Source: Actinospineispora spinosispora DSM 44797 (GTDB lineage Bacteria > Actinomycetota > Actinomycetes > Mycobacteriales > Pseudonocardiaceae). Taken from it: a DNA stretch of 64,000 nucleotides. Positions within the stretch are counted from its first letter, which is position 1. Each line of letters begins with the position of its first letter. This document shows positions 1 to 64,000 of the stretch, one piece after another. The notes under the pieces are model-generated. The model did not search any database. It was not told where the DNA came from and saw only the letters and a list, made by a program, of their open reading frames with translations. The stretch is taken from NCBI RefSeq assembly GCF_000429025.1, contig NZ_KE386834.1:770891-834890 (forward strand), read 5' to 3'. Made by a program: the position numbers and the translations under genes.

Positions 1-58
1 CGTGACGCTGGGCCAGGGACTCGGTCTGCTCGGCATCGAGACGCCAGAGCGGATGTGA
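1..58 (+). CDS. 3' end of an unidentified gene (partial)
   Basis: Only the last 18 codons are inside the window, read from base 2 and ending with the TGA at 56-58. The visible tail reads VTLGQGLGLLGIETPERM, which I cannot assign to a family. Its stop overlaps the GTG start of the next gene (ATGTGAGC), so the two were probably co-transcribed and translationally coupled. Confidence 0.6.
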   Translation, partial: VTLGQGLGLLGIETPERM

Positions 59-837
59 GCGGCGGTCCGGCGCCCGACTGGGCCGCACTGCGCCGGGTAC
101 TCGCCGAGACCGACGAGTACCTGGTGCTGGACAAGCCCGCCGGCATCTCGGTCACCGGGGAGCGGCACGACACCGACCTGGTGCGCATCGCGCGGGACGC
201 GGGTGAGGAGCTGATCCCGGTGCACCGCATCGACAAGGTCACCTCCGGTGTGGTGCTGCTGGCCAGGACGAAGGCCGCGCACGGACCGCTCACCCGCCAG
301 TTCGCCAAACGGACCGTCGACAAGTCCTACCTGGTGATCACCCGCTCGACGGGGCTGCCCACCGAGGCGACGGTCGAGCTGCCGCTCGGTGTCGGCCGTA
401 AGAACCGGGTGCGGGTGGCGGCCCCCCGGGAGGACATCGCGTTCGACACGGTCGCTTCGCAGTGGTCGGTGCCGGAGTCCTCGGTGAGTGAGCCCAGCTA
501 TCCGTCGTCGACCGCGATCGGTCGTCTGTGGGAAGGCTCCGCGCACAGCCTGCTGCGGGCGCGTCCGCACACCGGGCGCCGCCACCAGATCCGGGTGCAC
601 CTGGCCTGGATCGGCCACCCGATCGCCGGGGACCCGCTGTTCCCGGTACGAGCCGGTGAGCCCGCCGACGGTGCGGTCCGCACGTGCCTGCACGCCTGGC
701 GGCTGGCGTTCGACGACGCGTCCGGCCGCCGCGTCGAGGCCGAAGCGAGCCCGGACGAGGACTTCTGGGCACCGATCGCCGCCGAGCTGCCACCCGACAC
801 CCGAACCAGGCTCCTGCACCGCGAGCCGGTGTGCTGA
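55..837 (+). CDS. RluA-family RNA pseudouridine synthase
   Basis: This enzyme isomerises uridine to pseudouridine in rRNA or tRNA in the cytoplasm. The 260-residue protein carries the RluA-family catalytic loop HRIDKVTSG with the nucleophilic Asp near residue 60. The C-terminal family motif GRRHQIRVHLAWIGHPIAGD lies near residues 175-197. There is no N-terminal S4 domain, as in the shorter RluA/TruC-type members. The GTG start overlaps the upstream stop by four bases. The target site cannot be read from sequence. The region between about residues 150 and 165 (Ser-rich) looks like an unstructured insertion. Confidence 0.88.
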   Translation: MSGGPAPDWAALRRVLAETDEYLVLDKPAGISVTGERHDTDLVRIARDAGEELIPVHRIDKVTSGVVLLARTKAAHGPLTRQFAKRTVDKSYLVITRSTGLPTEATVELPLGVGRKNRVRVAAPREDIAFDTVASQWSVPESSVSEPSYPSSTAIGRLWEGSAHSLLRARPHTGRRHQIRVHLAWIGHPIAGDPLFPVRAGEPADGAVRTCLHAWRLAFDDASGRRVEAEASPDEDFWAPIAAELPPDTRTRLLHREPVC

Positions 838-842
838 AAACC

Positions 843-1027
843 CCGACTCGGTGTGCCCAGACGTCCGACTCGGTGTGCCCAGGCGCCCGACTCGCGGTGT
901 CCAGGCGCCCGACTCGCGGTGCTGAGACGCCCGACTCGCGGGTGGGGCGTGCACGTCCGAGCGAGTCGGGCGCGTGAGCACCGCGAGTCGGGGTCTTCGG
1001 CACATCGAGTCGGGGTTGTGAGCACAC
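843..1027. repeat. 22-bp repeat array: five direct then three inverted units
   Basis: CCGACTCG recurs at 843, 865, 887, 909 and 931, exactly every 22 bases. Its reverse complement CGAGTCGG then recurs at 962, 984 and 1006, again every 22 bases. The rest of each unit is imperfectly conserved (for example CGGTGTCCAGGCGC after the core). The array fills the gap between the pseudouridine synthase and the PucR gene. As the left part is complementary to the right part, a transcript could fold into a long stem. There are no spacers, so it is not CRISPR. ORFs that run through it are low-complexity artefacts. Confidence 0.85.
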
Positions 1028-1054
1028 CCTTACGGGAGTATCTACAGTGATCTG

Positions 1055-2206
1055 ATGGCGACGGCGCCCGAGCGGTCCTGGCACGAGCTGCTCGACGTGC
1101 TGCTCGAACAACAAGCCGCGCTCACCGCCGAGATCCGCTCGTCCATGCAGGAACGGCTCTCGTCCTACCACGAGCTGGACGCCGAGCAGTTCGAGCGGCA
1201 CGTCGCCATGGCGGTGGACACGACGATCCGGCTCGCCGCGGTGACGCCACCCCGGCTCAGCGAATGGCAGACCCAGGTGCTGGAGCAGGTCGGCGAGGCG
1301 CAGGCCGGGCTCGGTGTCCCGGTCGAGGCGATGCTGCTGGCCTGGCGGATCGGCGCGGACATCCTGATGGAGCGGGGTAGCGAGCTCGCGGCGAAGCTCG
1401 GCATCGACGACCGCGAGCTACTCGCGTTCGTCAGGGGCGCGCTGGCGTCGTCGGACGTCGGCATGATCACCACTGCCCGCGCGCACCGGCGGGCCGAGCT
1501 GGAGCGCGACCGCGAAGCGCAGGACCGGCGCGCGTCGTTCGTCCGCGCGGTCCTGTTCGGGACCGGCGAGCCGAGCGAGCTGCGGGCTCGCGCCAAGTCC
1601 TACGGTCTGGACCCGACCCGGCGGTACCGCGCCGTCCGGGTCCGCACCGACGGGGAGGGCTCCTGGCAGCAGGCGGAGCGCGCGATCGGGCTGGCTTCGG
1701 CCGCGCGGGCAGGTGAGGGGATGAGCGTGCTGGTCGACGGTGACCTCGCGGGGTTCCTGGCGCGCGAGCCCGGCGACGTGGCCCCGGGACTGGCCGGCCT
1801 GGGTCCCGCCGTGCCGCTGGAGCGGCTGGCCGAGTCGTTCCGGTTGGCCACCCGCTCGTTGACCACGCTGCACGCCTTCGGCCTGACCGGCACACGGGAC
1901 CTGACCGCGCTCGGTCTGCGCGCGGCCGTGGTCGCCGACCAGGACGTCGGCGAGGCACTGCGCGATCGCTACCTGGCGCCGCTGGCCAGGTCCGGTTCCG
2001 GTCCGGAGATCATCACCACGCTGCGTGTGTACCTCGCAGCGGGCTCGCACGTCGAGACGGCCGCCGAGCAGCTGCACATCCACCCGAACACGCTGCGCTA
2101 CCGGCTGGCACGGTTCGAGGACCTGGCCGACGTTCGGTTGCGCGAGCCGCTGGTGGCGTTCGAGGTGTGGTGGGCGGTGGAGAGCGCGGCGATCGACGCC
2201 GGCTGA
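1055..2206 (+). CDS. PucR/CdaR-type helix-turn-helix regulator
   Basis: A 383-residue DNA-binding regulator. The C-terminal 60 residues hold the PucR HTH, recognisable as VETAAEQLHIHPNTLRYRLARFEDL. The N-terminal 160 residues are the alpha-helical sensor region usual in this family, and the middle is a GGDEF-like degenerate domain. The ATG is preceded at six bases by TACAGT (1043-1048), a good -10 element, so the transcript may be leaderless. Ligand and targets are unknown. The next gene, a desaturase-reductase fusion, has its own promoter-like sequence and a 7-bp inverted repeat in front, so it is a possible target. Confidence 0.85.
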   Translation: MATAPERSWHELLDVLLEQQAALTAEIRSSMQERLSSYHELDAEQFERHVAMAVDTTIRLAAVTPPRLSEWQTQVLEQVGEAQAGLGVPVEAMLLAWRIGADILMERGSELAAKLGIDDRELLAFVRGALASSDVGMITTARAHRRAELERDREAQDRRASFVRAVLFGTGEPSELRARAKSYGLDPTRRYRAVRVRTDGEGSWQQAERAIGLASAARAGEGMSVLVDGDLAGFLAREPGDVAPGLAGLGPAVPLERLAESFRLATRSLTTLHAFGLTGTRDLTALGLRAAVVADQDVGEALRDRYLAPLARSGSGPEIITTLRVYLAAGSHVETAAEQLHIHPNTLRYRLARFEDLADVRLREPLVAFEVWWAVESAAIDAG

Positions 2207-2208
2207 AC

Positions 2209-2226
2209 TTTGGAGCTGACTCCAAA
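2209..2226. promoter_or_regulatory. Inverted repeat between PucR gene and desaturase fusion
   Basis: TTTGGAG-CTGA-CTCCAAA starts three bases after the PucR stop and ends 66 bases before the desaturase start. The 7-bp arms are perfect and the loop is only four bases. It could be an operator for the downstream gene or a weak terminator. There is no T-run. Confidence 0.4.
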
Positions 2227-2291
2227 CCAGCCGTGGCTATCTCAGGGCCGACCACATGGTTTTTGTCGGGTGCTGGGCTCATTCTGTATGC

Positions 2292-4298
2292 ATGACCAGC
2301 GCCGCCGCAGTCGCACCCGGTTCCGCCACCACCGTCGGTCTGCCCGATCCGGGCGAACCGGTGCCCACGCTCGCCAAGCCGACGGTGGCGCTGTTCCTCG
2401 GCTGCCTCGCGGTGTTCGTGGTGACCGTCTGGGCCGCGTTGACCCAGGGACTGAGTCCGTGGGTGTACATGCCGGTGAACACCGCCGTCAGCTTCGCGAT
2501 GTTCACCGTGCTGCACGACGCGGTGCACTACTCGATCAGCCGCACGCGCTGGGTGAACGCGCTGCTCGGCAGGCTCACCGTGCCGTTCGTGGTGCCGTAC
2601 GCCTCCGCGCCGCTGTTCGGGTTCATCCACATCGAGCACCACCGCAACACCAACGAGGACCTCGACGCCGACCCGGACGCCTGGGCAACCGACGGACCCT
2701 GGTGGCAGCTGCCGCTGCGCTGGCTGACGATCGACGGCTGGTACGCGGCGTTCTACCTCAAGCACATCCGCAGGCGCTCGCCGCGTGAGCTGACCGAGAC
2801 CGCCGCCATCGTGCTGCTGTTCATCGGCCTGATCACCCTCGCCGCGATGACCGGCCACCTGCTGACCGTCGCGCTGATCTACCTGATCCCGTCGCGCATC
2901 GCGCTCGGCATGCTCGCCTGGTGGTTCGACTGGCTGCCCCATCACGGCCTGGAGGTCACCCAGCGGGAGAACCGCTACCGCGCCACCCGCATCCGGATCG
3001 GCATGGAATGGCTGCTCACGCCCGCGCTGCTCTACCAGAACTACCACCTGGTGCACCATCTGCACCCGTCCATCCCGTTCTACCGCTACATCAAGGCCTG
3101 GAAGCGCAACGAGGAGGCCTACCTGCAGCGCGACGCCGCGATCATGACCGCGTTCGGCCGGGACCTGACCGTCGAGGAGTACCGGGTCTGGCGTGAGCTG
3201 GACTCGACGCTCGCCCGCATGCGCCCGGTCGAGGTGCCCGCCGGTTCGAGCGCGAGCCACGCCGAGTTCCACCGACTGCCGGTCGCGGCGCTGGACCGGC
3301 CGACCTCGGACAGCGTTGCGATCACCTTCGCCGTGCCGGACGAGCTGGCCGAGCGGTTCCGCTTCGAGCCGGGACAGCACGTCACGGTGCGCACCGACCT
3401 CGGCGGCTCGGGCGTCCGGCGGAACTACTCGATCTGCTCACCGGCCGGCACCGGCGTGCTGCGGATCGCGGTGAAGCGCATCCCGGACGGGGTGTTCTCC
3501 AGCTATGTGTCCGAGCAGCTCGCGGTGGGGGACGAACTGGAGCTGATGACCCCCACGGGCCGGTTCGGCCCCTCGCTCGACCCGACCGCGCGCAAGCACT
3601 ACGTGGCGATCGCGGCCGGCAGCGGTATCACCCCGATCCTGTCCATCGTCGCCACCGCACTGGAGGTCGAGTCGGACAGCCGCTGCACGCTGCTCTACGG
3701 CAACCGCACCCGCACGTCCACGATGTTCCGCGCCGAGCTGGCCGACCTGGAGGCTCGGTTCGCCGACCGGCTGGAGATCGTGCACGTGCTGTCCGGTGAG
3801 CGCGGTGCCAGCGCTTACCACGGCCGGATCGACGCGGACCTGCTGTCCGCGGTCTTCGCCGACCAGCTGCCGCCCCAGGGCGTGGACGACTGGTTCCTGT
3901 GCGGACCCGCCGGGATGGTCGAGACGGCGCGCGACACCCTGGCCGACCGGGGCGTGCCGACCGACCGGGTGCACGTGGAGCTGTTCCACGTACCGACTGC
4001 CGAACCGACCACCACGGGCGTCGCCAGCACGGTCACGGTGCGCCTGGACGGCACCGAGGACGTCGTGGCGGTCGAGGCCGGTCAGTCGATCCTGGACGGA
4101 GCGCTGAGCGTGCGCAGCGACGCCCCGTACGCCTGCATGGGCGGCGCGTGCGGTACCTGCCGGGCGAAGCTGGTCACGGGCACGGTCGAGATGGACCACA
4201 ACTACGCACTCGGCCAGTCCGACCTGGACGCCGGCTACATCCTCACCTGCCAGTCCCAGCCCACGACCCCAGAGGTCACGGTCGACTACGACATCTGA
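2292..4298 (+). CDS. Membrane fatty-acid desaturase/hydroxylase fused to FAD- and 2Fe-2S-containing reductase
   Basis: A predicted self-sufficient membrane oxygenase or desaturase. Residues 1 to about 300 form a membrane di-iron domain with three His boxes: HDAVH (about 75), HIEHH (about 113) and HLVHH (about 252), plus hydrophobic segments. Residues about 335-560 form a ferredoxin-reductase module with the FAD motif RRNYS and the NAD(P)-binding GSGITPI. The last 90 residues form a plant-type 2Fe-2S ferredoxin with CMGGACGTC and a distal Cys in LTCQSQ. The reductase half resembles PaaE/HmpX-type enzymes. The start at 2292 is chosen because CATTCT sits six bases before this ATG; an in-frame ATG at 2256 is the alternative. 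The substrate is not readable; a fatty acyl chain or carotenoid is likely. Confidence 0.85.
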   Translation: MTSAAAVAPGSATTVGLPDPGEPVPTLAKPTVALFLGCLAVFVVTVWAALTQGLSPWVYMPVNTAVSFAMFTVLHDAVHYSISRTRWVNALLGRLTVPFVVPYASAPLFGFIHIEHHRNTNEDLDADPDAWATDGPWWQLPLRWLTIDGWYAAFYLKHIRRRSPRELTETAAIVLLFIGLITLAAMTGHLLTVALIYLIPSRIALGMLAWWFDWLPHHGLEVTQRENRYRATRIRIGMEWLLTPALLYQNYHLVHHLHPSIPFYRYIKAWKRNEEAYLQRDAAIMTAFGRDLTVEEYRVWRELDSTLARMRPVEVPAGSSASHAEFHRLPVAALDRPTSDSVAITFAVPDELAERFRFEPGQHVTVRTDLGGSGVRRNYSICSPAGTGVLRIAVKRIPDGVFSSYVSEQLAVGDELELMTPTGRFGPSLDPTARKHYVAIAAGSGITPILSIVATALEVESDSRCTLLYGNRTRTSTMFRAELADLEARFADRLEIVHVLSGERGASAYHGRIDADLLSAVFADQLPPQGVDDWFLCGPAGMVETARDTLADRGVPTDRVHVELFHVPTAEPTTTGVASTVTVRLDGTEDVVAVEAGQSILDGALSVRSDAPYACMGGACGTCRAKLVTGTVEMDHNYALGQSDLDAGYILTCQSQPTTPEVTVDYDI

Positions 4299-4309
4299 CC
4301 TGGTCACCA

Positions 4310-4355
4310 CCCGTGAGTGGCGAGTGGTCCCCAGAGACCACTCGCCACTCACGGG
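4310..4355. terminator. Perfect 20-bp hairpin between convergent genes
   Basis: CCCGTGAGTGGCGAGTGGTC at 4310-4329 is followed by a six-base loop and its exact reverse complement at 4336-4355. It lies between the stop codons of the desaturase fusion (+) and the acyl-CoA dehydrogenase (-), so it can terminate both. There is no T-tract, as is common in high-GC actinobacteria. Confidence 0.7.
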
Positions 4356-4358
4356 GTC

Positions 4359-6482
4359 CTACTTCTGGAGTGGGTCGCGGGGCAGACCCAGGATGCGTTC
4401 GGCTATCTGGTTGCGGACGATCTCGGAGGTTCCGCCCGCGATCGTCAGGCAGCGGGAGATCAGGTAGCTCCAGGTCGCCTGCTCCGCCTTGCCGGTGATC
4501 GCGGCGGTGCCGGCCAGCCTGCGGGCCAGGTCGGCCACGCGCTGGTCGTGCTCGGCGGACAGCAGCTTGGCCAGGTTGCCCTCCGGGCCGGGGCCGGCCC
4601 CGCTCACCGCGCGGGCGGCCTGACGGACGCCGAGCAGCTGTTTCGCCTGGTGCTCGGCGAGCAGCTCGGCCAGCTCCGGCTCGTAGCGCGCCCGTCGGGG
4701 GTGCTGCTTGACCGGGTCGATCAGGTCGGTCGCGCCGAGGCCGATCAGACTGGCCCCGCCTCCGATGGAGACCCGCTCGTTGCCCAGGGTCGCCCTGGCC
4801 ACCGCCCAGCCCTGGCCGACCGTCCCGACGACGTCCTCATCGGGAACGAAGACGTCGTCGAAGAACACCTCGTTGAACAGGGTCGCGCCGGTCAGCTCGC
4901 GCAGCGGACGCACCTCGACGCCCCGCGCGGACAGGTCGATCGCCATCATCGTGACGCCGGAGTGCTTCGAACCCGACGAGTCGGTCCGCACCGTGGCGAA
5001 GCCCCACTTACTGAACTGGGCACCCGAGGTCCACACCTTCTGGCCGGTCACCCGCCAGCCGCCCTCATCACGCACACCCCGGGTGGAGATCGCGGCGGCG
5101 TCCGAACCGGCGCCCGGTTCGCTGAACAGCTGACACCAGATCGTCGTGCCGGTGAGCGCGTCGGCGATCCAACGCTGGGCCTGCTCGGGCGTTCCGTGCT
5201 GGGCGATGGTGAGCGCGACCCACCCGGTGATGCCCAGGCTCGGGGTCTTGATCCCGGCGAACTCCTCCTCGATGACCAGCTGCTCGACCGCGTCGGCGTC
5301 CCGGCCCCACGGCGGGGGCCAGTGCGGCACCAGGTAGCCGGACGACACCAGCTCGGCGCGCCGCTCGGTCTTCGACAGCTCACGCAACCGGGTGGCCACC
5401 GCACGCGCCTGCTCGCGGTACTGCTCGGCGTGCTCGGGCAGGTCCAGCGTCGCGCGCCTGCGGGTACCGGCGGAGGCCAGCCGCAGGAGGTCCGCGCCCG
5501 GCTCACCCGCCGCGTCCAGCAGCGCCGACGCGGCGAGCGCGCGGCGCAGGTACAGGTGCGCGTCGTGCTCCCACGTGTAGCCGATGCCACCGTGCAGCTG
5601 GATGTTCATCTCGGCCGCCCGCACCGCGCCCGCGATCGCCCGCACATCCGCGACGGCGGCGGCCAGCTCGGCCTCCTCGGGCGTCCCGTCGCCGGGCGCG
5701 CGCGCCGCGTCCCATGCGGCGGCCACCGCCAGCTCCGCATCCACCGCCATGTTCGCGCAGTGGTGTTTCACGGCCTGGAAGGTCCCGATGGTGCGGCCGA
5801 ACTGTTCGCGCTGCTGTACGTACGCGACGGCGGCGTCCAGGCAGGCGTACGCCGAGCCGGCGGCCTCGGCCGAGAAGAGTGTCCGGGCGAGCCGCAGCGC
5901 CACGCGGCGTCCGCCGACGACCCGCTCCAGCTCCCGCGTCGCGCTGGTGCGCAGGTAGGCGACCCGTCGGGTGGGATCCATCCCGGCGACCGGGTCGACG
6001 TCGACCGTGCCGACGTCCAGTACGAGTAGGTCGTCGCCCTCGGGAACCAGCGCCAGATCGGCGAGACCGCCACCGAGCACCAGCCAGCCGCGGTCGGGAT
6101 CGGCGTCGGCCAGGCCGACCGCGCCGATGCGGGCGCCGCGCGCCAGATCGGGCAGCAGCGTCTCGCACTGTGCGGGTGTTCCCGCCTCCGCGAGCACCGC
6201 GGCGGCCAGCACCGTCGGCAGGAAAGGCCCCGGCGCGACCGCGCGACCGATCTCGCCGAGCACCACCGCCAGCTCCGGGAGCCCGTACCCCTCGCCGCCG
6301 TACCGTTCGGGGAGATGCAGGCCGAGCCAGCCCAGCGTGGTCAGCGCGGGCCAGAAGCCGGGCAGCGTCTCCTTCTCGGCATCGAGCAGCGAACGGGCCG
6401 CGCCCCTGGCGTCCTGCTCGGTCAGGAACCGGCGGGCGACCTGGGCCAGCTCGCGGTGATCGTCCGTGATCGCCAGAGTCAT
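4359..6482 (-). CDS. Two-domain acyl-CoA dehydrogenase (FadE6/FadE34-like)
   Basis: FAD-dependent acyl-CoA dehydrogenase that would introduce the alpha-beta double bond in an acyl-CoA during beta-oxidation. The 707-residue product is two fused acyl-CoA dehydrogenase units, each roughly 350 residues. Each has an N-terminal helical part, a beta domain and a C-terminal helical part. The C-terminus has the family signature GGTSEIVRNQIAERILGLPR. Mycobacterial FadE6, FadE22 and FadE34 share this length and architecture. FadE34 acts on a steroid side chain, so a bulky substrate is possible. The start at 6482 (MTLAITDDHRELAQ) is preferred to an ATG 14 codons upstream, because similarity to the family begins there. 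Confidence 0.88.
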   Translation of the reverse strand: MTLAITDDHRELAQVARRFLTEQDARGAARSLLDAEKETLPGFWPALTTLGWLGLHLPERYGGEGYGLPELAVVLGEIGRAVAPGPFLPTVLAAAVLAEAGTPAQCETLLPDLARGARIGAVGLADADPDRGWLVLGGGLADLALVPEGDDLLVLDVGTVDVDPVAGMDPTRRVAYLRTSATRELERVVGGRRVALRLARTLFSAEAAGSAYACLDAAVAYVQQREQFGRTIGTFQAVKHHCANMAVDAELAVAAAWDAARAPGDGTPEEAELAAAVADVRAIAGAVRAAEMNIQLHGGIGYTWEHDAHLYLRRALAASALLDAAGEPGADLLRLASAGTRRRATLDLPEHAEQYREQARAVATRLRELSKTERRAELVSSGYLVPHWPPPWGRDADAVEQLVIEEEFAGIKTPSLGITGWVALTIAQHGTPEQAQRWIADALTGTTIWCQLFSEPGAGSDAAAISTRGVRDEGGWRVTGQKVWTSGAQFSKWGFATVRTDSSGSKHSGVTMMAIDLSARGVEVRPLRELTGATLFNEVFFDDVFVPDEDVVGTVGQGWAVARATLGNERVSIGGGASLIGLGATDLIDPVKQHPRRARYEPELAELLAEHQAKQLLGVRQAARAVSGAGPGPEGNLAKLLSAEHDQRVADLARRLAGTAAITGKAEQATWSYLISRCLTIAGGTSEIVRNQIAERILGLPRDPLQK

Positions 6483-6621
6483 GCACCTATCCCTACTCCT
6501 CAGTAGCGGTGTGCGCCAGCCCACCCGGGTGGCCGCACTGTGGCGCGTTGCACAACTCTGTGTGCGATCCGCTCACCACGATGACTGTTGCCGGCCATCT
6601 CCGCGTGGCTCACTGGAAGGT

Positions 6622-7368
6622 ATGAGCGCCGACATCGTGAACTCGGGACTCGTCCCCGATCTGCTGCCCAACCTGCGCGACCTCGGAGGCTTGCGAACGG
6701 ACACCGGTCAACGCACGTTGCCCGGCGTCCTGCAGCGCAGCGCCGCACCCCTGGCCGGCGACCGCAACCCGGACGGCGTGACATGGCCGCCGTCGCTCGT
6801 CGTGGACCTGCGCGGCACCGACGAGCTCGGCGGGGTCGAACACCCCCTGACCGGCCCGAACACCGTCGTCAAGGCACTTCCGCTGCTGAGCAGGGCGGTG
6901 CGCGGCGAGGACGACAGTGTGGTTGCGTTCGCCGACATCCCGGACCTGGCGACCGCCTACCTGCGGATGCTCGCCGAGGGCGGCGACAAGTTCGCGACCA
7001 TCGTCGAGTGGGCCGCCCGCGCCGACGGCCCTGTCCTGCTGCACTGCGCGGCGGGCAAGGACCGCACGGGCGTCGTCGCGGCGCTCCTGCTGCGTGCCGC
7101 CGGCGTGTCCCGCGAGGAGATCACCGAGGACTACCTGCGCACCGAGACCCAGCTCCCGGCGATCCTGGCGCGCAAGACGGTCGGTTCGCTCGACCAGATC
7201 GACCCCACCCACGCCCAGAGGCTGATGGGCGTGCCGGTCGAGGCGATCACCGCCGTACTGGACGAGATCGACGGTCCCGAGGGCGGCGCGTGGGAGTGGC
7301 TGACGGCTCGGGGAGCGACCCCCGAGGCGCTCCGGCTGTGGAGTGACCGGCTTCTCGGCACCGGCTGA
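6622..7368 (+). CDS. Protein tyrosine/serine phosphatase (PtpB-like)
   Basis: A 248-residue phosphatase of the mycobacterial PtpB/SIW14-like family. The P-loop HCAAGKDRTG at residues 141-150 provides the catalytic Cys142 and Arg148 (CX5R). The N-terminus has NLRDLGGLRT, the conserved opening of this family, and there is a VDLRGTDEL strand. No signal peptide is present. The start at 6622 is chosen because the family alignment begins at MSADIVNSG and GGAAGG-like sequence lies just upstream. It is transcribed divergently from the acyl-CoA dehydrogenase. Confidence 0.85.
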   Translation: MSADIVNSGLVPDLLPNLRDLGGLRTDTGQRTLPGVLQRSAAPLAGDRNPDGVTWPPSLVVDLRGTDELGGVEHPLTGPNTVVKALPLLSRAVRGEDDSVVAFADIPDLATAYLRMLAEGGDKFATIVEWAARADGPVLLHCAAGKDRTGVVAALLLRAAGVSREEITEDYLRTETQLPAILARKTVGSLDQIDPTHAQRLMGVPVEAITAVLDEIDGPEGGAWEWLTARGATPEALRLWSDRLLGTG

Positions 7369-7497
7369 TCTTTCGGGCGTGTCGCGATTGGCGTTGCGGC
7401 CGGGACTCCGGCAGACTGCGCACGCTACTGGTGAAGTCCGTATGCCGAGCGAGGGCGTTGGGGAAGACGTTCCCTATCTCGACAGCGGAGGTCAGCA

Positions 7498-7980
7498 GTG
7501 AGTACACGTGGAGTGATCTACGTCCACTCGTCGCCGACTGCGGTGTGCCCGCACGTCGAGTGGGCGATATCCGGCGTACTCGGGACCCAGGTCTCGTTGC
7601 GTTGGAGCCCGCAGCCGGCCGCACCTGGCCAGATGCGGGCAGAGTGCTCGTGGCGCGGGCCCGCAGGTGGCTCGGGTGCGATCGCAGGTGCCTTACGGGC
7701 CTGGCCGGTCGTCCGCTTCGAGGTGACCGAGGAGCCCAGCGAGGGCGTCGACGGGCAGCGGTTCTGTCACAGCCCGACCCTGGGTCTGTGGCGCGGCCGT
7801 ACCAGTGCCAACGGCGACATCATGATCGCCGAGGACCAGCTGCGCTCGATCATGTCCGGACGGGGTCAGTTCCGGGGCCAGATGCACGAGCTGCTGGGCA
7901 CCGCGTGGGACGAGGACCTCGAGCCGTTCCGCTGTGCCGGTGACGGTGCTCCTGTCACTCTTCTGCACCAGGTCGGCTGA
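7498..7980 (+). CDS. DUF3145 family protein
   Basis: A 160-residue protein typical of the DUF3145 family, which is restricted to actinobacteria and has no known activity. The N-terminus TRGVIYVHSSPTAVCPHVEWA and the internal CHSPTLGLWRG pattern are characteristic. GTG start with GGAGG-like sequence at 7488-7494. In Streptomyces this family sits next to fabF. Here it is close to, but convergent with, the fab operon, which keeps the association with fatty-acid synthesis. No membrane segment or signal. Confidence 0.8.
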   Translation: MSTRGVIYVHSSPTAVCPHVEWAISGVLGTQVSLRWSPQPAAPGQMRAECSWRGPAGGSGAIAGALRAWPVVRFEVTEEPSEGVDGQRFCHSPTLGLWRGRTSANGDIMIAEDQLRSIMSGRGQFRGQMHELLGTAWDEDLEPFRCAGDGAPVTLLHQVG

Positions 7981-8012
7981 TCGGTCCGGGAGCCTGTATG
8001 TAGGCTTCCTCA

Positions 8013-8564
8013 GTGGCCGGACGCGGTGATCAAAGATGGGCGGTGACGCTCGTTGTCATCCTGGTGGTTCTGCTCGGCGCGTTGATCGGGGTCGCGGGAC
8101 TTCGGCTGGCCCAGATGCGTGCGGTACCCATGGCGGGCGTCCGGGAAGCCCCGGCGACCACAGCCGGTGACCCGAATCTGGAGATGAGCTCGGATGCCTG
8201 GACGCACTCGCAGTCACAGGCCGTCTCGGACGTGCTGAGCCGCTACTTCAACGCGATCAACAGCAAGAACTACAGCGCCTGGACCGACACGGTGACCTCG
8301 GCGCGAGCCGCGCAGGACCCGCAGGAGAAGTGGACGACCGGCTACCGCAGCACCAAGGTCGGCACCATTCGCCTCACCCGGATCGACGACGCCGGCAGTG
8401 GCCGGCTGATCGCGCTCGTGTCGTTCGCCAGCACCCAGAACGCACAGGACTCGCCGGACAAGCGGCCACAGAACTGCTGGCGCGTGTCCTACACGTTGAC
8501 CGGCGACCCGCTACGCATCGATGCGACCGGTCCGAGCGGAGTGCTCGTCGGACCCTGTCGCTAG
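8013..8564 (+). CDS. Membrane-anchored hypothetical protein
   Basis: I do not recognise a named family. The 183-residue protein has a short cytoplasmic N-terminus and one transmembrane helix at about residues 9-30. An extracytoplasmic domain follows, containing SDVLSRYFNAINSKNYSAW, a pattern seen in NTF2-like or Mce-associated exported domains. Two Cys residues (QNCWRV and the C-terminal GPCR) could form a disulfide outside the cell. The GTG start has TAGGCT exactly six bases upstream, suggesting a leaderless transcript. Confidence 0.7.
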   Translation: MAGRGDQRWAVTLVVILVVLLGALIGVAGLRLAQMRAVPMAGVREAPATTAGDPNLEMSSDAWTHSQSQAVSDVLSRYFNAINSKNYSAWTDTVTSARAAQDPQEKWTTGYRSTKVGTIRLTRIDDAGSGRLIALVSFASTQNAQDSPDKRPQNCWRVSYTLTGDPLRIDATGPSGVLVGPCR

Positions 8565-8604
8565 AACGAGGGGCCGCGCACCTGACGGCGCGCGGCCCCG
8601 CGTT
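8565..8604. terminator. Hairpin between the membrane protein gene and fabF
   Basis: AACGAGGGGCCGCGC at 8565-8579 pairs with GCGCGGCCCCGCGTT at 8590-8604 apart from one A/G mismatch. It begins right after the stop of the plus-strand gene and lies 13 bases beyond the fabF stop, so it can serve both convergent genes. Confidence 0.7.
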
Positions 8605-8616
8605 CGAGCGATACGG

Positions 8617-9846
8617 CTATACGGACGTGAACGCCAGCGCCACGTTGTGGCCGCCGAAGCCGAACGAGTCGTTCAGCGCCGCGGTCAGCTCCACCTTGCG
8701 CGGCTCGCCGGACACCACGTCGAGGCCGACACCGGGGTCGACGTTCTCGAGGTTGGCGGTCGGCGGGATCAGGCCGTCACGGATCGACAGCAGCGCCGCG
8801 ATGCCCTCCACCGCGCCCGCGGCGCCGAGGAGATGACCGAGGCTGCCCTTCGGCGCGGTCAGGATCGGGTGGTCACCGATCGCCTTGCGCACCGAGACGG
8901 CCTCACCGACATCCCCGACCGGGGTCGAGGTGGCGTGACAGTTGACGTGGCCGATGTCGGCCGGATCCAGCCCGGCACTGCGCAGCGCGGCCTTCATGGC
9001 ACGCGCCTGGCCGTGACCTTCCGGGTCGGGCGCGGTGATGTGGTAGCCGTCGGACGACGTACCGATGCCGGCGAGCCTGCCGTGCACGGTCGCGCCGCGA
9101 GCCGCCGCGTACTCGGCCCGTTCCAGCACCATGATCCCGGCGCCCTCGCCGAGGACGAAGCCGTCGCGGGCCGCGTCGAACGGCCGGGAGGCGTGCTCCG
9201 GGTCGTCGTTGTGGGTGATGGTCATGGCGCGCATCTGCGTGAAGCCGGCGAGCGGGATGCCGGTGATGCAGGCTTCGGCGCCGCCCGCGATGACCACGTC
9301 GACCTCACCCGCCTTGAGCATCCGGTAGCCCCAGGCGAGTGCCTCGGCACCGGACGCGCACGCCGAGACCGGCGCGTGCACGCCGCCCTTCGCCTTGAAC
9401 TCGAGGCCCACATGGGCCGCCGGGCCGTTCGGCATCAGCATCGGGATCGTCAGCGGGCTGACCTTGCGGACGCCGCCGGTCTCCAGGAGGTCGTCCTGGG
9501 TCAGCAGCGTGACCGCGCCACCGATGCCGGTACCCACGATGACGGCGAGCCGCTCGGGCTCCACCTCGGGAGCGCCGGCGTGCTGCCACGCCTCACGGGC
9601 GGCGATGATCGCGACCTGCTCGCACCGGTCCATCCGGCGAGCCTCGACGCGCTTGAGAACCTCGCTGGGGTCGACGGCGAGCTGCGCGGCGATCTTCACC
9701 GGCAGGTCGTGCTGCTCGACCCAGTCGGCTTCGATCCTGGACACCCCGGAACGGCCGGCGAGCAGGCCGTCCCAGGTCGACGCGACGTCCCCGCCGAGCG
9801 GGGTCGTCGCGCCGAGCCCGGTGACTACGACGTCGTTCGACGTCAC
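8617..9846 (-). CDS. fabF: Beta-ketoacyl-ACP synthase II (FabF/KasA-type)
   Basis: Condenses acyl-ACP with malonyl-ACP during FAS-II elongation. At 409 residues it has the normal length. Catalytic residues are visible: Cys163 in SACASGAEAL, His304 in NCHATSTPVGD, Lys333 and His338 in PKGSLGHLLGAAG. The GTG start overlaps the acpP stop by four bases (GTGA), so translation is coupled to acpP. It is the last gene of the fabD-fabH-acpP-fabF operon. Only one KAS II gene is present, unlike the kasA-kasB pair of mycobacteria. Confidence 0.97.
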   Translation of the reverse strand: MTSNDVVVTGLGATTPLGGDVASTWDGLLAGRSGVSRIEADWVEQHDLPVKIAAQLAVDPSEVLKRVEARRMDRCEQVAIIAAREAWQHAGAPEVEPERLAVIVGTGIGGAVTLLTQDDLLETGGVRKVSPLTIPMLMPNGPAAHVGLEFKAKGGVHAPVSACASGAEALAWGYRMLKAGEVDVVIAGGAEACITGIPLAGFTQMRAMTITHNDDPEHASRPFDAARDGFVLGEGAGIMVLERAEYAAARGATVHGRLAGIGTSSDGYHITAPDPEGHGQARAMKAALRSAGLDPADIGHVNCHATSTPVGDVGEAVSVRKAIGDHPILTAPKGSLGHLLGAAGAVEGIAALLSIRDGLIPPTANLENVDPGVGLDVVSGEPRKVELTAALNDSFGFGGHNVALAFTSV

Positions 9847-10082
9847 TTGTTCTTAGCGATGTAGTCCACCGCATCGCCGACGGTCTTCAGCTCGGCCAGC
9901 TGGTCGTCCGGGATCTTGACGCCGAACTTGTCCTCGGCCTGAACCGCGATCTCCACCATGGACAGCGAGTCGATGTCGAGGTCGTCGACGAACGACTTGT
10001 CCGTGGTCACCTCGGAGGCGTCCACTCCGGCGATCTCCTCGACGATCTCGGCGAGGCCGGAGAGGATGTCTTCGTTGCTCAC
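9843..10082 (-). CDS. acpP: Acyl carrier protein
   Basis: Carries the growing acyl chain on a phosphopantetheine arm attached to Ser39 in the DIDSLSM motif. The protein has 79 residues and is acidic and helical, as expected. A GTG start is preceded by GAAAGGGAAA, a clear ribosome-binding site. It is third in the fab operon, 75 bases after fabH, and overlaps fabF by four bases. It lacks the C-terminal extension of mycobacterial AcpM. Confidence 0.97.
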   Translation of the reverse strand: MSNEDILSGLAEIVEEIAGVDASEVTTDKSFVDDLDIDSLSMVEIAVQAEDKFGVKIPDDQLAELKTVGDAVDYIAKNK

Positions 10083-10157
10083 GTGGTTTCCCTTTCGATC
10101 TGGCGAACCCTGATGTGGGTTCAGGTCTTATCTAACAGGGGGTGTCGGGCGGGTTCG

Positions 10158-11156
10158 TTACGGGCAGACTACGACCTGTGCGGCGTAGCTGAGGCCCGCG
10201 CCGAACCCGACCAGCAGTAGCACATCGCCCGACGAGATCTCGCCGGCGGCGCGCATGTGATCGACGGCGAGTGGGATCGACGCCGACGAGGTGTTGCCCG
10301 AGTGGACGATGTCCTGGCCGACCTTCATGTCCTCCCGTGCGCCTGCCTTGCGCAGCCGCTTGGCGACCGCCTCGATGATGCGCAGGTTGGCCTGGTGCGG
10401 GATGAACACGTCGATGTCGGCCGGGGTCAGCCCGGCGGCCTCGATCGCCTGCAACGCGATCGGGGCGATCTTGGTGGTGGCCCACCGGAAGACCGTCTGG
10501 CCCTGCTGGGTGATGGCGTTCGTGTCGTCGGTGATCTTGATGACGTCGGCCATGTCGCCGCCGCTGCCCCAGACCAGCGGGCCGATCCCGACCTGCTCGG
10601 TCGACTCGGCCGCGGTCACCACGGCCGCACCCGCGCCATCGGCGAAGATGATGCAGGTGGAGCGGTCGTCCCAGTCGAGCCAGTCGGACAGCTTCTCCGC
10701 GCCGATCACCAGGACCGTCCGCGCCGAACCTGCCCGGACCAGGTCGGACGCCATCCCGACGCCGTAGCAGAACCCGGCGCATGCCGCGTTCAGGTCGAAC
10801 GCGCCCGGCGCCTCGATACCGATCAGGTGCGCGACCTGGGCGGCGGCGTTCGGGATCGGTGTCGGCATGGTGCAGTTCGCGACCAGCACGGTGTCGATGT
10901 CGGACGGGCTCAGTCCCGCGTCCTTGATGGCCCGCGAACCCGCTGCCACGGCCATGTCGACCAGCGAGGTGTCCTTGTCGGCGATGCGCCTGCTGACGAT
11001 GCCGACGCGCTCCCGGATCCACTCGTCGTTCGTGTCGACGCGCTTGGCCAGATCGTCGTTGGTGACGACGTGCTCGGGCTGTGAGCTTCCCCAGCCGACG
11101 ATGCGCGCACCGGGTGCGGCCTGGACCAGGTTGAGCGAAGTGCGGGCGGAGCTCAT
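10158..11156 (-). CDS. fabH: Beta-ketoacyl-ACP synthase III
   Basis: Starts FAS-II by condensing an acyl-CoA primer with malonyl-ACP. The 332-residue protein has the catalytic triad: Cys126 (NAACAGFCYG), His254 (IPHQAN) and Asn288 (HSGNTSSAS). The ATG overlaps the fabD stop by four bases (ATGA). FabH inside the operon together with a PucR-type FasR is the Streptomyces-like arrangement. M. tuberculosis keeps fabH elsewhere. Confidence 0.97.
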   Translation of the reverse strand: MSSARTSLNLVQAAPGARIVGWGSSQPEHVVTNDDLAKRVDTNDEWIRERVGIVSRRIADKDTSLVDMAVAAGSRAIKDAGLSPSDIDTVLVANCTMPTPIPNAAAQVAHLIGIEAPGAFDLNAACAGFCYGVGMASDLVRAGSARTVLVIGAEKLSDWLDWDDRSTCIIFADGAGAAVVTAAESTEQVGIGPLVWGSGGDMADVIKITDDTNAITQQGQTVFRWATTKIAPIALQAIEAAGLTPADIDVFIPHQANLRIIEAVAKRLRKAGAREDMKVGQDIVHSGNTSSASIPLAVDHMRAAGEISSGDVLLLVGFGAGLSYAAQVVVCP

Positions 11157-12121
11157 GACGCGCTCCCGGCGTGCTCGGCGATCAAGTCGGCCACCTTGTC
11201 CAGATCATCAGGGCTCTTCAACGGCAGTATCGCGCCGCTCGCGATCGTGCCCTTCAGCTCACGTTTGACCAGCCCGGACAGCGTACCGGCCGGGGCCAGC
11301 TCGATCACCGAGGTGACGCCGAGCTCACGCAGCGACGCCATGCACAGGTCCCAGCGAACCGGAAGGGTCACCTGCGCGACCAGCCGGTCACGCAGGTCCG
11401 AGCCATCGGTGACGGTCGCGCCGTCGGCGTTGGACAGGATCGGACGGCTCGGGTCGGCGAAGTCGACCTTCTCGGCGTAGCCGCGCAGCGCGTCCTCGGC
11501 GGGCGCCATGAAACGCGTGTGGAAGGCGCCGGCGACCTTGAGCGGGATGACGCGAGCGCCCCTCGGTGGTTCGGCCTTCAGCTGCTCCAACGCGGCGATC
11601 GGTCCCGCCGCGACGATCTGTCCGGCGGCGTTCCGGTTGGCGGGGTAGAGGTCCAGCTCGTCGAGCCTGGCCAGCACCTCGTCCTCCTGGCCACCGAGCA
11701 GGGCGCTCATGCCGGTGGACTCCTGGGCGCACGCCGCGGCCATCTCCCGGCCCCGGACGGCGGCCAGCTCGACGGCCGCGTCGGCGGACAGCGCACCCGC
11801 GATCGCCGCGGCGGCCAGCTCACCGATGGAGTGGCCGGCGGTGGGTGCGTCCGAGGGGAGGCCGCTGTCGCCGAGCGCAGCGTGGAGCTGCTGGTAGGCC
11901 AGCAGCGAGGCCGCGACGATGAGCGGCTGGGTGACGGCGGTGTCCTTGATCTCCTCGGCGTCCGCCGTGGTGCCGAGACGTGCCAGGTCGAGACCGGTGG
12001 ACTCGGACCATCGAGCGAGGGTGGTCCCCGCGTCGGTCTGCTCCGCCCACCGGCCCTCCAGCCAGGGGGTGAGCATTCCGGGTGTCTGAGACCCCTGTCC
12101 TGGGGCGAGCACGGCAATCAC
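11153..12121 (-). CDS. fabD: Malonyl-CoA:ACP transacylase
   Basis: Transfers malonyl from CoA to AcpP. The 322-residue protein opens with IAVLAPGQGSQTPGM. The active-site Ser98 is in AGHSIGE, and the catalytic His is in GAFHTRFM. The start is a GTG at 12121; an upstream in-frame ATG would add 16 residues unlike the family. First gene of the operon, with a 10-bp-arm palindrome 66 bases upstream and the fasR gene 150 bases upstream on the same strand. Confidence 0.95.
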   Translation of the reverse strand: MIAVLAPGQGSQTPGMLTPWLEGRWAEQTDAGTTLARWSESTGLDLARLGTTADAEEIKDTAVTQPLIVAASLLAYQQLHAALGDSGLPSDAPTAGHSIGELAAAAIAGALSADAAVELAAVRGREMAAACAQESTGMSALLGGQEDEVLARLDELDLYPANRNAAGQIVAAGPIAALEQLKAEPPRGARVIPLKVAGAFHTRFMAPAEDALRGYAEKVDFADPSRPILSNADGATVTDGSDLRDRLVAQVTLPVRWDLCMASLRELGVTSVIELAPAGTLSGLVKRELKGTIASGAILPLKSPDDLDKVADLIAEHAGSAS

Positions 12122-12186
12122 TCGCCATACCCAACACTGTCCGAGCCGTTCGTGGGCATGACGACGCACACGAAGTAGGCCGCGTC

Positions 12187-12209
12187 TGTTTGTAGGGTTC
12201 CTACAAACA
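12187..12209 (-). promoter_or_regulatory. Perfect palindrome upstream of fabD (candidate FasR operator)
   Basis: TGTTTGTAGG, a three-base spacer, then CCTACAAACA. The 10-bp arms match perfectly and stand out as AT-rich in this region. It lies between fasR and fabD, 66 bases before the fabD start, where an activator would bind. In Streptomyces coelicolor FasR binds the fabD promoter; that this palindrome is the binding site here is inferred. Confidence 0.65.
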
Positions 12210-12271
12210 TTGCTGGTACGTGATCGGTCATGCAGTGTCGAACTTTGTCGGTCGGCGCCGGTTCTGGCTGC

Positions 12272-13489
12272 TCAGGGCGACAGCGTCGGCTCGGATGGGG
12301 GAGCGAGCCTGCCCACGATGAGTGCGATCCGCAACACGAGTGCGTCCCGGGGATCGGTCGGATCGCGCCGGGTGATTTCACTCACCCGGCGTAGCCGGTA
12401 GCGCACGGTGTTGGCGTGGACGAACAGGGTGCGGGCGCTGGACTCCAGCGCGCAGCCGTTGTCCAGGTAGTGGCCCAGCGTGCGGGTCAGCTCGCCGCCC
12501 GCCTCGGCGAGCGGTGCGACGATGTCGCCGATCAGCTGCGCCCGCGCGTGCGGGTCGCCCGCCAGCGCGCGTTCCGGGAGCAGGTCGTCGGTGTGGACCG
12601 GCCGGGGCGCGTCCGCCCAGCCCGCCGCCGCTCGCAGCCCCTGCAGCGCGTCGCGGGCGCTGGTGTGGGCCAGGGCGAGGGAGGGTGCGGTCGGGCCGAT
12701 CACGACCGGGCCGGGGCCGAACGTGTCGGCGAGTCTCGTCGCCGGATCGGGCTTCGCGGGGCCGTCCACGTGCCGAGGTGGTGCCAGCAGCGTGCCGGAC
12801 AGCAACGCGACCAGCCGGGCGCCCTGGACGCCGAGCAGTACGGATCGGCCGAGTCTCGTGGCGGTGCGGCGCAGCACGACGAGCGGCTCGGGGCGACTCT
12901 CCGACGGCGGGCTGCCGACCAGGACCGTGACCGGCTGCTCGGCGTCCCAGCCCAGTGCCGAGGAGCGGGACAGCAGTGCGTCGTCCACCTCGCCGCGCAC
13001 CACGCCGTCGACCACGAGCGCTTCCAGCCGCGCATCCCAGGCACCCCGGGACTCGGCGGCGCTCGCGTACACCGAGGCGGCGGCGAACGCGATCTCGCGC
13101 CCGAAGCGCAGGATGCCCTCGGTCAGCAGGCGCCGTTCCCGGTCGTCGGCCGCGTGCAGGGGCAGCTGGTCCTCGAACGCCTCGATCGCGACCCGCACCA
13201 GCTCGACGGTCTGGCGCAGGCTGATCCGGCGGGCCAGGTCCCTCGGCGCGATGCGGAAGGCGTCCGCGGTCAACCGGATGGTCTCGCCCGGTTCGCCGAG
13301 CCAGGCGACGAAGTTGGTCACGCCGGTCTGGGTCACCAGCAGGACCCCGGCTCGCTGATCCGCGGACAGCCGCCGGAACCAGGGAAGCTGCTGGGTCATC
13401 GCCGCGACGCTGGTGGCGGCGAGCCCGCCGGAGGCCTGCTCGAGGCGCCGCCGGGTCGCCTGGGACACCCTGGTCATGTCCGGCAGCAT
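12272..13489 (-). CDS. fasR: PucR-type activator of the fab operon (FasR-like)
   Basis: A 405-residue regulator whose C-terminal HTH reads CALESSARTLFVHANTVRYR, followed by the arginine-rich SEITRRDPTDPRDALVLRIAL. Its position directly upstream of fabD and its family match FasR of Streptomyces coelicolor (SCO2386) and M. tuberculosis Rv2242. The mycobacterial protein named FasR is an unrelated TetR regulator. The probable effector is an acyl thioester, by analogy only. The start could also be the ATG at 13477 (MTRVSQATRRR). Confidence 0.85.
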   Translation of the reverse strand: MLPDMTRVSQATRRRLEQASGGLAATSVAAMTQQLPWFRRLSADQRAGVLLVTQTGVTNFVAWLGEPGETIRLTADAFRIAPRDLARRISLRQTVELVRVAIEAFEDQLPLHAADDRERRLLTEGILRFGREIAFAAASVYASAAESRGAWDARLEALVVDGVVRGEVDDALLSRSSALGWDAEQPVTVLVGSPPSESRPEPLVVLRRTATRLGRSVLLGVQGARLVALLSGTLLAPPRHVDGPAKPDPATRLADTFGPGPVVIGPTAPSLALAHTSARDALQGLRAAAGWADAPRPVHTDDLLPERALAGDPHARAQLIGDIVAPLAEAGGELTRTLGHYLDNGCALESSARTLFVHANTVRYRLRRVSEITRRDPTDPRDALVLRIALIVGRLAPPSEPTLSP

Positions 13490-13538
13490 GGCACGGGACA
13501 GCGCACGCGGGCCGGGAATAGATCGCCGGGGCGTCCGG

Positions 13539-13560
13539 TTTAGTCAAGCGTTCAACTAAA
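13539..13560 (+). promoter_or_regulatory. Inverted repeat upstream of pirin gene
   Basis: TTTAGT and ACTAAA flank a centre containing CAAGCGTTCA, 17 bases before the pirin ATG. The core resembles the TTCAAGCGTTGAA-type sites bound by redox-sensing MarR regulators in actinobacteria. No MarR gene is nearby, so regulation would be in trans. Confidence 0.45.
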
Positions 13561-13576
13561 TTTAGGGGAGGCAGCG

Positions 13577-14353
13577 ATGACAGAGACGACGCGGTTGACC
13601 AAGGCGGTCGACGTCCGCCGGGCCGATGGTCGTGCGCATTCCGAGACGGGATGGCTGGACTCGCGGCACAGCTTCTCGTTCGGTCCGCACTACGACCCCG
13701 CCAACACCCACTTCGGCGTGCTGCTCGTCAACAACGACGACGTGGTGAAGGCAGGCACGGGTTTCGACACCCACCCGCACCGGGACATGGAGATCGTCAC
13801 CTGGGTACTGGACGGCTCGCTCGTGCATCAGGACTCCGAGGGCAACGCCGACGTGGTGTACCCGGGTCTGGCCCAGCGGATGAGCGCGGGCACCGGGATC
13901 CTGCATTCCGAGCGCAACGACTCGTGGACGCTGACACCGGAGACCGGGAGCCATACGAAGGACGTGCATTTCGTCCAGATGTGGGTGCTTCCCGACGAGG
14001 CGCGGATCGAACCGGGATACGAGCAGCTCGACGTCACCGACCAGCTCGACAGCGGTGAGCAGATCGTGGTCGCGTCCGGCATGCCGAAGCACCGCGACGA
14101 CCGCGCCATCTCGATCCACCAGCGCGACGCGGCCCTCTACGCCGCCCGGCTGGAGCCAGGCGCCGTCACGCAACTACCGACCTCGCCGCTCGCCCACCTC
14201 TTCATCGCTCGCGGGTCGGTCACCGTGGAAGGGACCGGGCTGCTGAACACCGGCGACTCCGCGCGGGTGACCATCAGCGAAGGTCAGCGGGTCACCGCCG
14301 GCCCGACCGGCGCCGAAGTCCTCATCTGGGAGATGAGCAGCACTCTCGGCTGA
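13577..14353 (+). CDS. Pirin family protein (bicupin)
   Basis: A 258-residue bicupin of the pirin/YhhW family. The N-terminal cupin has the metal-binding pattern HPHRDMEIVTWVLDG and a later HSE (ILHSERN), giving the usual His/His/His/Glu set. The bacterial relatives include quercetin 2,3-dioxygenases, but many have no proven enzyme activity. The ATG has the strong ribosome site AGGGGAGG ten bases upstream. It is convergent with the cold-shock gene, with a hairpin between. Confidence 0.88.
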   Translation: MTETTRLTKAVDVRRADGRAHSETGWLDSRHSFSFGPHYDPANTHFGVLLVNNDDVVKAGTGFDTHPHRDMEIVTWVLDGSLVHQDSEGNADVVYPGLAQRMSAGTGILHSERNDSWTLTPETGSHTKDVHFVQMWVLPDEARIEPGYEQLDVTDQLDSGEQIVVASGMPKHRDDRAISIHQRDAALYAARLEPGAVTQLPTSPLAHLFIARGSVTVEGTGLLNTGDSARVTISEGQRVTAGPTGAEVLIWEMSSTLG

Positions 14354-14380
14354 TATACCGGGCGTGAGGCACTGCCCGGC

Positions 14381-14409
14381 CCCGGGGATGAGACCAGGTC
14401 ATCCCCGGG
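14381..14409. terminator. Hairpin between pirin and cspA genes
   Basis: CCCGGGGATGA at 14381-14391 and TCATCCCCGGG at 14399-14409 form an 11-bp perfect stem with a seven-base loop between the two convergent stop codons. Confidence 0.75.
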
Positions 14410-14424
14410 AGGGAGCGGATGAGG

Positions 14425-14631
14425 TCAGCTCAGGGGCGTGACCTTGGTCGCCTGCGGGCCCTTCTGGCCCTGCTCGACGTCGAACGAGACGCGCTGCCCC
14501 TCGTCCAGGCTGCGGTAACCGCTGCTCTGGATCGAGGAGTAGTGCACGAACACGTCCGCGCCACCACCGTCGGGAGCGAGGAAGCCGTAGCCCTTCTCGC
14601 TGTTGAACCACTTGACGGTGCCCTCTGCCAT
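14425..14631 (-). CDS. Cold-shock protein (CspA family)
   Basis: A 68-residue RNA-binding OB-fold protein. RNP1 is visible as KGYGFLAPD and RNP2 as VFVHYSSI. It probably acts as an RNA chaperone. The start is the ATG at 14631, giving [17 protein letters not shown], with GAGGAGAG seven bases upstream. Seven extra in-frame codons upstream are not part of the family. About 240 bases without a gene lie upstream, enough for a long 5' leader, but I see no clear cold-box sequence. Confidence 0.95.
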
Positions 14632-14869
14632 TCTTGCTCTCCTCGTACTCAATCGCCGGGTGTCTGACCCCGGTGTGCGCCGACCCGCAGCACCACGTCA
14701 CGGGCCGGGCCGCTTACTCCAGTCTGGCGCCGACCGGTGTGCGACACGCCGATCGACTTCCGAAGAAAGCAACGGCGGCAGAGTACCGCGATAGCACCCC
14801 ATGAGGGGAGGGCTGTCGCCGGGTGGAGTGATCTAGCGCCCCACCCGGCGTAATCAGCTCGCGTGCTGG

Positions 14870-17662
14870 TCAGGCCACCCCGGAGTCCGAGGTCTGCGGT
14901 CCGGCCGCCCTCGGGTCGTCGATGTGGTACTTGCTCGTCGCCGAGATCAACGTCTGACGGTCGAGCTCGCCGCGCTCGACGAGCGCCGCCAGTGCCTGCA
15001 CCGTGATGGACTCGGCGTCGACGTTGAAGTGCCTGCGCACCGCCGGGCGGGTGTCCGACAGGCCGAAGCCGTCGGTGCCCAGCGTGTGGAAGTCGGACGG
15101 TACCCACGGACGGATCAGGTCGGGTACCGCACGCATCCAGTCGGACACCGCGACGATCGGCCCCTCCGCGTCCGACAGCGCCTCACGCAGGTACGGCACC
15201 TTGGGATCGGCGTCGGGGTGCAGCAGGTTGTGTTGCTCGCACTCCACGCCGTCGCGGCGCAGCTCGCCCCACGAGGTGACCGACCAGATGTCCGCCGCCA
15301 CCGACCAGTGCTCGGCCAGCAGCTCCTGCGCGCGTTCCGCCCAGGGCAGCGCCACCCCGGAGGCCAGGATCTGCACCCGGTGCCGCAGCGCCTCAGGGGC
15401 AGGCTTGTAGCGGTACATGCCCTTGAGCAGTGCGGCCACGTCCAGGTTCTCCGGCTCGGCCGGCTGGACGTACGGGTCGTTGTACAGGGTCATGTAGTAG
15501 AAGACGTTCGGGTCGCGGCCCGCGCGCTGCTCGTCGGTGCCGTACATCCGGGCCAGCGCGTCCCGGACGATGTGGCCGATCTCGAACGAGTAGGCCGGGT
15601 CGTAGGCGAGCACCGCGGGGTTCGTCGCGGCGAGCAGCAGCGAGTGGCCGTCATTGTGCTGCAGACCCTCACCGGTCAGCGTCGTCCGGCCGGCCGTGGC
15701 ACCGAGCAGGAACCCGCGAGCCATCTGGTCGGCCGCCGCCCAGATCGCGTCGCCGGTGCGCTGGAAACCGAACATCGAGTAGAAGATGTACAGCGGGATC
15801 ATCGGCTCGCCGTGCGTGGCGTAGGACGTGCCGACCGCGGTGAACGAACCGACCGAGCCCGCCTCGTTGATGCCCTCGTGCAGCAGCTGGCCCTGCTCGC
15901 TCTCCCGGTACGCGAGCATCAGCTCGGCGTCCACGGACGTGTACAGCTGGCCGTGCGGGTTGTAGATCTTCTGCGTCGGGAACATCGAGTCCATCCCGAA
16001 CGTGCGCGCCTCGTCCGGGATGATCGGCACGAACCTGGCCCCGACCTCCTTGTCCTTGATGAGGTCGCGCAGCAGGCGGACGAAGGCCATCGTGGTGGCC
16101 ACCTCCTGCTTGCCCGAGCCACGCCGGACCACGTCGTAGACCTTGTCGCCGGGCAGGACCAGCGGCTTGGCGGCGACCTTGCGGCTGGGCACCGCACCGC
16201 CGAGCAGCCTGCGCCGCTCGTGCAGGTACTGGATCTCCGGCGCGTCGTCGCCGGGGTGGTAGTACGGCGGCAGGTACGGGTCGCGCTCCAGCTGCTCGTT
16301 CGAGATCGGGATGCGCTGCTCGTCCCGGAAGTCCTTCAGGTCCTCCAGGGTCATCTTCTTCATCTGGTGCGTGGCGTTGCGGCCCTGGAAGTGCGTTCCC
16401 AGCCCGTAGCCCTTGATGGTCTTGGCCAGGATGACCGTCGGCTGGCCGTGGTGTCCCGTCGCGGCCGCGTAGGCGGCGTGCACCTTGCGGTAGTCGTGCC
16501 CACCGCGCTTGAGGTTCCAGATCGCCTGGTCGGACATGTCGGCGACGAGCGCCTTCGTGCGCGGGTCGCGACCGAAGAAGTGGTCGCGGACGTAACCGCC
16601 GTCGTTCGCCTTGTAGGTCTGGTAGTCACCGTCCGGCGTGGTGTTCATCAGGTTGACCAGCGCACCGTCCTTGTCGCCGTGCAACAGCGCGTCCCACTCG
16701 CGGCCCCAGATCACCTTGATGACGTTCCAGCCGGCGCCCCGGAAGAACGCCTCCAGCTCCTGAATGATCTTGCCGTTGCCCCGGACCGGTCCGTCCAGCC
16801 GCTGCAGGTTGCAGTTGATCACGAACGTCAGGTTGTCGAGACCCTCCGTCGCGGCCACGTGGATCAGGCCGCGCGACTCCGGCTCGTCCATCTCGCCGTC
16901 GCCGAGGAACGCCCATACGTGCTGGTCGGAGGTGTCCTTGATGCCCCGGTCACGCAGGTATCGGTTGAACCGCGCCTGCATGATGGCGTTGAGCGGACCG
17001 AGGCCCATCGAGACCGTGGGGAACTCCCAGAAGTCCGACATCAACCGGGGGTGCGGGTACGAGGGCAGGCCGTGACCCGCGCCGCCGTGCGACAGCTCCT
17101 GGCGGAAACCGTCCAACCGGTCCTCGGTCAGCCGGCCCTCCAGGAAGGCCCGCGCGTAGATGCCCGGCGAGGCGTGGCCCTGGATGTAGACCTGGTCGCC
17201 ACCACCCGGGTGGTCCTTACCCCGGAAGAAGTGGTTGAAACCGACCTCGTACAGCGACGCCGACGACGCGTAGGTCGAGATGTGGCCGCCCACACCGACC
17301 CCGGGACGCTGCGCGCGGTGCACCATGATCGCCGCGTTCCACCGGATCCAACGGCGGTAGGCGCGCTCGGTCTCCTCGTCACCGGGGAACCACGGCTCAC
17401 GCTCGGTCGGAATCGTGTTGACGTAGTCGGTGCTGGTCAGGGCCGGAACACCGACATGGTGCTCACGCGCTCGCTGCAGCAGACGAAGCAGGAGATACCG
17501 GGCGCGCTGCTGGCCCGACGCTTCGAACATGCCGTCGAAGGAGTCGAGCCACTCCTCCGTCTCGTCCGGATCGACGTCCGGCAGGTACGCCGCCAGACCA
17601 TCGCGGATGACATGGACTCTGTTCTGGCCGGTCACCACGGTCTCCCTGGGTTCTCGATACAT
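14870..17662 (-). CDS. aceE: Pyruvate dehydrogenase E1 component, homodimeric AceE
   Basis: Thiamine-diphosphate-dependent decarboxylation of pyruvate and acetyl transfer to the E2 lipoyl domain. The product is 930 residues, the normal length for the homodimeric enzyme. The ThDP/Mg motif begins [10 protein letters not shown] near residue 253 and ends INCNLQR. The family segments YIQGHASPG and [14 protein letters not shown] are intact. No E2 or E3 gene is adjacent, which is usual in actinobacteria. The ATG at 17662 is the longest start. The GTG at 17635 has AGGGAG six bases upstream and may be the true one. Confidence 0.96.
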
Positions 17663-17902
17663 CTTCGGTAGGTACCATCGTGCCCTCTACCGGTCCGGAC
17701 GCGCATGGTGGTCTCACCGAGGCTTCACGCCCGGCCCGATCGTCGCTCGAAAAGTGGCCCGAACACGGGCTCCAGGTAGCGGCGTCATCCACTAGATCGG
17801 ACAATCTCGGTGCGTCCGGTTGCGGTGAGGGGATCAATCGTGTTCCGATTCCGCATCCGAGATGGTGGGCTATCTCGCACGCGGGGTCGCGAGCAGGAGC
17901 AC

Positions 17903-18364
17903 ATGAACAGCAACAAGGAGGACAGAATCGTGGTCGCCGCCGCGGGAGACGCCGGCAAGGACGACATTGCCGGAAAGCTCGGCATCGAGCCAGGCATGGT
18001 GGTCCAGGAGTTGGGGTGGGACTCCGATGTCGACGATGAAATCCGCAATGCCGTCGAAGAACGGTGTGGGGACGAGTTGGTCGACGAGGACTCCGACGAG
18101 GTGGTCGACGTCGTGCTGCTCTGGTGGCGTGAGGGCGACGGAGACCTTGCGGACGCCCTGGTGGACGCCGGAACACCGCTGACCGACAGCGGGGTGGTCT
18201 GGGTACTGACACCCAAGACCGGCCGTCCCGGGCACGTCGAGCCCAGTGAGATCGCCGAAGCCGCACCGACAGCCGGTCTGTCGCAGACATCGAACGCAAC
18301 CGTCAGCGCCGAATGGGCCGGGGCGCGACTAGTCGCGCCACGGGCCGCCAAGTCCCGGCGCTGA
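17903..18364 (+). CDS. DUF3052 family protein
   Basis: A 153-residue actinobacterial protein of unknown function, homologous to M. tuberculosis Rv2239c. Recognisable segments are AGKLGIEPGMVVQELGWDSDVD and an acidic stretch DEDSDEVVDVVLLWWREGDGD. The start at 17903 has AGGAG upstream and fits the family; longer in-frame starts do not. It is divergent from aceE and 79 bases upstream of ahpE, an order kept in mycobacteria, so a link to pyruvate or redox metabolism is plausible. The last 40 residues are unconserved. Confidence 0.85.
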   Translation: MNSNKEDRIVVAAAGDAGKDDIAGKLGIEPGMVVQELGWDSDVDDEIRNAVEERCGDELVDEDSDEVVDVVLLWWREGDGDLADALVDAGTPLTDSGVVWVLTPKTGRPGHVEPSEIAEAAPTAGLSQTSNATVSAEWAGARLVAPRAAKSRR

Positions 18365-18443
18365 ACAGCGACTAGGCTTGACCGGTGGTCACGGCCGCGC
18401 CGTGGCCACCGGACGAGTTCGCAATTCGAGGAGATACCCAGGT

Positions 18444-18902
18444 ATGGCACCGCAGGTCGGAACCGAAGCACCGGACTTCACCTTGCGCGACCAGAACAAC
18501 GAGGAAGTCACGCTGTCCTCGTTCCGCGGTGAGCGGAGCGTGCTCGTGGTCTTCTACCCGTTCGCCTTCTCCGGCATCTGCACCGGTGAGCTGTGCGCCG
18601 TCCGCGACGACATCGGCAGCTTCCAGAACGACGACGTGCAGGTCCTCGCGGTGTCCGTCGACCACCCTTTCGCGCTGAAGGCGTGGTCACAGGCACAGAA
18701 CTACAACTTCCCGCTGCTGTCCGACTTCTGGCCGCACGGCGACGTCGCCAAGGCCTACGGTGTGTTCCAGGAAGAGCGTGGCATGTCGGTCCGGGGCACC
18801 TTCCTGGTGGATCCGACCGGTGTGGTTCGCTTCAGCGAGGTCAATGGTCCCGGAGAAGCGCGCGACCAGGAAGCCTGGAAGAAAGCACTCGCCGCGCTGT
18901 AG
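18444..18902 (+). CDS. ahpE: AhpE-type peroxiredoxin
   Basis: Reduces peroxides and peroxynitrite. The protein is 152 residues. The peroxidatic Cys46 lies in the motif FYPFAFSGICTGELC, with Thr47, and an extra Cys51 follows. Downstream conserved residues include SVDHPFALKAWSQ and GTFLVDPTGVV. M. tuberculosis AhpE is a 1-Cys enzyme that is reduced by mycothiol/mycoredoxin; the same is expected here. Ribosome site GAGGAG is 13 to 8 bases before the ATG. Likely co-transcribed with the DUF3052 gene. Confidence 0.93.
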   Translation: MAPQVGTEAPDFTLRDQNNEEVTLSSFRGERSVLVVFYPFAFSGICTGELCAVRDDIGSFQNDDVQVLAVSVDHPFALKAWSQAQNYNFPLLSDFWPHGDVAKAYGVFQEERGMSVRGTFLVDPTGVVRFSEVNGPGEARDQEAWKKALAAL

Positions 18903-18933
18903 TTCAGCGGTGAGCCGATAGACGGCAGTAGAC

Positions 18934-19005
18934 GGGCGCATAGCTCAGCGGGAGAGCACTCGGTTTACACCCGAGCGGTCGCAGGTTCGAATCCTGCTGC
19001 GCCCA
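18934..19005 (+). tRNA. tRNA-Val(TAC)
   Basis: The acceptor arms GGGCGCA (18934-18940) and TGCGCCC (18998-19004) pair, with discriminator A at 19005. The D loop contains AGCTCAGCGGGAGAGC. The anticodon stem CTCGG/CCGAG encloses the loop TTTACAC with anticodon TAC. The T arm is GCAGG-TTCGAAT-CCTGC. CCA is not encoded. It decodes GUA/GUG valine codons. Confidence 0.97.
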
Positions 19006-19495
19006 CCCGAATGGGCAAGCTGTGTTCCCCGGTGACACTCGGGGCACTTCGCAGAGGCTCATGTCGCGTCGCAGATGTTGCAACATCTGCGACGCAACAC
19101 GAAGCTCTGCGAAGCGTGACAAAAGTGACCACAGACACTCCTGGGACTACGCGATCGCGCGAGGGCGCAGCCCGATGCGCAAAGACAGCGCCATCGGCAC
19201 GCCACCAAGCACGGCATGCACGCACACCACCCCCATCCCCGCGATCCTGGCTCAGCACTTGGCGTGGCCGCCCGCTGTCAACCCTGAAACCTCGCCCCCG
19301 AGGCAGTGCAACCAGGAACCCGCGCGAGGCCGGCGCCAGCCGGGGGTTGATAGCGGGCGGCCACGCCAAGCACACTGGATGGCCAGCGGGGATGAACCTG
19401 CTAGGCCAAGCACACTGACGAGCCAGCCGGGGATGAAACCACTCGGCAGCGTCCACGATCAGGGGCCTGTGGTGCGTTGCACAGGTTCTGTGCGG
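19006..19495. repeat. 490-bp gene-free region with nested and long inverted repeats
   Basis: No credible gene is present. A spacerless 30-bp palindrome, GCGTCGCAGATGTTG plus its complement, lies at 19066-19095. It sits inside an outer 10-bp stem, CTTCGCAGAG (19047-19056) with CTCTGCGAAG (19105-19114). Further on, 19258-19284 and 19344-19370 form 27-bp arms with one mismatch (CTTGGCGTGGCCGCC...). Two direct copies of GCCAAGCACACTG follow, at about 19365 and 19412, each trailed by a CCAGC(C)GGGGATGAA segment. This looks like the remains of a repeat-type mobile element next to a tRNA gene, but no transposase or integrase is visible. Confidence 0.7.
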
Positions 19496-19777
19496 ATGAC
19501 GTTGTACGAAGATGGGCAGGGTGTGGACCTTCTCCGCTGGAGCGCGGTGGTGACTGACGAGGAGCTTGTTGTCGAGTTGGCGCTGACCCGGCTCGACAAT
19601 CCGGGGCTGGAGCTTGAAGAGATCGCGGCGCTGCTCGTCCGTCGGGTCGGCACCGACCGGATGGTGCAGTTTGCCGCGCAGAACCTTGCGGTGCGAGACG
19701 AGCTGCGGGGAAGTGCGTTCGATGCGGCCGTCGAATACGTCCTGCGTACCATGTTGAAACTGCGCGAGGATGAGTGA
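19496..19777 (+). CDS. Small acidic hypothetical protein preceding a TetR gene
   Basis: A 93-residue protein that I cannot assign. It is acidic and helical (VVTDEELVVELALTRLDNPGLELEEIAALL), with no Cys, no membrane segment and no signal. The ATG at 19496 is chosen because upstream in-frame sequence is repeat DNA. Its stop overlaps the start region of the following TetR gene by eight bases, so the two are probably coupled. It could be a small partner of that regulator. Confidence 0.6.
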   Translation: MTLYEDGQGVDLLRWSAVVTDEELVVELALTRLDNPGLELEEIAALLVRRVGTDRMVQFAAQNLAVRDELRGSAFDAAVEYVLRTMLKLREDE

Positions 19778-20411
19778 CGGCAGTTCAGGAAAGGACGGTG
19801 CGCGGGTGCCCAGGGAACCCAGATACGTCAAGGTGACCCAGGAGCAGTACTTCGCGGCCGCCTACGCGTGCCTCGCCGAGAACGGCTCGGAAAGCGTCAC
19901 GATCAGCCGGTTGTGCGGGCGACTCGGTGTCACCAGCGGATCTTTCTACCATTACTTCGGCAGCATGGACGGATTCGTCGATGCGCTGCTCGGCCATTGG
20001 GAAGCGGAACGGACCCAACGTGTCGCCGACATGGCCGTGGCTCGGGAGAACCGCGCGCAGGGTATCGACCTGATGCGGGAGATGGCGATCCAGCTGCCGC
20101 ACGAGGCCGAATCGGCCATTCGCGCGTGGAGCCGCAGCGACGAGCGGGTCGCACACGTCGTCCGTCGCGTGGACGCCACGCGGCACACCGCGCTGCGTGT
20201 GTTGATCGAGGACCTCGGCATCCCGACGGACACCGCGGCGCGGCTCGCCACGATGGGTCTCGGATTGCTCGTCGGCATGCAGCAGATGCAGCGGCCGGTC
20301 GACCGTGACCAGCTACGAGGCGTGTTCGACGAGTTCCAGCACACGATCTTCCGGCACCGCCCCGAGGCGCAACGGCCCCGGAGCGCGTCACCGAGCAGCA
20401 GCACTCGGTGA
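19770..20411 (+). CDS. TetR-family regulator
   Basis: A 213-residue repressor. The N-terminal HTH is [38 protein letters not shown], the usual TetR pattern, at about residues 34-71. The C-terminal ligand domain is not specific enough to name an inducer. The ATG at 19770 overlaps the preceding gene; the GTG at 19806 is an alternative. Its 3' end overlaps the convergent LuxR gene by 24 bases. Confidence 0.85.
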
Positions 20412-21566
20412 CGTCCGGCGGTTCTCGATCTCGTGCCACCGCGCGGCCGCTTCCACCCGGTTCTCCACACCCAGCTTCCGCAGGATGTTCTTGACGTGTG
20501 ACTTCACCGTGCCCTCGGACACGACCAGGTGTTTCGCGATGCGACCGTTCGTGGCGCCGCTCGCAAGCAGCCGCAACACCTCGACCTCGCGGCGGGTCAG
20601 CACTGCCCCGTGCGTGCCGTGGATGACCCGGTCGCCGTCGTGCGCGCTGTTCGCGGTTTCCCACGACGGCACCGACGGCGCCTGGGGCACCGAGGCGGCA
20701 CCGGACAGGCTGATCATCTGGGTCGGCGCCTTCGCGGCGACATCCGCCAACCTGCCCAGGCCGGCACTGAGCGACACCAGCCGGTCGGTCATGGTCGTGC
20801 GCGCCAGCACCTGGCTGAGCCCTTCCGCGAACAGGGTCAGCATGCGCCGGTCCAGCTCGTGCGGGTCCCGGCGCTGGTAGTACAGGTCGGCATGCAGGAA
20901 ACCGACCACGTCCCCACCCGCGACCAGCGGAGCGGCCACATACGAACGGGACTTGGAGACCGACGCGATCGGGCGGTGCACCCCGGGGCGGTCCTGGACG
21001 TCGCGGACCACGATGCCGACCTTCCGGCGGACCATCTCGGTCTCGACCAGCGAGTAGTCGAGGACCTGCGGGGTCGACCCGCCCGCCTCCAGGATCTCCC
21101 GGGCCCACTGCTCGTCGCGCTCCACGTACACCCGCTCCGGCAGCCAGGTCGAGTCCTCGATCCGGGACACGATCGCCCGGTCGAACCCCAGCGCACAGAT
21201 CGCGGCGACCGCCGGCTTCAGCAGCGTCTCACCGGACTCCGCCCCACTCACCAGCGCGAGGGCGTCCCGAACCCGGTCGAACGCCGAATCACGATGCCGC
21301 AGCATGTCGACCAACAGCTCCTGGTCGAGCTGTTTGATCCGCTGCAGCAGACCCATCCGCCTCGGAAAGTCACCGGAGTCGGGCCGGGACTGTGAGGTGA
21401 CGGCGGTGAAAGCATGCTGCCATGCGTCGTCCAACGCGGCGCGTGCCGACGCGTGGTCGCGGATCTGGCTCGGAGCAGGCGGATCGAAGGAATCGAAGAC
21501 CGCGCCGACCTCGTCGAGCAGACCGACGACCGTGTCGACGTCGACGGTGACATCGTTGCGGAGCAC
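20388..21566 (-). CDS. GAF-domain LuxR-type regulator
   Basis: A 392-residue regulator. The C-terminal LuxR HTH is [45 protein letters not shown], at about residues 325-370. The middle (about 110-260) resembles a GAF sensor domain, and the N-terminus is helical. It is 90 bases downstream of the P450 gene on the same strand and may share its transcript. The GTG start has GAGGAG six bases upstream. That ribosome site lies inside a 14-bp stem (see 21573-21628), suggesting translational control. Confidence 0.85.
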
Positions 21567-21572
21567 GGAGAA

Positions 21573-21628
21573 CTCCTCGGTCGGAAGGTGCCTGTCGGTG
21601 AACAGTACGTCACATTCCGACCGAGGAG
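21573..21628 (-). promoter_or_regulatory. Hairpin masking the ribosome-binding site of the LuxR gene
   Basis: In the minus-strand transcript CTCCTCGGTCGGAA (21628-21615) is followed after 28 bases by TTCCGACCGAGGAG (21586-21573). The perfect 14-bp stem contains the GAGGAG ribosome site, six bases before the GTG start. The upstream arm acts as an anti-Shine-Dalgarno sequence. The stem could also work as an intercistronic attenuator after the P450 gene. Confidence 0.6.
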
Positions 21629-21656
21629 GAGAGGGCGGCCAGCGGCCTCCGTCGAG

Positions 21657-22958
21657 TTACTTCTCCGGCTTGAAACGGAACGGCATGCGCTTCACGCCCC
21701 GCATGAAGTTCGTGCCGAGCAGGTCCGGTTCGCCCGCCTCGAACTCGGGTACCCGGGTGAGCAGCTCCGAGAACAACGCTCGCAGCATGCTCTTGGCCAG
21801 CTGGTTGCCCAGGCAGAAGTGCGCGCCGCCGCCACCGAAACCGACGTGCGGGTTCGGGTTGCGGGACAGGTCGAAGCGGTCCGGGTCGGTGAAGACGTCC
21901 TCGTCGTAGTTGCCCGACGGGTAGAACAGCACGACCTTGTCGCCCGGAATGATCCGCTTACCGCCCAGCTCGGCCTCCGCCACCGCGGTACGGCGGAACG
22001 TCATGACCGGCGACGCGTAGCGGATGAACTCCTCGATGGAGGACTTGATCCGACCGTCGAAGTCCTCGCGCAGCCAGTCCCGCTGGTCGGGGAACTCCGT
22101 CATCGCCTTCACGGTGAACGCCGACGTGTGCTTCGTGGTGTCCGTACCGGCCACCGACAGCAGCACGAAGAACGAGCCGATCTCGAAGTCGGTCAGCTTC
22201 TCCCCGTCGATGTCGGCCTGCACCAGGTTGCTGAGCAGGTCGTCGCCCGGGTTCTTGCGCCGCTCGTCGATGAGCTCCTTGGCCACCGCGTGCAGGTTGG
22301 TGCACGCCTCGACCTGGACCTCCTGCGGCGACCGGTCACCGAGCGCCTCCGGGTCGGCCCAGGCGACCACGTCGCCCGCGCTCTTGTGCACCAGTTCGCG
22401 GTGCTGCTCGGGGACGCCGAACATGTCGCAGAACATGCGGGTCGGCAGCACCTTGCCGCAGCGTTCGACGAACTCGATCTCGCCGGAGGAGTCGCGGGCG
22501 AAACCGTCGACGACCTCACGCGCGGCCGTGGTGATCTGGTCTTCGATGCGCCGGATCTGTTTCGGTGTGAACGCAGAGGAGACCAGCTTGCGCAGGTGGT
22601 CGTGGCGCGGGTTGTCCATCGCCAGGAACGACTGGGACAGCTCCAGGAAGTACGGCGGCAGCAGGTCGAACAGCACACCCTGTCCGGAGATGTAGGTGTC
22701 GTTGTCCCTGCTGACCTTCACGATGTCCGCGTGCTTGACGACCGCCCAGTAACCCGGGTCGTCCGGGTCCGGGGTCACCGCGTCCTCGACCGGCCGCTGC
22801 CAGGAGACATGATCGTCCGGGTTGGAACGCAAGCGGGCGAAGGTCTTGTCCCTCTCCTCGGATGTCTGCGCCCAGAACGCCTTGGACGACACGTCGATCG
22901 GGGAGTGCTCTGGTTTGCTCTCCGCTGTCGCTGGGATGAAATCCGCTTCGACGGTCAT
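21657..22958 (-). CDS. Cytochrome P450, CYP124-like
   Basis: A 433-residue haem monooxygenase. Landmarks are the I-helix AGTDTT (270-275), the ExxR motif EEFIR (309-313), and the haem loop FGGGGAHFCLGNQLA with the Cys382 ligand. The FGGGGAHFCLG form and the overall pattern resemble CYP124/CYP125-type enzymes, which hydroxylate methyl-branched lipid or steroid side-chain ends. The substrate here is inferred only as lipophilic. No ferredoxin gene is adjacent, so electrons come from elsewhere. ATG at 22958 with GGGAGG seven bases upstream; a longer start at 22994 adds 12 unlikely residues. Confidence 0.92.
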   Translation of the reverse strand: MTVEADFIPATAESKPEHSPIDVSSKAFWAQTSEERDKTFARLRSNPDDHVSWQRPVEDAVTPDPDDPGYWAVVKHADIVKVSRDNDTYISGQGVLFDLLPPYFLELSQSFLAMDNPRHDHLRKLVSSAFTPKQIRRIEDQITTAAREVVDGFARDSSGEIEFVERCGKVLPTRMFCDMFGVPEQHRELVHKSAGDVVAWADPEALGDRSPQEVQVEACTNLHAVAKELIDERRKNPGDDLLSNLVQADIDGEKLTDFEIGSFFVLLSVAGTDTTKHTSAFTVKAMTEFPDQRDWLREDFDGRIKSSIEEFIRYASPVMTFRRTAVAEAELGGKRIIPGDKVVLFYPSGNYDEDVFTDPDRFDLSRNPNPHVGFGGGGAHFCLGNQLAKSMLRALFSELLTRVPEFEAGEPDLLGTNFMRGVKRMPFRFKPEK

Positions 22959-23092
22959 GGTGGGCCTCCCGTGTACGTCAGTTCTGGACAGCATTGTGCT
23001 CGGGAAACACCGCCGGTGCGTCCCTCTGTGTGGTGGACAAGCTCTCCCACAAGAGGGGTATGGCGGATTCCTTCGGGTACGGTCCTGGACCT

Positions 23093-24001
23093 GTGTACCC
23101 GGTGTTGCGTCCGCTCGCGGCAGGCGTGGTGTGCGCCGCCCTTGCGGCCGGCTGCGCCCCGCCGCCGGTCCCGATCGAGCCGCCGGCCGCGAGCGCGGCG
23201 GCCGCCGCGAGCTGTGCCGGCGGCTGGACCTGCGAGCAGCAGCAGCGGTTCGACGCGGTGCGCGCCTACTCGTCGAAGGTGGTCGGTCCTCGGGGTGCGC
23301 TGAGCGTCGTGTTCACCGACCGTCTGACGGGGCAGAGCTGGCGGACCGGTCCGACCGCGCAACCCGGCTGGACCGCATCGACGGTCAAGCTGGCGATCGC
23401 CGCCGACCTGCTGGCCGAGCGGGGAGCCGGCCGGATCGTGCTCGCCGAGCAGGACCAGCACGACATGGACGCGATGCTCAACTCCTCCGACGAGGCCGCG
23501 ACCGACAGACTGTGGAGGAAGTTCGGCGGTGAGCCCATGCTGGCCAGGTTCCGCGACCGGTTCGGCATGCCCGGGCTGCACTTCGTGCCAGGTTTCAGCA
23601 GGTCCGCGTACTGGGGGTTCGTGAAATGCACGGTCGACGACCTGGCCGCGCTGACCGCGTACGTGCTCGACCGGACGGCGCCGGCCGATCGCGCGTACCT
23701 GGTCGCCGCACTGCGCGGGGTGGCGCCGAACCAGCGCTGGGGCGTCTGGGCGGCGGGGCCGGCCCAGCAGCCGGGCAACAAGAACGGCTGGTCGGACGAG
23801 GTCGACCCGTACGGCAAGCACTGGGTCGCGAACAGCGTCGGCTTCGCGGGTGAGGGCGAGCGGTACGCCGTCGCGGTCATGTACCAGCTCGACCCGGCCG
23901 CAACGCTGGACGATGGCGCCCACACGGTGAGCGACGTGGTCGCGCTGCTGTTCGGCCGGCCGGTGCCGGCGCCGATCACCCTGCCGATCCCGGACGGCTG
24001 A
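23093..24001 (+). CDS. LppW-like serine-hydrolase-fold lipoprotein
   Basis: An exported lipoprotein with a class A beta-lactamase-like fold. The signal peptide ends in the lipobox LAAGC (Cys21), so it is anchored to the outer face of the membrane. After an Ala/Pro linker it has STVK (S96xxK99), the serine nucleophile motif, and SSDEA in place of SDN. It has NKNGW where lactamases have KTG, so true lactamase activity is unlikely. It resembles mycobacterial LppW. The start is uncertain: the GTG at 23093 gives a clean signal peptide, while an ATG at 23060 gives 11 more residues. Confidence 0.78.
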   Translation: MYPVLRPLAAGVVCAALAAGCAPPPVPIEPPAASAAAAASCAGGWTCEQQQRFDAVRAYSSKVVGPRGALSVVFTDRLTGQSWRTGPTAQPGWTASTVKLAIAADLLAERGAGRIVLAEQDQHDMDAMLNSSDEAATDRLWRKFGGEPMLARFRDRFGMPGLHFVPGFSRSAYWGFVKCTVDDLAALTAYVLDRTAPADRAYLVAALRGVAPNQRWGVWAAGPAQQPGNKNGWSDEVDPYGKHWVANSVGFAGEGERYAVAVMYQLDPAATLDDGAHTVSDVVALLFGRPVPAPITLPIPDG

Positions 24002-24020
24002 GGCCGGGCTCACTGAGAAG

Positions 24021-24416
24021 ATGTCCGGCATGGACGGCATTGACGCGGCTGAGTTCGTCGAGCAGTGGGTGAAGCACTGGAACGCGCACGACCTGGAGGC
24101 GTTGCTCGAGCACTTCGCGCCGCGGGTCACGTTCACCTCCCCGGTGGCGGCGCGAGTGCTGAGCGGTAGCGACGGCGTGATCAGGGGCAAGGACGCGCTG
24201 CGGGAGTACTGGGCGACCGGGCTACGGCTGATCCCCGACCTGCGGTTCGAGGTCGTCGCCAGCTACGTCGGCATCAACACGCTGGTGATCAACTACCGCA
24301 ACCAGAAGGGCAACCTCGTCAACGAGGTGCTGATCTTCGACGGTCCGTTGGTCGTCGAGGGGCACGGCACCTATCAGCTGGGCGACGACAACCCCTCGGG
24401 AGCTCAGGAGGGCTGA
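24021..24416 (+). CDS. SnoaL/NTF2-like protein
   Basis: A 131-residue cone-shaped NTF2-fold protein of the SnoaL-like kind. It has the typical opening FVEQWVKHWNAHDLEALLEHFAPRVTFTSP and the middle IRGKDALREYWATGLRLIPDLRFEV. Such proteins are isomerases, cyclases or binding proteins for small hydrophobic molecules; the ligand is not readable. The ATG at 24030 is an alternative start. The last 13 bases overlap the convergent flavoenzyme gene. Confidence 0.8.
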   Translation: MSGMDGIDAAEFVEQWVKHWNAHDLEALLEHFAPRVTFTSPVAARVLSGSDGVIRGKDALREYWATGLRLIPDLRFEVVASYVGINTLVINYRNQKGNLVNEVLIFDGPLVVEGHGTYQLGDDNPSGAQEG

Positions 24417-25777
24417 GCCACCCGGACCGGCGGGATGTTCAGAGTGCAGCGGAACATGTTGGCCGGGTCGTAGGCCGCCTTGAGCGTTGCCAGCCGCCCG
24501 TGGTCTTCCGGGCGGTAGCAGGTCTGCGCCTGCTCGGGTGTGCTGCGTTCGCCGAACACGAAGTTCGGCGAACGACCGATCGTCCAGGGCTTGAGCGCGT
24601 CGGTGAGCAGGGTCGGGGCGGCATGCTCGACGCTCGGCGCCGGCCCGTTGACCACGGACAGCACCCGGACCAGGAACTCGGCGCCTCGGTGCGCCACCGC
24701 GTTCGGGACGGCCGGCGGGCGGGCCAGCGCGCCGCCGAGGTGGTTGATCTGCACCACGCAGGGCACCGGCGCATCGGGACCCACGAGGTCGAGCACCGTG
24801 GCGGGCACGCCGGCGTCGAGAGCGTCGAGCATGGCGTTCGTGCCGTAGTAGCCGTGCGGCTGGGTCGGGTCGTTGTAGATCGACGGCGACTCGGTGTACG
24901 GCATCTCGGCGAGGGTGTCGATGAGCCGGGGGCCGATCGCGCGCAGCGGCGCGACCAGTTCCTCGCCGCGCTCCGCGTCGCCGGTGAACGCGACCCGGAT
25001 GTGCGCGACGTACCGGCCACGCAGAGGTTCGGGGACCATCGGCAGGTCCGGGATCGGGATCAGCGCGATGCTCGAGGTCAGCTGCTCGGGAACGGTCTGC
25101 ACCCAGCTCCGCCAGGTGTCCAGGGCGGCCGGCACGTGCGCGGTGTCGAAGTACAGCCCGCCGCCGTACACCCTGCTCACCGGCACCAGGCCGATCTCGG
25201 CCGACGTGGCGACCCCGAAGTTGCCGCCCGCGCCGGCGAGCGCCCAGTGCAGGTCGTGGGACTCGTCGACGTGGCGAACGGTGCCGTCGGCGGTGACCAG
25301 CTCGACCGAGCGCAGGTGGTCCGCCGCGTAACCGAACTCGCGGGACAGCACACCCAGGCCGCCGCCGAGCGTGTAACCGACCGCGCCGACCTCCGACGAC
25401 GAACCGCTGAGCGGCGCCAGACCGTGCGCCGCCGCCGCGGCCACGACCTCGCCCCACCGGGTGCCCGCCGCGATGCGGGCGGTGCGGGCGGCGGGGTCGA
25501 TCCGCACACCGGTCATCCGGCGGGTGCTGACCAGCACCCCGCCCTCGGTCGGTACGGCCAGACCGTGACCGGTGGACTGCACGGCCACCGGGAGATCGTT
25601 CGCGGCGGCGTGGCGCACCGCCGCGCAGACGTCGTCGACCCCGGTCGCGCCGACGACGACCGACGGCTCGTGCCGGTAGGAGGCCTGGAACCCGGACCGC
25701 TCGGTGTCGTAGCCCGCGTCGCCCGGACGCTGTACCGGGCCGTCGACCTGCGAGATCAGTTCGTTGAAGGAAGACAT
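24404..25777 (-). CDS. FAD-linked oxidoreductase, berberine-bridge-enzyme type
   Basis: A 457-residue PCMH-type flavoprotein. The N-terminal FAD domain has STGHGLAV, where the His normally bonds covalently to FAD, and GYTLGGGLGVLSREFGYAADH. The C-terminal BBE motif is YDPANMFRCTLNIPP. The second covalent residue (Cys) of bicovalent enzymes is replaced in SSSEVGAVGY, so single attachment is expected. Substrates of the family range from sugars to secondary metabolites. It is divergent from a WYL regulator, with a palindrome in the shared 61-bp gap, so that regulator probably controls it. Confidence 0.87.
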   Translation of the reverse strand: MSSFNELISQVDGPVQRPGDAGYDTERSGFQASYRHEPSVVVGATGVDDVCAAVRHAAANDLPVAVQSTGHGLAVPTEGGVLVSTRRMTGVRIDPAARTARIAAGTRWGEVVAAAAAHGLAPLSGSSSEVGAVGYTLGGGLGVLSREFGYAADHLRSVELVTADGTVRHVDESHDLHWALAGAGGNFGVATSAEIGLVPVSRVYGGGLYFDTAHVPAALDTWRSWVQTVPEQLTSSIALIPIPDLPMVPEPLRGRYVAHIRVAFTGDAERGEELVAPLRAIGPRLIDTLAEMPYTESPSIYNDPTQPHGYYGTNAMLDALDAGVPATVLDLVGPDAPVPCVVQINHLGGALARPPAVPNAVAHRGAEFLVRVLSVVNGPAPSVEHAAPTLLTDALKPWTIGRSPNFVFGERSTPEQAQTCYRPEDHGRLATLKAAYDPANMFRCTLNIPPVRVAQPS

Positions 25778-25800
25778 GCCCGCAGGTTATGCAGCATTTA

Positions 25801-25815
25801 GGACACAGGTTGTCC
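25801..25815. promoter_or_regulatory. Operator-like palindrome between BBE and WYL genes
   Basis: GGACA-CAGGT-TGTCC lies in the 61-bp divergent promoter region. It is centred about 31 bases upstream of the WYL start and just upstream of CATTCT (25827-25832), which sits six bases before the GTG. It would overlap the -35 region. It is a candidate site for the WYL regulator itself. Confidence 0.5.
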
Positions 25816-25838
25816 GTAGTGGATGGCATTCTGGCCGG

Positions 25839-26831
25839 GTGAGCACGGACATGCCGGGACGGATGCTGCGGCTGCTGTCGCTGCTGCAGAGCAGACGTGA
25901 GTGGCCGGGACGTGAGCTCGCGCAGCGGCTCGGGGTCACCGACCGCACGGTGCGCCGGGACATCGAGCGGCTGCGTGAGCTGGGCTATCCGGTCGATGCG
26001 AGCACGGGTGTCGCCGGCGGCTACCGGCTGGGGTCCGGCCGCGATCTTCCGCCGTTGCTGCTCGACGACGACGAAGCGGTCGCCATCGCGATCGGGCTGC
26101 GGACGGCGGTCAACGCGTCGGTGGCGGGTATCGAGGACACGGCGGTGCGGGCGATGGCCAAGCTCGAACAGGTGTTGCCGTCCCGGCTACGAGACCGGGT
26201 CGGCACGTTCGAGGCCACGATCGTTCCCACGCTGTACCGGGGAGCGGTCCCGGCGGACCCGGAGGTGCTCGCGGTTCTGGCGTCCGCCTGCCGGGACCAC
26301 GAGATAGTGGTCTTCGACTATCGCGGCAGGTCCGGTGTCGCAGGCTCACGCCGGGTCGAGCCGCACAGCCTGGTCAGCACGTACGGGCGCTGGTTCCTGC
26401 TCGGCTACGACCTGCACCGCGACGACTGGCGCAACTTCCGGCTGGACCGGCTCGTCGGGCCGGTGCCGGTGCGGCATCGCTTCACGCCCCGTCCACTGCC
26501 CTCGGCGAGCGCCGCCGCCTACCTGGCCGCGTCGATCACCGAGGCGCCCTACCGCTACCGGGGGACGGCGACGGTGCAGGCTCCGGCGGCGACCGTGACG
26601 GCCTGGCTGCCCGCGCCGTTGCCGGGGAAGGTGGAGCCGCTCGACGATCGGAGCTGCACGGTGCGGCTCGGTGCCGACCGGATCGACCAGATCGCGATGG
26701 ATCTCGTGACGCTCGACGCCGAGTACACCCTGGAGGCTCCACGAGAGGTCCGCGAGGCGATCGCCGCCGTGGCGAAACGCCTCCTCGACGTCAGCGGGAC
26801 CAGCGAAGAACGTCCTCGAGCACGTCGATGA
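25839..26831 (+). CDS. WYL-domain helix-turn-helix regulator (YafY-like)
   Basis: A 330-residue regulator. The N-terminal HTH_11 is LLSLLQSRREWPGRELAQRLGVTDRTVRRDIERLRELGYPVD. The WYL domain spans about residues 135-220 and includes the family segment GRWFLLGYDLHRDDWRNFRLDRL, followed by a WCX-type C-terminal domain. It probably represses or activates the divergent BBE flavoenzyme gene and itself. GTG start chosen by the -10-like CATTCT six bases upstream. The 3' end overlaps the next convergent gene by 41 bases. Confidence 0.88.
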   Translation: MSTDMPGRMLRLLSLLQSRREWPGRELAQRLGVTDRTVRRDIERLRELGYPVDASTGVAGGYRLGSGRDLPPLLLDDDEAVAIAIGLRTAVNASVAGIEDTAVRAMAKLEQVLPSRLRDRVGTFEATIVPTLYRGAVPADPEVLAVLASACRDHEIVVFDYRGRSGVAGSRRVEPHSLVSTYGRWFLLGYDLHRDDWRNFRLDRLVGPVPVRHRFTPRPLPSASAAAYLAASITEAPYRYRGTATVQAPAATVTAWLPAPLPGKVEPLDDRSCTVRLGADRIDQIAMDLVTLDAEYTLEAPREVREAIAAVAKRLLDVSGTSEERPRARR

Positions 26832-27393
26832 GCTCCTGCTTGGGGGCCGGCGGCCGCCGGTGGCCCATGAGGTGGCGCGGGGCGGACGACGACTCGAGAG
26901 GCGTCTCGCGGGGGGACGGCAGGTCCAGCTCGTGCCGCCGGGCCGTCCAGGAGCGGCCGCGGCTGGACGCGGACAGCATCGCCGGGCCGTCGTTCGGAGC
27001 CGGCGGGGCGGGCGGGTAGGCGGCGCGGCGCTGCGGCGGGAGCTGTGCCGAACCACGCGGCGCCGGCTGCATCGGCAACTGGGCCGGCAGCTGCGTGGGC
27101 GCCTGCATGGTGGCGCGCATCGGCTGCCGTGGCTGCCTCGGCATCGGCGGCACCGGGCGGCGAGCCATCGGTGGTGCCTGCGGCGGCGCCTGCCTGCGGT
27201 CGGCCTGCTGGGGCGGACCGGCCCAGGCGGGAACCCCGCTGCGCCGGTCCGCCTCGCTGGCCATCAGGAACACCTCGCACGGGAAGATCGCACGTGCGCA
27301 GTCTCGACAATGACCCGTGGAATCCGCGACGTGATCAGCCAGAATGCGCCGACGCAGGTCCGGCATCTGAGCCAGCATCTCGACCATCATCAT
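26791..27393 (-). CDS. Small Cys-motif protein with a proline/glutamine-rich tail
   Basis: A protein of about 200 residues. Residues 1-40 contain PDLRRRILADHVADSTGHC followed by CxxC-type spacing and a third Cys in IFPCE. This motif recurs in the genes at 54081 and 61461 of this window and resembles a small zinc-binding site. From about residue 50 onwards it is low-complexity, rich in Pro, Gln, Ala and Arg (PPQAPPMARRPVPPMPRQP). The start is the first of three consecutive ATGs at 27393, with GGAAGG upstream; the longer frame to 27591 looks non-coding. Function unknown. Confidence 0.65.
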   Translation of the reverse strand: MMMVEMLAQMPDLRRRILADHVADSTGHCRDCARAIFPCEVFLMASEADRRSGVPAWAGPPQQADRRQAPPQAPPMARRPVPPMPRQPRQPMRATMQAPTQLPAQLPMQPAPRGSAQLPPQRRAAYPPAPPAPNDGPAMLSASSRGRSWTARRHELDLPSPRETPLESSSAPRHLMGHRRPPAPKQELIDVLEDVLRWSR

Positions 27394-27583
27394 GTGGGGG
27401 ACGACCTTCCGTGCGCAGTGCGGGGAGATACCACGCATTGTGCGCACAGCTCCGCAATCGCGGCTTCGGCGGGTCCCACCTTCTCGGCCAGCGTGCCTGG
27501 GAAAACGCCGAGTGGTGACCCACAAACGAGCCACCTGGGAAAAGGGTTTCACTCTCAAGTGTGGATCATTATGTCCACGCAGC

Positions 27584-27598
27584 GTAGTCAAGGACTAC
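27584..27598. promoter_or_regulatory. Small palindrome in the leader of the Cys-motif/Pro-rich gene
   Basis: GTAGTC-AAG-GACTAC lies about 190 bases upstream of the 27393 start in an AT-richer stretch. On the minus strand it contains TTGACT, which could be a -35 hexamer, but I do not find a convincing -10 at normal spacing. Nothing else is recognisable between 27394 and 27617. Confidence 0.3.
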
Positions 27599-27617
27599 TA
27601 AGAGAGAGATAACTCGG

Positions 27618-28454
27618 TTAACCCCGGCTTTCCGTCAGCTTCACGAGCTCGTCGAGTTCGGTGAGGGTCTCCGACTCCGGCCGGGTGGGCAGCAGCAACG
27701 TCACACGTTCCACACCTGCCTCGGCGAAACCGTCGAGCGCGGCCTGGTCCCGGCCCGCGCCGAAGATGGTGAACGGCACGTCCGTGCGGCCCTGGTCGGC
27801 CAGCCACTGCCGCACGCGGGTCAGCTCGGCGGGCGTGGTCTGAGCGCGCGGCAGCCACGCGTCGCCGTACTGGGCCAGCCGGTCGAGCGCCGCGGGGCTC
27901 TCCCCGCCGATGTAGATCGGCAGGTGCGGCTGCTGCACCGGCTTGGGCCACGCGAAGATCGGGTCGAAGTCGATCTGGGTGCCGTGGAACTCGGCCTGTT
28001 CCTTCGTCCAGATCTCCTTGAGCGCGGCCAGCTGCTCGGCCATCCGCGCGCCCCGGGTCTTCGGGTCGACACCGTGGTTGCGCATCTCCTCGCGGTTCCA
28101 GCCGACGCCGACACCCAGCGCGGCCCGGCCGTCGGACACGACGTCCAGGCTGGCGGCCTCGTTGGCCAGGTGGATCACGTCGCGCTGCGGCACCAGCGCG
28201 ATGCCGGTGGCGAGCAGGAGGTTCGTCGTCGTCGCGGCGGCCGCCGTGAGGGCGACGAACGGGTCGAGCGTGCGGTAGTAGACGCGCGGGAGATCGCCAC
28301 CGCCTGGATAGGGCGATTGTCTGCTGGCCGGGATGTGCGAGTGCTCGGCGATGAACAGCGAGTCGAACCCGCGTTCCTCGAGTGCCGCGCCCAGCGGTCC
28401 GGGGCGAATGCCGTCGTCGGTGATGAACGTCGCGATTCCGAACTTCATGGTCAC
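27618..28454 (-). CDS. F420-dependent LLM-class oxidoreductase
   Basis: A 278-residue luciferase-like TIM-barrel enzyme. The N-terminus MKFGIATFITDDGIRP and the segments LLATGIALVPQRDVIHLANEAASLDVVSDGRAALGVGVGWNREEMRNHGVD are typical of F420-dependent family members in actinobacteria. It would use coenzyme F420 for hydride transfer to an unknown substrate. The start is GTG at 28454 or ATG at 28448. It is divergent from the ABC exporter operon with a 59-bp gap. Confidence 0.9.
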   Translation of the reverse strand: MTMKFGIATFITDDGIRPGPLGAALEERGFDSLFIAEHSHIPASRQSPYPGGGDLPRVYYRTLDPFVALTAAAATTTNLLLATGIALVPQRDVIHLANEAASLDVVSDGRAALGVGVGWNREEMRNHGVDPKTRGARMAEQLAALKEIWTKEQAEFHGTQIDFDPIFAWPKPVQQPHLPIYIGGESPAALDRLAQYGDAWLPRAQTTPAELTRVRQWLADQGRTDVPFTIFGAGRDQAALDGFAEAGVERVTLLLPTRPESETLTELDELVKLTESRG

Positions 28455-28513
28455 TAGGAACCTGTCGTGGGACGGGGAAATTCCTTTGCGGCCACCCCGT
28501 AATATCGATCGAC

Positions 28514-29299
28514 GTGCCTACGCTCTATCTCCGCCTCGTGAAGGCGGGGTACGAGCGGTACGCGAGCTACGGCGCCGCGAGTGTCGCCGGCCTGTTCACC
28601 AACACCGTGTTCGGCCTGCTGAGAGTGGCCGTGTTGCTGGCCGTCGTAGGGCGCACCGGGTCGTTCGCCGGGTACGACGTCGCTTCCACGGTGACCTACG
28701 TGTGGCTCGGCCAGGGACTGCTCGCGGTCATCCAGCTGTGGGGTGACGGGGCCTTCGCCGCCCGCGTCCGGACGGGGGAGGTCGCCGTCGATCTGGCGCG
28801 GCCATGGGACCTGCACGCCGCGCTGCTGGCCACGGACCTCGGGCGGGCGCTGCACGCCTGCGTGTTCCGCCTGGTCCCGCCGGTCGCGTTCGGCGCGGTG
28901 TTCTTCCCGTTCCGCTGGCCGGAGTGGTTCGGGACGTGGCCGCTGTTCGCCGTGTCGGTGCTGCTCGCCGTGGTGGTGTGCGGCCAGGCCAGGTTCCTGT
29001 TCGAGCTCACCGCGTTCTGGCTGCTCGACGCACGCGGTGTGGTCGCGCTGTGGAACGCGCTCGGCGGTGTGCTGTGCGGCCTGACCGTTCCACTGGCCTA
29101 CTTCCCCGACCAGATGCGGCTGCTGCTGGCGTTCACACCGTTCCCGTCGATCATGCAGGTCCCGATCGACGTGTTCTCCGAACGCGGCGAGGCGCTGATC
29201 CTGCTCGGCCAGCAGCTGATCTGGGCGGCGGTGCTCGTCGTCGCGGCGCGGACGGTACTGGCGATGGCCACCCGGAAGCTGGTGGTACAGGGTGGCTGA
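28514..29299 (+). CDS. ABC-2 type exporter permease (first subunit)
   Basis: A 261-residue membrane protein with about six transmembrane helices and the conserved polar stretch RTGEVAVDLARPWDLH after helix 2. This is the hallmark of the ABC-2 permease pair found with COG4586-type ATPases. It would form a heterodimer with the next gene product. Cargo unknown. The GTG start has TAATAT eight bases upstream. It overlaps the second permease gene by eight bases. Confidence 0.88.
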   Translation: MPTLYLRLVKAGYERYASYGAASVAGLFTNTVFGLLRVAVLLAVVGRTGSFAGYDVASTVTYVWLGQGLLAVIQLWGDGAFAARVRTGEVAVDLARPWDLHAALLATDLGRALHACVFRLVPPVAFGAVFFPFRWPEWFGTWPLFAVSVLLAVVVCGQARFLFELTAFWLLDARGVVALWNALGGVLCGLTVPLAYFPDQMRLLLAFTPFPSIMQVPIDVFSERGEALILLGQQLIWAAVLVVAARTVLAMATRKLVVQGG

Positions 29300-30089
29300 C
29301 GGGGTGTACCGCCGGATCCTCATGTCGCGGTTGTGTAGCCAGCTGGTCTACCGAGGCTCCTTCTTCATGGACATGCTCGGGCAGGCCGTCGCGCAGGCGG
29401 GCGAGCTCGTGGTGATCGTCGTGTTGTTCAGCCGGGTCACCGAGCTCGGCGGGTTCCGCGCCGGTGAGGTGTTGCTGATGTACGCCTTCTCCGGGATCGC
29501 GTTCGGGCTCGCCGACCTGACCGTGGGACAGCTCGACGACCTGCCCCGGTGGATTCGGACCGGGGAGTTCGACGTGCTGCTGGTGCGTCCGCTGCCGGTG
29601 CTGGCCCAGCTGGTGACTGCCGACCTGCAGCTCAAACGGCTCGGCCGGGTGCTGGCCGGCCTCATGGTTCTGGTGGTGGTCCTGTGCCAGACCCCGGTGG
29701 CCTGGTCGCCGGTGGTGGTGCTGCTCCTGGTCACCACACCGTTGACCGGGGCACTGGTCATCGGGGCGATCTGGGTGTCGACCTGCTCGGTGTGCTTCTG
29801 GGTCGTCGAGGGCCGCGAGCTGGCCAACGCGTTCACCTACGGATCGGGGTTGTCCACCGCGTACCCGATCACCGTGTTCGGACCGTGGCTGCGGCGGCTG
29901 CTGTGCTTCGTGATCCCCGGTGCGTTCGTGGCGTACTTCCCGGCGCTGGCGGTGCTCGACCGGGCGGACCCGCTCGGGTTGCCCGACGCGCTGCGCTACG
30001 CGGCGCCGGTGGCCGCCTTTCTGTCGGTCGCGGTAGCCGCGGGCATCTGGCGTACCGCTGTCCATCACTACAAGGGGACCGGCTCATGA
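29292..30089 (+). CDS. ABC-2 type exporter permease (second subunit)
   Basis: A 265-residue paralogue of the preceding permease, also with about six membrane helices. The matching polar motif is RTGEFDVLLVRPLPVLAQL, followed by the FGPWLRRLLCFVIPGAFVAYFPA segment. It overlaps the upstream gene by eight bases and the ATPase gene by four (ATGA), so all three subunits are translationally coupled. Confidence 0.88.
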   Translation: MADGVYRRILMSRLCSQLVYRGSFFMDMLGQAVAQAGELVVIVVLFSRVTELGGFRAGEVLLMYAFSGIAFGLADLTVGQLDDLPRWIRTGEFDVLLVRPLPVLAQLVTADLQLKRLGRVLAGLMVLVVVLCQTPVAWSPVVVLLLVTTPLTGALVIGAIWVSTCSVCFWVVEGRELANAFTYGSGLSTAYPITVFGPWLRRLLCFVIPGAFVAYFPALAVLDRADPLGLPDALRYAAPVAAFLSVAVAAGIWRTAVHHYKGTGS

Positions 30090-31048
30090 TCGTCAGTGCT
30101 GAAGGTTTGACCAGGGAGTTCGTCGTCGGGCGGCGCCGTGCCCGGCGCCGCATCACCGCGGTGGACGGGATCGATCTCGCCATCGAACCGGGGGAGACCG
30201 TCGGTTTCCTCGGCCCGAACGGCGCCGGCAAGTCGACCACCATCAAGATGCTCACCGGCATCCTGGTGCCCACGTCCGGGCACCTGACCGTATGCGGGCT
30301 CGACCCGGTGGCCAGCAGGCGCGAGCTGGCCCGGCGCATCGGCGTGGTGTTCGGTCAGCGCAGTGCGTTGTGGTGGGACCTGCCGCTGCTGGACAGCTTC
30401 GAGCTGCTGCGCACCATCCACCGGGTCTCACCGGCGGACTACCGCGTCCGGCTGGAGCGGTGCACCGAGGTGCTCGGTCTCGCCGACTTCCTGGCGACCC
30501 CGGTCCGGCAGCTGTCACTGGGGCAGCGCATGCGCGGCGAGGTGACCGCGGCACTGCTGCACGCACCGCCCCTGCTGGTGCTCGACGAACCGACCGTCGG
30601 ACTCGACCTGGTCAGCAAGGAGCGGTTGCGCGCGTTCCTGCGCGAGGCCAACGCCGCCGACGGCGTCACGATCCTGCTCACCACCCACGACCTGCCCGAC
30701 GTCGAACGGCTGTGCCGCAGGGTCGTGGTCATCGACAACGGCCGGGTGGTCGCCGACGACGCCCTCGACGTGCTGCGGCGTCGTTCCTCCGGGCCCCGGG
30801 AACTGGTCGTCGACCTCGCCGAACCCGCTGGCGAACCGGGGCTGACCGGGCTGCCCGGGGTCCTCGCCACGTCGGTGGAAGCCGGCGGACTGCGATGCCG
30901 GTTCACCTTCGAGACCGGCACCAGCGCCGCGGCTCTGGTCGCCGAGATCATGCGCCGGGTCGAGGTCCGCGATGTCGCGCTGGTCGAGCCGTCGATCGAG
31001 GACCTGGTGCGCTCCCTGTACGCGAGCGCGCCCCGAGGATCCGCCTGA
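30086..31048 (+). CDS. ABC-2 type exporter ATPase
   Basis: A 320-residue nucleotide-binding subunit that energises the two permeases. Walker A is GPNGAGKST (about 46-54), the signature is LSLGQRMR, and Walker B is LLVLDEPT, followed by the H-loop THDLPD. The C-terminal 80 residues form the extension usual for COG4586 ATPases. The ATG at 30086 overlaps the permease stop. The operon has no adjacent regulator. The family includes exporters of peptides, lipids and antibiotics; the cargo cannot be chosen from sequence. Confidence 0.93.
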   Translation: MIVSAEGLTREFVVGRRRARRRITAVDGIDLAIEPGETVGFLGPNGAGKSTTIKMLTGILVPTSGHLTVCGLDPVASRRELARRIGVVFGQRSALWWDLPLLDSFELLRTIHRVSPADYRVRLERCTEVLGLADFLATPVRQLSLGQRMRGEVTAALLHAPPLLVLDEPTVGLDLVSKERLRAFLREANAADGVTILLTTHDLPDVERLCRRVVVIDNGRVVADDALDVLRRRSSGPRELVVDLAEPAGEPGLTGLPGVLATSVEAGGLRCRFTFETGTSAAALVAEIMRRVEVRDVALVEPSIEDLVRSLYASAPRGSA

Positions 31049-31195
31049 GACGGGGTTTGTGCCGGTGGCACGAACCCGATTGGTCGATTCGTGTCTGTGC
31101 ACCATGTCGGTTGTCCGAAGCAACTGCGATGGTGGTTGCCATCACATTCCCTTGTGCTCGACCTGCTTGAGATACATCCCTGATCGGAGACCACC

Positions 31196-33010
31196 GTGGG
31201 TTTCATCAACGCCGATCTACCCGACGTGGACCTGGCGACCTGGAAGGATCGTCCGCACCTGGAGCGGATCAAGATCCTGACCTTGCACTGGATCGACTAC
31301 GGCTTCGGCACGCCGAAGATGATCCACGTCCTGTACTGCGTGAAGATCGCGTTCTTCGTCGTGGTCGGGCTACTGCTCGCGTCCCGCACGAACGGCATCG
31401 GCGGGCTGGGGGACATCGCCGACTGGTGGACCCAGCCGATCTTCTACCAGAAGCTCGTCATCTGGGTGATCCTCTACGAGATGCTGGGCCTCGGCGCCTC
31501 GTGCGGCCCGCTCGCGTTCCGCTTCAAGCCCTGGGTCGGCGGCTGCACCTACTGGTTGCGCCCCGGCACCATCAAGCTTCCGCCGTGGCCGGGCAAGAAC
31601 CCGATCGCCGGTGGCTCCAAGCGCACCGTGTTCGACGTCGCCGTCTACGCCTGCATGATCATCACGGCGATCGTGCTGCTGTTCTCCGACGGTGTGCCCA
31701 AGGAGGGCCAGCCGGCGGACAGCGTCGGACTGCTCGACCCGAGGCTGCTCGGCGTCCTGATCGTGTTGACGCTGGTCATGGGCCTGCGGGACCGGCTGGT
31801 CTTCCTGGCGGCGCGCAGTGAGCAGTACTGGACCATGTGCATCATGTTCGCGCTGCTGCCGTACGTGGACATGATCGTCGGCGCGAAGCTAGTCATGTGC
31901 GCCGTGTGGATGGGCGCCGCCGCGTCGAAGATCGGCAGGCACTTCGGCTACGTCATCCAGGGCATGACGACCAACGCACCGCTGATGGTCTCCAAGTGGG
32001 TGCGGCACAAGATGTGCAAGGACTTCCCGAACGACGTGCGCCCGTCCTGGCTGGCCGGCACGCTCGGTCACGTCGGCACGGTGCTCGAGTTCGGTGCGCC
32101 GATCGTCTTCATGACGATCTCGGATCGCAACGTCGTGCTGGTGACCGCCGTGATCATGGTGATCTTCCACCTGTACATCACCTCGAACTTCCCGCTGGCC
32201 GTGCCGCTGGAATGGAACATCTTCTACACGTTCTCGCTCATCTGGCTGTTCGTGCTGCACCCGGTCACCGACTTCGGGCTCGCGTCGATGAGCTCCGTGT
32301 GGCTGCCCGTGCTGATCATCGTCGTGCTGTTCGGCTTCCCGCTGCTCGGCAACTTCCGGCCGGACCTGATCTCGTTCCTGCCCGCCGCGCGGTACTACGC
32401 GGGTAACTGGGCTACCGGCATGTGGGCCTTCCGCCGCACGCCGGAGGGCCAGCCGAGCTGCGAGGAGCGGCTCGACCTCAACATCGTCAAGTCGTCGAAG
32501 AACCAGGTCACCCAACTCACCGAGATGTACAGCAAGGAGGTCGCCGAGATCTTCCTGCAGAAGGCGGTCGCCTGGCGCTACATGAACAGCCACGGTCGTG
32601 CGCTGTCCTCGGTCCTGCTGACGCACCTGGACAGCGCGGAGAACTACGACATCCGCGAGGGCGAGTTCGTGCTCAGCACGGTCGTCGGCTGGCAGTTCGG
32701 CGACGGTCATCTGCACGACGAGTTCTTCATCAACGCGGTGCAGGAACGCTGCCAGTTCGCACCGGGCGAGCTGATCGTGGTGCTGTTGGAGTCGCAGCCC
32801 TGGCACACCATGACCCAGCGCTACCGGGTCGTGGACGCGGCACTCGGCGTGATCGAACGCGGTGTCGTCGACGTGCACGACATGCTGAAGGCCCAGCCGT
32901 GGCTGGCCGACGGCCCGATCCCGTACACCGTCGAGTCCAGGGTGTCGGTCGCTTCGACACCGAGTGCGCCGACCGAGATCCCGAAGGCATCGAGCGCCCA
33001 GGGTGACTGA
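31196..33010 (+). CDS. DUF3556 membrane protein
   Basis: A 604-residue integral membrane protein of the DUF3556 family, found mainly in mycobacteria and relatives, function unknown. About eight to ten hydrophobic segments occupy residues 45-405. The C-terminal 200 residues are soluble and include RALSSVLLTHLDSAENYDIREGEFV. The GTG start follows the GAGACCACC sequence. Its stop overlaps the next gene by eight bases. Coupling to an FAD-dependent desaturase-like enzyme suggests a joint role in a lipid or isoprenoid pathway, which is inference. Confidence 0.85.
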   Translation: MGFINADLPDVDLATWKDRPHLERIKILTLHWIDYGFGTPKMIHVLYCVKIAFFVVVGLLLASRTNGIGGLGDIADWWTQPIFYQKLVIWVILYEMLGLGASCGPLAFRFKPWVGGCTYWLRPGTIKLPPWPGKNPIAGGSKRTVFDVAVYACMIITAIVLLFSDGVPKEGQPADSVGLLDPRLLGVLIVLTLVMGLRDRLVFLAARSEQYWTMCIMFALLPYVDMIVGAKLVMCAVWMGAAASKIGRHFGYVIQGMTTNAPLMVSKWVRHKMCKDFPNDVRPSWLAGTLGHVGTVLEFGAPIVFMTISDRNVVLVTAVIMVIFHLYITSNFPLAVPLEWNIFYTFSLIWLFVLHPVTDFGLASMSSVWLPVLIIVVLFGFPLLGNFRPDLISFLPAARYYAGNWATGMWAFRRTPEGQPSCEERLDLNIVKSSKNQVTQLTEMYSKEVAEIFLQKAVAWRYMNSHGRALSSVLLTHLDSAENYDIREGEFVLSTVVGWQFGDGHLHDEFFINAVQERCQFAPGELIVVLLESQPWHTMTQRYRVVDAALGVIERGVVDVHDMLKAQPWLADGPIPYTVESRVSVASTPSAPTEIPKASSAQGD

Positions 33011-34415
33011 AGCCGTTGTGGTGGGGGCCGGCCCGAACGGGCTGGCCGCCGCCATCACCCTGGCTCAGCACGGCTGCGGTGTCACCGTGCTGGAGTCCGC
33101 CGCGACGATCGGCGGTGGCACCCGCACGTCCGAGCTGACCGTGCCGGGGCTGCTGCACGACGACTGCTCCGCCGTCCATCCGACGGCGCTGGCGTCACCG
33201 TTCCTGCGGTCGCTCGACCTGCAGCGACACGGACTGGAGTGGTGCTGGCCCGAGGTCGACCTGGCGCATCCGCTGGACTCGGGCAGCGCCGGTGTGCTGC
33301 TCAGGTCGTTGGACGACACCGCTGCGGGCCTCGGGGTCGACGGTCCCGGGTGGCGGCGGTTGTTCGGCCCGCTGTCCGCGAGCTACGACGACCTGGTCAG
33401 CGAGCTGTTCCAGCCGGTTCTGCACCTGCCCCGCCATCTGGTGGCACTCGCCCGGTTCGGTCCCAACGCCGTCCAACCGGCCACGTTGCTGGCACAGCGA
33501 TGGCTGACCGGCGAGGCGCGGGCCCTGTTCGCGGGGGTGGCCGCGCACGCGTTCCATCCACTGCGCAGGCCGATGACCTCGGCGATCGGCCTCATGCTGA
33601 CCGCTGCCGGGCACGCCTACGGCTGGCCGGTGGCGCGCGGCGGCTCGCAGTCGATCACCAATGCGATGGCGGCGCTGCTGGTCGAGCTGGGCGGCACCAT
33701 CAAGACCGGGGTACGGGTCGAGTCGTACCAGGAGGTCGCACACGCCGACGTCGTCATGCTCGACACGGCGCCCGGAGCCGCGGCGGACCTGCTCGGTGAC
33801 CGGCTGCCGAAGCGGGTGGCGAAGGCGTACCGCCGCTACCGGCACGGGCCCGGTGCCTTCAAGCTCGACCTCGCGGTCGAGGGTGGCGTGCCGTGGCGCA
33901 GCGAGGCGTGTCGCAAGGCGGGCACGGTGCACCTCGGCGGCGGCATCGACGAGATCGCCGCGGCCGAGCACGACATCTACGCGGGCCGCATGCCGAAACG
34001 TCCGTTCGTGCTGGTCGGGCAGCAGTACCTGGCCGACCCGTCGCGTTCGGTCGGTGACGTGCACCCGGTGTGGGCGTACGCCCACGTCCCGGCCGGCTAC
34101 ACCGGCGACGCGACCGAGCTGATCATCGACCAGATCGAGCGCTTCGCACCGGGTGTGCGGGACCGGATCGTCGAGAAGTTCGTGCGCAGCACCACCGAAC
34201 TGGAGAAGTACAACGCCAACTACGTCGGCGGCGACATCGCCACCGGCGCCAACGACCTGATCCAGGTGGCGATGCGTCCCCGGATCGCGCTCGACCCGTA
34301 CCGGACCGGCGTGCCGGGCGTCTACCTGTGCTCGGCGGCGACCCCGCCCGGAGCCGGCGTACACGGGATGTGTGGCCACAACGCGGCGCGCTCGGCGATG
34401 CGCGCGCTGCGCTGA
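33003..34415 (+). CDS. FAD-dependent oxidoreductase, phytoene-desaturase-like
   Basis: A 470-residue flavoprotein of the CrtI/amine-oxidase-like superfamily. The N-terminus has the Rossmann FAD motif VVVGAGPNGLAAAITLAQHGCGVTVLE. The C-terminus has the second FAD contact GVYLCSAATPPGAGVHGMCG. No other carotenoid genes are near, so phytoene is only one possible substrate. The GTG start at 33003 overlaps the DUF3556 stop, indicating a two-gene operon. Confidence 0.88.
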   Translation: MTEAVVVGAGPNGLAAAITLAQHGCGVTVLESAATIGGGTRTSELTVPGLLHDDCSAVHPTALASPFLRSLDLQRHGLEWCWPEVDLAHPLDSGSAGVLLRSLDDTAAGLGVDGPGWRRLFGPLSASYDDLVSELFQPVLHLPRHLVALARFGPNAVQPATLLAQRWLTGEARALFAGVAAHAFHPLRRPMTSAIGLMLTAAGHAYGWPVARGGSQSITNAMAALLVELGGTIKTGVRVESYQEVAHADVVMLDTAPGAAADLLGDRLPKRVAKAYRRYRHGPGAFKLDLAVEGGVPWRSEACRKAGTVHLGGGIDEIAAAEHDIYAGRMPKRPFVLVGQQYLADPSRSVGDVHPVWAYAHVPAGYTGDATELIIDQIERFAPGVRDRIVEKFVRSTTELEKYNANYVGGDIATGANDLIQVAMRPRIALDPYRTGVPGVYLCSAATPPGAGVHGMCGHNAARSAMRALR

Positions 34416-34491
34416 AATCCCCGGTCGGTAGCCGTTGTCCCCCCGGCGGCTACCGGCCGGACCTCCTCGCACCCCGATCTATTGTGTGCGC

Positions 34492-34923
34492 GTGGACATC
34501 ATCGATCAGCGGGTCATCGGGTGTTTGCTCAGCGACGGACGTGCCACCTACGCCCAGATCGGTGACCAGGTCGGGCTGTCCGCTCCGGCGGCGAAACGAC
34601 GGGTGGACCGGCTGCGGGCCAGCGGTGCGATCCGGGGTTTCACCGCCGTCGTCGACCCGGCCGCGCTCGGCTGGACGGCCGAGGCCTACGTCGAGGTCTA
34701 CTGCCGGGGCACGGTCGCGCCGCACGAGCTGCGCCAGAGCCTCGAACAGGTCCCCGAGGTGGTCGGTGCCTGCACGGTGACCGGCTCGGCGGATGCGCTG
34801 CTGCACATGCTGGCGAAGGACAACCGGCACCTGGAGGCGGCGATCGAGCGGGTCAGGGACGAGCCGAACGTCGACCACACCGAGAGCGTGATCGTGCTGT
34901 CCAGGCTGTTCGACCGCAGATAG
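34492..34923 (+). CDS. Lrp/AsnC family regulator
   Basis: A 143-residue regulator with an N-terminal HTH (YAQIGDQVGLSAPAAKRRVDRLRASGAI) and a C-terminal RAM ligand domain for an amino acid or related small molecule. GTG start at 34492 is chosen because TATTGT sits exactly six bases upstream; in-frame upstream codons lack coding character. Convergent with the PucR gene, five bases apart. Confidence 0.88.
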   Translation: MDIIDQRVIGCLLSDGRATYAQIGDQVGLSAPAAKRRVDRLRASGAIRGFTAVVDPAALGWTAEAYVEVYCRGTVAPHELRQSLEQVPEVVGACTVTGSADALLHMLAKDNRHLEAAIERVRDEPNVDHTESVIVLSRLFDRR

Positions 34924-34928
34924 CCGGC

Positions 34929-36164
34929 TCAGCGCAGGACACGCTGGCCCAGGTGGTGGCAGGCGACCAGCGCGACCTCGACGTCGAGGCGGTCCTCGCC
35001 GAACGGACGCCCTCGGACCTCCTCGGCCTTGCGGACCCGGTAGTGCACGGTGTTCTTGTGCAGGTGCAGCCTCGACGCGGCGTCGGTGAAGCTCCCCCCG
35101 GTCTCCAGGAAGATCCGAACCGTTTCGCGCAGCCGGGCGTTCGCCTCGTCGTCGGTGGCGAGCGCGCCGAGCGTGCGGGAAATCCAGGTGCGGAGCGCGT
35201 CGAGGTTCTCCGACAGCAGTGCGATGATGCTGACCTGGGCGAACCGGGTGATCTGCGACCGGTCGGTGGACGCCTCCGCCACCGTCTGTGCCTGCAGCGC
35301 CTCCCGGTGCGACGCACGGAAGCCGGTGAGGCCGTGCGTGGGCTCACCGAGCGCGATGCGCAGCTGAGGGATCTCGTCCAGCGCGCCGGCCAGCGCGGCC
35401 GCGTCGAGTTCGGTGCGTTCGGGGGAGGACAGCCAGGCCCAGAGCGTGTGGTCGTCGTCGAGGACGACCAGCGGACGTTCGCCGTGCACCGACGCCAGGA
35501 TGCGTGCCGCCGAGTCGAGCAGGCGACCGGCCTGGCCGACGCCGCGTTCCACCCACGCGACCGCGCCGACGTGCCAGCCGTGCATGCGGTAGCCGATCAT
35601 CGCCTCGGCGGTGCCGGAGTCGAGCGTCACGTCGTCCAACACTGTGCGCAACGCGACCGCGCGGGCCGCGTCCGTGCGCTGGGTCCAGAGCTTGCGCTCG
35701 GTCTCGTAGATCTCGACGAGGTTCTCCGAGACCTGGTCGATGTAGGTGCTCAGCACCGACACGATCTCCCTGGTGCAGCCCAGCAGCACGTCGGTGTCGA
35801 GGTCGTGGGCCCCCAGCGAGGTCAGGCACCACTGGGTGGCCTGCTGCTGGCCGAGCCGGTACGCCCGCAGCAGACCCTCGACCGGCAGGTCTCGTTGCGC
35901 AAAGCGCCGCGCGTAGGCAGCGGCGGCGGCCGGCACGTCGACCTTGTCGACCGGTAGACCGTGCAACAGGATGTCGAAGATCGTCGAGAGGTTGGCCGCG
36001 GTGCTGGCGGTCATCAGCTCGCGGATCGAGTCGTCACCCCGGAACGCCGGGATCTCGTCGAACAGCAACGTGGCGAGCTCGGCGGTCAGCGGCTGCAGGC
36101 GCGGGTCCAGCTCGCGGCCGACCTGTGCGACGACCTCACGGATCGTCGTCGGGTCGCTGGGCAT
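34929..36164 (-). CDS. PucR/CdaR-type helix-turn-helix regulator
   Basis: A 411-residue regulator with the same layout as the other PucR proteins here. It has a helical N-terminal sensor (about 1-160), a degenerate middle domain, and a C-terminal HTH reading FTDAASRLHLHKNTVHYRVRKAEEV. Its neighbour on the same strand is a DoxX-type membrane protein gene 29 bases upstream, so both may be in one transcript. The effector is unknown. Confidence 0.85.
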   Translation of the reverse strand: MPSDPTTIREVVAQVGRELDPRLQPLTAELATLLFDEIPAFRGDDSIRELMTASTAANLSTIFDILLHGLPVDKVDVPAAAAAYARRFAQRDLPVEGLLRAYRLGQQQATQWCLTSLGAHDLDTDVLLGCTREIVSVLSTYIDQVSENLVEIYETERKLWTQRTDAARAVALRTVLDDVTLDSGTAEAMIGYRMHGWHVGAVAWVERGVGQAGRLLDSAARILASVHGERPLVVLDDDHTLWAWLSSPERTELDAAALAGALDEIPQLRIALGEPTHGLTGFRASHREALQAQTVAEASTDRSQITRFAQVSIIALLSENLDALRTWISRTLGALATDDEANARLRETVRIFLETGGSFTDAASRLHLHKNTVHYRVRKAEEVRGRPFGEDRLDVEVALVACHHLGQRVLR

Positions 36165-36193
36165 TCGGGGACCATAACCCGAGGCGGGCGGTC

Positions 36194-36613
36194 TCAGCCC
36201 AGCGCGGGCACCTTCGCGCCGCTACGCCGCAGCACGCGGTCCAGCGAGAGCCGCCCCGGTCCGATCACCGCGATCAGCAGGAACAACCAGCTGTACAGCG
36301 CGGCGGGCTCTCCGTCGTTGTGGATCGGCAGCACGCCGCCCGGCTGGTGCACCACGAAGTAGGCGTACGCCATGGCGCCGGAGCTGATCAGCGCGGCGAT
36401 CCTGGTCCACAGACCCGAGGCGACCAGCACACCTCCACCCAGCTCGATCACCGCCGCCCACCAGGACGGCCAGGAGGCGAACTCGACCGTGCCGCCCGGC
36501 ATCACGGCGGGTACCCCGAACAGCTTCGCGGCACCGTGGCAGGCGAACAGGAAACCCACCACCACACGGAACGCGAGGTACGCCGGCTCTTGCCACCGGT
36601 TGACCTGGGACAC
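36194..36613 (-). CDS. DoxX family membrane protein
   Basis: A 139-residue protein with four predicted membrane helices. Family features are FRVVVGFLFACHGAAKLFG near the N-terminus and the central WAAVIELGGGVLVASGLWTRIAAL. DoxX proteins are linked to redox and thiol-stress handling in mycobacteria (in a complex with SodA and SseA), but most are uncharacterised. GTG start with GGAGAGGAG upstream. A perfect palindrome lies 33 bases upstream. Confidence 0.88.
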   Translation of the reverse strand: MSQVNRWQEPAYLAFRVVVGFLFACHGAAKLFGVPAVMPGGTVEFASWPSWWAAVIELGGGVLVASGLWTRIAALISSGAMAYAYFVVHQPGGVLPIHNDGEPAALYSWLFLLIAVIGPGRLSLDRVLRRSGAKVPALG

Positions 36614-36645
36614 GCCTGTCTCCTCTCTCCGCTGTACCGACCCTA

Positions 36646-36659
36646 TTAGGTATACCTAA
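36646..36659. promoter_or_regulatory. Perfect 14-bp palindrome upstream of doxX gene
   Basis: TTAGGTATACCTAA, a perfect palindrome, lies between the divergent doxX and YciO-type genes. The half-site TTAGG matches half of a DtxR/IdeR iron box, but the 19-bp centre of such a box is missing, so a different regulator is likely. Position fits repression of doxX. Confidence 0.5.
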
Positions 36660-36731
36660 CTTTGCTGCCTCGTGTGGGGAAAGATCACGGCGCGGGGTGT
36701 GAGCGGGCTCGCTACGCCCTAGGGTCTGAGC

Positions 36732-37352
36732 ATGGCCAGGTACTTCGATGTGCACCCGGACAATCCACAGCGTCGTTCGATCGGACAGGTCGTCGACATC
36801 GTCAAGGACGGCGGCCTGATCGCCTATCCGACCGACTCCTGCTTCGCGCTCGGCTGCCAGATCGGTAACCGGGACGGGCTGGAGCGGATCCGGACCATTC
36901 GGAACCTGGACGACCGGCACCACTTCACCCTGGTCTGTGCGGACTTCGCGCAGCTCGGCAAGTTCGTGCACATCGGGAACACGGTGTTCCGCGCGGTGAA
37001 GGCAGCCACGCCCGGCAGCTACACGTTCATCCTGCCGGCCAGCAAGGACGTGCCCCGCCGCTTGCTGCACCCGAAGAAGAAGACCGTCGGTGTGCGCATC
37101 CCGGAGCACCCGGTGGTGCAGGCGCTGCTGTCCGAGCTGGGTGAGCCACTGCTGTCCAGCACCTTGCTGCTGCCGGACGAGGAGGAGCCGCTCACCCAGG
37201 GGTGGGAGATCAAGGAACGGCTGGACCACGCGGTCGACGCGGTGATCGACTCGACCGACTGCGGAACCGAGCCGACCACCGTGATCGATCTCTCCGGTGA
37301 CGAGCCGGAGATCGTCCGCAGGGGCGCGGGTGACCCCTCCCGTTTCGAATGA
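36732..37352 (+). CDS. yciO: YciO/Sua5/YrdC family protein
   Basis: A 206-residue protein aligning over its full length with E. coli YciO, of the same size. Shared segments are HPDNPQ, GGLIAYPTDSCFALGC, ATPGSYTFILPASKDVPRRLL and PTTVIDLSGD. The fold is that of threonylcarbamoyl-AMP synthase, which makes the precursor of tRNA t6A37. YciO itself has weak activity and a debated role. A TsaC/Sua5 gene is expected elsewhere. TAGGGT lies six bases before the ATG, suggesting a leaderless transcript. Confidence 0.9.
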   Translation: MARYFDVHPDNPQRRSIGQVVDIVKDGGLIAYPTDSCFALGCQIGNRDGLERIRTIRNLDDRHHFTLVCADFAQLGKFVHIGNTVFRAVKAATPGSYTFILPASKDVPRRLLHPKKKTVGVRIPEHPVVQALLSELGEPLLSSTLLLPDEEEPLTQGWEIKERLDHAVDAVIDSTDCGTEPTTVIDLSGDEPEIVRRGAGDPSRFE

Positions 37353-37403
37353 TGCGGGTTAGGCTCCGCTGAGCGATATTTCCGTAGCGGTAAAGGGGCC
37401 GAC

Positions 37404-38582
37404 ATGGCAAGTACCAGAGACTGGTTCGAGAGCGTCGCGGAGGCGCAGCGACGAGCCAAACGGCGGCTGCCCAAGTCGGTGTACCTGGCGCTGATCGCCG
37501 GCGCCGAGCGCGGTGTCACGCTCGAGGACAACGTCAACGCGTTCAGCGAGCTCGGCTTCCGCCCGCGCATCGCCGACCTGCCGCAGAACCGTGAGCAGGC
37601 CACCACTCTCTTCGGCCAGGACATCTCCTTCCCGGTCGTCATCTCGCCGACCGGTGTGCAGGCGGTCCGCCCGGAGGGTGAGGTCGCGGTGTCCCGCGCG
37701 GCCGCCGGCGCCGGGACGATGACCGGGCTCAGCTCGTTCGCGAGCAAGCCCATCGAAGAGGTCATCGAGGCGAACCCGAACACCTTCTTCCAGATGTACT
37801 GGGTCGGGTCCAAGGACCGGATCCTGGCGCGGGCCGATCGGGCGAAGAAGGCCGGGGCCAAGGCACTCGTGGTCACCCTGGACTGGACGTTCGCGCACCG
37901 CCGCGACTGGGGCGCTCCGATGATCCCGGAGAAGATGGACCTGAAGGCGATGATCCGGTTCGCCCCGGAGGGCATCACCCGGCCCGCGTGGCTGCTCGAC
38001 TTCGCCCGCAACGGCGGCATCCCCGACCTGACCATCCCGAACCTCGTGGAGCAGGGCGAGGAGGCGCCGACGTTCTTCGGCGCCTACGGCGAGTGGATGG
38101 GCACCCCGCTGCCGACCTGGGACGACATCAAGTGGCTGCGCGAGGAGTGGGGCGGCCCGTTCATGGTCAAGGGCATCATGCACCCGGATGACGCGCGCCG
38201 GGCCGTCGACATCGGGGCGACCGCGATCTCGGTGTCCAACCACGGCGGCAACAACCTCGACGGCACACCCGCGTCGATCCGTGCCCTGCCCGCGGTGGCG
38301 GATGCGGTCGGCACCCAGGTAGAGGTGCTGATGGACGGCGGCATCCGCCGAGGCAGTGACGTGGTGAAGGCACTGGCGCTGGGCGCCAAGGCGGTCATGA
38401 TCGGCCGCGCCTACCTGTGGGGCATGGCGGCGGGCGGTGAGAAGGGTGTTGCGAACGTCCTGTCGATCCTGCGCAGCGGCATCGACGAGGCGCTCCTGGG
38501 TCTGGGGCGGTCCTCGATCCACGAGCTGACCAGGGAAGACCTGATCATCCCGGAGAACTTCACCCGCGTCCCGAAGAAGTAG
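37404..38582 (+). CDS. mftD: MftD-like alpha-hydroxy-acid-oxidase-fold FMN enzyme
   Basis: A 392-residue FMN-dependent TIM barrel. The sequence follows M. tuberculosis Rv0694 (LldD1/MftD) closely, for example RAKRRLPKSVY, SPTGVQAVRPEGEVAVSRAAA, SNHGGNNLDGTPASIRALPA and LMDGGIRRGSDVVKALALGA. MftD oxidises the pyrrolidinone intermediate in mycofactocin biosynthesis. No mftA, mftB, mftC, mftE or mftF gene is within 25 kb, so this is either a detached copy or a paralogue acting on another hydroxy-acid or amine. Ribosome site AAAGGGG is nine bases before the ATG. Confidence 0.85.
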   Translation: MASTRDWFESVAEAQRRAKRRLPKSVYLALIAGAERGVTLEDNVNAFSELGFRPRIADLPQNREQATTLFGQDISFPVVISPTGVQAVRPEGEVAVSRAAAGAGTMTGLSSFASKPIEEVIEANPNTFFQMYWVGSKDRILARADRAKKAGAKALVVTLDWTFAHRRDWGAPMIPEKMDLKAMIRFAPEGITRPAWLLDFARNGGIPDLTIPNLVEQGEEAPTFFGAYGEWMGTPLPTWDDIKWLREEWGGPFMVKGIMHPDDARRAVDIGATAISVSNHGGNNLDGTPASIRALPAVADAVGTQVEVLMDGGIRRGSDVVKALALGAKAVMIGRAYLWGMAAGGEKGVANVLSILRSGIDEALLGLGRSSIHELTREDLIIPENFTRVPKK

Positions 38583-38587
38583 CCCGC

Positions 38588-38653
38588 GAAGATCACCACC
38601 GTCCCAGGGCTGTTCTCGCGCGCGAAAACAGCCCTCAGGCGGTGGTGATCTTC
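38588..38653. terminator. Nested hairpin between mftD-like and Wzz-like genes
   Basis: The outer stem is GAAGATCACCACCG (38588-38601) with CGGTGGTGATCTTC (38640-38653). The inner stem is AGGGCTGTT (38606-38614) with AACAGCCCT (38627-38635). It begins six bases after the plus-strand stop and touches the minus-strand stop, so it can terminate both genes. Confidence 0.75.
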
Positions 38654-39479
38654 AGCGCCTGTTCCAGCGGCGGACCATGTTCGTCGCGATCAGGGCCGCC
38701 GCGGCCGCACCCACGAGTGCACCGATGCCGATCGTCATGAGGGTGTTCGGGAAGACCGGGCTGGTCAGCGAGTACGCGGGCGCGACGATCGCGGCCAGGT
38801 TCGACGTGCTGGCGACCTGGGCGATCTGCGTCTGCAGGTCGGTGACCTGGTTCTGCAGCTCCGCCTGCGCATCCGGCAGGGTCGCCGGGTTGGACAGCTG
38901 GCGCTGCGCCGTGTCGAGCTGCGCCTGCAGCTGGGCGCGGTTGTCGGAGGCGTTCGCGATCTCCAGGTAGCGCTTGGCGATCGCGTCGGCGAGCAGCATG
39001 CCCGAGGCACGGTCAGAGTGGTTGACCTGGATGTTGATGATCTCGCTGTTCGGCACCACGGTGGCGCTGACGTTCTTCGTCAGGTAGTCGATCGGCACGC
39101 TCGTGCTGTCCGCCACCGGCTGCAGCACCTCGCGACCGGTGATCATGACGGTCTGCGTGGTCAGGGTGCGGTCGGCGTCGCTGCTGCCGGAACCCTGGTC
39201 GCCGAGGCTGTAGCGGATCGTCGTCTGCGCCGCGTAGACGTGCGGCAGCACCATCGTGGCGACCAGACCGCCGAGCAGACCGAGCACGACGGCGATCGAG
39301 GACACCAGGAACAGCCGTGTCGACTGCGCCTTGGTCAGCGGCGGCTTGGCCGGGCGCTGCGGTAAGAAGCCTCCCGGGCCCGGCGGCGGGCGGAACTGGC
39401 CCGGTCCGGGCGGCGGCGCGGGCACGTGCGGTGCCGGGCGGCCAGCACCCCCGGGAGGGGCCGAGCTGGGAGTTGCCAT
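38652..39479 (-). CDS. Wzz/YveK-type chain-length determinant-like membrane protein
   Basis: A 275-residue polysaccharide co-polymerase-like protein. A Pro/Gly-rich cytoplasmic N-terminus (about 1-50) is followed by a membrane helix (about 55-80) and an extracytoplasmic helical region with a coiled coil (NRAQLQAQLDTAQRQLSNP...LQNQVTDLQTQI). A second helix (about 243-265) ends in RRWNRR. This is the Wzz layout. There is no BY-kinase domain, glycosyltransferase or polymerase nearby, so it is an orphan. The Pro-rich N-terminus may bind a cytoplasmic partner. Confidence 0.75.
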   Translation of the reverse strand: MATPSSAPPGGAGRPAPHVPAPPPGPGQFRPPPGPGGFLPQRPAKPPLTKAQSTRLFLVSSIAVVLGLLGGLVATMVLPHVYAAQTTIRYSLGDQGSGSSDADRTLTTQTVMITGREVLQPVADSTSVPIDYLTKNVSATVVPNSEIINIQVNHSDRASGMLLADAIAKRYLEIANASDNRAQLQAQLDTAQRQLSNPATLPDAQAELQNQVTDLQTQIAQVASTSNLAAIVAPAYSLTSPVFPNTLMTIGIGALVGAAAAALIATNMVRRWNRR

Positions 39480-39634
39480 CGGGACTTCTCTCCTACCAGT
39501 GCAGACAGCTGCTGTCGGGCCGATCGCGAGGCCGAAGGCCTGAGGACCGACGGTATCGCGGTTGCCTCCAGGTTAGAGATCAGGGCCTGAGAATGCAGCC
39601 ACAATCAGTAACCACCGACGAAAGCAGCAGGTCC

Positions 39635-40903
39635 CTACAACAAGAACCGGAACAGCGGGCTGTCCGGTGGGACCTGCTCGATCTGTGGCGGCGCCTGGCG
39701 CATGCGCTCCAGCAACGCTCCCAGGTCCTCGGGATGACCGAGCTCGATGCCGACCAGCGCCGGTCCGGTCTCACGGTTGTTGCGCTTGGTGTACTCGAAC
39801 AGCGTGATGTCGTCGTCCGGACCGAGCACGTCGTCGAGGAAACGCCGCAGCGCGCCCGGCTCCTGCGGGAAGTCCACCAGGAAGTAGTGCTTGCGCCCCT
39901 CGTGCACGAGGGCCCGCTCGACCACCTCGGCGTAGCGGCTGACGTCGTTGTTGCCGCCGGACAGCAGGCAGACGACCGTCGCGCCCCTAGGCACCTGCAG
40001 GACGTGGTCGGACAGGACGGCGGTGGCGAGTGCCCCGGCGGGCTCGGCGATGATCCCGTCCGACTGGTAGAGCTGCAGCATCTCGACGCACACCGCGCCC
40101 TCGGACACGCTGATCAGTCCCGCGCCGTCGGCGAGGTGGTCCCGCACGATGGGGAACGTGATGGCTCCCGCCTTGCGGACCGCCGCGCCGTCGACGAACG
40201 GGTCGAGCGTCTCCAGATCGACCGGGTGTCCGGCGGCGAGCGCGGCGGCCATACTGGCCGCGCCGGCAGGCTCGACGCCGATCACGTGCACCCCGGGGTG
40301 ACGTTCGCGCAGCCAGGTCAGGGAACCGGCGAGCAGCCCTCCGCCACCGACCGGGACGATCAGCACGTCCGGCGCCTTACCGAGCTGGGTGAGCACCTCA
40401 CGGATCACGGTGCCCTGTCCCGCGACGGTCCTCGGGTGGTCGAACGGCGGGACCAGGGTGGCGCCGGTGTCCTCGGCGTCGCGCAGCGCGGCGGCGGCCG
40501 CCTCGTCGTAGGTGTCGCCGATCACCCGGACGGCCACCATGTCACCGCCCAGGTAGGCGACCCGGTCGCGCTTCTGCCTCGGTGTGGTGCGGGGCAGGTA
40601 CACGCGCGCCTCGACACCGAGGCGGGCACAGGCGTACGCGACACCCTGGGCGTGGTTGCCCGCGCTGGCGCACACGACGCCCGCTGCCCTCGCCGCGGCG
40701 TCCAGCTGGGAGATCAGGTTGTAGGCGCCGCGCAGCTTGTACGAGCGGACCGGCAGCAGGTCCTCCCGCTTCAGCCACACGTGGGCGCCGGTCAGCGCGG
40801 TCAGCCGCGCGTTGGGCTCCAGCGGGCTGGGTGAGATCAGCCCACGCAGCCGTGCGGCCGCCTCGTCGACGTCGTTGGCGGTCACCGAAATTGCCGTTGT
40901 CAC
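39635..40903 (-). CDS. ilvA: Threonine ammonia-lyase, biosynthetic type with one ACT-like domain
   Basis: PLP-dependent deamination of threonine to 2-oxobutyrate, the first step towards isoleucine. The 422-residue enzyme has the PLP lysine (about 56) in VRSYKLRGAYN, and the phosphate-binding glycine loop in VPVGGGGLLAG. A shortened C-terminal regulatory region (KHYFLVDFPQEPGALRRFLDDVLGPDDDITLFEYTKR) has one ACT-like unit rather than the two of E. coli IlvA. The GTG at 40903 is preferred because upstream in-frame sequence runs into palindromic DNA. Confidence 0.92.
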   Translation of the reverse strand: MTTAISVTANDVDEAAARLRGLISPSPLEPNARLTALTGAHVWLKREDLLPVRSYKLRGAYNLISQLDAAARAAGVVCASAGNHAQGVAYACARLGVEARVYLPRTTPRQKRDRVAYLGGDMVAVRVIGDTYDEAAAAALRDAEDTGATLVPPFDHPRTVAGQGTVIREVLTQLGKAPDVLIVPVGGGGLLAGSLTWLRERHPGVHVIGVEPAGAASMAAALAAGHPVDLETLDPFVDGAAVRKAGAITFPIVRDHLADGAGLISVSEGAVCVEMLQLYQSDGIIAEPAGALATAVLSDHVLQVPRGATVVCLLSGGNNDVSRYAEVVERALVHEGRKHYFLVDFPQEPGALRRFLDDVLGPDDDITLFEYTKRNNRETGPALVGIELGHPEDLGALLERMRQAPPQIEQVPPDSPLFRFLL

Positions 40904-40966
40904 ACAGGTGACGGTGCCACGCCCCCTCCCAGCCCGCACACCCGCCCTCACCGGCGCCCCGAAAAG

Positions 40967-41036
40967 CTCGCACAGAGGTTCTCGACGCCGCACAGAGGCT
41001 GGGGCCTCTGTGCGGCGTGTACCGGGTCTGTGCGAG
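40967..41036. repeat. Nested intergenic palindrome, family A, copy 1
   Basis: Outer arms are CTCGCACAGA (40967-40976) and TCTGTGCGAG (41027-41036). Inner arms are CGCCGCACAGAGGC (40986-40999) and GCCTCTGTGCGGCG (41004-41017). The same architecture and sequence return at 47863-47936. It lies between nagZ and ilvA, both on the minus strand, so it may end the nagZ transcript. Confidence 0.8.
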
Positions 41037-41060
41037 GTTCTCGGACGGTCGGCCGCCGGA

Positions 41061-42173
41061 TCAGGGGGTGCAGGCGCCTTTCGCCGCCAGGATGCGGGCT
41101 GCTGACTCCGTTACGTTCTGTTGGGTGAGCTGGCCGTCGTTTACCGCTTTCTGGAGGCGGTCCAGGACCTGGGTGAGGTTGTCGCTGGAGGTCCAGAGGG
41201 CGATGTCGGCGCCCGCCTTCAGTGCGGTGAGCACTGCGTTCGGCAGGTCGTAGGAGTCGGTGATGGCCTTCATCGCGCCCAGGTCGTCGGTGATCGCGAC
41301 GCCGGTGAAGTGGTAGTCCTCGCGCAGCAGCGTGTAGGCCGCTGGGCTCAGGCTGGCCGGGACACCGTTCGTCAGGCCGGGTACCTCGAGGTGACCCAGG
41401 AGCACCGCCGACGGCCCGGAGCCCAGCAGCTGGCTGTACGGGGTCAGGTCGTTCGTGCGCAGCGAGGACAGCGGGGGCGTGGTGACCGAGCCCTTGTGCG
41501 AGTCGCCGGTGCCCCGGCCGTGGCCGGGGAAGTGCTTGAACACGGGCAGGATGCCGGCGTCGCGCAGCCCGGCCGCGAAGGCGCCCGCGTAGCTGACGAC
41601 CTTCTTCGGGTCCGGGCTGAACGAGCGGTCCCCGATGACCGCGTCGTCCGGCTCGGTCCCGACGTCCAGGACCGGGGCCAGGTCGATCGTGACGCCCCTG
41701 GCACGCAGCTCCTTACCGTGCTTCGCCGCGATCGCGCGGACCTGCGCCGGTGTCATCGTCTTCGCCATCATCCGCGCGCTGGGCATCTTGCCGTCCGCCG
41801 CGATGACCCGCTGCACCCGTCCGCCCTCGTCGTCGACCGCGACCGCGACCGGCTGCTTCGCCGCGTCCTGCATCGGCTTCAGCGCGCCGGTCAGCTGTTG
41901 CGCGGTCGGGTGGCCGTTGACGAACACCGCGCCGACCTGGCTCTTCGTCACCAGGGACTTCGCGGTGCCCGACTGCGCCAGGCTCAGACCGACCATCAGC
42001 CGCTGCGCGAGGCGGTCGCGCAGCGGCATCGCCGCGACGACCGTGGAGCAGGCGTGCGGATCAGCCGGCGCCTCGGGAGCGCTGCTGGTGACTCCGGCCC
42101 CGTCGGCTCGCGGCGCAGGTTGCGGCTCGGACCGCCCCGTCCACATCACCACACCGAACGTCACCGCCAGCAC
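41061..42173 (-). CDS. nagZ: Glycoside hydrolase family 3, NagZ-like beta-N-acetylhexosaminidase
   Basis: Would cleave GlcNAc from peptidoglycan-derived GlcNAc-anhMurNAc or similar fragments. The 370-residue protein has the NagZ loop KHFPGHGRGTGDSHKG with its Asp-His catalytic pair, and the nucleophile region ITDDLGAMKAI (about Asp295). A hydrophobic N-terminus followed by a Pro/Ala linker points to export or anchoring. The start is problematic. In-frame codons upstream of the GTG at 42173 encode a basic-then-hydrophobic stretch (RRWTRGRLVAAGIALVAV) that would complete the membrane helix. Yet no ATG, GTG or TTG occurs in that stretch back to the stop at 42327. Confidence 0.85.
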   Translation of the reverse strand: MLAVTFGVVMWTGRSEPQPAPRADGAGVTSSAPEAPADPHACSTVVAAMPLRDRLAQRLMVGLSLAQSGTAKSLVTKSQVGAVFVNGHPTAQQLTGALKPMQDAAKQPVAVAVDDEGGRVQRVIAADGKMPSARMMAKTMTPAQVRAIAAKHGKELRARGVTIDLAPVLDVGTEPDDAVIGDRSFSPDPKKVVSYAGAFAAGLRDAGILPVFKHFPGHGRGTGDSHKGSVTTPPLSSLRTNDLTPYSQLLGSGPSAVLLGHLEVPGLTNGVPASLSPAAYTLLREDYHFTGVAITDDLGAMKAITDSYDLPNAVLTALKAGADIALWTSSDNLTQVLDRLQKAVNDGQLTQQNVTESAARILAAKGACTP

Positions 42174-42326
42174 GGCGACCAGCGCGATCCCGGCGGCGAC
42201 CAGCCGGCCACGGGTCCAGCGCCGCTCGGGACGTTCGAGCGGAACCTGACGGTGGCGGCTGGGCCGGTTCGGGGTGGGGAGTTGGGAGGAGATGCCTGCG
42301 AGGGTACGACGAGCGCTGCCCGGCGC

Positions 42327-43352
42327 TCAGACCCGGTAGTGGCGCACCCCGTCGGTCTCGCTGCGCCGCAGCCTGCCCCGCTCGGTCAGCACGTCGAGGT
42401 GGGCACCCGTCTCGCAGATCGCGAGACACTGGTTGAACACGTCGAGGTCGGCGAAGTTGCGGCCCCTGCGCGTCCAGGTCACCCGCTGGGCGACGTCGAA
42501 CGCGGTACTGCCGTCGGTCACCACGGCGGCCATCGCGTCGAGCCGTTCGGCGTGGTGGGCGAGCAGCTCGTCGACCCTGGTGTGCACGCTGGGCGACACC
42601 AGCCCGTGCGCCGGCAGCAGTACCCGGTCGGGCAGGCTCAGCACCAGCTGCAGCGACTGGAGGTAGTCACGCAGCGGCGAGTGCGCCACGTTGCCCTCCA
42701 GCCCGATGGACGGCGTGATGTGCGGCAGCACGTGGTCGCCGGCGAACATCGCGTCCCAGCCCTCGTCGACGAACACCACGTGCCCCTGGGTGTGGCCCGG
42801 TGTCGAGACCGCCTGCAGGGTCCTGGTGCGCAGCGCCACGTCGGTCGGCGGCGCCAGCCACTCGTCGGGGTCCTCCCAGTCGCTCACGTCGTGCTCGCGC
42901 GGCTGCGCACCCACCTCGGCGGCGAGCTTCACGGCGCCGCACCGGTGCAGCTTGGTGCTCATCGCGAAGAACGGCGGCCGGTCCGGGTCGGCCGTCTCGC
43001 GCAGTGAGGGCTGCTCGCCGATGCCGAGGCTGATGTGGTTGCCGAACTCCCTGCGCAGCCGCACCGACAGCGTGTAGTGGTCACGGTGCACGTGGGTGAT
43101 CAGGAAGCGGTGCACGTCGGCGAACTCGTGGCCCAGCGCGCCGAGCGCCTTGTCCAGGACCGCCCGCGCTTCGTCGATGGCCCAGCCCGAGTCGATCAGC
43201 ACCAGGCCGTCGCCGTCGCGCATCGCGTAGACGTTGACCGCCTTGAGGCCGTCGGACGGCAGCGGCAGCGGTATCCGGTAGAGGTCGGGGCGCACCTCGT
43301 AGACACCTTCGACGGTCCAGTCCCTGTCCGGCTCGTCCAGCTCGATGCGCAC
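42327..43352 (-). CDS. Metallo-beta-lactamase-fold hydrolase
   Basis: A 341-residue zinc hydrolase. Metal-binding motifs are THVHRDHY (HxHxDH), the His in TPGHTQGH, the Asp in AGDHVLP and the His in PAHG. The N-terminal half resembles glyoxalase II or SoxH-like enzymes, and the C-terminal 80 residues form a winged-helix-like tail. The substrate is unknown. The GTG at 43352 has AGAGGAG seven bases upstream and is better than the TTG two codons earlier. Its stop is in the same frame as, and 51 codons upstream of, the nagZ GTG start. Confidence 0.87.
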   Translation of the reverse strand: MRIELDEPDRDWTVEGVYEVRPDLYRIPLPLPSDGLKAVNVYAMRDGDGLVLIDSGWAIDEARAVLDKALGALGHEFADVHRFLITHVHRDHYTLSVRLRREFGNHISLGIGEQPSLRETADPDRPPFFAMSTKLHRCGAVKLAAEVGAQPREHDVSDWEDPDEWLAPPTDVALRTRTLQAVSTPGHTQGHVVFVDEGWDAMFAGDHVLPHITPSIGLEGNVAHSPLRDYLQSLQLVLSLPDRVLLPAHGLVSPSVHTRVDELLAHHAERLDAMAAVVTDGSTAFDVAQRVTWTRRGRNFADLDVFNQCLAICETGAHLDVLTERGRLRRSETDGVRHYRV

Positions 43353-43468
43353 GGCCAACTCCTCTCATCGACCGGCCACGGGTTTCTCAGCCGATCGTTA
43401 CTGAAGACTGATTCGAACCTCTCACGTCCGTTCCGGCAAGCCGACGGCGAGGGTCCGACGAGACTGTG

Positions 43469-43483
43469 AGCGGTGTCACCGCT
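43469..43483. promoter_or_regulatory. Perfect palindrome upstream of PAP2 gene
   Basis: AGCGGTG-T-CACCGCT lies in the divergent gap between the MBL and PAP2 genes, 48 bases before the PAP2 start. The position suits an operator. No regulator gene is adjacent. Confidence 0.35.
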
Positions 43484-43530
43484 GAGAGGCCTCACGCGCG
43501 GCGGTCGTCGCGTCGGGCAGTCTGGAGGAC

Positions 43531-44253
43531 GTGCCAGACAGCTCGACGACTGATGCAAGGGCCGTAGTGGAGCCGTTCGACCGCATCCTGCTGCCCGACC
43601 GGTGGCGCAGGGCGATGCCGGTGGTGATCGCGTTCTGTGTGCTCGGGGTCGCGGCGCTGGGCTGGTGGTACGCGGGGGCACGCACGGCGGGTCAGCTCGA
43701 CGCCTCGATCGGCGACCCGCTCATCGCGGGCGGCCAGAACTACGAGGAGCCGCTGTGGCTGCTGACCGCGCCGGGGAGCCCGCCGGGACTGCTGCTCGGC
43801 ATGGTGATCCTGGTGTTCGCCGCGCGCCGCACCGGCCGGCGGCCGGTCGTCGTGCTGGCGATCGCCGGGCCGGTGCTCGCCGCGCTCATCGTCGAGTTCG
43901 TCCTCAAACCGATCATCGACCGGACGCACTACGGCAGCCTGGCGCTACCCAGCGGGCACGCCAACAGCATCGCCGCGCAGATCACCGTGTTCATGATCGG
44001 TTTCGTTGCGGTGGGGCTGCCCCGGCGGACCTGGGTGCGTCGGCTGCTCGTGCTGCTCGCGGGCTGTGTCGTGGTCGGGGTGTGCGGGGCGATGGTGTCG
44101 CTGGAACGTCACTACGCGACCGACACCGCGGCGGGAATCCTCGTCGGCATCGCGGTGGTCGGCGCGGTCGCACTCGGGCTGGACGCCTGGACGCGACGGT
44201 CACTCTTCCGCTCAGCGGAATATGGTCTGCCGGGTCACGCCGGCGGCGGATGA
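43531..44253 (+). CDS. PAP2-family membrane phosphatase
   Basis: A 240-residue lipid-phosphate or undecaprenyl-diphosphate phosphatase-like protein with about six membrane helices. The three phosphatase motifs are KPIIDRTHYG, LPSGHAN and SLERHYATDTAAG, which place the catalytic His residues at the outer membrane face. The KxxxxxxRP motif is relaxed (R-T rather than R-P). Possible roles are undecaprenyl carrier recycling or phosphatidate dephosphorylation. GTG start with GGAGG upstream. Confidence 0.87.
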   Translation: MPDSSTTDARAVVEPFDRILLPDRWRRAMPVVIAFCVLGVAALGWWYAGARTAGQLDASIGDPLIAGGQNYEEPLWLLTAPGSPPGLLLGMVILVFAARRTGRRPVVVLAIAGPVLAALIVEFVLKPIIDRTHYGSLALPSGHANSIAAQITVFMIGFVAVGLPRRTWVRRLLVLLAGCVVVGVCGAMVSLERHYATDTAAGILVGIAVVGAVALGLDAWTRRSLFRSAEYGLPGHAGGG

Positions 44254-44283
44254 CGATGTCCGGGTAGGCCTCGAGGAGGAGTG

Positions 44284-45036
44284 ATGGTGGCAGGCAGCGG
44301 CGCAGGGACCCCGACATCCGAACGGCTCGTGCTCCCGACATACCGGCGCGACCCGGAGGGCACCCACGCGCCGCTCGACTCGCCCGGGTACCGCTCCACC
44401 GGGCTCAGACATCCGAACGAACCCCTGGTGCTGCTGCCACAGCGGCTCACCGAGGTCACCGGACCGTTGCTCGGTCCCGGCCGGATCGGCGAGCTGGACC
44501 ACGACCTCACCCGGCAGCACGAGGGTGAGCCGCAGGGCCAGCGGATCATCGTGCACGGCACCCTGCGCGACGGCGACGGACGTGCGGTGCCGGACTCGCT
44601 CGTCGAGATCTGGCAGGCCAACGCGGGCGGCCGGTACCGGCACCAGGCCGACCAGTGGCCCAGCCCGCTCGACCCGAACTTCACCGGCGTCGGCCGGGCG
44701 CTCACCGACTCACGGGGCAACTACCGGTTCGTCACGATCAAGCCCGGCGCCTACCCGTGGGGCAACCACGACAACGCCTGGCGCCCCGCGCACATCCACT
44801 TCTCGGTGTTCGGCCGAGCGTTCACCCAGCGCCTGGTCACCCAGATGTACTTCCCGGACGATCCGCTGTTCGCCCACGACCCGATCTTCAACTCGGTACC
44901 GGACGAGAAGGCCAGACGACGGATGATCTCCCAGTTCGACCTGGCCAACACCGAGACGCAGTGGGCGCTCGCGTTCCGGTTCGACATCGTGCTGCGCGGA
45001 CGCGAGGCGACCCCGTTCGAGGAGGCGCACGCGTGA
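44284..45036 (+). CDS. pcaH: Protocatechuate 3,4-dioxygenase beta subunit
   Basis: The iron-binding subunit of the intradiol dioxygenase that opens protocatechuate to 3-carboxy-cis,cis-muconate. The non-haem iron ligands can be placed in the region with GAYPWGNHDNAWRPAHIHFSVFG (His-x-His and a Tyr) and a preceding Tyr in GGRYRH. At 250 residues it has the normal length. GAGGAGG precedes the start (ATG at 44284; GTG at 44281 or 44287 also possible). It overlaps pcaG by four bases. Confidence 0.94.
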   Translation: MVAGSGAGTPTSERLVLPTYRRDPEGTHAPLDSPGYRSTGLRHPNEPLVLLPQRLTEVTGPLLGPGRIGELDHDLTRQHEGEPQGQRIIVHGTLRDGDGRAVPDSLVEIWQANAGGRYRHQADQWPSPLDPNFTGVGRALTDSRGNYRFVTIKPGAYPWGNHDNAWRPAHIHFSVFGRAFTQRLVTQMYFPDDPLFAHDPIFNSVPDEKARRRMISQFDLANTETQWALAFRFDIVLRGREATPFEEAHA

Positions 45037-45584
45037 GGACCGAGCACTTCGACGGCAGCACACCGTCCCAGACCGTCGGGCCGTACCTGGCGATCGGCCT
45101 GCCATGGCCGGACGGTCCGGACGTCGTGCCACCCGGCACACCCGGCTCGGTCCGGATCGGCGGCACGGTCTACGACGGCGCCGGGGCCCCGGTGCCCGAC
45201 GCGATGATCGAGACCTGGCAGGCGGACCCGGACGGCCGTTTCGACCACCCCGACGATCCACGGGGACGGCACAGCGGCTGGCGCGGTTTCGGCAGGTCCG
45301 CGACCGATCCCGACGGCAACTGGTCGGTCACCACCGTGCTGCCCGGTGTGCTCCCGGACCAGGCGCCGCACATCGACGTGTCGGTCTTCGCCCGAGGGCT
45401 GCTGCACCGCGTCGTCACCCGCATCTACTTCCCGGAGGACAGCGCCGCACATGCCGAGGACCCGGTGCTGCGGTCGGTCCCGGCCGCGCGCAGACACACG
45501 TTGATCGCCGACGCGACCGACGGTGGTTACCGTTTCGACGTGCGGCTGCAGGGTGAAGGGGAGACAGTCTTCTTCGATGTCTGA
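45033..45584 (+). CDS. pcaG: Protocatechuate 3,4-dioxygenase alpha subunit
   Basis: The non-iron subunit that pairs with PcaH. The 183-residue protein has the subunit opening TPSQTVGPYLAIGLPW and the APHIDVSVFARGLLHRVVTRIYFPE segment. The iron-liganding HIH of PcaH is replaced (HID), as expected. The GTG overlaps the pcaH stop, and its own stop overlaps the iclR start by eight bases, giving a tightly coupled three-gene operon. Confidence 0.94.
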   Translation: MRTEHFDGSTPSQTVGPYLAIGLPWPDGPDVVPPGTPGSVRIGGTVYDGAGAPVPDAMIETWQADPDGRFDHPDDPRGRHSGWRGFGRSATDPDGNWSVTTVLPGVLPDQAPHIDVSVFARGLLHRVVTRIYFPEDSAAHAEDPVLRSVPAARRHTLIADATDGGYRFDVRLQGEGETVFFDV

Positions 45585-46398
45585 GTTACCTGCCTTATCC
45601 GCGCTGACCTCGGCGCCCCGGTCGTCGGTTGACCGGGCGATGAGTGTGCTCGCGGCGTTCTCCTCGACGAAGGCCGAGCTCACGCTGTCCGACCTGGCCA
45701 GACGGGCGGACCTGCCGCTGACCACCGCGCACCGGATCGTCGCCGAGCTCACCCGCTGGGGCGCGCTGGAACGCACCGGTCGCGGCTGCTACCAGGTGGG
45801 GCTGCGGCTGTGGGAGATCGGCGCGCTCGCCCCGCGCGGGCACGGGCTGCGCGACACCGCCATGCCGTTTCTCGAGGATCTGCACGAGGCCACCCGGCAG
45901 AACGTGCAGTTCGCGGTGCTCGACGGCATGGAGGTGGTCTACGTCGAACGGCTGTCCACCCGCCACGCCATCGAGGTCACCAACCGGGTCGGCGGCCGGC
46001 TGCCGCTGCACGCCACCGGCGTTGGCCTGGTACTGCTCGCCTACGCCGATGTCGAGCTGCAGGAACGGGTGCTGGCCGCGCCGATGCGCCGGTTCACCGA
46101 CAAGACCATCGACACCCCGGACAGGTTGCGCCGGGTGCTCGCCGACGTGCGCAAACGGCGGCTGGCGATCAGCGACGGCCAGATCACCCTCGACGCCCTG
46201 TCGGTCGCCGCGCCGGTATGGGACGGCCAGGACCAGGTGGTCGCCGCGCTGTCGGTCGTGGTGCCGAACGAGCACGCGCCCCGCGAGTACATCCCGGTCG
46301 TGCAGGCCGCCGCGCGCGGCATCTCCCGAGGGCTCGGCTGGTCACCCGCCGGCGGGCTCGGCGACGTGCACGGGAGCCTCGCGGCGGGGGCGAAGTAG
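45577..46398 (+). CDS. IclR-family regulator of the pca operon
   Basis: A 273-residue regulator with an N-terminal winged HTH (LTLSDLARRADLPLTTAHRIVAELTRWGALERT) and a C-terminal IclR ligand domain (about 90-260, with YVERLSTRHAIEVTNRVGGRLPLHATGVG). The ATG at 45577 lies inside the 3' end of pcaG, so it is co-translated and probably regulates this operon in response to protocatechuate or a product. The 3' end overlaps the convergent symporter gene by 57 bases. Confidence 0.9.
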   Translation: MSELPALSALTSAPRSSVDRAMSVLAAFSSTKAELTLSDLARRADLPLTTAHRIVAELTRWGALERTGRGCYQVGLRLWEIGALAPRGHGLRDTAMPFLEDLHEATRQNVQFAVLDGMEVVYVERLSTRHAIEVTNRVGGRLPLHATGVGLVLLAYADVELQERVLAAPMRRFTDKTIDTPDRLRRVLADVRKRRLAISDGQITLDALSVAAPVWDGQDQVVAALSVVVPNEHAPREYIPVVQAAARGISRGLGWSPAGGLGDVHGSLAAGAK

Positions 46399-47832
46399 CG
46401 CGACGAGCCCGCCGACCACGAGTGTGATGGCGACACCCAGCGGCACGAACCACGGGAACGCCAGCGGCTTGGCGTCCGCCCCGATCCGCAGGCCGATCGC
46501 CGCCCACCCCGTGCCCAGCAGCGTCGCGACGAACGCGATCCCGGCGGCCGTGCCGTCCGCGCGCCGGACCAGCAGACCGAGCAGGAACGCGCCGAGTAGC
46601 GCGCCGTAGGTGTAGGACGCGATCGACAATCCCAGCTCCACCACCGGGTTGTCGGTCGTGGTGAACATCGAGGCGAAGGCCACCATCACCAGCGCCCACA
46701 CCCCGGTCGCCCACCTGGCGATCCGCAACATCACCTCCGGCGCGGGGCAACGGCCCGCCCAGGACTGGACCAGATCCGCGATCGTCGAGTTCGACAGCGA
46801 GTTCAGCGCGCTGGACAGCGAGCCCATCGTCGCCGCGAGGATGCCGGCCACCAGCAGCCCGGACAGCCCCACCGGCAGGCCGCGCAGGATGAAGTCGCCG
46901 AAGATCTGGTCCGAGCTCAACCCCAGCCTCGCCAGCGACGCTCCGCCGTTGTTGACCCACAACAGCGCACCCACCAGCGAGAACAACGCGAACTGCACCC
47001 CGACCGCGATCGCCGAGCCGATCATCGCCTTGCGCCCGTCGGACAGCGACCGGCAGGACAGCACCCGCTGCGCGATCAGCTGGTCGGAGCCGTGCGAACC
47101 CATCGTCAGCAACGCGCCGCCGACCACCGCGGTCACGAACGCGTACGGGCTGGTCAGGATCGGCAGGTCGAAGTTGAACACGGTCAGCTTGCCGGCGTCG
47201 AACGCGGTGGCGAACGCCCCGAGGCCGGTCTGGCGCAGCAGCACGACGATGCACACCACGGCACCGATGAGGTACAGCGACATCTGCAGGAAGTCCGTCC
47301 ACACGACCGCCTTGATGCCGCCGACGTAGGTGTACGCGACGGTGACCGCGGTGATCGCCAGCACGATGACGAAGTAGTTCGCGTGCACACCGAACTCGGC
47401 GAGCAGCAGCTTGATCGGAATGGCGCCCGCGAACAGCCGCACACCCTCCGCGAGCAGCCGGGTGATCAGGAACGTCACCGAGGCCAGCGCCTGCAGATGC
47501 CGGCCGAAACGCTGCCCCAGGTACTGGTAGGCGCTGACGAACCCACCCCTGAAGTACAGCGGCAGCAGCACGAACGCGACCAGGACACGGCCGATGAGAT
47601 AGCCGACGGCCAGCTCGACGTAGGAGAACGACCCCGCGTACGCCACCCCCGGCACGCTGATCACGGTCAACGTGGAGGTCTCGGTGGCGACGATGGAGAA
47701 CATGACCGCCCACCACGGCAGCGACCGCTCCCCGGTGAAGTAGTCCGAAGCGGACCGCTGCTTGCCGGACAGCTTCAACCCGATCACCGCGACAGCGACC
47801 AGATAAGCGACGATGACAGCAAGATTGATCAC
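46342..47832 (-). CDS. Sodium:solute symporter
   Basis: A 496-residue SSS-family transporter with about 13 membrane helices, for example the start VIVAYLVAVAVIGLKLSGKQRSASDYFTGERSLPWW. The Na-binding region is around VATETSTLTVISVPGVAY. The substrate is inferred from context. AnmK, a MurNAc kinase/etherase fusion and a GntR regulator lie upstream on the same strand, so an amino sugar such as MurNAc or sialic acid is plausible. Its start is 119 bases downstream of the anmK stop, with a nested palindrome between, so the level of co-transcription is uncertain. Confidence 0.88.
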   Translation of the reverse strand: MINLAVIVAYLVAVAVIGLKLSGKQRSASDYFTGERSLPWWAVMFSIVATETSTLTVISVPGVAYAGSFSYVELAVGYLIGRVLVAFVLLPLYFRGGFVSAYQYLGQRFGRHLQALASVTFLITRLLAEGVRLFAGAIPIKLLLAEFGVHANYFVIVLAITAVTVAYTYVGGIKAVVWTDFLQMSLYLIGAVVCIVVLLRQTGLGAFATAFDAGKLTVFNFDLPILTSPYAFVTAVVGGALLTMGSHGSDQLIAQRVLSCRSLSDGRKAMIGSAIAVGVQFALFSLVGALLWVNNGGASLARLGLSSDQIFGDFILRGLPVGLSGLLVAGILAATMGSLSSALNSLSNSTIADLVQSWAGRCPAPEVMLRIARWATGVWALVMVAFASMFTTTDNPVVELGLSIASYTYGALLGAFLLGLLVRRADGTAAGIAFVATLLGTGWAAIGLRIGADAKPLAFPWFVPLGVAITLVVGGLVALLRPRREAPVHVAEPAGG

Positions 47833-47862
47833 GCTCTACCTGACCTCATTGTCGATGTTGGC

Positions 47863-47936
47863 AGCTCGCACAGAGTGTGTGCACGCCGCACAGAGGCCCC
47901 ACCCTCTGTGCGGCGTAGAGACGGTCTGTGCGAGCT
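47863..47936. repeat. Nested intergenic palindrome, family A, copy 2
   Basis: Outer arms are AGCTCGCACAGA (47863-47874) and TCTGTGCGAGCT (47925-47936). Inner arms are ACGCCGCACAGAGG (47883-47896) and CCTCTGTGCGGCGT (47903-47916). This is the same two-level stem as at 40967-41036. It lies between anmK and the symporter gene. Confidence 0.8.
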
Positions 47937-47951
47937 CCGGGTTGGTGGTGC

Positions 47952-49124
47952 TCATCGGCTGCGGTCCGTCTTTCGGACACGCAGGGTTGTTGCCGCGGTG
48001 GCCGGTTCGGGTAGGCGTAGGGGGGTCTGGCCGGGGGTGATTCGGCCCAGGATTCGGGGCGTGGTGCTTCCGGTGGCGCCCTGGGTCACGCCGGGCAGGC
48101 CGTTCCAGGTGAGGAAGCCGAGTAGGGCCGTCAGGTAGGCCTCCTTCGCGTCGGTCGGCAGACCGAGCTCGTCGGAGGAACGCAACGGGATCGGGTGCAG
48201 GGCGTCACGCAGCGCCGCGACCAGGACGGGGTTGCGCATGCCACCCCCGGAGCCGATGACCTCCGTGACACCGTGGCCGGTGCACGCCAGCGCCACGGTG
48301 CGTGCGGTGAGCGCCACCAGGGTCGCCGCGACGTCCGACGGCGGCAGTGCGCGCGGCTGCACGGCGAGCATCTTGGTCAGGTAGTCGGCGGTGAACAGCT
48401 CGCGGCCGGTCGACTTGGGCGGCTCGGCGCGGTAGTACGGGTCGGCGAGCAGCTCGGCCAGCAACGCCTCGTCGACATGGCCCCACGCCGCCAGAGCGCC
48501 GTCGACGTCGTAGCCGGGGCAGCCGGCGCGGGTCGCGACGACGTCGATCAGACAGTTGCCCGGCCCGGTGTCGTACGCCACGACCCGCTCGCCGGGGCCG
48601 ACGACGGTGATGTTGGCGATGCCGCCGATGTTGAGCGCGGCTCGCCGGTCCGGACCGGCGAGCCACAACGCGTCCAGCGTGCTGGCCAACGGTGCGCCGT
48701 GGCCGCCCGCCGCGATGTCGGTGGTGCGCAGGTCGGAGACCACCGGGAGACCGGTGCGTTCGGCGATCCAGGCGGGCTGCCCCAGCTGCAGGCTGCCGAG
48801 CGCCCGGCCGTCCCGCACCCAGTGGTACGCCGTCTGGCCCAGCCAGCAGATCAGGTCACCGGAGACCCCGGCCTGGGCCAGCGCCGCGGCGGCGGCATCC
48901 GCCGCGGCCTGCCCGACGAGCGTGTCCAGCTCACAGACCTCGTCGATCGTGGTGTTCGACGGCGGCAACAGCGCCAACAGCCGCTTGTGCACGTGCGGTG
49001 ACCATGCGGTCGTGGACGTTGCCACGGGGGTCAGCTCGATCACCCCGTCGGCGATCTCGAGGTCCGCGACCGCGACGTCCAGCCCGTCCATCGAGGTACC
49101 GGAGAGCATGCCGACGACGATCAC
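47952..49124 (-). CDS. anmK: 1,6-anhydro-N-acetylmuramic acid kinase
   Basis: Opens the anhydro ring and phosphorylates anhMurNAc to MurNAc-6-phosphate with ATP during cell-wall recycling. The 390-residue protein has the family opening GMLSGTSMDGLDVA, the central LNIGGIANIT and DTGPGNCLID, and the C-terminal GSGGGMRNPVL. The GTG start overlaps the upstream fusion gene stop by four bases, so both are coupled. The product is the substrate of the MurQ domain encoded just upstream. Confidence 0.94.
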   Translation of the reverse strand: MIVVGMLSGTSMDGLDVAVADLEIADGVIELTPVATSTTAWSPHVHKRLLALLPPSNTTIDEVCELDTLVGQAAADAAAAALAQAGVSGDLICWLGQTAYHWVRDGRALGSLQLGQPAWIAERTGLPVVSDLRTTDIAAGGHGAPLASTLDALWLAGPDRRAALNIGGIANITVVGPGERVVAYDTGPGNCLIDVVATRAGCPGYDVDGALAAWGHVDEALLAELLADPYYRAEPPKSTGRELFTADYLTKMLAVQPRALPPSDVAATLVALTARTVALACTGHGVTEVIGSGGGMRNPVLVAALRDALHPIPLRSSDELGLPTDAKEAYLTALLGFLTWNGLPGVTQGATGSTTPRILGRITPGQTPLRLPEPATAATTLRVRKTDRSR

Positions 49125-50902
49125 CTGCTCACCGCCGCCCGCACCGAGCCGGTGTCGGCCAGCCGCTCGGCGGCCGCCCTCGCGTCGAGTCCGGTGAGGC
49201 CGCTGACCAGCGCGACGCGCACATCGCCCGCCGAGTCGTCCAGCAGCCGCGCGGCGGTGGGCTCGTCCACCCCGGCGGCGTCGCGCACGATCCGGACCGC
49301 GCGCCGTCGCAATTTGGCGTTCGTCGCACGCATGCTCACCATCCAGCCCCGGTAGGTCGCACCGGTACGCACCATCGCGGCGGTGGACAGCGTGTTGAGC
49401 GCGATCTTCTGCGCGGTGCCCGCCGCCAGCCGGGTGGAGCCGGCCAGCACCTCGGGGCCGGTCAGCAGCTCGACGACCACGGTCGCGTCGCGCGCCATCG
49501 GAGAGTTCGGCGCGGACACGATCGCCACGGTTACCGCACCACGCTCACGGGCCGCCCGCAGCGCCTCCCTGACGAACGGCGTACGCCCGGACGCACTCAC
49601 CCCGACCACCACGTCATCGGGACCGACGTCGGTCGTCCGGATCGCCGTGCGGGCCGCCCCGGTGTCGTCCTCGGCGTTTTCCACCGCAGTGCTGGCCGCC
49701 GACGCCCCGCCCGCGAGCAGGGTCGGCACGCGCGCGGGATCGAGGCCGAACGTCGGGGTCAGCTCCGCCGCGTCCTGGACCGCCAGCCTGCCCGGCGTGC
49801 CGGCGCCGACGTAGACCAGCCGACCGCCTCTGCCCAACGCCGAGGCGGCATGGTCGACGGCCGCGGCCAGCGCGTCACGGGCCCTGGCGACCGAGGGAGC
49901 CGCGCCCGCCTGACCGTCCACCAGACGAGCCACCAGCGCCGGGGTGGGCAGCACGTCGATCTGGTCCGAGCCAGGACGCACCGCCTCGGTCGGCAACAGG
50001 TCCACCTCGGCGTCCACCGCCGCGTCCTCGACCGGGGAAGCGCCGGCGCCCGACACACGCACGAGGCCCTTCTCCAACGCCGTCCCCGACCGGTCGAGCA
50101 GCAGACGCAACCCGTCCGTCGCGTCACCGTCCGGCTCGAGCCAGGTGAGGTCGGGATGACGCCCGCGCAGGCGGGGGAGCAGCACGTCGGCGAGCCCACC
50201 GACGACGGCGACCTGATCGGTCGCGCCCGCCGTCCGCGCCGTGTTCGCCAGAGCGTCGACACCGGAGTCGACGATCGTGCACGCCACGACGTCGCCGTCG
50301 GCCGCGGCGGCCAGTACGGCGGGCGCTACCTCGGCGAGCTCGGCGGCGCTCGGCATGGCCACGATCGCGCGACCCAGTGAGACCAGGGCCGTGGCCGGCC
50401 CACGACCGTCACGGGCCCGGGCGGCGGCCCGCAGTCCCTCCAGCCCGAGCCAGGCCCCGGAGCCCTCGTCACCGATGAGCGGGCCCTGACCGTCGGCCTG
50501 CCGCAGCGTGCCGTCCCGGACTCCCAGCGCCACCGCGCCGGTGCCGACCGCGAGGACCACCCCGTCGCGCCCGGACAGCGCACCGGCGTGCCACGCCGCG
50601 ACATCGCCGGCGACCAGGACCGTCCCGGGCTCGGGCCGGGGGGAGCGGACGAGCCGGTCCGCCAGCTCTTCCGCCGCGTCGGGCAGCGCGAACGCGCCGG
50701 GCACCGCGACGGCGAGACGCCACGATGTGTCCGCGACGGCGTCGCGAACGGCGGCGATCGCGTCCCTGACCAGCGCGGCGATCCGGTGTGGCCCGTCCGG
50801 GTCGCCGAGCCCGGCACCCCCGGGGCGCCGGTGGGCCGGTCCGCCGTCCACCCGTACACGAGTGGTGCTGCGCCCCACGTCGACGGTGATGTCGGTGGTC
50901 AT
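49121..50902 (-). CDS. murQ: Sugar kinase fused to N-acetylmuramic acid 6-phosphate etherase (MurQ)
   Basis: A 593-residue two-domain enzyme. Residues about 1-285 form a BadF/BcrAD-type ATPase resembling N-acetylglucosamine/N-acetylmuramate kinases (VLAVGTGAVALGV, GDEGSGAWLGLEGL). Residues about 300-593 are MurQ, with GAGTPGRLAVQDAAEL (catalytic Glu), ENAEDD (second Glu), VSASGRTPFV and LAAGTAQKIALNTLS. It could phosphorylate MurNAc, then cleave the lactyl ether to GlcNAc-6-phosphate and D-lactate. It overlaps anmK and the GntR gene by four bases each. Bacteria usually encode the two activities separately. Confidence 0.9.
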   Translation of the reverse strand: MTTDITVDVGRSTTRVRVDGGPAHRRPGGAGLGDPDGPHRIAALVRDAIAAVRDAVADTSWRLAVAVPGAFALPDAAEELADRLVRSPRPEPGTVLVAGDVAAWHAGALSGRDGVVLAVGTGAVALGVRDGTLRQADGQGPLIGDEGSGAWLGLEGLRAAARARDGRGPATALVSLGRAIVAMPSAAELAEVAPAVLAAAADGDVVACTIVDSGVDALANTARTAGATDQVAVVGGLADVLLPRLRGRHPDLTWLEPDGDATDGLRLLLDRSGTALEKGLVRVSGAGASPVEDAAVDAEVDLLPTEAVRPGSDQIDVLPTPALVARLVDGQAGAAPSVARARDALAAAVDHAASALGRGGRLVYVGAGTPGRLAVQDAAELTPTFGLDPARVPTLLAGGASAASTAVENAEDDTGAARTAIRTTDVGPDDVVVGVSASGRTPFVREALRAARERGAVTVAIVSAPNSPMARDATVVVELLTGPEVLAGSTRLAAGTAQKIALNTLSTAAMVRTGATYRGWMVSMRATNAKLRRRAVRIVRDAAGVDEPTAARLLDDSAGDVRVALVSGLTGLDARAAAERLADTGSVRAAVSR

Positions 50903-51630
50903 CGCAGCGCCCCCGCCGGCGGGATGATGTCCATCTCGATCAGGTAGCGATCCCCCCTGGCCAACGACTCCACCCTCTCGATCACCTCGCCGCGCTGGTC
51001 ACGGGAGGTCCGGACGAACCGCAACGCGGGCCTGCCGGCAGGCACCCCGAGCAGCTCGGCGTCCCGGCGCTCCAGGACGACCGGCGCGACCGACTGGGTG
51101 CCCTGGGCGACGTGCCGGTCGAAGCGCGTGGCGAGCACGTCGTAGTAGGAGGCTTCCCCGTCCAGGTCGTGGCCGGTCAGGCCGGGCACCCTGGAGCACG
51201 GCGCGTGCAGGGTCTCCAGCGTCATCGGCTCGTCGTCGGCGAGCCGGAGCCGGCAGACCCGCAGTGCGCGCTCACCTCCGGGCATCTCGAGCCGGTCCGC
51301 GAGCTCGGTGTCGGCGACGACCGTGTCCCACCACAGCAGCCGCGAGGACGCGGTCATGCCGCGTCGCCGCATGTCCTCCCGGAAGGATGTCGCCATGAGC
51401 GGCTGGGCCGGGGTCGGACGGCGCACGAACGTGCCCGCGCCGTGCCGGCGTTCGATCAGCCGGCGGGCCATGAGCTGTTCCAGCGCCGTGCGGACCGTCA
51501 TCCGCGACACCCCGCAGTGTGCGGCGAGCTCCCGTTCCCCGGGCAGCAGCGCACCCGGACCCCGGTCCAGGCAGAGCTGTTCCACGTAGGCCTGCACCGT
51601 GTCGGCGCGGGTGTCAGCCAGGCGAGACAT
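50899..51630 (-). CDS. GntR/HutC-family regulator of the MurNAc operon
   Basis: A 243-residue regulator. The N-terminal winged HTH contains GERELAAHCGVSRMTVRTALEQLMARRLIERRHGAGTFV. The C-terminal UTRA domain, typical of HutC/DasR relatives that sense sugar phosphates, has YYDVLATRFDRHVAQGTQSVAP. It is first in the operon and overlaps the kinase-etherase gene by four bases. Two DasR-like sites lie immediately upstream of the ATG at 51630. The likely effector is MurNAc-6P or GlcNAc-6P, by analogy with DasR. Confidence 0.9.
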   Translation of the reverse strand: MSRLADTRADTVQAYVEQLCLDRGPGALLPGERELAAHCGVSRMTVRTALEQLMARRLIERRHGAGTFVRRPTPAQPLMATSFREDMRRRGMTASSRLLWWDTVVADTELADRLEMPGGERALRVCRLRLADDEPMTLETLHAPCSRVPGLTGHDLDGEASYYDVLATRFDRHVAQGTQSVAPVVLERRDAELLGVPAGRPALRFVRTSRDQRGEVIERVESLARGDRYLIEMDIIPPAGALR

Positions 51631-51633
51631 GAG

Positions 51634-51649
51634 AGAGGTATAGACCTCT
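51634..51649 (-). promoter_or_regulatory. DasR-like operator, proximal
   Basis: AGAGGTATAGACCTCT is a perfect palindrome with the GGT-nTA-GACC core of GntR/HutC and DasR sites. It begins four bases upstream of the GntR ATG, where binding would block transcription or translation start. A second site lies 31 bases further upstream. Confidence 0.7.
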
Positions 51650-51664
51650 GATGCGCTAAGGGCA

Positions 51665-51680
51665 AGAGGTCCGGACCAGT
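51665..51680 (-). promoter_or_regulatory. DasR-like operator, distal
   Basis: AGAGGTCCGGACCAGT has the same GGT-GACC spacing as the proximal site, with one outer mismatch. Centre-to-centre distance is 31 bases, about three helical turns, which would put two dimers on the same face. Confidence 0.65.
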
Positions 51681-51813
51681 AGCGACACACTGAAATTGTT
51701 GCCGGGAACAAAGTTTGGCCGCATTTTCGGCCTGTTCACCCGTATGGGGTCGGGCTTGCGGTTTTGCGCATGGCACGATCCGAAACAGGAGCGCTCGAAG
51801 GAGAGATTGCCGG

Positions 51814-53256
51814 ATGACCCATCACGACACCCTGTTCATCGGCGGCGAATGGATCGCGCCGAGCTCGAACCAGACCATCACGGTGGTCTCGGCGAGTACC
51901 GAGGAGGTCATCGGCTCGGTGCCGGAGGCCCTGGAAGCGGACGTGGACGCGGCGGTGGACGCCGCCCGTCGAGCGTTCGACGACCCGAACGGCTGGGCCA
52001 CCTGGTCACCGGCCGACCGCGCGGCGGCGATGGAACGGTTCGCCGACGCACTGGAGCGGCGAGGCCCGCAGGTCGCGCAGCACGTCAGCGCGCAGAACGG
52101 CATGCCGATCGCCATCTCCAGCGCCTACGAGGCGGCCTTCCCCGCCGTGCTGCTGCGGTACTACGCGGGAGTGATCAAGGAGCGGACCTTCGAGGAGGAG
52201 CACCCGCACATGATGGGCGGCACGACCGTCGTCCGTCAGGAGCCGTTGGGTGTGGTCGGTGCGATCGTGCCGTGGAACTTCCCGCAGTCCCTCGCGGCAT
52301 TCAAGTACGCGCCCGCGCTGGCCGCCGGCTGCACGCTGGTGATCAAGCCGTCACCGGAGACGGTGCTGGACTCGATCGAGCTGGCCGAGGCGATCCGGGA
52401 GTCCGGGATTCCCGAGGGCGTGGTCAACATCGTGCCCGGTGGCCGTGAGGTCGGCGCGTACCTGGTGGCTCACCCGAGGGTCGACAAGATCTCGTTCACC
52501 GGGTCGACCGCCGCCGGCCGGATGATCGGGGAGACCTGCGGGCGCCTCTTGCGCCCGGTCACGCTGGAGCTGGGTGGAAAGTCGGCGGCGATCATCCTCG
52601 ACGACGCGGACCTCGACCTGGCGAAGATCGGTCAGGACCTGTTCGGGGCGACTCTGCTGAACAACGGCCAGACCTGCTACCTGGGCACCCGGGTGCTGGC
52701 GCCGCGCAGCCGCTACGACGAGGTCGTCGACACCTTCGCCGCCCTCGCCGGCTCGCTGAAGATCGGCAACGCGCTGGACGAGACCACCCAGATCGGTCCG
52801 ATGGCCAGTGACCGCCAGCGCGACCGGGTGGAGGGCTACATCGCGAAGGGCAAGGCCGAGGGTGCCCGGGTGGTGGTCGGTGGTGGTCGTCCGTCGGGTC
52901 AGGACAAGGGCTGGTTCGTCGAGCCGACGATCTTCGCCGACGTGGACAACAACCACACGATCGCCCAGGAGGAGATCTTCGGCCCGGTCCTGTCGCTGAT
53001 CCCCTACACCGACGACGCGGACGCCATTCGGATCGCCAACGACTCCGACTACGGCCTGGGCGGCAGCATCTGGACCCAGGACCGCGAGCGTGCGTTGGGC
53101 GTCGCACGCAGGGTGCAGACCGGCACCATCGGGGTCAACCACTACCTGCCCGACCCCAGCTCGCCCTTCGGCGGCGTGAAGGCCTCAGGTTTGGGTCGTG
53201 AGCTGAGCCCGCACGCGATCAGCCACTACCAGCAGTACAAGTCCATCTTCGCCTGA
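51814..53256 (+). CDS. NAD(P)-dependent aldehyde dehydrogenase
   Basis: A 480-residue aldehyde dehydrogenase. The cofactor motif FTGSTAAGR, the Glu motif ELGGKSA and the catalytic Cys in NNGQTCYLGTR are all intact, and PWNFP is present. It resembles actinobacterial AldA/geranial-type enzymes. The aldehyde substrate is unknown. The ATG at 51814 has GAAGGAGAGA upstream. It stands alone, divergent from the GntR operon; the shared 183-bp gap contains the two operators and an inverted TTGTT-AACAA. Confidence 0.93.
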   Translation: MTHHDTLFIGGEWIAPSSNQTITVVSASTEEVIGSVPEALEADVDAAVDAARRAFDDPNGWATWSPADRAAAMERFADALERRGPQVAQHVSAQNGMPIAISSAYEAAFPAVLLRYYAGVIKERTFEEEHPHMMGGTTVVRQEPLGVVGAIVPWNFPQSLAAFKYAPALAAGCTLVIKPSPETVLDSIELAEAIRESGIPEGVVNIVPGGREVGAYLVAHPRVDKISFTGSTAAGRMIGETCGRLLRPVTLELGGKSAAIILDDADLDLAKIGQDLFGATLLNNGQTCYLGTRVLAPRSRYDEVVDTFAALAGSLKIGNALDETTQIGPMASDRQRDRVEGYIAKGKAEGARVVVGGGRPSGQDKGWFVEPTIFADVDNNHTIAQEEIFGPVLSLIPYTDDADAIRIANDSDYGLGGSIWTQDRERALGVARRVQTGTIGVNHYLPDPSSPFGGVKASGLGRELSPHAISHYQQYKSIFA

Positions 53257-53310
53257 CAGCCGGCCCGCCCCGCGCCACCCGTGTGCGGATGGCCACTGTG
53301 CACACCTACG

Positions 53311-53348
53311 TGCTGCGTCGCACATGTCCGAACATGTGCGACGCAGCA
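53311..53348. repeat. Intergenic palindrome, family B, copy 2
   Basis: TGCTGCGTCGCACATGT (53311-53327), loop CCGA, then ACATGTGCGACGCAGCA (53332-53348), a perfect 17-bp stem. The GCGTCGCA-TGCGACGC core is shared with the palindrome at 19066-19095. It lies between the aldehyde dehydrogenase and vsr genes. Confidence 0.75.
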
Positions 53349-53398
53349 TGAACATGTGCAGAGTCGTCCCGACCCGCGCGGGTGATTACGCTCGACGG

Positions 53399-53866
53399 GT
53401 GGCGGGGGTGGTGCGCAAGCGGCTGGGGCCGCGGGATCCGGCGGTGACCAGCCGGATGATGTCGCGGGTCCGGAACAAGGACTCCAAGGCCGAACTGGCG
53501 CTGCGGCGTGCGCTGCACGCGGCCGGCGTGCGCTACCGGCTGCACGCTCCCGACGTCACCGGTCGCCCCGACATCGTGATCCGGTCGCGCAGGCTGGCCG
53601 TGTTCGTCGACGGGGACCTGTGGCACGGCAATCCGGACGAGGTTCGCAGGCGGGGTCGTGAGTCGCTGGCCGAGCTGTTCCCGAGCCGTACCGAGTGGTG
53701 GGTGGCGAAGATCGAACGCACCATGGCGCGCGACCGGGAGGTCACCGACACCCTGCGCGCCGAGGGCTGGACGGTCATCAGACTGTGGGAACACGACGTC
53801 CTGCGCGATCCGGCGAGCTGCGCGGACGCGGTGAGACGCGAACTGGCCGGCGGAAAACCGCGATGA
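53399..53866 (+). CDS. vsr: Very short patch repair (Vsr) endonuclease
   Basis: Nicks DNA next to T:G mismatches that arise by deamination of 5-methylcytosine. The 155-residue protein has MMSRVRNKDSKAELALRRALHAAG, the Asp of GRPDIVIRSRRLAVFVDGDLWHG and the WHG motif, then EWWVAKIERTMARDREV and GWTVIRLWEHDV. No cytosine methyltransferase gene is in the window, so it may serve host methylation in general. GTG at 53399 is chosen because TACGCT lies six bases upstream. The stop overlaps a small downstream ORF. Confidence 0.88.
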   Translation: MAGVVRKRLGPRDPAVTSRMMSRVRNKDSKAELALRRALHAAGVRYRLHAPDVTGRPDIVIRSRRLAVFVDGDLWHGNPDEVRRRGRESLAELFPSRTEWWVAKIERTMARDREVTDTLRAEGWTVIRLWEHDVLRDPASCADAVRRELAGGKPR

Positions 53867-54009
53867 GTGAGACAGAAACGGGTCAATGGGTCGCGTGCGC
53901 CCAGCGGTTGTTCTACCGCGCCGATATGAGTGTCCCTTATAAAGCCAAGGTCAACACCGATGGACAGTCGCTCGTCGCAGGCTGTAGTGCGCTTGTCGAC
54001 AGAGTGTGA
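53863..54009 (+). CDS. Possible 48-residue protein after vsr
   Basis: An ATG overlaps the vsr stop (ATGA) and opens a 48-codon frame beginning MSETETGQWVACAQRLFY. It has two Cys and no membrane segment, and matches nothing I know. The base composition is less GC-rich than the neighbours. It may be a real coupled gene or chance. Confidence 0.3.
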   Translation: MSETETGQWVACAQRLFYRADMSVPYKAKVNTDGQSLVAGCSALVDRV

Positions 54010-54080
54010 CGCAAGCCCGGATGAATGCGACGCTCGGCACATCCGGCGGGGATGCTGTCCCCACCTGAAGGGGAGGCCCC

Positions 54081-54344
54081 ATGTACTCGCACCAGAACGA
54101 CGCCACGGACGAAGACGGCATGAGCCCGCTCGCGTCGGTCATGGCCGCCATGCCGGACGTGTACGAGCAGCTGATCGCCGAGCACGTCGCGGACTCCTCC
54201 GGACGGTGCATGAGCTGCCGCAACCACGGCACGGCCGGCGTACCGTGGCCGTGCACACTGCGGGTCATCGCCGAGGACGCGCGCTCCGTGCACCTCGCCG
54301 AGCTGGCCGCCTACGAGGACCCGTGCGGCCTGGCGGCCTCCTGA
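54081..54344 (+). CDS. Small Cys-motif protein
   Basis: An 87-residue protein. The centre reads LIAEHVADSSGRC followed by CxxC-like spacing (CMSCRNHG) and WPC, then a helical tail. It shares AEHVAD-S-G-C with the protein ending at 27393 and is related to the one at 61461. A His plus three Cys could bind zinc. ATG with GGGGAGG eight bases upstream. It overlaps cobD by 22 bases. Function unknown; such small proteins are common in actinobacteria. Confidence 0.75.
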   Translation: MYSHQNDATDEDGMSPLASVMAAMPDVYEQLIAEHVADSSGRCMSCRNHGTAGVPWPCTLRVIAEDARSVHLAELAAYEDPCGLAAS

Positions 54345-55300
54345 GCTCCCGCCGTACGCGACGGGCGACGGGGCTGCTGCTCGGCTTCGCCGCCGATGCG
54401 CTGCTCGGCGATCCGGCCCGCTGGCACCCGGTCGCCGGGTTCGGCGTGGCGTCCTCGAGGCTGGAGCGGCGCTGCTACGCCGACTCCTACGCGGCCGGGG
54501 CCGGGTACACCGCGCTCACCGCGGGCACGGTCGTCGTCGCCGGTGCGGCACTCAGCAGGCTCGTGCGGCACCGGCCGGTACTCGACACGCTGACCGTGGC
54601 CGCGGCGACCTGGGTCGTGCTGGGCGGCGCCTCGCTCGCGGGCGAGGGCATCGCGCTCGCCGACTCGCTGGACAGCGCTGACATCCCGGCGGCGCGCGCC
54701 CGGATCCCCCACCTGTGTGCCCGGGATCCCGAGTCGCTCGACGCCGACGGCATGGCGCGCGCCGGCTGCGAGTCGATCGCCGAGAACACCTCGGACGCCG
54801 TCGTCGCGCCGCTGTTCTGGGGCGCGGTCGCGGGTCTGCCCGGCCTCCTCGGCTACCGGGCGATCAACACGCTCGATGCGATGGTCGGCTACCGCTCGGC
54901 CAGGTACTCGCGGTTCGGCTGGTCGGCGGCCCGGACCGATGACCTGGTGAACCTCGCGCCCGCCCGGCTCACCGCCGCGCTCACCGTGGGGCTGGCCCCG
55001 CTGGTCGGTGGCTCGCCCTCGGCGGCCCTGCGGGCGTGGCGGCACGACTCGGGTGGACACCCGAGCCCCAACGCCGGCCCGGTGGAGGCGAGCGCGGCGG
55101 GTGCGCTGGGGATCACCCTGGGCGGTACGACGCGCTACGCCTACGGGGTGGAGGAGCGCCCGAGGCTGGGCACTGGGCGTTCACCGGTTCCGGCCGACCT
55201 GCGCCGGACGGTTCGGCTGTCCCGGCTGCTGGGTCTGGCATCCGCACTGATCGCAGCGGGAGCGGCCTGGGCGCTTCCTCAGAAACGCGCTTTGCCGTAG
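54323..55300 (+). CDS. cobD: Adenosylcobinamide-phosphate synthase (CobD/CbiB)
   Basis: Membrane enzyme that attaches the aminopropanol arm during cobalamin synthesis. The 325-residue protein has the family opening LLLGFAADALLGDPARWHPVAGFG, the conserved ENTSDAVVAPLFWG, and HPSPNAGPVEASAAGALGITLGG. GTG at 54323 has GAGGA upstream; no ATG fits. It overlaps the small Cys-motif gene at its 5' end and the convergent SURF1 gene by 22 bases at its 3' end. No other cob genes are nearby. Confidence 0.92.
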   Translation: MRPGGLLSSRRTRRATGLLLGFAADALLGDPARWHPVAGFGVASSRLERRCYADSYAAGAGYTALTAGTVVVAGAALSRLVRHRPVLDTLTVAAATWVVLGGASLAGEGIALADSLDSADIPAARARIPHLCARDPESLDADGMARAGCESIAENTSDAVVAPLFWGAVAGLPGLLGYRAINTLDAMVGYRSARYSRFGWSAARTDDLVNLAPARLTAALTVGLAPLVGGSPSAALRAWRHDSGGHPSPNAGPVEASAAGALGITLGGTTRYAYGVEERPRLGTGRSPVPADLRRTVRLSRLLGLASALIAAGAAWALPQKRALP

Positions 55301-56103
55301 CGCTCGACGAGCGGGTCGACGGGCTTCTTCGGCTCGACGGGTTCCTCGGGGTAGGTCTCCCAACGAGGGCGCGCCCCGGGATCGCGGCGCTGCAGCAGCT
55401 CCAACCGGATGAAGTACACCAGCCCGAACAGCGCCATCGCACCGAACGACAGCCACTGCCAGGCGTAGGACAGGAACGGGCCGTCGTCGCTGGCCGGCAG
55501 CGGCATGACGCCCAGTACGCCCGGTTGGCCGTCCACCAGCACCAGCCGGCCGGAGGTCACCGGCTGTCCGATGACCTGGGCCAGCATCCGGCTGTCCGCC
55601 GCGTAGACCTGGTGCCGGCCGTCCAGCAGGAACGGCGGCCGCTGTTCCGAGTCGCTCTCGTCGAGCCGGATGCGCCCGGTCAGCGCCACCGGGCCGGCGG
55701 GTGCCTGCGGGAACGGCGCGACGTGGCTGCCCTGGCCGGGACGGACGAAGCCGCGCTCCACGGCGATCACCCGGCCGTCGTCGGTCCGGAACGCCGTCAT
55801 GACCTCGAAACCGGGCTCGCCGAGGATCGTGCGCAGCCGGACGAGCACCTCGTCGTCCGGCAGGTAGGTGCCGTGCACGGTCGCCTGACGCCACTCGACG
55901 TCCTGGCTCGGCGTGCCACTCGGCACCAGCTCGGAGAGAGGTTGCGGCGGGTGCGTGAACGAGGCGGCGACGGCATGGTTGAGCTGCTGCTGCTCGGCGT
56001 TGCGGCGGAACTGCCACGGCGCGAGCTGGGTGTAGCACGCCACCACGAATGCGATGACGAGCAGCACGAAGGCAATCCAGCCGGGTTTGAGCAGAAACCG
56101 CAC
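55279..56103 (-). CDS. SURF1 family protein
   Basis: A 274-residue membrane protein linked to cytochrome c oxidase assembly. It has an N-terminal helix (WIAFVLLVIAFVVACYTQLAPWQFRR) and a C-terminal helix (about 225-245) flanking an external domain with the SURF1 segments VHGTYLPDDEVLVR, ERGFV and LVLVDGQPG. GTG at 56103 has TACCGT six bases upstream, suggesting its own leaderless promoter inside the gap after the kinase gene. Homologous to M. tuberculosis Rv2235. Confidence 0.9.
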   Translation of the reverse strand: MRFLLKPGWIAFVLLVIAFVVACYTQLAPWQFRRNAEQQQLNHAVAASFTHPPQPLSELVPSGTPSQDVEWRQATVHGTYLPDDEVLVRLRTILGEPGFEVMTAFRTDDGRVIAVERGFVRPGQGSHVAPFPQAPAGPVALTGRIRLDESDSEQRPPFLLDGRHQVYAADSRMLAQVIGQPVTSGRLVLVDGQPGVLGVMPLPASDDGPFLSYAWQWLSFGAMALFGLVYFIRLELLQRRDPGARPRWETYPEEPVEPKKPVDPLVERYGKARF

Positions 56104-56107
56104 GCCT

Positions 56108-56977
56108 CTACGGTATGCGGTCCGCCAACTCCAGCACGGAGCGGGCGGCCGCAACCGCCTGGCCGGAGTAGGTTCCACCGAACAGCACGACGTGCACCAG
56201 CAGCGGAAACAGCTGGTGCAGCCCGATCCGTTCCGGCCAGCCCGGCGCGAGCGGTGCGACCTCCTGATAGCCGGCCAGGATCGCTCTCAGCTCGGGAGCG
56301 CCGAACAGCGCCAGCATCGCCAGGTCGGTCTCGGGGTGGCCGCCGTGCGCGGCGGGGTCGATCACCCACGCTCGCGTCCCGCTCCAGAGCACGTTGCCCG
56401 ACCACAGGTCACCGTGCAGCCGGGCAGGGGGCACGGGAGGCCCGGCGATCGCGGGACGCTCCCGCAGCGTGTCCGCCGCCGCCTCGACCGTGTGGGTCTC
56501 GTCGGTGTCGAGCGAACCGGCGTCGCGCGCCATCCGCAGGTAGGGCAGGACCCGGTGCTCGGCGTACCAGCTCGGCCAGTGGTCACCGGCGTCGGTGTCC
56601 ATCGGTGCCGGACCGATCCATGCCTGCTCGGGACCGCCCGGCGGGCCCGCTCCGAACGCCGGCGCGCCGGAGCTGTGCAGTGCGGCGAGATCGTGGCCGA
56701 ACCGGGTGGCGGCGGCCGCGCCGGGGCGTGTACCGGGCAGGTACTCGACGAGCAGCCAGTCCTCGTCGTGGCCGAACACGTCCGGTACCGGGACCACGCC
56801 GGGCTCGGCCAGCCAGCGCAAACCCGCCGCTTCGGCCAGCGCCTGCCCGGGTGCGGCCTTGAGCACCCCGATCCGGCCGTCGGCGAGCCGCATCCGCAGG
56901 ACCGTGCCGTGGGCCTCGAGCACCGTCCCGTCGACACCGCTCAGCCGCCGCACGACGTCGGCGGGCTCGTCGCTCAC
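56108..56977 (-). CDS. Fructosamine kinase family protein
   Basis: A 289-residue kinase-like protein that may phosphorylate ketosamines and so deglycate proteins. The catalytic loop is LHGDLWSGNVLW and the metal-binding VIDPAAHGGHPETDLAM follows, both typical of fructosamine-3-kinases (APH fold). The GTG start overlaps the ptpA stop by four bases, so it is coupled to the phosphatase gene. Confidence 0.9.
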   Translation of the reverse strand: MSDEPADVVRRLSGVDGTVLEAHGTVLRMRLADGRIGVLKAAPGQALAEAAGLRWLAEPGVVPVPDVFGHDEDWLLVEYLPGTRPGAAAATRFGHDLAALHSSGAPAFGAGPPGGPEQAWIGPAPMDTDAGDHWPSWYAEHRVLPYLRMARDAGSLDTDETHTVEAAADTLRERPAIAGPPVPPARLHGDLWSGNVLWSGTRAWVIDPAAHGGHPETDLAMLALFGAPELRAILAGYQEVAPLAPGWPERIGLHQLFPLLVHVVLFGGTYSGQAVAAARSVLELADRIP

Positions 56978-57465
56978 GCCAGCCGGTCCCTCGTCCAGGT
57001 CAGCAGCGCCGGCATGGTCGCCTCGATCATCGCCAGCACGTCGTCGAAACCCCGGTCGCCGCCGTAGTACGGGTCCGGCACCTCGGCGCCCTGAGGCGCA
57101 TCCGGATCGAACGAGCGCAACAGCCGGACCTGGCGTTGCGCGTCGGCGGCACCCAGCACCCTGGTCAGCGCGCTGACGTGCTCCTCGGACGCGGCGAGCA
57201 GCAGATCGGCGCCCAGGTGGTCGGAGTTGACCTGCCGGGCGGTGTGTTCGGTCGGGTACCCGTTGCGCCGCAACACCTCGACGGCGCGGCCGTCCGCGGG
57301 ATCACCGGCGTGCCACGGCCCGGTTCCCGCGCTGGTCACCCGCACCCGGTCGGCGAGCCCCTCCTCGGCGAGGTGTGCGGCGAACACCTTCTCGGCCATC
57401 GGCGACCGGCAGATGTTGCCGGAACAGACGAAACAGACGTGCAGCGATGTGTCCTCTTCTCCCAC
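56974..57465 (-). CDS. ptpA: Low-molecular-weight protein tyrosine phosphatase
   Basis: A 163-residue phosphatase. The P-loop CSGNICRS (Cys14, Arg20) is near the N-terminus and the general acid is in DPYY. Homologue of M. tuberculosis PtpA (Rv2234). It has no signal. In mycobacteria a tyrosine kinase gene, ptkA, lies next to ptpA; here it is replaced by a thioesterase gene on the other strand. GTG start at 57465. Confidence 0.93.
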   Translation of the reverse strand: MGEEDTSLHVCFVCSGNICRSPMAEKVFAAHLAEEGLADRVRVTSAGTGPWHAGDPADGRAVEVLRRNGYPTEHTARQVNSDHLGADLLLAASEEHVSALTRVLGAADAQRQVRLLRSFDPDAPQGAEVPDPYYGGDRGFDDVLAMIEATMPALLTWTRDRLA

Positions 57466-57491
57466 CGACCCAGTCTGACAGGTAAGTTACA

Positions 57492-57507
57492 TACCGAACG
57501 GCCGGTA
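57492..57507. promoter_or_regulatory. Palindrome between ptpA and thioesterase genes
   Basis: TACCG-AACGGC-CGGTA lies in the 100-bp divergent gap, in an AT-richer patch. The form is TetR-operator-like. No regulator gene adjoins. Confidence 0.4.
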
Positions 57508-57565
57508 AATCAGTGCCGCGCCCACCTGTCCGCCGGAGTCGCTCCCTGATCGAGTAGGACCCCAC

Positions 57566-58054
57566 ATGGCCATGCCGGAAGACGCCACGTTGCCGCCGCA
57601 CACCGCCCAGTGCCTCGGCTGCGGTCCGGACAACCCGGCCGGACTGCACATGGAGGTGCGGCCCTCGGGTGAGGGGCTCGTGACGGACGTCGTCTTCGAC
57701 GGGCGTCTCGTCGGTGCGCCGGGTGTTGCGCACGGCGGAGCGGTGGCCACCGCGTGTGACGACCTGTTCGGTTTCCTCGTGCTGTACGCGGCGGGTGTGA
57801 CCGCCGTGACCCGGAGCCTGCAGGTCGAGTACCACGCTCCGGTGGTGCTCGACCGGTCCTATCGGATCACCGCCACGCTGGACAGCAGGGAGGGCCGCAA
57901 GCTGCAGGTCAGTGCTGAAGGGATCGCCGAGGGCGGCACACGGGCGTTCTCCGCGACGGCGTTGTTCCTGGCTGTGGACCTGTCGCACTTCACGCCCTTC
58001 GGCACCTTCCAGCACAACCCGGGACTCGCCGCGTTGTTGCGCGAGCGCGACTGA
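57566..58054 (+). CDS. PaaI-type hotdog-fold thioesterase
   Basis: A 162-residue acyl-CoA thioesterase-like protein. An N-terminal CLGCGPDNPAGLHMEV motif precedes the hotdog domain GAPGVAHGGAVATACDDLFGFLV, where the HGG and Asp form the active region. The N-terminal CxxC is found in a subgroup of these thioesterases. An ATG two codons later is also possible. Substrate unknown. Confidence 0.87.
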   Translation: MAMPEDATLPPHTAQCLGCGPDNPAGLHMEVRPSGEGLVTDVVFDGRLVGAPGVAHGGAVATACDDLFGFLVLYAAGVTAVTRSLQVEYHAPVVLDRSYRITATLDSREGRKLQVSAEGIAEGGTRAFSATALFLAVDLSHFTPFGTFQHNPGLAALLRERD

Positions 58055-58326
58055 GCCCCTTGCTAAAGCTGACCCGCCAGGTCAGGATTGCGGCGTGCCT
58101 CGCGATCCCCGGCTGGTGACCCGCCGACACATCGACCTGTGTCGGCACCGGTCGGCCGTCTGTCGCTGAGGATTCCCTCGCCGGACGTGCGGGTACACCC
58201 CGTTCGGCCTTCGAAGCGCGGCTGACCGGTACGCGCTGATGCTCCGAGTGGCGCACGCCGTGCGCTGCGGGCAGCATGCCGTCACCGTGTCGAGTTACAT
58301 CCGCCCGGCTTGACGGAGAGAGGCCT
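58055..58326. other. Gene-free leader region before the betaine operon, with two hairpins
   Basis: No credible gene is seen. CTGACC-GGTCAG forms a stem at 58069-58085, probably the thioesterase terminator. CCGACAC (58124-58130) pairs with GTGTCGG (58139-58145). The rest holds the promoter and leader of the transporter operon; I see no known riboswitch. Confidence 0.5.
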
Positions 58327-59271
58327 GTGCCCACCTGTGCTGTGAGTCGAGGTCGTATCGGTGTCCTGGTGGTTGCGCTCGCGCTGGTGCTGGCGGGATG
58401 CGCGACCGGCCCGGCGGGGTTCACCGTGCGTGCCGCCCAGTTCCCGTGGAGCGCCGCCAAGCTGACCAACGCGATCCTCGCCGAGATCGTCGCCAGGCAC
58501 CCCGAGCTGGGCGTGTCGAAGCTGAAGATCATCCAGGTCGGCCCGGCCACCGCGTGGGCCGGCGCGCAGCGCGGTGACGTCGACCTGCTGACCGAGGTCG
58601 CCATGCCGAACCAGCAGAAGCTGGCCGCCAAGGCCGCCGCGCGCGTCGACCTGGTGCACCAGACCTACGGCGGCGCGCAGCAGGGCTGGTTCGTCCCCAG
58701 CTACGCGCTCGAACCCGGCCAGCCGCTGGCCGGGTTGCAGAGCGTCACACAGCTCGACCGGTACGCGGCGGCACTGGACAACAAGCTGATCGACTCGGAC
58801 CCGAGCTTCCTCACCACGACACAGAACACCGCGCGGCTGAAGGGCTACGGGCTGCACCTGCAGCAGGTCACCTCCAGCGAGGCCGCACAGCTCGCTGAGC
58901 TGCGCCGGGCCTACGAGCGGCGCAAGCCGATCCTGGTGTACCTGTACCACCCGCACTGGGTGTTCCAGCAGTTCCAGATGACGCAGCTGACCGAACCGAC
59001 CCCGCCCGGGCCGCCACCCGGCCCGGAGTGTTTCACCAGCGGCACCGGGGCCTGCCCGATGCCGCCGTACTCGGCGTGGACCGCCGCGAGCAAGGAACTG
59101 GCCCAGCGGGCGCCCAGGTTCCACGCACTGCTGCAGCGTTTCGAGCTGCCGATCGCCGATGTGGAACCGATGTTGAAGAACGTCGACGTGGACAAGGAGA
59201 AGGCGCAGGACGTCGCGCGTCGCTGGGTCGACGCGCATCCCCAGCTGATCGACGGATGGGTACGAGCGTGA
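58327..59271 (+). CDS. OpuA/ProU-type substrate-binding lipoprotein (betaine/choline)
   Basis: Captures a quaternary amine outside the membrane for the ABC transporter encoded next. The signal peptide ends in the lipobox VLAGC (Cys25). The mature part is an OpuAC-type domain, starting FTVRAAQFPWSAAKLTNAILAEI. Trp residues at WAGAQRG and in the HPHWVFQQF segment suggest an aromatic cage. It has a Pro-rich insertion (TPPGPPPGPECF) with Cys pairs. GTG at 58327 has GGAGAGAGG upstream. Its stop overlaps the ATPase gene. Confidence 0.88.
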   Translation: MPTCAVSRGRIGVLVVALALVLAGCATGPAGFTVRAAQFPWSAAKLTNAILAEIVARHPELGVSKLKIIQVGPATAWAGAQRGDVDLLTEVAMPNQQKLAAKAAARVDLVHQTYGGAQQGWFVPSYALEPGQPLAGLQSVTQLDRYAAALDNKLIDSDPSFLTTTQNTARLKGYGLHLQQVTSSEAAQLAELRRAYERRKPILVYLYHPHWVFQQFQMTQLTEPTPPGPPPGPECFTSGTGACPMPPYSAWTAASKELAQRAPRFHALLQRFELPIADVEPMLKNVDVDKEKAQDVARRWVDAHPQLIDGWVRA

Positions 59272-60485
59272 ACGACACCCCGATGATTCGGTGCACCGAG
59301 CTGACCAAGGTGTTCGGCAGCGGCACCAGCGCGAACGACGCGATACGGCTCGCCGGAGAGGGGGTCGGTCGCAGCGAGATCCAGCGGCGCACCGGGGCGA
59401 CGCTGGCCGTGCACGACGTGTCCTTCGACGTGCGACCCGGCGAGCTCTTCGTGATCATGGGACTGTCCGGTTCCGGCAAGTCGACACTGGTGCGGCTGCT
59501 CAACCGGTTGATCGAACCGAGCTCGGGGCAGATCGACATCGACGGCCGCGCACTGAACTCCCTCGGCGACGCCGACCTGCGCGAGCTGCGTAACCAGCGG
59601 ATCAGCATGGTGTTCCAGCACTTCGCCCTGCTGCCGCACCGCACCGTCCGGCAGAACGCCGAGTACGGCCTGCAGATCCGGGGGACGGAGGCCGACGCAC
59701 GTCGGGAGAAGGCCGAGTGGGCCCTGGACCAGGTCGGTCTCGCCGACCGGGCCGACGCCTATCCCGGGCAGCTCTCCGGTGGCATGCAGCAGCGGGTCGG
59801 GCTGGCTCGTGCGCTGGCCAGCGACACCGACGTCCTGCTCATGGACGAGCCGTACTCCGCGCTCGACCCGCTCATCCGCCGTGACATGCAGAACCTGCTG
59901 GTGCGGCTGCAGTCCGAGCTGAAGAAGACGATCGTGTTCATCACCCACGACCTCAACGAAGCCATGCTGCTCGGCGACCGGATCCTGCTGCTGAAGGACG
60001 GCAGGCTGGTCCAGGTCGGCACCGGCCCGGAGATTCTCGCCGCGCCCGCCGACGACTACGTCGCGGACTTCGTCTCCGACGTCGACCGCAGCCGCGTGCT
60101 CACCGCGCAGGACGTGCTGCGCGAGGCGCGCATCGTCGTGCGGCTCAACGAGCGGCCCGCCGAGGTCCTGAACCGGCTGGGCGGTGCCGAGGCGACCGGG
60201 GCGTACGTCGTCGACGACCAGGACCGCATCCTCGGCGTGGTCCGCGACGACTGGTTGGCCGGCGCGGCCCGCCGGGGCACCGGCGAGATCGACCGGGACA
60301 GCCTGGTCGCGGAGTTCCGCACCACGGAGGCGGACCGCCCGCTGATCGACCTGGTCGACCAGGTGGGCAGGCACGTGGTGCCGCTCGCCGTGGTCGACGA
60401 GGAGAAACGGCTGCTCGGGGTGGTGCCCCGAGGGGCCGTCCTCGCGGCGCTGGCCGTGCCCAGTACCAACGAGTCCGGGAGCTGA
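59268..60485 (+). CDS. proV: OpuA/ProV-type ATPase with CBS domains
   Basis: Energises betaine uptake. The 405-residue protein has Walker A GLSGSGKST (65-73), signature LSGGMQQR, Walker B VLLMDEP and H-loop THD. Two CBS domains fill the last 110 residues and may sense ionic strength as in OpuA. An N-terminal extension with SANDAIRLAGEGVGRSEI is typical for ProV. GTG at 59268 overlaps the upstream stop (GTGA); the ATG at 59256 is an alternative. Confidence 0.93.
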   Translation: MNDTPMIRCTELTKVFGSGTSANDAIRLAGEGVGRSEIQRRTGATLAVHDVSFDVRPGELFVIMGLSGSGKSTLVRLLNRLIEPSSGQIDIDGRALNSLGDADLRELRNQRISMVFQHFALLPHRTVRQNAEYGLQIRGTEADARREKAEWALDQVGLADRADAYPGQLSGGMQQRVGLARALASDTDVLLMDEPYSALDPLIRRDMQNLLVRLQSELKKTIVFITHDLNEAMLLGDRILLLKDGRLVQVGTGPEILAAPADDYVADFVSDVDRSRVLTAQDVLREARIVVRLNERPAEVLNRLGGAEATGAYVVDDQDRILGVVRDDWLAGAARRGTGEIDRDSLVAEFRTTEADRPLIDLVDQVGRHVVPLAVVDEEKRLLGVVPRGAVLAALAVPSTNESGS

Positions 60486-60492
60486 ACCGACC

Positions 60493-61401
60493 ATGCCTCG
60501 AATTCAGCTCGGCAGCTATGTCGAGGACCTCATCACCTGGCTGCTGCGCACGATCCCCGGCCTCCTGGACGGGATCAGCGCGGTGATCACGGTGATCGTC
60601 GATGCGCTGACCGCCGTGTTCGCCGGTCCGCCGTTCTACGTGTGGGTGGCGATCCTGACGGTCGCCGCGCTGCTCGTGCGCGGCTGGGGACTCGCCGTGT
60701 TCACCCTGGTCGGTTTCCTGCTGGTCTCCTCGCTGGACCTGTGGCAGGAGACGATGGAGACCCTCGGCGTGGTGATCGTCGCGGCGGTGATCGCCACCGC
60801 GATCGGCGTCCCGCTCGGCATCTGGGCGGCGCGCAGGCGCGCGGCGGGTGTGGTGCTGCGTCCGCTCATGGACTTCATGCAGACGACGCCGGTCTTCGTG
60901 TACCTCATCCCGGCGGTGTTCTTCTTCGGCATCGGTGTGGTCCCCGGTGTCGTGGCGACCACGATCTTCTCCATCCCGCCCGCGGTCCGGCTGACCGAGC
61001 TGGGCATCCGAGGCGTGGACCCGGAGGTGGTCGAGGCCGCGCACGCGTTCGGCGCGCACCCTCGGCAGATTCTGCGTGAGGTCCAGCTGCCGATGGCGCT
61101 GCCGTCGATCATGGCCGGGGTCAACCAGGTGATCATGCTGGCGCTGTCGATGGTGGTCGTGGCCGGTCTGGCCGGTGCGGGCGGCCTCGGCAGCACGGTG
61201 GTGAGCGCGGTGACCCAGCTGGATGTGGCCACCGGTTTCGAGGGTGGCCTCGCGGTCGTCATCGTGGCGATCTTCCTGGACCGTTTCACCGCCGCACTGG
61301 CGCAGCGCCCCCTGCAGGGTCTGTGGAGCACGCTGCGCTCCCGCCCCTCGGCTCCTCCGCTCGCGGCCCCGGCAGACCCCGCGGCGGTCCAAGCCGCCTG
61401 A
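60493..61401 (+). CDS. proW: OpuA/ProW-type permease
   Basis: The membrane subunit of the betaine transporter. It has 302 residues, with about seven membrane helices. The ATPase-coupling loop is AAHAFGAHPRQILREVQLPMALPSIMAGVNQ, the classic EAA motif. It starts seven bases after the ATPase stop. With the preceding two genes it forms a complete osmoprotectant importer. No transcription factor is adjacent, so osmotic control may rest on the CBS domains. Confidence 0.93.
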   Translation: MPRIQLGSYVEDLITWLLRTIPGLLDGISAVITVIVDALTAVFAGPPFYVWVAILTVAALLVRGWGLAVFTLVGFLLVSSLDLWQETMETLGVVIVAAVIATAIGVPLGIWAARRRAAGVVLRPLMDFMQTTPVFVYLIPAVFFFGIGVVPGVVATTIFSIPPAVRLTELGIRGVDPEVVEAAHAFGAHPRQILREVQLPMALPSIMAGVNQVIMLALSMVVVAGLAGAGGLGSTVVSAVTQLDVATGFEGGLAVVIVAIFLDRFTAALAQRPLQGLWSTLRSRPSAPPLAAPADPAAVQAA

Positions 61402-61460
61402 GCCGCACGTCGCGACATGAACTTCTGCGAGGTCGGCTCTCACCCGGGCGCGAGATTGTC

Positions 61461-61751
61461 TCAGCGACGACCCGCTAGGTGCAGATTCAGCGCAACATGC
61501 ACAGAGCAGGTCGTCGCTCGCGCCCAAGGTATCCACTGTGCGCAGGTGGCATTCCGACAAGCTTTGCATCTGCCCAGGGCGTCAACGGAGTGCTCCGCAA
61601 CGATTTGGGTCACGGCGTCGAGGACACGTAGGACGCGTTCGGCAGTGACCTGGTCATACGCTGATGCGCCGATGAGCACCGTTGCCGAGAGATCGTCGAG
61701 CTCGTGGGCGAAACGCAGGTGGAGTTGCTCCGAGAGGGAAGACGCGATCAC
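61461..61751 (-). CDS. Small Cys-motif protein
   Basis: A 96-residue protein with a helical N-terminus and then IVAEHSVDALGRC-KAC, WIPW and TTCSVHVAL. It is the third member in this window of the AEH-D-G-C-C family (others end at 27393 and 54344). The GTG start at 61751 is preceded by the 17-bp sequence AGTTGCGAATAGTTGCG at 61791-61807, which is shared with the promoter of the module at 63.4 kb. The XRE-DUF5753 protein may therefore control it. Function unknown. Confidence 0.65.
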   Translation of the reverse strand: MIASSLSEQLHLRFAHELDDLSATVLIGASAYDQVTAERVLRVLDAVTQIVAEHSVDALGRCKACRNATCAQWIPWARATTCSVHVALNLHLAGRR

Positions 61752-61790
61752 GCAGTGAGCCTAGGAATGACGGCGCATCCACCACCATGA

Positions 61791-61807
61791 AGTTGCGAAT
61801 AGTTGCG
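61791..61807 (-). promoter_or_regulatory. TTGCG-repeat motif, copy 1
   Basis: AGTTGCGAATAGTTGCG lies 40 bases upstream of the small Cys-motif gene. It matches 14 of 17 positions with the copy at 63381-63397. It is a candidate binding site for the adjacent XRE-DUF5753 regulator. Confidence 0.55.
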
Positions 61808-61812
61808 TGAGA

Positions 61813-62658
61813 TTAGCTGTCGAGGGCGTCAGTGATGAGCTTCCGTGCAGATGAGCCGTAGACGGCGGAGGACTTGAGTGCCTCGAACATTCGCGCGTAG
61901 AGCGCGAGTTCGTTCGGTCGGGTCACCTCGATACTCGCGGTCGGAGTCTCCAGCGCAACGAGCGTGTCGTCGAATACCCAGAACCCCGCGGAACCGACCG
62001 CTGGTCGTTCAACCCTCATGGGGATGATCCCGAACGAGACGTTCGGCAGTGACATCACGGCGAGGAGTCGATCGAGCTGACCTGCCTGGATCTCAGCTGT
62101 CCCGAACCACGTATTCAGTGCTTGTTCTTCCAGGACGACGACGAACCGCTTCCCGCCTCGGTAGAGAATCCGCTGACGCTCCATACGGGTGGCCACAGCA
62201 TCATCGAGATCGTTCGGCAGCCCGAGGAACTTGATCCAAAAGGACAACATCGCGGCGGTGTACTCGGCAGTCTGGAACAGGCCAGGTATCACGTTGTGCT
62301 CATAGATTCGGAACACATCGGTGCTCTTGTATCTGGCGAGGGTATGTGCTCCCAGGACCTGTTTCATGCCGGCTCGGCTCTGCCGCCGAAACTCGACGTA
62401 CGCCGATTCGATCGTACGGAGCGTCGCGGTCAGCTCGGTGATCTCGGATTCGGCCCGGCACACCTGACACCACGTATGGATGTCTCGTTCGGTCGGGGTC
62501 TGCACCCCGTTCTCGATCTTGCTGACCCTGGTGAAGTGCTGCCCGGTGGCCGAAGCGAGCGCCCGCGCCGTCAGGCTCGCACCCTTGCGAATGTTGCGCA
62601 GGCGAGAGCCCAGAGCTTCGCGGGCCTGTTTGGCCGAACTAGTCCGGTCGGTAGTCAC
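61813..62658 (-). CDS. XRE-family regulator with DUF5753 (Scr1-type)
   Basis: A 281-residue regulator. The N-terminal HTH is LRNIRKGASLTARALASATGQHFTRVSKIENGVQTPT (about 20-57). The rest is the DUF5753 domain, recognisable from YEHNVIPGLFQTAEYTAAML, RMERQRILYRGG, VVLEEQALNTWFG and SVSFGIIP-like segments. Hundreds of such genes occur in Streptomyces and relatives. They usually lie beside a small DUF397 or DUF6879 gene, and one such pair affects development (whiJ). GTG at 62658 overlaps the DUF6879 gene by 20 bases. Confidence 0.88.
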   Translation of the reverse strand: MTTDRTSSAKQAREALGSRLRNIRKGASLTARALASATGQHFTRVSKIENGVQTPTERDIHTWCQVCRAESEITELTATLRTIESAYVEFRRQSRAGMKQVLGAHTLARYKSTDVFRIYEHNVIPGLFQTAEYTAAMLSFWIKFLGLPNDLDDAVATRMERQRILYRGGKRFVVVLEEQALNTWFGTAEIQAGQLDRLLAVMSLPNVSFGIIPMRVERPAVGSAGFWVFDDTLVALETPTASIEVTRPNELALYARMFEALKSSAVYGSSARKLITDALDS

Positions 62659-63160
62659 GATGAGGAGTGGACAGCTTCCATACATCTTCGAAGGCGTCCC
62701 GGCACAAGGTTATGTCGGCCGGGTTGGTCGACGCGGTCTTGCCGGTTGACAGTCCGTCCCCCGAGTAGTGAAGGAAAACTACGAGCCGGTCGTCGAAGAG
62801 GTAGAAGTCGTTCCCGGGGAGAGCAGTGGAGGAAACGCGACGGCGAGGCGCCCAACGGATGTCTTCGCCCGCATCGATCATTGGGTCGGCGATGCTGTGC
62901 GACCAGCGTTGGTACCGACTCAAGGGCTCTGAAACGATCCGTGCGCGCCGCACCGACCTGCCGTTGGCTACGTGGTCGCGCAGTGATGCGCACCAGCCTG
63001 CCAGCCACTCCAGATCATCCGGAAGGCCTGCTTCCCATTTGGCCATGTACGGCAGCTCGACGGCTGTGCCGTAGCAGTCTCGTGTCTCCAGATGGACTGT
63101 TTCACGCTCGAACCCGGACGAGAGCAGCAGCTCGAACTCATCGTCCGTGATCGACGTCAT
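62639..63160 (-). CDS. DUF6879 family protein
   Basis: A 173-residue protein of the DUF6879 family, the regular partner of XRE-DUF5753 regulators. Typical segments are FERETVHLETRDCYG, FLAGW-like WLAGWCASLRDHVANGRSVRRARIVSEPLSRYQRW, and DFYLFDDRLVVFLHYSGDG. Function unknown; a toxin-like or ligand-like partner role has been proposed for such pairs, without proof here. It overlaps both neighbours (20 bases downstream, 23 upstream). Confidence 0.85.
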   Translation of the reverse strand: MTSITDDEFELLLSSGFERETVHLETRDCYGTAVELPYMAKWEAGLPDDLEWLAGWCASLRDHVANGRSVRRARIVSEPLSRYQRWSHSIADPMIDAGEDIRWAPRRRVSSTALPGNDFYLFDDRLVVFLHYSGDGLSTGKTASTNPADITLCRDAFEDVWKLSTPHRDYRPD

Positions 63161-63374
63161 CGGCTGCCAATCCGAAGAACTGAACCATTCTGTCGGGGAA
63201 CTCTACGCACCCCTCGCCGGGAGGAATGTTCAGCTTGGCCAGGATCTCGGGATCCGTGATCTCCCAGCCTTGCACCAGCCAGGAACCACGGTCGGTCCGA
63301 TACAGCGTCGGTGAACCGGTCGGGTTCGACTCGGGGTCTTTGGCAACGAAGGTCACGCGCACGATGACTCCCAT
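63138..63374 (-). CDS. Small conserved actinobacterial protein, first gene of the XRE/DUF6879 module
   Basis: A 78-residue protein reading IVRVTFVAKDPESNPTGSP then LYRTDRGSWLVQGWEITDPEIL and ending in EFPDRMVQFFG. Short proteins of this pattern are commonly found before XRE/DUF6879 genes in streptomycetes and relatives; no function is known. The ATG at 63374 is chosen because the sequence upstream changes to AT-rich promoter DNA. It overlaps the DUF6879 gene by 23 bases, making a three-gene coupled operon. Confidence 0.8.
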   Translation of the reverse strand: MGVIVRVTFVAKDPESNPTGSPTLYRTDRGSWLVQGWEITDPEILAKLNIPPGEGCVEFPDRMVQFFGLAADDVDHGR

Positions 63375-63380
63375 GTTGCG

Positions 63381-63413
63381 AGTTGCGAAATATTGCGATA
63401 TATGATCGCACAG
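63381..63413 (-). promoter_or_regulatory. AT-rich promoter with TTGCG-repeat motif (copy 2) and palindrome
   Basis: AGTTGCGAAATATTGCG at 63381-63397 repeats the motif found at 61791-61807. Next to it TGCGAT-ATATG-ATCGCA is a perfect 6-bp-arm palindrome (63394-63410). This stretch is strikingly AT-rich for the window and lies seven bases upstream of the three-gene operon start. Confidence 0.6.
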
Positions 63414-63474
63414 CGAGCTGGTGTGGGTCAAGGAGCCACGTGCTCGCCACAATGGGGTCACCTCTGCGAGGTCG

Positions 63475-64000
63475 TCAGGGCACCGGGGTCGCCGACGGGG
63501 ACGTGACGTCCTCGCGCAGGGCGAAGCGGGACAGGCGGGGGACGGCCGCCACCGCCACGATGCCCAGCACGATCCAGACACCGGCCACCAGCGGGAACGT
63601 CGCCGCGGTGCCGGTCGGGTAGGGGACCACGTTGCGGTAGACCGTGTAGCCCAGCACGACCAGCGCCAGCAGCGGGATCACGATCTCCCACATCGGGACC
63701 GTGCGTGGCGCGGTGAAGAACAGCAGGCGGATCGCGCCGACCGTGGTGACCAGGTAGACGACCAGCAGGATCAGGGTGCCGATCGTGCCGCTGGCCAGGA
63801 ACACGTCCATCGCGGACGAGCCCGCGCCGAGCACGAAGGCCGCGACGATGCCGTACATGGCGAGCACGACGACCACCGCTGCCGCCGCCGGGGTGCCCAG
63901 CTTGGTGACCTTGCCGAGCCCCCTGTCACCGGCGGCGTCCCTGCTCAGCGCGTACAGCAGGCGCGAACCGCCGACCGCGCAGGCCAGCGCGCAGCCGAAG
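63475..64000 (-). CDS. APC-family amino-acid permease (C-terminal part)
   Basis: The 5' end lies beyond the window. The visible 174 residues contain GCALACAVGGSRLLYALSRD, the loop-and-helix region of amino-acid/polyamine/organocation transporters, then four further membrane helices. The tail ends SPSATPVP. The substrate cannot be read. The stop codon is about 100 bases from the start of the small-protein operon downstream. Confidence 0.85.
   Translation of the reverse strand, partial: FGCALACAVGGSRLLYALSRDAAGDRGLGKVTKLGTPAAAAVVVVLAMYGIVAAFVLGAGSSAMDVFLASGTIGTLILLVVYLVTTVGAIRLLFFTAPRTVPMWEIVIPLLALVVLGYTVYRNVVPYPTGTAATFPLVAGVWIVLGIVAVAAVPRLSRFALREDVTSPSATPVP

Follow-up and report, generated by a model that had tools for sequence, protein, structure and literature searches.

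A dispersed, REP/BIME-like family of 22-bp repeats at gene ends that probably forms phased binding arrays for a putative protein

Introduction

Just past the stop codon of an RluA-type gene, a short word recurs at a constant 22-bp step and then continues on the opposite strand, which raises the question of what kind of element such an array represents and whether it would act as DNA or as RNA. The window, defined here as the whole stretch of 64,000 nucleotides that was analyzed, had been given an initial annotation in which the array was either a phased protein-binding site or a processed RNA stem rather than a set of random repeats. The reading preferred below, at a rough probability of 45%, is that the window array belongs to a dispersed, gene-end-associated repeat family whose members are phased arrays for a candidate sequence-specific DNA-binding protein. 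Among the papers listed in literature searches, no prior description of 22-bp gene-end arrays was found, which does not establish their absence from print.

Architecture of the Window Array

The array separates two co-directional genes (Table 1), with 5 bp between the stop codon of the RluA-type gene and the first CCGACTCG and 41 bp between the last core and the PucR-type gene; according to Pfam searches on the neighbors, it is not adjacent to a replication gene. All eight motif positions of the initial annotation are correct, and the exact 22-bp steps hold inside each of the two runs. The inversion that it described as central is off-centre, with five + units, three - units and 30 bp between the two cores that face each other across the flip. 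Rfam 15, run on the whole window, yields no gathering-score match at the array, its sole match being a tRNA at 18934–19005. Downstream, a single ORF on the + strand (2256–4298) encodes a fatty acid desaturase domain together with reductase domains that bind FAD, NAD, and 2Fe-2S (PF00487, PF00970, PF00175, and PF00111), and a 721-aa ORF on the - strand (4359–6524) resembles by eye two acyl-CoA dehydrogenases in one frame.

Table 1. Coordinates of the array and its flanking genes in the window.
Feature	Position	Strand	Basis
Upstream gene, RluA-type RNA pseudouridylate synthase	55..837	+	ORF; Pfam PF00849, E 4.3e-29
Five + units, CCGACTCG core and 14-nt spacer; cores start at 843, 865, 887, 909, 931	843..938	+	sequence
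Junction of + run and - run; core-to-core 30 bp	939..961	.	core positions
Three - units, CGAGTCGG; cores start at 962, 984, 1006	962..1013	-	sequence
Downstream gene, PucR-type regulator (HTH_30)	1055..2206	+	ORF; Pfam PF13556, E 2.5e-18

Copy Number and the 22-bp Period

Across the whole window genome, the two-unit pattern CCGACTCG-N14-CCGACTCG occurs at 72 forward and 99 reverse places (as opposed to none in either direction for the reversed control), which confirms that these are not chance repeats. A BLAST search of this genome with the array returned 133 matches, and 40 of 161 first-look candidates were scored. With the gap left free (CGACTCG-N3..33-CGACTCG), 156 + 160 places were found vs 21 + 13 for the control, and 81 of the first 100 in the list lie at exactly 22 bp by hand count. 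Of 40 stretches taken from the window genome, 39 hold arrays, the remaining one (L048, no neighboring cores) being excluded, and 139 of the 141 same-orientation core distances of 10–33 bp in the window-genome loci equal exactly 22. Random genome-wide spacing was looked for as counter-evidence, and 22 bp was found to dominate instead.

The period is likewise kept in relatives searched with the free gap, where hand counts place 29/30 (G083), 50/52 (G012), and 11/13 (G019) spacings at 22. In Amycolatopsis acididurans (G330), 47 of 54 listed places are at 22 and six at 20, 21, 23, or 24, which shows that spacing is looser in this genome than in Pseudonocardia. Among the matches listed for other congeners, hand counts give 6/10 (G005), 7/11 (G021), 3/5 (G009), and 3/5 (G074). 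Other periods among the matches listed in 26 mostly array-poor congeners are local or coding-like; the non-22 periods listed are a 24-bp tandem in G014, a 15-bp tandem and a 21-bp pair in G004, and an 18-bp pair in G080. Two genomes (G002 and G065) share an identical 35-nt word with a CCGACTCG core at each end, the two cores being 27 bp apart, at many places in the former and three in the latter, which is perhaps a piece of a mobile gene. Over all 242 runs, which were seeded on 22-bp pairs, spacings are 22 in 702 of 712 cases, 44 in six, and 20, 21, or 23 in four; since most GTDB and G071 loci were retrieved with the 22-bp pattern, the period in those loci arises partly by selection.

Distribution Among Genomes

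Within the window's genus, 20 of the 36 genomes sampled carry the two-unit pattern, the window genome counted; in the rest of the order, 0 of 24 do. A family sample contains it in 19 of 297 genomes, corresponding to 11/25 within and 8/272 outside the genus. Among the eight outside carriers, G330 alone is rich (29 + 18); G111 contains two places and the other six a single one each, about the control level, with single control matches occurring in several genomes. The place C79:173423 of G330 and the A. acididurans locus L166 are one and the same array. Of 396 genomes in a phylum sample, one has the three-unit pattern, namely the window genome, which is the only member of its genus in that sample. 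A named scan yielded, among the matches listed, Pseudonocardia, some Nocardioides, A. acididurans, and two MAGs. The mention of "Amycolatopsis-type" genomes in the initial annotation is imprecise: the window's genus is Pseudonocardia, and A. acididurans is the sole Amycolatopsis among the matches listed.

The two MAG matches, from Myxococcales (L157, 11-bp steps) and Acidobacteria (L178, a perfect 22-bp tandem), look like chance; they are counted in the gene-pair-class tallies of GTDB loci given below and were excluded from the nearest-boundary, enrichment, spacing, core, flip, and ortholog tests. On contig C1 of the congener G071, no two-unit match lies between 3.94 and 5.92 Mb, a gap of ~2 Mb in a contig of 7.18 Mb that otherwise has the pattern.

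Conserved Cores, Variable Spacers, and Turnover

The core, (C)CGACTCG, is near-palindromic. Core, spacing, ortholog, and flip-junction sets were taken from 175 loci, comprising 39 from the window genome, 20 from G071, and 116 of 118 from GTDB. Triplets were scored wherever two exact cores stand 44 bp from each other: in the window genome, 73 of 74 have an unaltered middle core, and their spacers are mismatched at 296 of 1110 positions (27%). The respective values are 41/44 and 162/660 in G071, and 286/300 and 866/4500 in the GTDB loci. Across 460 adjacent spacer pairs (242 runs), ~1282 differences compare with few length changes. Spacers are largely species-specific, orthologous sites included, and the consensus spacers of 16 species amount to 15 different sequences. 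Because a 22-bp step and an exact core were required of the units behind these species consensuses, length and core were given beforehand; the consensuses display a purine tendency at positions -6 and -5 upstream of the core. The unit consensus is a 22-bp direct repeat containing no 20–40 bp palindrome and, on visual inspection of that consensus alone, no GTAG or CGTC tag.

Further comparison revealed considerable turnover. At 14 other RluA-homologue loci (33–72% protein identity), only two of which belong to genomes known as array-rich (G011 and G079), the 320 bp past the stop codon contain no array, and two loci have one isolated core; arrays therefore come and go. As the pattern is also absent in 16 of the 36 genus genomes, no single site is essential. 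Flanking genes were also compared across species: of 86 ortholog-like pairs, 25 have an array after both members, 8 after one, and 53 after neither, a split that represents no rate because the loci were chosen for arrays and the pairs are not independent. Orthologous arrays have conserved edges and species-specific spacers, their unit numbers vary (3, 4, and 9 in one set), their orientation pattern sometimes differs, and a 20- or 21-bp step occurs occasionally (L184, L201, and L241).

Such patchiness and varying unit numbers would also be expected of a non-functional or selfish tandem repeat spread by slippage, unequal exchange, and gene conversion, for which gene ends are merely tolerated insertion places. 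The looser spacing in G330 fits this explanation, as does the likeness of spacers, which is 0.81 between adjacent units, 0.78 between non-adjacent units of one run, and 0.68 between runs. However, the core is almost unchanged amid variable spacers, the 22-bp period emerges from free-gap searches in two genera, and length changes are few relative to spacer differences, so that a selfish origin is regarded as quite improbable.

Association With Gene Ends

Genes were called with a codon-usage caller and no annotation, and arrays inside called ORFs (4 in the window genome, 1 elsewhere) were left unplaced. The remaining window-genome arrays lie between 20 convergent, 21 tandem, and 1 divergent gene pairs, and those of 80 GTDB loci between 26 convergent, 44 tandem, and 6 divergent pairs. 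Divergent regions are depleted both in the window genome (1/42 arrays vs 46/152 regions, p 6e-5) and in the GTDB loci (6/76 vs 99/358, p 1e-4), and convergent regions are enriched with odds of 2.6 (p 0.008) and 2.9 (p 3e-4), respectively. The closest gene boundary within 300 bp was assessed for the window genome, G071, and 48 labelled Pseudonocardia plus 11 Nocardioides GTDB loci. It is a 3' end in 50/58 window-genome runs, 23/28 G071 runs, 55/64 runs of other Pseudonocardia, and 9/11 Nocardioides runs (137/161 when pooled), at median distances of 9–22 bp. Such placement hints at a role as a boundary, in supercoiling, or in read-through.

Relative to the closest gene, units are oriented oppositely in 87 cases and equally in 50, with G071 (19:4) alone significant by itself. 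In the 25 clusters listed from 843 proteins, no flanking gene family recurs beside more than 3 arrays at a distance of up to 150 bp. The divergent array of the window genome, one of seven divergent arrays, is flanked by genes for an aldehyde dehydrogenase and a GAF-domain protein, which provide no lead to a binder. At two convergent loci of G071 (L228 and L229), arrays stand at both ends of ~340-bp gene-free stretches containing ACCGGTGTG-like inverted words.

Spacing at Orientation Flips

Core distances from + to - runs (n = 40) are mainly 20–22 and 28–34 bp, and those from - to + runs (n = 42) mainly 41–43, 50–53, 62–65, and 84–87 bp, the rest being scattered. After de-duplication by species, both types follow a 10.5–11 bp period, with R 0.58 for - to + flips (n = 37; a value reached by none of 20000 jittered sets) and R 0.58 for + to - flips (n = 28; p 1e-4). 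Tested at 22 bp, the same distances reach only R 0.28–0.29, below the value at 10.5–11 bp. The flip-distance periodicity fits placement on the same helix face, and degenerate units on a 22-bp lattice may contribute to it.

Predicted RNA Folding

Folding of arrays with at least three units revealed a marked dependence on orientation. Arrays with both orientations have strong predicted hairpins compared with shuffles (mean z -7.37, 52 folds), the window array reaching -137.8 kcal/mol (z -11.0), and can thus, as modeled, also form RNA hairpins. One-orientation arrays fold like shuffles on average (mean z -0.62, range -4.95 to 2.61; 28 folds, i.e., 14 arrays on both strands), and an RNA stem is therefore not a property common to the arrays. 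The likeness of mirrored + and - spacers (0.63, n = 9) does not exceed that between separate arrays (0.647), giving no sign of extended-stem coevolution. On these two grounds the "processed RNA stem" of the initial annotation is not supported as a common function.

Inverted core pairs are found in 38 of 60 congeners (49 in G010, 10 in G071, and 8 in G083 vs 1, 3, and 1 in the controls, and 5 vs 0 in G005), and hairpin termination is therefore plausible for a subset of arrays. Several congeners, e.g., G071, G083, and G005, contain compact CCGACTCGCGGG..CCCGCGAGTCGG hairpins. A compact same-core hairpin with A/T flanks at L043:5490-5530 resembles a bidirectional terminator.

An RNA-level 3'-end element, in which paired + and - units form terminator or mRNA-stabilizing hairpins, would explain these structures together with the strong folds of two-orientation arrays, and also why arrays sit directly past stop codons. 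It is nevertheless judged unlikely as a general account: one-orientation arrays stay unfolded on average, mirrored spacers are unmatched, a 22-bp tandem period is needless for a hairpin, and a scan for terminator-like sites, T run included, with loops of 3–8 nt only returned 0 in window positions 600–1300.

Discussion

A DNA-level reading is favored because a conserved core, a fixed step, a variable spacer, mixed orientation, and non-folding one-orientation arrays occur together. Of the two suggestions in the initial annotation, the "phased protein-binding site" is thus retained, which also agrees with the free-gap period across species and the 10.5–11 bp flips; the binder itself is a candidate that we infer. 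The arrays would then probably constitute a REP/BIME-like gene-end repeat family, each forming a phased binding array for a putative protein. Several observations speak against such binding arrays. Local duplication and homogenization (0.81 vs 0.68) alone preserve unit length, and 22 bp at 10.5 bp per turn over-rotates by ~34 degrees per unit. The looser steps of G330 and of some orthologous arrays, the absence of the pattern from many genus genomes and of the window array from the RluA-homologue loci, and the lack of a flanking gene family at more than 3 arrays among the clusters listed point in the same direction.

In the proposed mechanism, each core would be a site for the putative sequence-specific DNA-binding protein, which would load cooperatively along approximately one helix face, 22 bp being ~2.1 turns. 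Bound arrays might insulate or mark the ends of genes, whether as roadblocks to transcription, by managing supercoils where genes converge, or by organizing the nucleoid locally, roles for which E. coli BIMEs offer a comparison. Selection on spacing would hold arrays in register, with tandem duplication and gene conversion homogenizing them, and where + and - runs meet, a transcript hairpin may aid 3'-end formation. A bolder version is rather doubtful: an undescribed actinobacterial gene-end boundary system, in which the protein would polymerize on CGACTCG cores two helical turns apart, just past stop codons, and block read-through or absorb supercoils where genes converge, while core and period would stay fixed and concerted evolution would give each species its own spacer dialect. 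The arrays represent concrete bait for an actinobacterial gene-end or nucleoid protein.

Comparison With Known Systems

Plasmid iterons and phased operator arrays consist of direct repeats ~22 bp apart, in which a protein reads one helical face. Unlike plasmid iterons, the present arrays number dozens per chromosome, lie at gene ends, and occur in both orientations, and the window array is not flanked by a replication gene.

With paired uptake sequences that act as terminators, the arrays share a short word and inverted pairs. A conserved word in many copies per genome could in principle serve as a chromosome-polarity signal (KOPS- or Chi-like) or as a DNA-uptake sequence. Among the matches listed, those of G071, G011, and G033 were all on the plus strand; the full lists for G071 and G033 hold both strands, and replichore polarity was rejected. 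The main contig of G071 (7.18 Mb) carries 47 forward and 34 reverse places, intermixed. In uptake-sequence genomes (Neisseria and Pasteurellaceae), paired words are enriched tail-to-tail and pairs in the same orientation seldom lie within 10 nt (PMC1852404). Tandem same-orientation runs dominate here, however, which leaves a polarity or uptake signal the least credible of the explanations considered. A further difference is that the scan with loops of 3–8 nt returned no T-run terminator at the window array.

The closest resemblance is to REP, BIME, and REPIN elements, including GTAG- and CGTC-tagged REPs, which are likewise extragenic, near 3' ends, rare between divergent genes, and found as inverted pairs. 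In a published survey, REPs are dispersed and intergenic, mainly between unidirectional or convergent ORFs and often <20 bp from 3' ends, the tagged families being palindromes, mainly from Proteobacteria, with one super-family associated with RAYT transposases (PMC3733652). The same and a second source describe inverted REP dimers (PMC3733652; PMC3116915), and the latter reports evenly spaced tandem REP arrays in P. fluorescens with periods of 112 and 72 bp (PMC3116915).

This shared niche and the inverted pairs in many arrays would be compatible with REPIN/REP elements mobilized by a RAYT (Y1) transposase, and a mobilizer other than Y1 is conceivable. PF01797, the Y1/RAYT transposase domain, is absent from the window genome, for which Y1/RAYT mobilization was thus ruled out, and present in 5 of 60 congeners (G003, G008, G014, G019, and G021), only two of which have arrays (G019, 11 places; G021, 7); the explanation as a whole is accordingly regarded as very improbable. 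The present family further differs in its unit, a 22-bp head-to-tail repeat with a 7–8 nt core as opposed to a 20–40 bp palindrome, in its period of 22 bp as opposed to the 112 and 72 bp reported for P. fluorescens, and in that some arrays have one orientation and do not fold. A 22-bp direct-repeat ruler with species-differing spacers, lacking a Y1 transposase in the window genome, thereby parts "gene-end repeat" from "hairpin".
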